Shown here: positions 1 to 20,608 of the stretch, piece after piece | Position numbering within the stretch: the stretch's first letter is position 1 | Layout: each line of letters opens with the position of its first letter | Source: a virus | IMG/VR virus record: IMGVR_UViG_3300031599_000051 | Coordinates: 1-20,608 of that record | Length of the DNA: 20,608 nt | Strand: one strand, 5' to 3' | Program-made: the position numbers and the translations under genes | Notes under the pieces: generated by a model | What the model was told of the DNA's origin: nothing | Seen by the model: only the letters and a program-made list of their open reading frames with translations | Database searches by the model: none

Positions 1-101
1 GGTCCTGCAATTAGTACAATTACACCTACTGCTATTAACATTCCGCCATCCCATGATGTACGTTCGTCAATGCGAGATTTAATCCAATTAAGTGGGTTCA
101 T
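1..101 (-). CDS. Small membrane protein, partial (cut by left edge)
   Basis: The first 33 codons are visible and the gene continues past base 1. The start ATG at 99-101 follows a good ribosome binding site (AGGAG, then about 6 bases). The visible protein begins MNPLNWIKSRIDERTSWDGG and then enters a hydrophobic stretch rich in Leu, Ile, Val and Ala, so it is probably a short membrane protein with a charged N-terminus on the cytoplasmic side. It is divergent from the gene at 205. A late-promoter-like CTTAAATA lies upstream, but it has two mismatches to TATAAATA. I do not recognise a function. Confidence 0.7.
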   Translation of the reverse strand, partial: MNPLNWIKSRIDERTSWDGGMLIAVGVIVLIAG

Positions 102-160
102 AGTAGTTCTCCTGTTGTTATGTATTTAAGCCAAGATATTAAACTGATTATATACATACT

Positions 161-168
161 TATAAATA
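161..168 (+). promoter_or_regulatory. T4-type late promoter TATAAATA
   Basis: An exact match to the T4 late promoter core TATAAATA, recognised in T4 by gp55 with the sliding clamp. It lies 36 bases before the ATG at 205, in a non-coding gap, and points toward that gene. Confidence 0.75.
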
Positions 169-204
169 AGATAGACATCATTAACCCATTATGGAGAAAG
201 CAAT

Positions 205-489
205 ATGTTTAAATTTTTAAAGAATCTTTTTAGCTATGGACCTATTAGTACACATATAGATGCAGATAAAGTAGACCCTATTTACACCGAACCTGTAATT
301 AAAGCAGGAGTTGTTAAAGCTCCAACTACACCTATTAAGTTTCCAACTGCAAAGGTACTTAAAGGACTAACAAAAAATCAAATTGAAGAGTTAGCTAGAA
401 ATCACGGAATTGAATTAGATCGCCGAATGACTAAAGTTAATATGATTGCTGATTTTAAAAAGCAACACGGCACTAAGTCGAAGAAGTAG
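205..489 (+). CDS. Small late protein with SAP/HeH-like C-terminal domain
   Basis: This 94-residue basic protein starts after GGAG with 8-base spacing and downstream of a perfect late promoter, so it is probably expressed late and may belong to the virion or to assembly. Residues about 53-88 (LTKNQIEELARNHGIELD and following) look like a helix-extended-helix/SAP-type fold, a small module that often binds nucleic acid. The N-terminal half is Pro/Thr-rich and probably unstructured. It is convergent with the next gene, overlapping it by 17 bases at the 3' ends. The fold is assigned from sequence pattern only, and the function is unknown. Confidence 0.75.
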   Translation: MFKFLKNLFSYGPISTHIDADKVDPIYTEPVIKAGVVKAPTTPIKFPTAKVLKGLTKNQIEELARNHGIELDRRMTKVNMIADFKKQHGTKSKK

Positions 490-766
490 CTCTAGCAGCT
501 AAATGATCATGGGCTGTTGACAACCTAGTTAGCTTACGGTTGATTGTTGTAATCGCAACTTGCTGCTGACGAATTTGCTCTTCCAATGCTTGCACATACT
601 TTTGTGTAGGCAAAATCCTTTCAACACCATCTTCTCCTAACATTGCAATAGTGTTAGTACCTTGTCCCCTAATGCCGCCAGCTACTCTATTTGGATTCTT
701 ACCCGAAGACGAGTTCTCTACTGGTATGTTGCGACTGCTGTACATTTTTGCTAGATAGTTCTTCAT
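473..766 (-). CDS. Conserved-looking late phage protein with coiled coil
   Basis: The start is placed at 766 (MKNYLAK) because AAGGAAAAGAAG precedes it. An in-frame ATG at 799 has no such site and would lie upstream of the late promoter. The 97-residue product has a Gly/Asn-rich N-terminus (residues 20-37, with RVAGGIRGQG) and then a heptad-like helix (about 52-85, QKYVQALEEQIRQQQVAI), probably a coiled coil. A perfect late promoter sits 17 bases before the start, which suggests a virion or assembly role. Its first 68 bases overlap the 3' end of uvsE in another frame. I do not recognise a named family. Confidence 0.75.
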   Translation of the reverse strand: MKNYLAKMYSSRNIPVENSSSGKNPNRVAGGIRGQGTNTIAMLGEDGVERILPTQKYVQALEEQIRQQQVAITTINRKLTRLSTAHDHLAARATSST

Positions 767-1838
767 CTTCTTTTCCTTTATAATATTTATACAAGTCAAT
801 GCTTGCTAGATTCTTGCATTTACTCTCACACATAATATCTGTGTAGGGTAAGAAGCTTAATGCATAATCATTGCTTGCTTGATTAGGATACCAATCACTA
901 TGAGCTCGCAGCTTGCTTTTCTTGTAGCCTTGTTCAAGTAGTGCATTAAAGTTTGGTTGTACTGTTGTAGCAATGTCGCTAACCCATTCTGCACGACTGT
1001 AAGAATAATGTATTGCAGGCCGCACACCACGCCAGCTATCAACTATGCGCTTATATCTATCGTCGGTGGGCTGTATGTATTCACCTTCGCGGCACCAGTG
1101 ATGGTGTACGTCAAGTACGAGTGCGAGGTCGTCTGCAAGCTCGAGGCTGTGTTCGATGCCCCACTTGTTCTCGTCGTTTTCGATTGTGATAACGTTTCTT
1201 GCTTCTGGCGTGAGTTTCTTGAGTGCGGCCTTAATGCCGGCTGGACCTTTGCGGCCTGAGATATGTACGTTGCATTTAAAGTCTTGGAATGTGCGTCCGT
1301 AGCCCATCCAGCGTATGACATCAACATGGTATTCAAACTCCTCTATACTACGTTCAACAATATCTGGGTTGTCGCTAGCAAGCACAGTAAACTGGCCAGG
1401 ATGCATACTAAGCCGAACATCCAAGGAACGAGCAAGTGCGCCGACCCTTGCAAGTTTCGTCTCGCAGTAGTTGCGTACATCAGGTAGCTGCCAGTAATAA
1501 GCCCAGTCGCGCTGAGTATATACAGGAAGCACATCACTGCCAAGACGAACCATTCGTAATTCATTTGGTAATCCTCCTACGTATTCAATTAAGTTGTAGT
1601 AACTTTGTATGTTGTGGACCATAATATCCCACAGACGTTGTTCTGCAACTTCCCTTGTTTGCCTATTCAACCACTGTACTGTAGTCGACTTTGTATTTAG
1701 TGGACGCTGAATCTCTTCTAGGATTTTCTTCTTCTGTGTTTGATCTGGATGCATATACTTGCATGCAAAGCCTATACGCTGGATAGTTTGTTGATCGTTA
1801 ACATAATCGCCGCAAGTTGTAAACTTCAAATCATTCAT
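699..1838 (-). CDS. uvsE: UV-damage endonuclease UvsE/UVDE
   Basis: This protein nicks DNA 5' to UV photoproducts and starts excision repair independent of UvrABC. The 379 residues show the TIM-barrel UVDE pattern with its metal-ligand positions: SMHPGQ (H146), NVHISG (H192), ENDE (E220), LDVHHHW (D243, H245), HYS (H277), AHSDW (H313, D315) and CESKCKN (E338). The start at 1838 follows AGGAAG with 7-base spacing. The last 20 or so residues, after the usual family end, overlap the start of the gene at 473-766 and look like overprinted extension. A consensus early promoter lies about 120 bases upstream. For a marine phage in sunlit water, a repair enzyme of this type makes sense. Confidence 0.95.
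   Translation of the reverse strand: MNDLKFTTCGDYVNDQQTIQRIGFACKYMHPDQTQKKKILEEIQRPLNTKSTTVQWLNRQTREVAEQRLWDIMVHNIQSYYNLIEYVGGLPNELRMVRLGSDVLPVYTQRDWAYYWQLPDVRNYCETKLARVGALARSLDVRLSMHPGQFTVLASDNPDIVERSIEEFEYHVDVIRWMGYGRTFQDFKCNVHISGRKGPAGIKAALKKLTPEARNVITIENDENKWGIEHSLELADDLALVLDVHHHWCREGEYIQPTDDRYKRIVDSWRGVRPAIHYSYSRAEWVSDIATTVQPNFNALLEQGYKKSKLRAHSDWYPNQASNDYALSFLPYTDIMCESKCKNLASIDLYKYYKGKEDEELSSKNVQQSQHTSRELVFG
784..791 (-). promoter_or_regulatory. T4-type late promoter TATAAATA inside uvsE
   Basis: An exact TATAAATA on the minus strand, 17 bases before the ATG at 766. It lies within the uvsE reading frame, where the same bases encode part of a Leu-Tyr-Lys-Tyr-Tyr-Lys stretch. Confidence 0.75.
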
Positions 1839-1839
1839 A

Positions 1840-1986
1840 TTAAAACTTCCTATAGGAACCGTCTAGTTCGTGTGTGCCTGAATTTGATATTGCCCACGCA
1901 ATGCAGTTGTACCAAGGATAGCCAACTGCTCTGAGCTTCTTATACCATTGTTTATATAGTATAACACGTTTACTAAAGGTTGTCAA
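1840..1986 (-). CDS. Possible 48-residue protein with TTG start, upstream of uvsE
   Basis: The leader between the oxygenase gene and uvsE holds an open frame of 48 codons with no ATG. It would start at TTG 1984-1986, two bases after the stop codon of the gene before it, with a weak GGTGA site. Its stop TAA is one base before the uvsE ATG. The translation looks protein-like, with GYPWYNCIAWAISNSG in the middle and many Trp and Tyr residues. Against it, a perfect promoter (1958-1986) occupies its first codons, so the early transcript would begin inside the frame, and the same DNA can form two hairpins. It may be a real coupled gene, a remnant, or only leader RNA. Confidence 0.35.
   Translation of the reverse strand: MTTFSKRVILYKQWYKKLRAVGYPWYNCIAWAISNSGTHELDGSYRKF
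1889..1929 (-). other. Two adjacent hairpins in the uvsE leader RNA
   Basis: In the minus-strand RNA, GCAGUUG pairs perfectly with CAACUGC (1923-1929 with 1903-1909; 13-base loop). It is followed directly by AUUGC-GUGG-GCAAU (1889-1902; 5-bp stem with a 4-base loop). Both lie downstream of the early promoter and 50-90 bases before the uvsE start. There is no U-tract, so this is not an intrinsic terminator. A regulatory role is possible but unproven. Confidence 0.35.
1958..1986 (-). promoter_or_regulatory. Sigma70-type early promoter for uvsE
   Basis: TTGACA (1981-1986), a 17-base spacer ending in TGT (extended -10), and TATACT (1958-1963). Predicted start of transcription is near 1951. Confidence 0.8.
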
Positions 1987-1988
1987 GT

Positions 1989-2639
1989 TCAATCACCATG
2001 TATATTTATTTTTTCATACTTTCTTGGATAGGTATTAAAACTTATACAATATCGTTCCTCAGCCTTATTGACAGGTGTACTGTGCTCACACCAACTAGGA
2101 AATAACCATAGCATACCTTCCCAGGCCGAAACTTCAGTAGTGTATGTATTAAGCATATTTGGCTCAGCAAAGACTTGCATGCCGTGAAGTGGTTTTAATG
2201 GGCTATGAAGTGTTAGTGGAGGACTATCTTCGTTATTGCCTACTATCTTAGGATAAAATGCTCCACTTATTGAACTGCCTTCATGCCGATGAGGAATTGT
2301 TCTACTTCCTGGAGTTCCTTTATTAAGCCAACTATTCCAAATTCCAAGAGGCTCTAATCCTACTGTATCAACATAGTTGTCGACACATCTCTGCATAAGC
2401 CTTCTAAGTTCCGCATGGGTTTCTAAATGTCCTTCAGTACCCCAAGTGCTGCCATCTCCTTCATTTTTACTTTCTAACAGCCCGTGCGGAGAAATTAGGT
2501 CCGCTGCACCTTCTATAATCTCGTCTGGATCGTACATTCCTCTTAAATCGTATCCTATAAACACTGTAGGAAACGCAAGTACTGTTGTTGACTTCAGCGG
2601 CACTAATCTTTTGTTTTGAAATATTTCTGGCTGTTTCAT
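1989..2639 (-). CDS. 2OG-Fe(II) oxygenase-like protein (first of two)
   Basis: The start at 2639 (MKQPEIF) follows GAGAGGAT. A longer open frame extends into tRNA-Cys and is not the gene. The 216 residues fit the phage 2OG-Fe(II) oxygenase family often called 2OG-FeII_Oxy_5: NSWLNKG at 102-108, the probable iron-ligand region HRH (117-119) followed by GSSISGAFYP, then LFPSWCEH (H186) and a conserved Arg before the last strand (R197, RYCISFN). Members are expected to use Fe(II) and 2-oxoglutarate to hydroxylate a substrate; the substrate here is unknown. It has its own consensus promoter just after tRNA-Cys. A diverged paralogue lies at 16409-16987. Confidence 0.8.
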   Translation of the reverse strand: MKQPEIFQNKRLVPLKSTTVLAFPTVFIGYDLRGMYDPDEIIEGAADLISPHGLLESKNEGDGSTWGTEGHLETHAELRRLMQRCVDNYVDTVGLEPLGIWNSWLNKGTPGSRTIPHRHEGSSISGAFYPKIVGNNEDSPPLTLHSPLKPLHGMQVFAEPNMLNTYTTEVSAWEGMLWLFPSWCEHSTPVNKAEERYCISFNTYPRKYEKINIHGD

Positions 2640-2661
2640 TATGATCCTCTCTACACTTATA

Positions 2662-2690
2662 ATTATACTATATTTTTTAATAAAAGTCAA
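2662..2690 (-). promoter_or_regulatory. Sigma70-type early promoter for the oxygenase gene
   Basis: TTGACT (2685-2690), 17-base spacer, TATAAT (2662-2667). It sits in the gap between the tRNA-Cys 3' end and the gene, so the oxygenase need not depend on tRNA read-through. Confidence 0.8.
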
Positions 2691-2699
2691 GTAATGATT

Positions 2700-2773
2700 T
2701 GGAGAGGGTGCCCGGAGTCGAACCGAGATAAACGGATTTGCAATCCGTTGCATAGCCATTCTGCCACACCCTC
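2700..2773 (-). tRNA. tRNA-Cys (GCA)
   Basis: A cloverleaf is readable on the minus strand. The acceptor GAGGGTG pairs with CACCCTC, the anticodon loop is TTGCAAA (anticodon GCA), the T arm carries GGTTCGACTCC, the discriminator is U, and the CCA end is encoded at 2700-2702. It is the last tRNA of a five-gene array. Confidence 0.93.
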
Positions 2774-2774
2774 A

Positions 2775-2851
2775 TGGTGGACCCCACAGGACTCGAACCT
2801 GTAACCTAACCGTTATGAGCGGTCAGCTCTAACCATTTGAGCTAGAAGTCC
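2775..2851 (-). tRNA. tRNA with CAU anticodon (Met or Ile2)
   Basis: The acceptor GGACTTC pairs with GGGGTCC including G-T wobbles. The anticodon loop is CTCATAA (CAU), the T arm contains GGTTCGAGTCC, the discriminator is A, and CCA is encoded. The fully paired first base pair argues against an initiator tRNA. CAU could be elongator Met, or Ile2 reading AUA after lysidine modification; the sequence read by eye does not settle this. Confidence 0.9.
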
Positions 2852-2856
2852 GTTAG

Positions 2857-2933
2857 TGGTCGGAGTAGTAGGATTCGAACCTACGACCTCTGCGTCCCAA
2901 ACGCAGCGCACTACCAAGCTGTGCTATACTCCG
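2857..2933 (-). tRNA. tRNA-Pro (UGG)
   Basis: The acceptor CGGAGTA pairs with TACTCCG. The anticodon stem CTGCG/CGCAG encloses TTTGGGA (anticodon TGG), the T arm contains GGTTCGAATCC, the discriminator is A, and CCA is encoded. It is separated from its neighbours by 4-5 bases. Confidence 0.93.
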
Positions 2934-2937
2934 TAAT

Positions 2938-3021
2938 TGGTGGGGAGTAATGGAATCGAACCATTCATGAGCTTCCTCGGCGGATTTACAGTCCGCTGCC
3001 ACACCTTGTAGCATACTCCCC
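2938..3021 (-). tRNA. tRNA-Tyr (GUA)
   Basis: This is a class II tRNA with a long variable arm. The acceptor GGGGAGT pairs with ACTCCCC, the anticodon loop is CTGTAAA (anticodon GTA), the T arm contains GGTTCGATTCC, the discriminator is A, and CCA is encoded. Confidence 0.93.
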
Positions 3022-3026
3022 TAAAT

Positions 3027-3101
3027 TGGCATGCGAGCAGGGATTCGAACCCCGACTAACGGTTTTGGAGACCGCTGTGCTACCATTAACACCACTCACA
3101 T
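3027..3101 (-). tRNA. tRNA-Trp (CCA)
   Basis: The acceptor ATGTGAG pairs with CTCGCAT (one G-T). The anticodon stem GCGGT/ACCGT encloses CTCCAAA (anticodon CCA), the discriminator is G as expected for Trp, and the 3' CCA is encoded. It is the first tRNA of the array and lies 10 bases downstream of a terminator. Confidence 0.93.
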
Positions 3102-3111
3102 ATAAACTTTC

Positions 3112-3146
3112 AAAAAAAAAGCCCTTAACAAATAAATGCTAAGGGC
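3112..3146 (-). terminator. Intrinsic terminator upstream of the tRNA array
   Basis: In the minus-strand RNA, GCCCUUA pairs with UAAGGGC around a 12-base loop (3121-3146), followed at once by nine U residues (3112-3120). It is the clearest terminator in the window. Confidence 0.85.
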
Positions 3147-3174
3147 CGCTTAAATAACTTCTTAAAAAGTCACA

Positions 3175-3234
3175 TCAAGACAACCCCAGCTGTGCCGGGC
3201 ACCATATATAAAATAACCATATTGCTTGTCTCAT
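3175..3234 (-). CDS. Possible 19-residue hydrophobic peptide
   Basis: The ATG at 3232-3234 follows AGGAAG with 6-base spacing, on the short promoter-to-terminator transcript. The peptide is MRQAIWLFYIWCPAQLGLS, hydrophobic and aromatic over residues 4-13, long enough to insert in or lie on a membrane but short for a full transmembrane helix. Nothing can be said about function. It may be a leader peptide or a micro-protein. Confidence 0.4.
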   Translation of the reverse strand: MRQAIWLFYIWCPAQLGLS

Positions 3235-3264
3235 GTTCGTCTTCCTATTTCTTATTATGTATTA

Positions 3265-3293
3265 ACTATAACACACTTATTTAGCAGTGTCAA
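3265..3293 (-). promoter_or_regulatory. Sigma70-type early promoter ahead of the short transcript and tRNAs
   Basis: TTGACA (3288-3293), 17-base spacer ending in TGT (extended -10), TATAGT (3265-3270). The TGA inside TTGACA is the stop codon of the gene at 3290-3526. Confidence 0.82.
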
Positions 3294-3526
3294 CCGTTAA
3301 GTTCATCGTTTAATGAAAGTTCTGCATCTGGCTCAAGTTCCATTTGATGTGCTTTAACCATTTCCTCGTTTAGATCAACTCCGTCAAAGTCACCTTCTTC
3401 AAGTTTTCTAATAGCATCGGTGGCGCTTTTTGCTTGCCTTGTCCTTACTAAGTAGGTGCATATCATAACTAGGTTAGGTCTATCAAAACCGGTATTCTTC
3501 AGTGCTTGCTCAACATAAATGCTCAT
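3290..3526 (-). CDS. Small acidic phage protein, function unknown
   Basis: This 78-residue protein has an N-terminal half that may be helical (MSIYVEQALKNTGF and on to a TDAIRKLEEGDFDG stretch) and an acidic C-terminal tail. Its promoter (3572-3600) is a perfect consensus. The start at 3526 has an AAAGG site at rather long spacing (about 11 bases). An alternative start at residue 21 would lose the conserved-looking N-terminus, so I prefer 3526. The stop TGA is also part of the next promoter's -35 box. The family is not recognised. Confidence 0.7.
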   Translation of the reverse strand: MSIYVEQALKNTGFDRPNLVMICTYLVRTRQAKSATDAIRKLEEGDFDGVDLNEEMVKAHQMELEPDAELSLNDELNG

Positions 3527-3571
3527 GATATTATAGCCTTTCTAAAGCTGTGTTGTTGTTATTATAATACT

Positions 3572-3600
3572 ATTATAGCACCATTTAGGCTAAGTGTCAA
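3572..3600 (-). promoter_or_regulatory. Sigma70-type early promoter, perfect consensus
   Basis: TTGACA (3595-3600), 17-base spacer ending in TGC (extended -10), TATAAT (3572-3577). It starts 5 bases after the stop of the gene at 3605-3811 and drives the gene at 3290-3526. Confidence 0.87.
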
Positions 3601-3604
3601 CCAC

Positions 3605-3811
3605 TTAATGCTGTACTCCGTTTATAATGTCATCTAGTGCTTTTAATGTTACATTATAATGTAACGAATCTTCTTCACCCCATGTTGCACAATAGTCTTT
3701 TCCTGCGTTGTCTGCAAGTTCTTTACTGCTGTACACTCCGTGGAAACGATTCCATCCATCTCCCATTTTTTTAAAGGTATGCACGATATATATGTTAGTA
3801 GTTGTATTCAT
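3605..3811 (-). CDS. Small phage protein, function unknown
   Basis: This 68-residue protein contains IYIVHTFKKMGDGWNRFHGV followed by a helix (SKELADNAGKDYCATWGEE). The pattern suggests a small alpha/beta protein. The start at 3811 overlaps the stop of the glycosyltransferase gene (ATGA) and follows AGGA at 9 bases, so translation is probably coupled to it. A longer in-frame start at 3832 lies inside the upstream gene without a site and is rejected. No family is recognised. Confidence 0.7.
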   Translation of the reverse strand: MNTTTNIYIVHTFKKMGDGWNRFHGVYSSKELADNAGKDYCATWGEEDSLHYNVTLKALDDIINGVQH

Positions 3812-4650
3812 TTCCAGTTGTCCTGTACCCATTTGTCTTTACAGTAATGTGGATTAGGATCACCGTGGAAGACAGCAATACTTGTTTCGTTTAGTATCTT
3901 AGGATCACCTGCAAGTTGAAAGTCTCTAGTTCCTCTAGCGCCATGAGTCATTTGAGGTTTGCCTCGCATTTCCCACTTGTAACTTTGTATCCATTCTTCG
4001 GGCCAATATACATAATTGTCTTTAATTGCGAATCTAAGCCAGTCTTGATCACCTTGGAACCGTCTTGAAATACTTTGTATATCATTCATGTATTCGTGGT
4101 ACACATGTGCATGTTGGCCTGTTTCTAATCTAAATATGCTAGAATTAAACTTATCGTAATTTTTCATTACGTGTCGATTAAAGTCACGTATAATTATAAA
4201 CTCGCCCGGCCTATAAGAAAACAACTTATCCATATTCTTAAACACAATCATGTCTAGATCAAGAAATAGTATAGTGCCTTCTAGTCCTAACTTGGGATTA
4301 AAGAACATTGGTTTATACCACCAACCTTCTATGCCCGGCATAAGTTCTAAGTCAACTACTTTAATACCTAAATCTAGATTAGCAGGATTTTCTGTAAAGC
4401 ATATAAATTCGTGATCAACTGTAAGATTACGCTGGACCATACGATATAGCTTGTTCACATATTCGGGACCGTACTTGTCTCCCCATTTCAAACAAACTAC
4501 GTAGTATTTTCCAGTTGGATCAGGTGTAGCATGCGTGATCGCCGGCTGCTCTACAGGAGTTATACTCTTGTCAACGGGTCGACGCCCTTTGGTAGCATTC
4601 TTTCTTTCCTTGCGTTCCGCTTTAGTTTCACCTGTAATATACTTTTTCAT
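3808..4650 (-). CDS. GT8-like glycosyltransferase
   Basis: After a basic tail (residues 1-35), the protein has a GT-A-type fold pattern: YYVVCLKWGDKYG (49-61), FICFTENP, and the metal/nucleotide-sugar motif FLDLDMIVF (DLD at 131-133). Later come GDQDWLRFAI (acceptor region) and VFHGDPNPH near the end, as in family 8 glycosyltransferases. It is expected to move a sugar from a nucleotide-sugar donor; the acceptor could be DNA, a virion protein or a host glycan. It starts 3 bases after the QueD-like gene and overlaps the next gene by ATGA, so the three form one operon from the promoter at 5162-5190. Confidence 0.85.
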   Translation of the reverse strand: MKKYITGETKAERKERKNATKGRRPVDKSITPVEQPAITHATPDPTGKYYVVCLKWGDKYGPEYVNKLYRMVQRNLTVDHEFICFTENPANLDLGIKVVDLELMPGIEGWWYKPMFFNPKLGLEGTILFLDLDMIVFKNMDKLFSYRPGEFIIIRDFNRHVMKNYDKFNSSIFRLETGQHAHVYHEYMNDIQSISRRFQGDQDWLRFAIKDNYVYWPEEWIQSYKWEMRGKPQMTHGARGTRDFQLAGDPKILNETSIAVFHGDPNPHYCKDKWVQDNWK

Positions 4651-4653
4651 TTT

Positions 4654-5133
4654 CTAAGAATCTGTAAATTTCATCTTCTGAACTTCGAATGGTGTGTAGA
4701 TAGCACTATTAGCACCATGCTCGGAACACTCAACTGACTCACACCAACAACGGTTATCAGTTGCTTCACGTATAAGATTGTCAGCGAATGTCCACGCATG
4801 TTTAGCAAACATTTCTGCACCAACACCGTCAAACTCTCTTACTTCACACAAGTCTAAATCTTGTAGAAGATAAAATTCTTCTTTGTGTGGATCAGTAACA
4901 TCTACACAAGTTTTGTGATCAAAACTATCTTCGAGCCAAGCCTTCAAAGGTTTAAGCCCACCAAAGTCTACTGCCCAGTTTTTGTGATCTAATCCACTAC
5001 ACCCAAATGTAAATTTAAATGCTAAACTGTATCCGTGTAATAGATGACAGTGTGAATGATCTGCGTTAGGTTGACGGAACACCGCTGATAGCCCGATGTT
5101 GTGACCGTATGTTTTAGTTGAATAAAATGCCAT
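4654..5133 (-). CDS. QueD/PTPS-like protein with altered zinc site
   Basis: This 159-residue protein matches the 6-carboxytetrahydropterin/6-pyruvoyl-tetrahydropterin synthase family, which makes pterin or 7-deazaguanine (queuosine) precursors. Matching elements are C29 four residues before H33, WAVDFGGLKPLKAWL (53-67), the catalytic pair D72-H73, GAE (E107) and VEC (E135). Of the three usual zinc His positions, only H33 is kept: F19 stands for the first and Y35 for the last, with extra His at 26, 28 and 30. So the metal site is rebuilt or lost, and activity cannot be assumed. It has its own perfect promoter. No other queuosine-pathway gene is in the window. Confidence 0.85.
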   Translation of the reverse strand: MAFYSTKTYGHNIGLSAVFRQPNADHSHCHLLHGYSLAFKFTFGCSGLDHKNWAVDFGGLKPLKAWLEDSFDHKTCVDVTDPHKEEFYLLQDLDLCEVREFDGVGAEMFAKHAWTFADNLIREATDNRCWCESVECSEHGANSAIYTPFEVQKMKFTDS

Positions 5134-5158
5134 ATAGATTACCTTTTAATTGTATTAC

Positions 5159-5749
5159 TTAATTATAGCGTAGATTTGCTAGTTTGTCAACCATTACATT
5201 ACCTTTTTCCCATTCTTTTGGTAATGCCCAATCATCTTCTTGATGTATGATAAATTTATGATTCGAAAAGTATTCAAACAGTTTACCTATTTGGTGTATC
5301 CAGTAACTAGGATCAACTGCTTGTTGTGTTGTTGTATTGTAATTAGCTGAGTCTTTGTACACATTGTTAGTAAACTGGTCTTTACTGTGTAAATCAAACC
5401 CTAGTAAGTGTATAGTGTCGGAATACTTAGTAGCTAGTAATACAGCAAAAGGTCCTGCTCCCCAGTGCCACGGTAAGTCTCTCCTGTCTTTTCCAGTAAA
5501 TGGTAGTTCCGGCACAGTTCTTATGTTGTCTTGATCTTTACAATAGTCTAGCCAATCTGCTCTTGTATAAATTTTAGAGTCTTTATTATAGTTACTAGAA
5601 ACAGCTTCGAGCATCATCCTTTTATCAACACATATTAAATGATCTACATAATAATCTCGATAAATAGCATTGCAACCTATTTTCTTCATTGGGATATTAT
5701 TAATGTTTATATCATTTCGACTTTCGCCATTTCCTACAACTAGTATCAT
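5159..5749 (-). CDS. Rossmann-like protein with GNGES motif, possibly glycosyltransferase-related
   Basis: This 196-residue protein begins MILVVGNGESRNDININ, a strand/Gly-rich-turn pattern of Rossmann-type nucleotide binding. KIGCNAIYRDYYVDHLICVD and a second strand, IHLLGFD (with HWGAGPFAVLLA before it), follow. This combination resembles phage and bacterial proteins related to MptE/DUF115 and sialyltransferase-like enzymes, which use nucleotide-linked substrates, but I cannot assign a reaction. The start is fixed by the N-terminal motif, yet no ribosome site is visible. It lies upstream of the QueD/glycosyltransferase operon, suggesting a shared modification role. Confidence 0.65.
   Translation of the reverse strand: MILVVGNGESRNDININNIPMKKIGCNAIYRDYYVDHLICVDKRMMLEAVSSNYNKDSKIYTRADWLDYCKDQDNIRTVPELPFTGKDRRDLPWHWGAGPFAVLLATKYSDTIHLLGFDLHSKDQFTNNVYKDSANYNTTTQQAVDPSYWIHQIGKLFEYFSNHKFIIHQEDDWALPKEWEKGNVMVDKLANLRYN
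5162..5190 (-). promoter_or_regulatory. Sigma70-type early promoter inside a gene end
   Basis: TTGACA (5185-5190), 17-base spacer, TATAAT (5162-5167). It drives the QueD/glycosyltransferase operon. The whole promoter is also coding: its bases encode the last ten residues (VDKLANLRYN) of the gene at 5159-5749. Confidence 0.87.
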
Positions 5750-5759
5750 GTTGTATTTA

Positions 5760-5767
5760 AATAAATA
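5760..5767 (+). promoter_or_regulatory. Candidate late promoter (AATAAATA) for the tail-fibre gene
   Basis: One mismatch to TATAAATA, placed 21 bases before the ATG at 5789, the same distance range as the clear late promoter at 784-791. It lies in the 39-base gap between divergent genes. Confidence 0.45.
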
Positions 5768-5788
5768 CTGTAACAGGTAGGATAACTT

Positions 5789-7672
5789 ATGACAGCATAT
5801 TTTGACACGTTTAGAAGCGTAGTTTTAACACCCGATAACGTAACGTTATTAGCAGACGGTGTTTCTGATACACTTACTATTAATGCAGCGGCAGGACGAG
5901 GACTTAGTTTAAGCGGATCAGCGTCAGGCACCGACACTCTGGACTTGAATGTAGATTACAACTTGTTTGTACCAATTGGTACTAGTATCTTAAGACTACA
6001 AGATGTAAATGCTAATACAAGAGACATTACATTATCAGCTGGTGCAAACATCACTATTACTAGAAATAGCAGTAGTGAGCTTGTGTTAAGCTCTACGGTA
6101 GGTGGTAATAGTAAAGCAATTGGCGGAGCAACAGCGGCTAGTCCTGTTGTAATTACAACTACTGCGGCACACGGATTTACAGAAGGCATTCCAGTTACAC
6201 TTTCAGATATATCTGGAATGACCCAATTAAACGGTAATGAATATTATATGGATATTCTTACTAGTGCTACTTTTGCACTTTATACAAACGAAGGCCTAAG
6301 CACACCTTTAGATGGTACTGGGTTTAGTGCTTATACAAGTGGAGGAGTTGCTACAGCTGAGTATCAAACTACAAACCTAGCACAATTGGGTGATGTACTG
6401 CTAACAAGTCCAAGTGTAGGTAAAGTATTATATCACAATGGCGCAAAGTGGATTGATTCCATTATTGATACTAGTGTGATTACAGAAAACACAAATTTAT
6501 TTTACACTGATACACGAGTAGATAACAGATTCGACACAAGACTTGCACTTAAATCAACTACTAATTTAGCAGAAGGCACAAATTTATACTACACAGACAC
6601 TAGAGCAAATAGTGCTATTGACACTAGGGTAAATGCTTCTTATATTAATACGCTAAGTGGTGTTATAGCAGACAGTGTTGACGGAGATTTAACTGGCTCA
6701 GTGTTTGGTGATGATTCAACATTACTAGTAGATGGTGTGAATAGTGTTATTCCAGCAAGTGTATTAACAGGAACTGCAAATATTAATGTTGTTGGTAATG
6801 TTACAGGAAATATTACAGGCAATGCTGGTACAGTAACAAATGGTGTATACACTACTGGTAATGCAACAATTACCGGAGGGTGGCAGTTTAATCAAGCAAT
6901 TGCAGCTGATGTCGTAGGTATTCATACTGGTAGCGTAAATGGTACACTAGTTGGTTCGATGTCTGGTTCAGTGTTTGGCGATGACAGTGCGTTACTTGTA
7001 GATGGTATTAATGGAACCCTTGTTGCCGGCGGCATACATGTTGGTGTGCCAAATACTATTGGATATGCTAACGCAATAAAAACTAATACAATAGAACTAA
7101 CTGGATCAATAGACGTTAATCCAATCGGACCGTCAGCTGGCTCACCAAATGGCACCGGTCATGTAGGCGACGGCTATTGGTCCTGGTTTAGACAGGGACT
7201 ATCAGTTACTGGTAGAGGTTATTACCACAATAGTACTTTTCTTAAAAAATCTCAGGCATTAGTACATTTAGCTTCACCAAGTGGCACTGTTGAAATTAAC
7301 CTTGAAAGTTCATTCTTATCTCCCGACATCTATAATGATGGGGCTGATGCTTTCTGGATAGACTATCCAGCTGTAGGCACGATATTTAATGTAACAGGCT
7401 TACTCAATCGCCAATTTGTAGCAACTACAGTAACTTTTAATATTAATCAAAACGCTACACCAGTGCTTCCGGATTTACGAGTAGACGGAATTGTACAACA
7501 AATATCTTGGCAGAACGGAGTTATTCCAACTGCTACAGCTAACCAATACAACCAGTTACAATTTCAAATACTACGTGTTAACAACGGCGCAGGCGCAGTA
7601 GACGCAAACGGAGACGGAACTGGTCCTTTTGATTACAGAATATTTGGTCAAATGGGAGCGTTCTCAAATTGA
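5789..7672 (+). CDS. Tail-fibre-like virion structural protein
   Basis: This 627-residue, Ser/Thr/Gly/Asn-rich protein of fibre type starts after AGGTAGGAT. Residues 123-190 (AAHGFTEGIPVTLSDISG and on) look like the FCCH-type beta domain common in phage tail proteins. Next come fibre repeats with TNLFYTDTRV (235-244) and TNLYYTDTRA (264-273), and a second repeat pair with GSVFGDDS(T/A)LLVDG at 303-316 and 393-406. The C-terminal region (from about 420) is unlike the repeats and may form the tip or chaperone-like end. It is expected to trimerise at the tail or baseplate and help host recognition. The next gene overlaps its stop. Confidence 0.85.
   Translation: MTAYFDTFRSVVLTPDNVTLLADGVSDTLTINAAAGRGLSLSGSASGTDTLDLNVDYNLFVPIGTSILRLQDVNANTRDITLSAGANITITRNSSSELVLSSTVGGNSKAIGGATAASPVVITTTAAHGFTEGIPVTLSDISGMTQLNGNEYYMDILTSATFALYTNEGLSTPLDGTGFSAYTSGGVATAEYQTTNLAQLGDVLLTSPSVGKVLYHNGAKWIDSIIDTSVITENTNLFYTDTRVDNRFDTRLALKSTTNLAEGTNLYYTDTRANSAIDTRVNASYINTLSGVIADSVDGDLTGSVFGDDSTLLVDGVNSVIPASVLTGTANINVVGNVTGNITGNAGTVTNGVYTTGNATITGGWQFNQAIAADVVGIHTGSVNGTLVGSMSGSVFGDDSALLVDGINGTLVAGGIHVGVPNTIGYANAIKTNTIELTGSIDVNPIGPSAGSPNGTGHVGDGYWSWFRQGLSVTGRGYYHNSTFLKKSQALVHLASPSGTVEINLESSFLSPDIYNDGADAFWIDYPAVGTIFNVTGLLNRQFVATTVTFNINQNATPVLPDLRVDGIVQQISWQNGVIPTATANQYNQLQFQILRVNNGAGAVDANGDGTGPFDYRIFGQMGAFSN
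6683..7018 (+). repeat. Internal repeat pair of the tail fibre
   Basis: Bases 6683-6748 and 6953-7018 encode two diverged copies of a unit with GSVFGDDS and LLVDG. A different tandem pair (TNL-YYTDTR type) lies just before, at about 6482-6625. Repeats of this type are normal in phage fibres and are sites of length change by recombination. Confidence 0.7.
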
Positions 7673-8850
7673 GTTTCTTTGGTCTTAATACTGTTGATAG
7701 TATATCTCCTGGTATCATGTATATAGCTCCTTTTACTGTCGACTATACTAGGTCCGCAGCATGGATATTTTTCGCCAGTGATGATGTAGCAGTGCCTCTA
7801 CTAAGTGGCTGGACTGATGCATATGCAGCTTCTCTGCATCAGTCTGTAGCTTTTGGCAAGGGCGGATTTCGGGCTATGTCCTATGGTACTTACTCCAACA
7901 TTTGGCGCATAGTCGATGGAACATCTCCGCAAACCTATCGCCCACATCTTGTTAACTTAAACCCAGGTCAAATTACTCTCTACGACAATAACCCAGTAAT
8001 GATCAGCTACGGAGCTGCAAGATATGATGCTAGCGGTAATGTTACTGGTGCAGGAAACGGCGGCTTTATGATAGGTTGTTACAATGATACACCTCGTCTA
8101 GGTGATATTTATCATAGCTCAGACGGCAATGTCTTTCAAACACATACTGACGTTTTCCCCCAGCCATCAGTGGGTGTCCTTCATAAACCACTGGTGTACA
8201 ACCCAGACTCAGGAAGTTGGCTTACTTCTCATCACACTGATCAAAAATTCTATCGTTCAGTAAATAACGGTGCAACCTGGCAAAATCCATCATCTTACCC
8301 AGCAGCATATTTCGGCAATGTGGTTTACGGGGATACCTCTCTTGGGTGGGCATTTGGTGACGCATCTTATAATGCACGAGCTATTTACTCCAGCAATATC
8401 TCGTCCGGTGGCGACGGTCAAACTTGGACTGCTAATGGACTTGGTACTATTGCTAATGCTAGTGGATCAAAGGAAATGAATTATATAAATTGTATCCACT
8501 ATAATGAATACAGTCAACAATATGTTATAGGTGGCGGACAATGGATGAATCAAAGAGTTGACGCAAGAATTTGTACAAGCCCTACCGGACTGGTTAATTC
8601 TTGGACATTCCGCGAAACTGGTACTACTGAGTTAACGATTAATAATATCTTCGGCGACAACCAGGGAAACTTTGTTGCTATGGGTGTTCCGTATATAGCT
8701 AACTCAGGATACACTGCAAACACTAACAAGTACTTCTATAGCAAAGACAATGCAATAACATGGACTGAAGGTACATTACCTATTTCAACGTATGCCGATT
8801 ATTCCAGGAGCGAGCGCATGGCATTCGGTGATCCAGCACTAGGTTTATAA
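7669..8850 (+). CDS. Beta-propeller (BNR/Asp-box-like) tail protein, TTG start
   Basis: The start is TTG at 7669, overlapping the TGA stop of the tail fibre (TTGA), and preceded by GGGAG with 10-base spacing. The first in-frame ATG would remove 16 residues and has no site. The 393 residues contain loose Asp-box/BNR repeats: SSDGNVF (150-156), SVNNGATW (197-204), SGGDGQTW (246-253) and SKDNAITW (358-365), with strand patterns between them. This is the signature of sialidase-type beta-propellers. Next to a tail fibre, it is probably a receptor-binding or adhesin protein. No sialidase catalytic set is evident, so binding is likelier than cleavage. The low-frequency start may set its ratio to the fibre. 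Confidence 0.75.
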   Translation: MSFFGLNTVDSISPGIMYIAPFTVDYTRSAAWIFFASDDVAVPLLSGWTDAYAASLHQSVAFGKGGFRAMSYGTYSNIWRIVDGTSPQTYRPHLVNLNPGQITLYDNNPVMISYGAARYDASGNVTGAGNGGFMIGCYNDTPRLGDIYHSSDGNVFQTHTDVFPQPSVGVLHKPLVYNPDSGSWLTSHHTDQKFYRSVNNGATWQNPSSYPAAYFGNVVYGDTSLGWAFGDASYNARAIYSSNISSGGDGQTWTANGLGTIANASGSKEMNYINCIHYNEYSQQYVIGGGQWMNQRVDARICTSPTGLVNSWTFRETGTTELTINNIFGDNQGNFVAMGVPYIANSGYTANTNKYFYSKDNAITWTEGTLPISTYADYSRSERMAFGDPALGL

Positions 8851-8859
8851 CCTTCACCT

Positions 8860-8867
8860 GATAAATA
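8860..8867 (+). promoter_or_regulatory. Candidate late promoter (GATAAATA)
   Basis: One mismatch to TATAAATA, 10 bases after the stop of the beta-propeller gene and upstream of the ORF and membrane-protein genes. The first ATG after it (8873) is only 5 bases away and opens a 14-codon frame. Confidence 0.4.
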
Positions 8868-8883
8868 AAAGTATGTACAATAG

Positions 8884-9099
8884 TACGATGGAGGGCATTT
8901 TGGACCATACACTCTAGTGTGGTCTAGTCCAGCAGAACTTTACCCAATCCATATAGCCCCGACCCAAGCAGCGCAAGGTCATGGCTACGTAATTGAACCT
9001 CAGGTAGAATATCAAGAGCAAGATTATCTAATAGTACAGCCATCTGCTAAACCGTACGAGCTACACCAAAACTATGCAAGGAGATTATGGATATGTTAG
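8884..9099 (+). CDS. Open frame without a clear start, possible remnant or frameshifted gene
   Basis: This frame is open from 8884 to the stop at 9097-9099 and reads like protein (GGHFGPYTLVWSSPAELYPI near the start), but the first possible start is GTG at 8917 with no ribosome site at the right distance. A 14-codon ORF from ATG 8873 ends in TAG whose G is the first base of that GTG, so coupling or a frameshift between the two is possible. GGAGGG at 8890-8895 lies too far upstream. The 3' end carries the ribosome site of the next gene. It may be a gene broken near its 5' end. No function is recognised. Confidence 0.4.
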   Translation, partial: YDGGHFGPYTLVWSSPAELYPIHIAPTQAAQGHGYVIEPQVEYQEQDYLIVQPSAKPYELHQNYARRLWIC

Positions 9100-9533
9100 C
9101 AGAACTAATGATAGCCAACGCGGCATTCAAGGTCATCAAGACCACAATATCAAATGGCAAAGATATTGCCAATGCAGGCGCAGCAATAACAAAATATTTC
9201 GGTGCTGAAAAAGCTATAAAGAAACAAGTTAAAGCTGGCACTGGTAATATCATGGAAGCCTTCCAAGCACAGGAACAGCTAAGAAAGAACGAAGAAACTT
9301 TGAAGTATATGCTCAACAAGCAAAGACTACACGGCTATGTTGACTTTTGTAAATTTAGAGATGATTATAATAAAGGCATTAAAATAAAAGCTGCCAAGCA
9401 AAAGAACGCTAACGCTAGACAATCTAAAGCTAACGAGTCTACAATGACTATTGCATTGAGTGTTGGTATTGTTTTACTAATATCTGTAGCTGGCGGATTC
9501 TTTTGGGTTGCGAAAGTAAAAGGTTTAATATAA
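9093..9533 (+). CDS. Phage protein with C-terminal membrane anchor
   Basis: I place the start at ATG 9093, 9 bases after AAGGAG; the ATG at 9087 is only 3 bases from it. The 146 residues are helical and Lys/Ala-rich: an amphipathic N-terminal region (LAELMIANAAFKVIKT), a charged middle with EAFQAQEQLRKNEETLK, and one hydrophobic segment at the C-terminus (about residues 118-139, MTIALSVGIVLLISVAGGFF). The protein is probably anchored in the inner membrane or packed in the virion. It overlaps the next gene by TAATG. I know no function for it. Confidence 0.75.
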   Translation: MLAELMIANAAFKVIKTTISNGKDIANAGAAITKYFGAEKAIKKQVKAGTGNIMEAFQAQEQLRKNEETLKYMLNKQRLHGYVDFCKFRDDYNKGIKIKAAKQKNANARQSKANESTMTIALSVGIVLLISVAGGFFWVAKVKGLI

Positions 9534-9700
9534 TGGAACAAGCTGGCAAGCTAACCATTATTCATGAAGATGAAATTTATGAATGTTTAGCTTGCAGCAA
9601 AATGTATACTGAAGAAGCTATGCATGCACACGAAGAAGTATGTCCTAAGATACCAGAGTATCTTGAATGGAAAGCTAAGAACGATCTTGAAAATTCTTAA
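9533..9700 (+). CDS. Small zinc-finger-like protein
   Basis: This 55-residue protein starts at ATG 9533, overlapping the stop of the previous gene (TAATG), with AAAGG before it. Residues 17-36 have the order Cys-x2-Cys, then His, His and Cys (YECLACSKMYTEEAMHAHEE, then VC), matching a C2HC/C2H2-type zinc finger. Such small fingers bind DNA, RNA or proteins; the target is unknown. It is probably coexpressed with the membrane protein before it. Its 3' end overlaps the convergent gene at 9675 by 26 bases. Confidence 0.7.
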   Translation: MEQAGKLTIIHEDEIYECLACSKMYTEEAMHAHEEVCPKIPEYLEWKAKNDLENS

Positions 9701-10001
9701 CATCTTTAACAATATCTTTTAAGTCGTTTTTAACATCTAATAAACTATTTTCAGCCTGAGATAGTGTTTTATTAACTAACTTGACTGTAGCAACTGTCCA
9801 CACCCACCAAACACAACTTAATGTACTTACTAATACTAACGTAGCCCAAAAGGCATTATGAAAATCAACATAGTTAAATGTTAATAATATTAAGTTTAGT
9901 AATAAAATAGATGCAGGAACAATTTTTGCAAACATGTCCCACCTTGCTATTTTTTTCTTCACATAATTTTGCCGATGTCGAAAGTCGTTTTGATTCGTCA
10001 T
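9675..10001 (-). CDS. Small two-segment membrane protein
   Basis: This 108-residue protein has a basic N-terminus (residues 1-25), two hydrophobic segments (about 27-43 IVPASILLLNLILLTF and 49-71 with FWATLVLVSTLSCVWWVWTV), and a charged C-terminal helix (about 78-104) likely to form a coiled coil in the cytoplasm. The ribosome site is weak (GAG before ATG 10001). It could be a holin-like or other membrane effector, but size and topology alone do not show this. Confidence 0.65.
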   Translation of the reverse strand: MTNQNDFRHRQNYVKKKIARWDMFAKIVPASILLLNLILLTFNYVDFHNAFWATLVLVSTLSCVWWVWTVATVKLVNKTLSQAENSLLDVKNDLKDIVKDVKNFQDRS

Positions 10002-10047
10002 TTATTTCTCTATTCGATTGTTTGAAAGTGTGTTATTAACTAGGATA

Positions 10048-11151
10048 TTAGTTGTTTATTTGGCCGAAGGGTTTCCACTCACCTGGTGATCCCTCTCGTA
10101 TGCAAATCCATCCTACATAACCTGTGGGAGTCGGTAATTGGTTCCATACAATATCGCCGAGATTGTATGTTCCGCTAACTGGTATTTCTGTTGATGTTTC
10201 GAACTTTTTACCTTGAAATTTAACTGGTCCTGCAGTTTCTATATCAGCACTAGGTTGATTAACATTAATGCCTAGCTTACCTTGGACTTTGGTCTTGTTT
10301 TGATTGTGTGATCCTAAAACAATATCACCATATGCCGTTATACTAATTCTTGCTTCATTGTCAGTAACAATATCTAATGTGTCAGTAGTCCAGTTACCAA
10401 TTTTAGTTGAGTTACCTTCACAGTCTACAATAAATTCTGATTCTAAACTAACAACGCTTAGTTGTGCATTAGGTGCTTCAGTTCCGATGCCTAGTCTATT
10501 TGATGCCGCCTCGTAATGTATCCAGTCATCGATTATTAAATCGTTTGATGTACGTAAATTATTAAGTGTACCAACAGTTGTTAAACTACTTTTGTTTATA
10601 GTGCTACCTAGTTCAGATGCACTAACAACAGGAACATTATCAATGTATAAACTACACCCTGAGTTTAAGTCTAAACTTTCTGTTGTCCAAATACGATCTG
10701 GATTTGCTCTATAAACAAATTGTTTAGTTGGACCATCTCCGCGCCATTGTAATCCTTTACCGTATACCCCAGCATCTCCTTCTGCAACAAACTCTAGCGG
10801 GCTAGAACGTTCATTGCGTATATCTGCCGTTAACTCATTTACATGCAGCTTTTCGGCAGTAATACTACCTGCAACATTTAAGTCACCTGTAATACTCACA
10901 GAACTTAGTATATCAGTTACTGTCATATTATCAACATGTAACCCTAAGTTGTTAACTAATACAGTAGCTTGAGTACTTTCGTCTCGGATACCTTGACTTT
11001 GGAATTTGGTTATCATTCCACCATGAATTTTATTACCACTTAAACCTCGATCATTAATTTCGATTTCGGTCTCAGAGTCATTTGCTAAGTCTTGTATAGC
11101 AGTGGCTAGTGATGATAAACTTTCTGTTACTTTTTGAATGTCTGTGCTCAT
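10048..11151 (-). CDS. Tail-fibre/baseplate-like virion protein
   Basis: This 367-residue beta-rich protein has an N-terminal helical region (1-28), then fibre-type strands with Gly/Asn turns: ITGDLNVAGSITAEKLHVNE, LGIGTEAPNAQLSV and KLGINVNQPSADIET. The last two are the 'GIGT..P' repeats common in phage fibre and collar proteins. The C-terminus, GYVGWICIREGSPGEWKPFG, is a typical end of marine T4-like structural proteins. It starts 8 bases after the stop of the gene at 11160, with only a weak site. A GATAAATA at 11157-11164 is too close to the ATG to be a normal late promoter. Confidence 0.75.
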   Translation of the reverse strand: MSTDIQKVTESLSSLATAIQDLANDSETEIEINDRGLSGNKIHGGMITKFQSQGIRDESTQATVLVNNLGLHVDNMTVTDILSSVSITGDLNVAGSITAEKLHVNELTADIRNERSSPLEFVAEGDAGVYGKGLQWRGDGPTKQFVYRANPDRIWTTESLDLNSGCSLYIDNVPVVSASELGSTINKSSLTTVGTLNNLRTSNDLIIDDWIHYEAASNRLGIGTEAPNAQLSVVSLESEFIVDCEGNSTKIGNWTTDTLDIVTDNEARISITAYGDIVLGSHNQNKTKVQGKLGINVNQPSADIETAGPVKFQGKKFETSTEIPVSGTYNLGDIVWNQLPTPTGYVGWICIREGSPGEWKPFGQINN

Positions 11152-11159
11152 ACTAATAT

Positions 11160-12464
11160 TTATCCAGATACCTTCAATAGTATTGTATCCAGATTACACC
11201 TTCCATTAAGCTTTGTATCGGTGGTTTTAATATCATCTAAGAACGTCCGCAATGCAACCTTGCCTGCACTCTTAAACTCTTTTAATTGATCCTCTGGTTT
11301 ACGTAAAGTTTTTTGTATACTTAACTTTTCATCATAACCAATAATAGTTGTTCCTTTAACACTAAGGCCAGTACCGTCCCTGCCCAATCCTTTAGGATCA
11401 ATGTTACTTGCAATATATTTGCCTATTTTACGTGTTTTGGCATTAAACACCCAAAGCTCAGTTGCTCCTACAAGCTCTACAGGATTAACACTTGCTAGTT
11501 TAAACTTATCGTTAGTCTTACCGTAATTTAACTTTTCAACTACTTTGTCTGCGCTACGTGTTTTAGCTTTGCGCGGCTTACGTGTAGCTTTACTGGTGTC
11601 TACAACGAACACACAAGCTTCTACAAGCGTTTCAAGTGCTACTATGAACTTTGCTACGTCTTTCTTAGTAAGATGTGAATAACCTTCTTTTAACTGTTCC
11701 CACATATCTGCATCATGTTCGGACATTTTTGCCAATTGTCCAGCAGTTGGCATACGTTGTAGTTCACGGAACTCTTCTAGTTCTCCTTCAAAGAACTTAA
11801 CTAGTTTACGTGCATGGGCCTGTGTTACACCTTTCTTTTGGAAGTGCGTTTGAAAGTCAAAGCCTTTTGGATCAAAGCCTTTCTTATCATTAGCGAATCC
11901 ATCTAACCATTCATCAATCTCTCCGCATGCTTCGCGGGCTTGGTCAGTAATACGTTCTTGAATAGTAGGAACATATACTTTAGACTTAGCGGTGTCCTCA
12001 ACATTTTTTACTTTAGCTACCTTTGAGCCTTCATTGATAAGCTCAACAAGTTTTTCTCGCAGGTATTCTGTTACAGGCTTTAGCTCTCCTGACGTACCTT
12101 TACAGCTAACCCAATGATCATTTTCTTTTTTATTATAATCCATCATGCCGTCAAGTAACAGTTTAGCATTAATGCCTAAACCGTGTGTAATTCTCCAAGT
12201 TGGAAGTGCTTTTAAACTTGATACATCATCTTTAGTATAATCGTTCTGTTGCATCCACATAAACAAATGCGGGTGCATATCAGATGCTTTAAAAGAATTG
12301 TAGTACCAAGCATGTGCATGACGTTTGAATGTGTGATAGGCATCACCACTCCAATCTTCACAACCTTGCCATTGCGGTACTAGAAGCTTTCCTGCTTTAG
12401 TAATTCTTGGAGCCGCTTTTGGCTTCTTCTTCCTGGGTGCGCCTTTAACTGATAAAACTGCCAT
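11160..12464 (-). CDS. Large phage protein of unknown function
   Basis: This 434-residue protein starts after GAGGAA and has its own early-type promoter. It has a very basic N-terminus (residues 8-27, RKKKPKAAPR), then a Trp/His-rich part (WSGDAYHTFKRHAHAWYYNS, about 38-57). A long helical, charged middle follows, with another Lys/Arg cluster (about 295-308, KATRKPRKAKTR). The C-terminal part has alternating strands, including ELWVFNAKTRKIGKYI and KGTTIIGYDEKL. The basic patches suggest nucleic-acid contact, but this is inference. I recognise no domain. Confidence 0.7.
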   Translation of the reverse strand: MAVLSVKGAPRKKKPKAAPRITKAGKLLVPQWQGCEDWSGDAYHTFKRHAHAWYYNSFKASDMHPHLFMWMQQNDYTKDDVSSLKALPTWRITHGLGINAKLLLDGMMDYNKKENDHWVSCKGTSGELKPVTEYLREKLVELINEGSKVAKVKNVEDTAKSKVYVPTIQERITDQAREACGEIDEWLDGFANDKKGFDPKGFDFQTHFQKKGVTQAHARKLVKFFEGELEEFRELQRMPTAGQLAKMSEHDADMWEQLKEGYSHLTKKDVAKFIVALETLVEACVFVVDTSKATRKPRKAKTRSADKVVEKLNYGKTNDKFKLASVNPVELVGATELWVFNAKTRKIGKYIASNIDPKGLGRDGTGLSVKGTTIIGYDEKLSIQKTLRKPEDQLKEFKSAGKVALRTFLDDIKTTDTKLNGRCNLDTILLKVSG

Positions 12465-12493
12465 TTTGTGTTCCTCTTTTAACTGTTATATTT

Positions 12494-12522
12494 AATATAT
12501 AGTCAAATGATTAATTTGTCAA
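12494..12522 (-). promoter_or_regulatory. Sigma70-type early promoter
   Basis: TTGACA (12517-12522), 17-base spacer, TATATT (12494-12499); no extended -10. It lies between the ligase stop and the gene at 11160-12464. The -10 is the weakest of the set. Confidence 0.7.
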
Positions 12523-12533
12523 GTGTTTTTGAT

Positions 12534-13853
12534 TTAAATCTTTTCACCAGGCTCAAATCCACGGAAAGTTTTAAAGCGAGGAAAACGTAAACTATAAGTC
12601 CCATCTTGATTTTGTGTTACAGCATCTGCTCTAACTTCAACAAGCTGAGTAATAAGATTAGCCCTGCCATCCCAAAAAGTGGATCGGTTATCATCCGTAA
12701 AGCCACTACCAACGTTGACACGTATATCCTTGCCATCGTCTGTCCCAGTGCATACAATAGCGCCAAGCCGTCCTTCGTTTCGTCCAGTACCTTCTTCAAC
12801 ATCGATTACCTCCAATGTAACTTCGATAAATGGCTTTGCTTTGAGCCAAGCATGCGACCGCTTACACGTATAAGGTGCGTTAACGTCTTTTATCATTACA
12901 CCTTCATATCCACCGTCTACAGCCGCTTTATTAAGCTCTACAAAGCGTTCTTCGCCTTTAGTGGTACTAAGATCAATATCTTCCCATGCACACGCTTGTA
13001 CGTGCTCTAAGAGGTCTTGGTGTTCCAATACCCAATACTTAACTAAATTACTGCGAGTAGTCTGTGGCGTATTCCACGACCCTTTAAGGAAGTCTACTAG
13101 TGGAATAAAATCAAACAAGTGTAGTACACTTTGTATGTCAACTTTGTTGTCTTTACGATGCACTTGCTTCATAAGGTCTTGAAAGTCTTTGCCCATTACT
13201 TCGCCATCTAGTACACAGTCATATGGTGCTGGCTTCTCTGCAAGTACTGCTTCAATCTCTGCTACAATGTGTGGAAAGTTATGGAACTGTCTGCCGTTGC
13301 GGCTAAACAGTTCTACTTTGCCTGAGCGACATATAGCTAGTACACGCACACCATCTAGTTTAACTTCAATCTGCTTTACACCAGTCATCTTCTTTTCGTG
13401 GTTAGCACTATCATGTGCAAGCTGGCACCCAAAGATTGGAATAGCGTATTGTGGGAACTCTTTAGCTACTTTGTTAACTGTCTTTTCGCTCATGCCACAG
13501 CGCAAGTCTTTAATTAAGATGCGTCTGTAAAATCCATTCCACTGTTCAGTAGTAGCAACATTCTTTGCAAGTTCAATGGCGTCGCGAGCTGCGTGTCCTG
13601 TGAGTTGCCTAGTTTGCAGTTCTAATGCTAGTGCTTTAAATGTAGCCCAGTCCAAGCCTTGTCCAGTAATAACACCTGTACGCTCTGGAACTTTCTTTAC
13701 GCCAAATGTTACAAGCGGATCAAGTGCCATTGTAATGCCTTCAAAGAACTCATCCAGTCCTTCCTGCATTGCTTCTAGTAGAATTGCTTGTTTAGCGAGC
13801 TTACTATTGTCAGCTTCTAAATGTTTGATAATTTCTTGTGGTTGCATTCTCAT
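12534..13853 (-). CDS. ATP-dependent DNA ligase (T4 gene 30-like)
   Basis: This enzyme seals nicks in duplex DNA with ATP, serving phage replication and repair, and could finish repair begun by UvsE. Nucleotidyltransferase motifs are in order: KLDGVR (165-170; K165 is the lysine adenylated), then the motif III region with DCVLDGEVMG, LHLFDF (IIIa), GYEGVMIKD (IV) and RSHAWLKAKP (V). An OB-fold C-terminal domain (TLEVIDVEEGTG onward) ends the protein. At 439 residues it falls between T7 (359) and T4 (487) ligases. The start at 13853 follows GAGGG with about 6-base spacing. It has its own promoter. Confidence 0.95.
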   Translation of the reverse strand: MRMQPQEIIKHLEADNSKLAKQAILLEAMQEGLDEFFEGITMALDPLVTFGVKKVPERTGVITGQGLDWATFKALALELQTRQLTGHAARDAIELAKNVATTEQWNGFYRRILIKDLRCGMSEKTVNKVAKEFPQYAIPIFGCQLAHDSANHEKKMTGVKQIEVKLDGVRVLAICRSGKVELFSRNGRQFHNFPHIVAEIEAVLAEKPAPYDCVLDGEVMGKDFQDLMKQVHRKDNKVDIQSVLHLFDFIPLVDFLKGSWNTPQTTRSNLVKYWVLEHQDLLEHVQACAWEDIDLSTTKGEERFVELNKAAVDGGYEGVMIKDVNAPYTCKRSHAWLKAKPFIEVTLEVIDVEEGTGRNEGRLGAIVCTGTDDGKDIRVNVGSGFTDDNRSTFWDGRANLITQLVEVRADAVTQNQDGTYSLRFPRFKTFRGFEPGEKI

Positions 13854-13886
13854 GTACTGCCCTCTGTTTGCCTAATTGTTATATAC

Positions 13887-13915
13887 AGTATAGCACCAGA
13901 TCTGGCTGTTGTCAA
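13887..13915 (-). promoter_or_regulatory. Sigma70-type early promoter for DNA ligase
   Basis: TTGACA (13910-13915), 17-base spacer ending in TGC (extended -10), TATACT (13887-13892). Confidence 0.85.
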
Positions 13916-13950
13916 CCATTACTGGCATTTTTTTTCCATATTAAAAAAGG

Positions 13951-14038
13951 TGGAGGAAGATGTGGGATTCGAACCCACGGAACCTTGCGGTTCAACTCCT
14001 TAGCAGGGAGCTCCGATCGACCACTCTGGCAATCTTCC
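13951..14038 (-). tRNA. tRNA-Ser (GCU)
   Basis: A class II cloverleaf on the minus strand. The acceptor GGAAGAT pairs with ATCTTCC, the anticodon loop is CTGCTAA (anticodon GCT), and the variable arm GAACC-GCAA-GGTTC is long, as expected for Ser. The T arm contains GGGTTCGAATCCC, the discriminator is U, and CCA is encoded at 13951-13953. It stands alone between the small genes and the ligase. Confidence 0.92.
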
Positions 14039-14042
14039 GAAA

Positions 14043-14252
14043 TTAGTAGCGTTTATACCTTACATCTTTATTCATTTCATTGATAATACGATCACCTTCG
14101 ACCCTTGTATTATATTTTTCTTCATCCATTGCAATAGTATCAAATACGTTGCCCCAGAAATTACGTGCCCAAGCACTAAGATTGTCCTGTTGTAGAACAG
14201 TATGAACATGCTCTTTACGTTCTAACTGTCTCATTGCATCAAATGGTAACAT
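14043..14252 (-). CDS. Small phage protein, function unknown
   Basis: This 69-residue protein has an N-terminal helix rich in charged residues (MLPFDAMRQLERKEH) and a middle with SAWARNFWGNVFDTIAMDEE. It starts after AAGGTG with 4-base spacing, overlaps the gene before it by 14 bases, and ends 4 bases before tRNA-Ser, so the tRNA is probably cotranscribed. No family is recognised. Confidence 0.7.
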   Translation of the reverse strand: MLPFDAMRQLERKEHVHTVLQQDNLSAWARNFWGNVFDTIAMDEEKYNTRVEGDRIINEMNKDVRYKRY

Positions 14253-14430
14253 GTTTCACCTTCTCAAATTTGCGCCGGCTCTTGGACCATTGCTTCATTG
14301 GTTTCTTAAACATAATCTCTTCAGTAGTACCTTGCTTAATGTATCCAGCTAAAGTACCGCCATCAGTAACGATGTATGTATGATTCTGTACAGGCGTATC
14401 CCATACTGTAATTTCTTTAAGATATTGCAT
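14239..14430 (-). CDS. Small phage protein, function unknown
   Basis: This 63-residue protein has a beta-rich N-terminal part (YLKEITVWDTPVQNHTYIV, then DGGTLAGYIKQGT) and a basic C-terminus with KPMKQWSKSRRKFEKVK. The pattern is of a small barrel-like phage protein I believe recurs in marine T4-like phages, but the function is not known to me. The start overlaps the stop of the preceding gene (TAATG), so translation is coupled. Confidence 0.7.
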   Translation of the reverse strand: MQYLKEITVWDTPVQNHTYIVTDGGTLAGYIKQGTTEEIMFKKPMKQWSKSRRKFEKVKHVTI

Positions 14431-14726
14431 TAAGCTTTCTTCTTGTTAGGCTTAGTGTATCCATCCTTGGGTCGTGCGTTCGCTGCCATATCGCTTTTGA
14501 AGCCTGTCTTTATTCTTTGTAATCTAGACTGATCTATGCCCCTTGTGCTTTCAATTGCTTTTGCTACAGCCGCTAGTTCTGAATCTCGTGCTGGTGAGTT
14601 AGAATACTTTTGCTTCTTAAGAACAATGTCATACAGTTCGTATTGCCGCTCGTTGCCTAGTGACCTAATTAAGTTTCTTGCTTCTTCATCGTACTTGCGG
14701 TTGTCTTCTTTTGGTAAGTATTTCAT
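14430..14726 (-). CDS. Small basic helical phage protein
   Basis: This 98-residue protein has helical segments (residues 14-40 and 45-75), with ARNLIRSLGNERQYELYDIV and SELAAVAKAIESTRGID, and a Lys-rich tail (KPNKKKA). The basic character would suit nucleic-acid or ribonucleoprotein binding, but no domain is recognised. The ribosome site is weak (GAG at about 10 bases). It is the second gene of a run of small genes from 14966 to 14043. Confidence 0.65.
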   Translation of the reverse strand: MKYLPKEDNRKYDEEARNLIRSLGNERQYELYDIVLKKQKYSNSPARDSELAAVAKAIESTRGIDQSRLQRIKTGFKSDMAANARPKDGYTKPNKKKA

Positions 14727-14744
14727 ACTATTAGTCTCAGTTAG

Positions 14745-14966
14745 TTAGTACATCTGTCCTTCAACTTGTTTAAGAACTGCTTGTGAATGCTTGCAGGAAC
14801 CTCTAAATGTAAATCCTGGACAATCACAATCAAAGCCCTTGTCGTGTAGTTCAACACTATACTCGTTATCCTTTGATCCTTTCACAGGCCAAATGACGCC
14901 TACCATCCAATGGTCTTTTGGACTAAAGACAGTAGGCGCCAAGTACTTTGCTTTGAACTTGCTCAT
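14745..14966 (-). CDS. SWIM zinc-finger mini-protein
   Basis: This 73-residue protein ends in a SWIM-type motif: C47-x-C49-x8-C58-x-H60 (CDCPGFTFRGSCKH). SWIM fingers bind one zinc ion and occur in proteins that touch DNA, RNA or other proteins, usually as part of larger enzymes; here the finger is nearly the whole protein. The N-terminal half has a strand pattern (HWMVGVIWPVKGSKDNEYSV). The start follows GAGGAG and overlaps the stop of the phosphoesterase gene (ATGA), so the two are coupled. Confidence 0.75.
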   Translation of the reverse strand: MSKFKAKYLAPTVFSPKDHWMVGVIWPVKGSKDNEYSVELHDKGFDCDCPGFTFRGSCKHSQAVLKQVEGQMY

Positions 14967-15484
14967 ACTAACTCCTCTAAGTTTATTGGAGTGTAGTTAA
15001 TTTGCTCAACACAAACACATCTGTAAGGACCTTCTGGTGAAGGGTTACTGTGTATGTGTCCATGCACGTTCAACAATGGCTTGTTACCAAACCTATGCGA
15101 TTCAGCAAGTGTGCTAGCATGTTGCGGTGTGTGGCTAAACAACAAACCTCTGTCGCTCATATCAATCCACAGTTGGATATCCTTAAAGAATGGTGCAATC
15201 ATCTTTGCGTTGTCGTGATTACCAAGTACTAGTCTTTTCTTGCCTGGCAACTTAGCAAAGACATTAGTCATCCAATCAACTTTGTCCATACCAAATAATA
15301 CATCTCCGCAATGGATAACTGTGTCATTTGGTTTCACTACACTAGCCCAATTATCTAACATTACTTCGTTCATATGATTAACGTCAGTAAAGCCATCTCT
15401 AGGAGGCTTACCAGCGTAGTCTTTAAACGTAAGGATTGGAGCGTGGTTAAAATGTGTATCGCTTATGACCCAAGTATCTGTCAT
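14963..15484 (-). CDS. Calcineurin-like metallophosphoesterase
   Basis: This 173-residue protein has the full two-metal phosphoesterase motif set: SDTHF (D9, H11), CGDV (D61), GNHD (N89-H90-D91), FSHTP (H118) and GHIH (H143, H145). The fold hydrolyses phosphodiester or phosphomonoester bonds. Substrates in this family range from nucleic acids to cyclic nucleotides and pyrophosphates, so the substrate here is open. Phage members could modify nucleotides, RNA ends or signalling nucleotides, which I infer only. It begins after GAGGG, has its own early promoter, and shares a leader segment with the DNA ligase gene. Confidence 0.9.
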   Translation of the reverse strand: MTDTWVISDTHFNHAPILTFKDYAGKPPRDGFTDVNHMNEVMLDNWASVVKPNDTVIHCGDVLFGMDKVDWMTNVFAKLPGKKRLVLGNHDNAKMIAPFFKDIQLWIDMSDRGLLFSHTPQHASTLAESHRFGNKPLLNVHGHIHSNPSPEGPYRCVCVEQINYTPINLEELV

Positions 15485-15520
15485 TGTAACTGCCCTCTGT
15501 ATATTATTAACTATACTACT

Positions 15521-15549
15521 ATAATAACACCAAAAGGCGTAGTTGTCAA
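15521..15549 (-). promoter_or_regulatory. Sigma70-type early promoter for the phosphoesterase operon
   Basis: TTGACA (15544-15549), 17-base spacer ending in TGT (extended -10), TATTAT (15521-15526). The -35 starts next to the TAG stop of the gene at 15551. Confidence 0.8.
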
Positions 15550-15550
15550 C

Positions 15551-15808
15551 CTATTTTTTGATACTATTTTGAACTAATGCTGTGCATACTGTTAACTTAT
15601 TATTAAGATCGTCGATTTCTTCCTGTAGTCGAAGAAGTTCTTCTTCATTCGTCCAAATCTCGTAGTTTGTGCATCCGTCATCTGTACACGTTAAATCGTC
15701 CAAATAATAGTAAGCATTAATTACTGGAGGTATTGCTCCAATAGTCCATAGTAGCCCTAGTAATATTGCAATTACTTTAAGGGCATTGTTTAAAGCTGTA
15801 GTAACCAT
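15551..15808 (-). CDS. Small membrane-anchored coiled-coil protein
   Basis: This 85-residue protein has one hydrophobic segment near the N-terminus (about residues 8-33, LKVIAILLGLLWTIGAIPPVINA), then a Cys pair (C41, C46), and a C-terminal helix (55-72, NEEELLRLQEEIDDLNNK) likely to form a coiled coil. It would sit in the inner membrane with the tail in the periplasm or cytoplasm. With the envelope protein before it, a spanin-like arrangement is worth testing, but the partner has no lipobox and this is only inference. The start follows AGGAAAT. Confidence 0.65.
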   Translation of the reverse strand: MVTTALNNALKVIAILLGLLWTIGAIPPVINAYYYLDDLTCTDDGCTNYEIWTNEEELLRLQEEIDDLNNKLTVCTALVQNSIKK

Positions 15809-15821
15809 TGTATATTTCCTA

Positions 15822-16358
15822 TTACTTTGCTCTCAAATCCATTTGGAGAGTAATTTGATCGCCTACATTAAATTGATTGTATGTATACACGCTACCATAA
15901 TAACCATTGTATTCATACTTAACTAAGTAATCTTTAATCTTTCGTTCGTTTGTAATATAGTTAATCGTATCACATCGTGATTCTCTACGGTAACCAACAA
16001 TATTTCGTTGATTGTTACTATTTTGATTCTGTGCTATATTGCCGCCTGTAATAGCGCCAATTGCTGCTCCAGCGGCAGTTGCTGCCTTATTTCCGTTGCC
16101 GCCACCAAACTGGTTACCAACTACACCACCAACAATTGCTCCAAGAATGTTACCCATAATTGGGTCACTGTTATTACCTTGTCGCTGACTGTAAATAGGA
16201 ATATCAATATCCTTACACTCTTGCTTGGGATTACTAATTGCTACTGTAACATAGTTTGGAGAAACACTAGTTACATTGCCTTTAACTACAAAGGTGCCAG
16301 CATATGCACTAGTTGTAAACGATAGCATTAATACAGCACTTACTAATAATTTATTCAT
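15822..16358 (-). CDS. YcfJ-like glycine-zipper envelope protein
   Basis: This 178-residue protein starts with a signal peptide (MNKLLVSAVLMLSFTTSAYA, cut probably after residue 20, with no lipobox). The mature part has KQECKDI, then a glycine-zipper pair (about 69-107) with GNILGAIVGGVVGNQFGGGN and GAAIGAITGGNIAQN, and a C-terminal domain with a Cys (SRCDTIN). This order (Cys, GxxxG-rich 2TM, Cys, strand region) is that of bacterial YcfJ and related 17-kDa-antigen-type proteins of the outer envelope. Phage copies are unusual: it may be captured from a host and alter the infected cell's envelope or take part in lysis. It has its own promoter and a clear AAGGGA site. Confidence 0.8.
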   Translation of the reverse strand: MNKLLVSAVLMLSFTTSAYAGTFVVKGNVTSVSPNYVTVAISNPKQECKDIDIPIYSQRQGNNSDPIMGNILGAIVGGVVGNQFGGGNGNKAATAAGAAIGAITGGNIAQNQNSNNQRNIVGYRRESRCDTINYITNERKIKDYLVKYEYNGYYGSVYTYNQFNVGDQITLQMDLRAK

Positions 16359-16387
16359 TTCATTTCCCTTAGTTAATTTATATTACT

Positions 16388-16416
16388 ATTATAACACCAA
16401 AATAATACTTAGTCAA
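16388..16416 (-). promoter_or_regulatory. Sigma70-type early promoter for the envelope gene
   Basis: TTGACT (16411-16416), 17-base spacer ending in TGT (extended -10), TATAAT (16388-16393). The -35 overlaps the final Asp codon and TAA stop of the oxygenase gene at 16409. Confidence 0.85.
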
Positions 16417-16987
16417 CCTTTATTTTGGTATCAAAACTAATAACAGTACGTTTGCCACTAGTATTTTTATTTGTATAATGAAACATCCAACTAGGAAATA
16501 AAATTAAAGATCCTGAAGTTACTAAAACTTCTTTTCCTCTAGAATTATATTCCGTAATCTTTTCTCCGGATATGTCGGTTGGTTTTAAAACTGATATAGG
16601 ATTTTCAAACAACAGTGCCGAGTTATTAGATTCAATATACGGATAGTATGCGCCACTAACCATACTGCCACCAGCATGATTATGCCTCTCTATATAAGAG
16701 TCGTTCTCATATATAGCACTCCAGCTTAGTCCAATTTCTAATGGAATTAGCCCTGCTTCTAATGTATAAACTTCTAAGCATTTCTGCATTGCAAATTTTA
16801 AATGTACAAACTTCTCTGCAATTCCCAGGTCATATGTTCTTTTAGCATTTCCGTGCAGTAATGGAACTTTTAATCCGTTCGGATCAGACATCAGATAATC
16901 AATTACATCATCTTCATCAGCATAGCTGTTGCCGATATCAAACTTTGATACTAGCGAAGGAAAGAAACTAAAGTGTTCAGTTACCAA
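16409..16987 (-). CDS. 2OG-Fe(II) oxygenase-like protein (second of two)
   Basis: This 192-residue protein has the same fold pattern as the gene at 1989-2639: the iron-ligand region RHNHAGGSMVSGAYYP (H102, H104), the downstream LFPSWMFH (H170), and the 2-oxoglutarate-side Arg (R180, KRTVISFDT). The N-terminal EHFSFFPSLVSKFDIG also fits this family. The start is TTG at 16987 with a weak site. An earlier start is possible but no ATG exists in the open frame before the N-terminal motif, so an alternative start codon is likely. The substrate is unknown. Confidence 0.8.
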   Translation of the reverse strand: MVTEHFSFFPSLVSKFDIGNSYADEDDVIDYLMSDPNGLKVPLLHGNAKRTYDLGIAEKFVHLKFAMQKCLEVYTLEAGLIPLEIGLSWSAIYENDSYIERHNHAGGSMVSGAYYPYIESNNSALLFENPISVLKPTDISGEKITEYNSRGKEVLVTSGSLILFPSWMFHYTNKNTSGKRTVISFDTKIKVD

Positions 16988-16989
16988 AA

Positions 16990-17313
16990 CTATACCAATT
17001 TCACTTCTTGTACATTATCATAACGAAAGCTTCGCCAGCCTTTAGCATTGATGTCCCATACTGAACAGACCTTGTCCGACAGCGTTCGAATAGTCTTTTG
17101 ACTCATAGGATCTATTCTAGTTGCTTTAGGCTTAATGTCGTCTTTCAGCGTACAAGTCATAATACGCTTGTCGCCGTTAATTTTTAGGAATGTTACTTCT
17201 AGTACTTCGGTTGTTAGCTGTTCCATTAGAGCTGCTTTTGTCGGCAGTCCCTTTAGTTCCGCTATCTTTTCCGCTACTAAAGATTCTGTCCCAGTTGTCT
17301 CTATATTGTTCAT
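16990..17313 (-). CDS. DUF2693-like SH3-fold phage protein
   Basis: The start at 17313 (MNNIETTG) follows AAAGG at about 5 bases. A longer in-frame ATG at 17415 overlaps the clpP stop (TAATG) and cannot be excluded, but it lacks family similarity. The 107 residues carry a beta-barrel pattern seen in DUF2693-type phage proteins: LEVTFLKINGDKRIMTCTL (about 48-66) and SVWDINAKGWRSFRYDNVQEV (about 84-104). The function of the family is unknown to me. Its first 137 bases are overlapped in another frame by the gene at 17177-17362. Confidence 0.75.
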   Translation of the reverse strand: MNNIETTGTESLVAEKIAELKGLPTKAALMEQLTTEVLEVTFLKINGDKRIMTCTLKDDIKPKATRIDPMSQKTIRTLSDKVCSVWDINAKGWRSFRYDNVQEVKLV

Positions 17314-17362
17314 TTTTGCCTTTCCTTTGTTTATCGCCTTTACCGCCGTGCCATTGGTCCAT
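17177..17362 (-). CDS. Small HGGKG/NWDxIF-type phage protein overlapping the next gene
   Basis: ATG 17362 follows a perfect AAGGAG site at 5-base spacing. The first 30 residues have the pattern HGGKGDKQR then RDNWDRIF, which I recall from short proteins (about 35-45 residues) in T4-like phages. Here the frame continues for about 30 more residues, rich in Ser, Thr, Gly, Asn and Lys, through the start of the DUF2693-like gene in another frame. This looks like a lost stop codon and overprinting. It is not a shadow: the ribosome site and the N-terminal pattern support it. Function unknown. Confidence 0.6.
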   Translation of the reverse strand: MDQWHGGKGDKQRKGKNEQYRDNWDRIFSSGKDSGTKGTADKSSSNGTANNRSTRSNIPKN

Positions 17363-17414
17363 TTTTGCTCCTTTTGTTTCACTTCTAACCAACATATATC
17401 CAACCACTGGCTCA

Positions 17415-18029
17415 TTAGCGGCTCTCTACTACTTCGTCTGCAAGTCCATACTCAACTGCTTCTGCCGCTGTAAGGAATGTATCAAACTTCATTGTGTCAA
17501 ACAGCTCAGTATACTCTTTGCCTGCTGTATTGTGTTTAACGTACAACTCAGTTAATCGAATATTAACTTTCTTACTCTCTTCCATGCTACGTATAGCATC
17601 TTCAAATTGTAGCTCTTGTACGTGTACACTACCGCTTGTACCGCGTGTGCCTGAGCTTACTCTGTGGATCATTGTACGTGCTTCTGGCAACACTACCCGC
17701 TTGCCTTTTGTACCAGCTTGTGCAAGGAACGAGCCCATACTACATGCTTGACCCATTACAATTGTGCGTACATCACATTTAATAAACTGCATAGCATCGT
17801 AAATAGCAAGACCTGCTGTTACTGCGCCACCCGGGCTATTAATATACAAGTTAATTTCTTTATCTGGATTAATGCTTTCTAAATATAGCATTTGTGCCAC
17901 AATTACATTAGCCATATTATCTTCTACAGGACCATTGAGCATAATAATACGATCTTTTAACAAACGACTGTAAATGTCATATGAACGTTCGCCGTTTGCT
18001 TCTTTCTCAACTACCATTGGTATTAACAT
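17415..18029 (-). CDS. clpP: ClpP-like serine protease
   Basis: This 204-residue protein is the proteolytic chamber subunit of the Clp protease, which cuts proteins fed by ClpX or ClpA ATPases. The catalytic triad is present: S97 in [11 protein letters not shown]122 in ARTMIHR, and D183 in MKFDTFL. It also has NSPGG (64-68) and the family C-terminal pattern [13 protein letters not shown]. The phage likely forms a pure or mixed complex with host ClpP/ClpX and redirects host protein turnover, which is inference. The handle region is about 12 residues longer than in E. coli. It starts with TAATG coupling and GGAAGG before the ATG. Confidence 0.93.
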
Positions 18030-18262
18030 TAATTGTACCTTCCTGCTTTTGCAATTTCTTTTGGACCAAATGTAGTAAATTCAAGTCCAGCCATTCCACC
18101 TACATATACCTTGCCATTCCAACGCATTTGGATTTTGTTAGTAGCAATAAATGCAGTTAGTGAATCTTCAAATCTGAAGTTATCAATTTCAGCAGTTACA
18201 ACTTTATCATTGTTTGTGCAAGTAACATCGACTTCTTCTGCATACGAAGCTTTATTATTCAT
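18029..18262 (-). CDS. Small phage protein upstream of clpP
   Basis: This 77-residue protein has a beta-rich pattern: [20 protein letters not shown] (about 10-29) and [20 protein letters not shown] (about 43-62). It starts after AAGGGAAAG, overlaps the preceding gene by ATGA and the clpP start by TAATG, so it belongs in the clpP operon. It may be a clpP-linked conserved protein, but I recognise no function. Confidence 0.75.
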
Positions 18263-18519
18263 TCAACTTTCCCTTCAAGGCGTAAATTTAAAACAAAATT
18301 TTCTACTAGTAGCTTAGTCATTGTAGCCATAGATACTATTGCTCGTTGATCTTCCGGACATCCATCCATCTGTTCAAATACTTGAGATGCCATCATTTCA
18401 AATGCTTGCTTTTCCTCGATAGCTAGCTCACTCCAATCAATAGGATCTTTCATTTCACCTTCCATTGCGATGTTAGCTAGCTGTTCGATTGTCGCTTTTT
18501 TTTCTAATGGATCAGTCAT
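18259..18519 (-). CDS. Small acidic helical phage protein
   Basis: This 86-residue, Met/Glu-rich protein is helical almost throughout, with KKATIEQLANIAMEGEMKDP at the start and AFEMMASQVFEQMDG in the middle. It starts at an overlapping TAATG of the gene before it and ends in an overlapping ATGA. It is part of the clpP operon. It may be an adaptor or regulatory protein, but nothing in the sequence proves it. Confidence 0.7.
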   Translation of the reverse strand: MTDPLEKKATIEQLANIAMEGEMKDPIDWSELAIEEKQAFEMMASQVFEQMDGCPEDQRAIVSMATMTKLLVENFVLNLRLEGKVE

Positions 18520-18755
18520 TAGTGTATCGTTGCTCCATAGTGATCATCCATATCTCCGTTTGGATCTAGCCCAAAATGATCGATGCATAGTTGTGCAATT
18601 TCTTGCGGGAAACTTTCTTTATCCTCAACACTGTCAGGTATCCAAATACCTTTCAGGTGCCCGTCTGCGGACACAATTAAACCGTAGTCTTCTGATTCTA
18701 ATGTTTGGTCTAAAGTAATTTTGTTGTTTTCAATCTTATATTCTTTATGTGACAT
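18519..18755 (-). CDS. Small phage protein, first gene of the clpP operon
   Basis: I place the start at 18755 (MSHKEYK), 6 bases after GGGAG; an in-frame ATG at 18785 has no site. The 78 residues alternate strands (DYGLIVSADGHLKGIWIPDS) with an acidic helix (KESFPQEIAQLCIDHFG) and end DMDDHYGATIH. No early promoter of the clear type lies just upstream, so it is probably transcribed from the 19803 promoter through the two genes before it. Function unknown. Confidence 0.7.
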   Translation of the reverse strand: MSHKEYKIENNKITLDQTLESEDYGLIVSADGHLKGIWIPDSVEDKESFPQEIAQLCIDHFGLDPNGDMDDHYGATIH

Positions 18756-18796
18756 TTGACTCTCCCTTTTGGTTAAATTATTCATTGTACTTGTAT

Positions 18797-19006
18797 TTAA
18801 CCTTCCTTGTTGGAGTTGTCATTCCATTTGAGTATCTCTACTTCACCATCAGTATCTGTTTTATGCCGTAAAAACCCTTGATCGACTAAGCTATCAATAG
18901 TATTTTCAATACCGCTTCTAGTGCCAGAGCGGTGGAATATATAAGCTGAAAATCCGCTGCCTAGTACATATGCTGTCAATAACCACATTACGTTTTCTGT
19001 AAACAT
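18797..19006 (-). CDS. Small membrane-anchored phage protein
   Basis: This 69-residue protein has one hydrophobic segment near the N-terminus (about residues 5-24, with WLLTAYVLGSGFSAYIF). A soluble part follows, GIENTIDSLVDQGFLRHKTD, then a strand EVEILKW. It starts 3 bases after the stop of the gene at 19010 with AAGGTAT as site. This arrangement is one I believe recurs in marine phages. Function unknown. Confidence 0.75.
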   Translation of the reverse strand: MFTENVMWLLTAYVLGSGFSAYIFHRSGTRSGIENTIDSLVDQGFLRHKTDTDGEVEILKWNDNSNKEG

Positions 19007-19009
19007 TTT

Positions 19010-19768
19010 TTATACCTTATATAATTTTACATAGTTTAGACGTGTTTCGTTTGCACCAAACAGTCGATTTTCTGTAAGAGCTTTTACTTTAGCTTTAACA
19101 CGCTTCATTGTACCTTGTTCGTGTTTATGCTTGTTCATGAAGCTAACTAGATTGCCATCTATAACGGCTGTGTAGTTATAGCTTTCCCAATTAGCACTAT
19201 AACGTACATCTAGTATCTTAGCAACTCCTTCAACAACATCCTTCTCTTTGCCTAAGTGTTTACTGTCACGATACTCTACACGGATCTCTTTCTTTAGTCC
19301 ACTTTCGTGTTTGTCACGCTTTACAAATTCTGGAATAAACGCAAGTATGCCAAGGCGATTGTGTTTAATATCGTCTTGTGATACTGCTTCAATCATATCA
19401 CGTTTAAAGTCGTCTAAGTGTCCAAGTCCAAGAAGTACATAACGCTTCATCCAAACACGGATATCTTCAGCGGCAGTGTAATCTTCTTCAGTAGGACTAA
19501 ACTGGATAAAGTCGTCCGGCTTGTATCCACCAAAATACATTTTAACTAGTTCTTTGTTTGCGAACTGTGTTTTGTTTTCTTCTGTACTAAAACGTCGAGT
19601 ATCTTTAATATACTCAAACTTGTTAATACGATAAGCTGCTGACGCTATCGCGAGTACTTCTGATGTTTTAACATTTGGCGTCTTTCTTGGCCCGGCATGT
19701 GTTAGTTCATGCCCTAGCTCTACTTCAAGTTCATCACGTTTAAATGCTTGTTTGTTAGTTAGCCCCAT
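19010..19768 (-). CDS. Phage protein of unknown function (252 residues)
   Basis: The protein starts after GAGGTAC and overlaps the gene before it by 14 bases, yet has its own early promoter inside that gene. The N-terminal half is helical and charged; residues about 85-125 include DFIQFSPTEEDYTAAEDIRV and WMKRYVLLGLGHLDDFKRDM. The C-terminal part (from about 185) alternates strands (GVAKILDVRYSANWESYNYT, then TAVIDGNLVSFM) and ends KALTENRLFGANETRLNYVKL. This last part looks like the C-terminal strands of some phage replication proteins with OB-type folds, but I cannot name it. Confidence 0.75.
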   Translation of the reverse strand: MGLTNKQAFKRDELEVELGHELTHAGPRKTPNVKTSEVLAIASAAYRINKFEYIKDTRRFSTEENKTQFANKELVKMYFGGYKPDDFIQFSPTEEDYTAAEDIRVWMKRYVLLGLGHLDDFKRDMIEAVSQDDIKHNRLGILAFIPEFVKRDKHESGLKKEIRVEYRDSKHLGKEKDVVEGVAKILDVRYSANWESYNYTAVIDGNLVSFMNKHKHEQGTMKRVKAKVKALTENRLFGANETRLNYVKLYKV

Positions 19769-20153
19769 GTTGTACCTCTAGTGTGCCTATTAATATATCT
19801 ATAGTATACACTGTTTCTCCTTCTGTGTCAACCGGAAAAACATGAAATCCGTAGCCTTTAATAGTTTTTTCTATTGCTGATTCTATAACGGCTTCATCTT
19901 CATACGCCCATTCTGTACACCCAGGACCATCTAGTTCAATAGCATAATCAAACTGGTTCTTTAGTACTCGTTCAAGCTCACTAATAGGTATATCCTTTCC
20001 ATGCCACACTTTGCTAAATGTAGCTAAATGACTTTTACCTGGAAAACTATTCTGGTATACACCAAGTCGTGCCCTAGCTTTCTTAAATCCGGTGATGCCA
20101 ATTTTGACACCACCTTTCCCAAACGGGTCTCTCATTAGATACAATAGTTTCAT
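19755..20153 (-). CDS. GIY-YIG/T5orf172-like protein
   Basis: The start at 20153 (MKLLYLM) follows AGGTGG; an earlier ATG at 20195 lies in the upstream gene and is rejected. The 132 residues begin KLLYLMRDPFG and have VKIGITGFKKARARLG (16-31), the strand-turn-strand-helix pattern of the GIY-YIG superfamily, in the T5orf172-like variant where the second motif is KIGIT. Later features are ISELERVLKNQF and CTEWAYE with a Glu at the expected catalytic region. If active it would nick DNA, possibly as a mobility or anti-host factor; activity is uncertain because the first motif is LYL rather than GIY. Confidence 0.75.
   Translation of the reverse strand: MKLLYLMRDPFGKGGVKIGITGFKKARARLGVYQNSFPGKSHLATFSKVWHGKDIPISELERVLKNQFDYAIELDGPGCTEWAYEDEAVIESAIEKTIKGYGFHVFPVDTEGETVYTIDILIGTLEVQHGAN
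19803..19831 (-). promoter_or_regulatory. Sigma70-type early promoter inside a gene
   Basis: TTGACA (19826-19831), 17-base spacer, TATACT (19803-19808). It lies within the 3' part of the gene at 19755-20153 and drives the 19010-19768 gene. Confidence 0.82.
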
Positions 20154-20154
20154 G

Positions 20155-20608
20155 TTACCACCTACACTGTGCAGTTGGCAATTGAATACGTCCAATTGAC
20201 TTATTATACAAGTTAATTAGTGCATCATACACACGCCACTGATCGTGGTCTCTAGGCTGTGTAAACCCTTTCTTTTCTAGCACTTCGTAGTAATTATCCT
20301 TGAGTGCTTTTTGTGTTGATGTAGGATCACCAAACTGCGTTGTAAATAGTTTGCCAAGTTCTATATCAAACTGTTCATCTATAGCAAAGCCTTCTACTTC
20401 TGCCATTTTGTACAACAATGCTAATGGTCTCCAAACCTCAAGTTCTGCTGGTGCAAGATCCCAAGTACGTTTGTGAAACTTTAGAGCACGTTTGAAGTAT
20501 TTGCCTTTGACTCCGTAGTCATCTGTCATTTCAAATATAGCTTGGCCACTTTTGATCTGACTAAATGCATTGTTTGTGTTTGTATTACGTTTAGGGTAAA
20601 ACCCTGCT
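20155..20608 (-). CDS. Phage protein of unknown function, partial (cut by right edge)
   Basis: The frame stays open to the right edge, so the true start is outside the window. An internal ATG at 20529 has no ribosome site. The visible 150 residues include a helical, Trp-rich part (residues about 40-66 from the edge, FKRALKFHKRTWDLAPAELE) and an acidic helix IDEQFDIELGKLF, ending in PTAQCRW. It ends with TAA one base before the ATG of the next gene. No family is recognised. Confidence 0.65.
   Translation of the reverse strand, partial: AGFYPKRNTNTNNAFSQIKSGQAIFEMTDDYGVKGKYFKRALKFHKRTWDLAPAELEVWRPLALLYKMAEVEGFAIDEQFDIELGKLFTTQFGDPTSTQKALKDNYYEVLEKKGFTQPRDHDQWRVYDALINLYNKSIGRIQLPTAQCRW

Follow-up and report, generated by a model that had tools for sequence, protein, structure and literature searches.

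Ribosome-mediated (leader-peptide) attenuation is defined in PMC1183508. In the trp, his, ilv and pheA leaders, a short open reading frame (ORF) carries the regulatory codons, an antiterminator and a terminator exclude each other, and the position of the ribosome decides which of the two will form (PMC1183508). Leader-peptide attenuators also precede genes for aminoacyl-tRNA synthetases (pheST, leuS and trpS, and hisS in bacilli), where a cognate codon governs the supply of charged tRNA (PMC1262725; PMC2965389). T-box leaders, too, feed tRNA charging back on transcription termination; these recognize uncharged tRNA by direct binding and do without a leader ORF. It has long been asked why tRNA genes are present in phages, and when they are expressed.

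Here we describe a unit from a marine virus of bacteria that is very likely a ribosome-mediated transcription attenuator controlling the tRNA genes themselves. It lies in a 20.6-kb virus contig (‘the window’, by which we mean the whole stretch of 20,608 nucleotides analysed) and comprises, in order along the minus strand, a promoter, a ribosome site, a 19-codon ORF, a terminator and five tRNA genes (Table 1). The unit resembles the trp, his, ilv and pheA leaders in its short ORF with regulatory codons and in its predicted pair of exclusive hairpins. Unlike them, its output is tRNA genes instead of enzymes; its leader carries codons of several kinds, each operon having its own set to match its tRNAs; and it has no clear 1:2 hairpin, the predicted default of the ribosome-free RNA being read-through. 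In the classical biosynthesis attenuators the regulated genes make the amino acid that is sensed; here the regulated genes are tRNAs. Nearest in purpose are the synthetase attenuators, but these control the charging enzyme with codons for one amino acid, whereas the viral unit would control the tRNAs themselves with a list of codons. T-boxes differ in mechanism, and no T-box was found in the unit by Rfam, either at the gathering score or at E values up to 10.

The mechanism class, then, is known; the tRNA-gene output, the multi-codon sensor and the viral setting appear to be new. In the full-text literature we found no attenuation of tRNA genes, and no attenuator that acts on tRNAs in phages, with subscription journals thinly covered and a prior description possible. 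We consider it probable that such units are virus-encoded tRNA thermostats—the first attenuators with tRNA genes as output—in which the peptide’s list is rewritten as the array changes, and that they cause phage tRNAs to be expressed only when the host supply for the listed codons is limiting. Through them, leader-peptide attenuation would reach beyond enzymes and synthetases to tRNA genes, and into viruses. By listing the codons that the array serves, the sensor would say, in the sequence itself, that the virus monitors supply for those codons, and the idea of tRNA supplementation becomes directly testable.

The unit and its relatives

Table 1. Features of the leader unit and the tRNA array in the window
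Feature	Positions	Strand	Basis or remark
Promoter TTGACA-17-TATAGT, TG before -10	3265..3293	-	11/12 consensus matches; expected start near 3258
Ribosome-binding site (Shine-Dalgarno, SD) AGGAAG	3241..3246	-	sequence
Leader ORF MRQAIWLFYIWCPAQLGLS*	3175..3234	-	homologous ORFs intact in 57 distinct leaders
Putative sensor codons ATA4 (3222-3220), TGG5, TAT8, ATA9, TGG10, TGC11, CCG12 (3198-3196)	3196..3222	-	cognate to five tRNAs
Antiterminator hairpin, ORF end + terminator 5' arm	3138..3190	-	predicted fold, arm swaps
Intrinsic terminator (attenuator stem + U tract)	3112..3147	-	sequence; compensatory changes in relatives
tRNA-Trp(CCA), first regulated gene	3027..3101	-	Trp first in 99/100 loci
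tRNA-Tyr(GTA)	2938..3021	-	
tRNA-Pro(TGG)	2857..2933	-	
tRNA with CAT anticodon	2775..2851	-	ARAGORN: Met; probably tRNA-Ile2 reading AUA
tRNA-Cys(GCA)	2700..2773	-	

An earlier note on this DNA described a promoter and a terminator about 150 bases apart, enclosing an ORF with a ribosome site, and this description holds (11/12 promoter, AGGAAG, 11-pair stem). The stem of the terminator spans 3147-3120, with its 11 pairs followed by eight T. Consensus scanning alone finds no more promoters in the window than chance provides (23 found, 22.9 expected), and no more terminators (5 found, 4.8 expected), so evidence for the unit must come from elsewhere. It is conservation across 100 loci, not consensus scores, that lifts the unit above chance.

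A homologous locus, L003, was reached with a glycosyltransferase as probe. Further loci came from a scan for tRNA-Trp genes followed by two scans with DNA patterns, the first representing the terminator and the second the pairing arm; the collection of leaders demanded an SD-like motif. The 100 related loci represent 57 distinct leaders, and share the order promoter, SD, ORF of 15-22 codons, terminator and tRNA array. The promoter matches at least 10 of the 12 consensus positions in 50 of 56 related leaders, and tRNA-Trp is the first tRNA detected at 99 of the 100 loci, a universality partly ascertained because the initial scan used tRNA-Trp, a requirement absent from the two later scans. An ordinary promoter and terminator that adjoin a tRNA array by accident would be in keeping with the chance frequency of consensus hits in the window. 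The unit's recurrence at 100 loci, in a conserved order and with co-variation, already refutes this explanation, to which we attach next to no likelihood.

Other searches define the reach of the family. The upstream 78-aa protein, used as a probe, found no relatives, and among isolated phages BLAST with the leader as query gave short chance matches only. Three matches to a leader-specific pattern, TGGTGCCC...GGGGTT..., were all due to chance, in coding DNA, and the single match of the terminator pattern in a bacterial genome, that of Anditalea, has no tRNA array. Ochrobactrum phage OC matches the tRNA-Trp, but has no such leader. The leader is absent from the arrays of all nine isolates inspected (PA5oct, Phosso, phiM12, Cr30, OC, SBP1, AS4, RPP1 and EcP1), and so the unit is not generic to phage tRNA arrays. 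One leader-bearing contig, of 275 kb, encodes a terminase nearest to those of PA5oct-like Pseudomonas phages (~54% identity) and a Sinorhizobium jumbo phage.

Leader codons and the tRNAs of the array

The decisive clue, unremarked in the earlier note, is the match between the codons of the leader and the tRNA genes that follow. The codons of interest in the peptide, MRQAIWLFYIWCPAQLGLS, are, in order, AUA, UGG, UAU, AUA, UGG, UGC and CCG: codons for Trp, Tyr, Cys and Pro together with two AUA, which are the specificities of the five downstream tRNAs. Of the 12 codons that follow the start codon, seven are cognate to the array. Given the codon usage of the window, the chance of at least seven in 12 is 0.0002, and the chance of covering all five specificities with 12 codons drawn at random is 0.0004. 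The AUA assignment depends on the CAT tRNA. The annotated E. coli tRNAs nearest to it, and to its counterpart in L003 (the two compared), are tRNA-Ile, and so it is probably a tRNA-Ile2 that reads AUA. The AUA content of leaders could, conversely, help to identify tRNAs, since doubled AUA flagged such ‘Met’ CAT tRNAs as probable Ile2.

We envisage the following sequence of events. RNA polymerase would start near 3258, and a ribosome would begin the 19-codon leader behind it. Should aminoacylated tRNA for UGG, UAU, AUA, UGC or CCG be scarce, the ribosome would stall no later than codon 12; the last part of the ORF would then pair with the terminator's 5' arm, which would block the terminator and allow the five tRNA genes to be transcribed. 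Were the tRNAs plentiful, the ribosome would reach the stop codon and cover the end of the ORF, the terminator (3147-3112) would form, and transcription would end after ~147 nt. The net effect would be negative feedback on tRNA supply, by a sensor that lists the tRNAs under its control. Features legible in the DNA underlie this scheme: the architecture, the codon/tRNA match and its co-variation, the mutually exclusive predicted hairpins and the co-evolution of their arms. From these we infer that ribosomes translate the ORF and stall on it, that antitermination occurs in the cell, and that the signal is a shortage of tRNA during infection.

The match extends to other viruses. The leader of L003, MKNTRQIISNIWCPPFGRGLF, precedes tRNA-Trp, Pro, a CAT tRNA and Cys, an array without tRNA-Tyr; it has three AUA codons and no Tyr codons, and retains I, W, C and P, including the triplet WCP. 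Co-variation was measured on the 49 leaders for which the end of the array is visible, by counting the non-Trp cognate codons in the stall-sensitive zone; the patterns that collected the loci sit in the terminator and the pairing arm, outside the sensor codons. We observed 149 such codons compared with 86.8 +/- 6.9 when the arrays are permuted among leaders (z 9.0; 0/3000 as high), and with 111.0 +/- 5.7 when they are permuted within leader families (z 6.7; 0/3000 as high), nominal p values being optimistic because the loci are mutually related. Codons after the zone, which serve as an internal control, do not track the array (44 vs 42.5; z 0.4, and 0.6 within families). Individual tRNAs contribute unequally. 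AUA is present in all 13 leaders that have an AUA-reading tRNA and in 6 of 36 without it, and at least two AUA codons in 12/13 and 0/38, respectively; a Gly codon accompanies its tRNA in 3 of 4 leaders, and is found in 0 of 45 others; a Cys codon does so in 27 of 27, and in 12 of 22 without. Among the same 49 leaders, Ser, Gln and Tyr codons are associated more weakly with their own tRNAs, and the association is not significant for Pro and Arg. The match is imperfect, in that Cys or Tyr codons occur in some leaders whose arrays lack the corresponding tRNA. All 57 distinct leaders have an SD and an intact ORF, and in the 49 the zone of that ORF is enriched in candidate regulatory codons.

UGG occurs within the sensor zone of 48 of the 49 leaders. 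This, and the near-constant leading position of tRNA-Trp, would suit a classical amino-acid attenuator that senses mainly tryptophan starvation through UGG, the other codon matches being incidental; low charging and low tRNA supply are, moreover, inseparable by sequence. We regard that explanation as improbable. The non-Trp codons follow the array, down to the choice of AUA among the isoleucine codons, and only tRNA genes come after the leader, with no gene for amino-acid biosynthesis. Nor does the peptide itself appear to be the product, as the earlier note had allowed in proposing a micro-protein. A functional micro-protein on its own short transcript would account for an ORF that is intact in 57 distinct leaders and has a WCP or WPP core; we give it scarcely any credence, since residues vary with the tRNA set, the codon match depends on position, and the C-terminal GRG(M/L)S is the translated pairing arm, dictated by RNA pairing.

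Predicted folding of the leader RNA

Control of the tRNA genes by attenuation requires that stalling at the sensor codons alter the fold of the RNA, and in silico it does. In our stall scans, the ribosome covers 12 nt, counted from the A-site codon's first base, and the transcript ends in the terminator loop. For the window, the antiterminated fold is predicted at -18.5 to -28.3 kcal/mol for stalls through CCG12; once the ribosome is at codon 13, the antiterminator drops to -8.5, and then to -1.7 kcal/mol at the stop. Across 55 leaders, its predicted mean is -20.6 kcal/mol for a ribosome at Trp but -0.8 for one at the stop; in 53 of 54, the last permissive codon falls 0-3 codons past Trp. Stall position at the regulatory codons thus decides the modeled fold. 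The free antiterminator hairpin is also unusually stable (-23.8 kcal/mol, z -4.4, 0/200 shuffles), and is predicted to form without a ribosome. The predicted default is therefore read-through, with efficient translation turning the operon off, and the default-off 1:2 hairpin of the trp type appears to be absent or weak; a small hairpin, formed locally by the codon for the second W and those for C-P, does not compete with the antiterminator. When the full-length transcript is folded at equilibrium, the terminator persists even if the ribosome is placed at Trp; antitermination would therefore have to be kinetic, taking effect during transcription, as it does in attenuators.

Comparison of relatives bears on both hairpins. 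In the terminator, 20 cells show double changes, compared with 3.9 in shuffles. Counted on the alignment, antiterminator co-variation is weak, in part because the pattern that found many of the loci fixed the sequence of one arm; the antiterminator was also weak by RNAalifold on a MAFFT alignment, owing to misalignment of the loop, and an arm-swap test was used instead. In 16 loci selected for the diversity of their arms, own pairs sum to -255.4 kcal/mol and swapped pairs to -219.7 +/- 9.4 (z -3.8), and 1 in 20000 permutations was as good. Thus GGGGUUUGUUU pairs with AAACAAGCCCC in L003, GAGGGC with GCCCUC in L134 and, in shortened form, GGGUUGU with GCGGCCC in the window. Predicted folds and arm co-evolution together argue that antiterminator and terminator are mutually exclusive.

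The earlier note had offered three roles for the unit, and of these an attenuator of tRNA expression is strongly supported, by codons that match the tRNA genes and co-vary with the arrays. Structure and peptide are both conserved in relatives, in the pattern of an attenuator, and the reading survives this comparison. A second role, that of a phage small RNA, would need a discrete trans-acting transcript of ~147 nt ended by its own terminator. The spacing of promoter and terminator would allow one, and the expected RNA folds more stably than dinucleotide shuffles (z = -3.1; 0/200 equally stable). This role is very improbable all the same. It leaves the co-varying codons and the overlap of antiterminator and terminator unexplained, and the unit always sits before tRNA genes; no Rfam family of small RNAs or leaders, and no family other than tRNA, reaches threshold, with weak, mixed matches below it. 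The ~147-nt RNA would instead be the terminated product of attenuation.

Other leaders and neighboring genes

Two further loci have different arrays and unrelated switch sequences, and appear to follow the same logic, as independent-looking cases. L135 (tRNA-Trp, Cys) has C-L-C-W within the sensor zone, and its switch, GUCCGGG with CCCGGAC, differs from the others. L189 has the leader MIFTWQDNQPGSTTQGV (2600-2720, minus strand), with the run W-Q-D-N-Q-P, before an array of Asn, Trp, Asp, Gln and CAT tRNAs; its switch is GGGGUCU with AGACCCC. An L189-specific pattern found no further leaders, so that one locus of this type was found. A Pro(GGG) tRNA is possibly present, undetected, in the L189 array. 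Another candidate, L143 (MVDIISKVV...), was dropped because its predicted fold is indifferent to the position of the ribosome. A second type of leader (MKLTLTTVEYSTLGSSNPGADVCGVCK...), with the same style of terminator, occurs 0.4-0.6 kb before large tRNA arrays in L224, L229, L245 and L246, and in these a stretch resembling the boxA of rRNA operons (GTTCTTTAACAATTTAGATA) follows promoter-like sites and precedes the first tRNA.

Elsewhere in the window, two perfect (12/12) matches to the sigma-70 promoter occur on the minus strand, at 3600-3572 and 5190-5162, and a lone tRNA-Ser(GCT) is found at 13951-14038, directly 3' of a protein gene. A gene for a QueD-like 6-pyruvoyl-tetrahydropterin synthase (4654-5133) adjoins that for the glycosyltransferase (3808-4650), and a 2OG-Fe(II) oxygenase is encoded at 1989-2642. 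These three genes possibly serve DNA modification or auxiliary metabolism.
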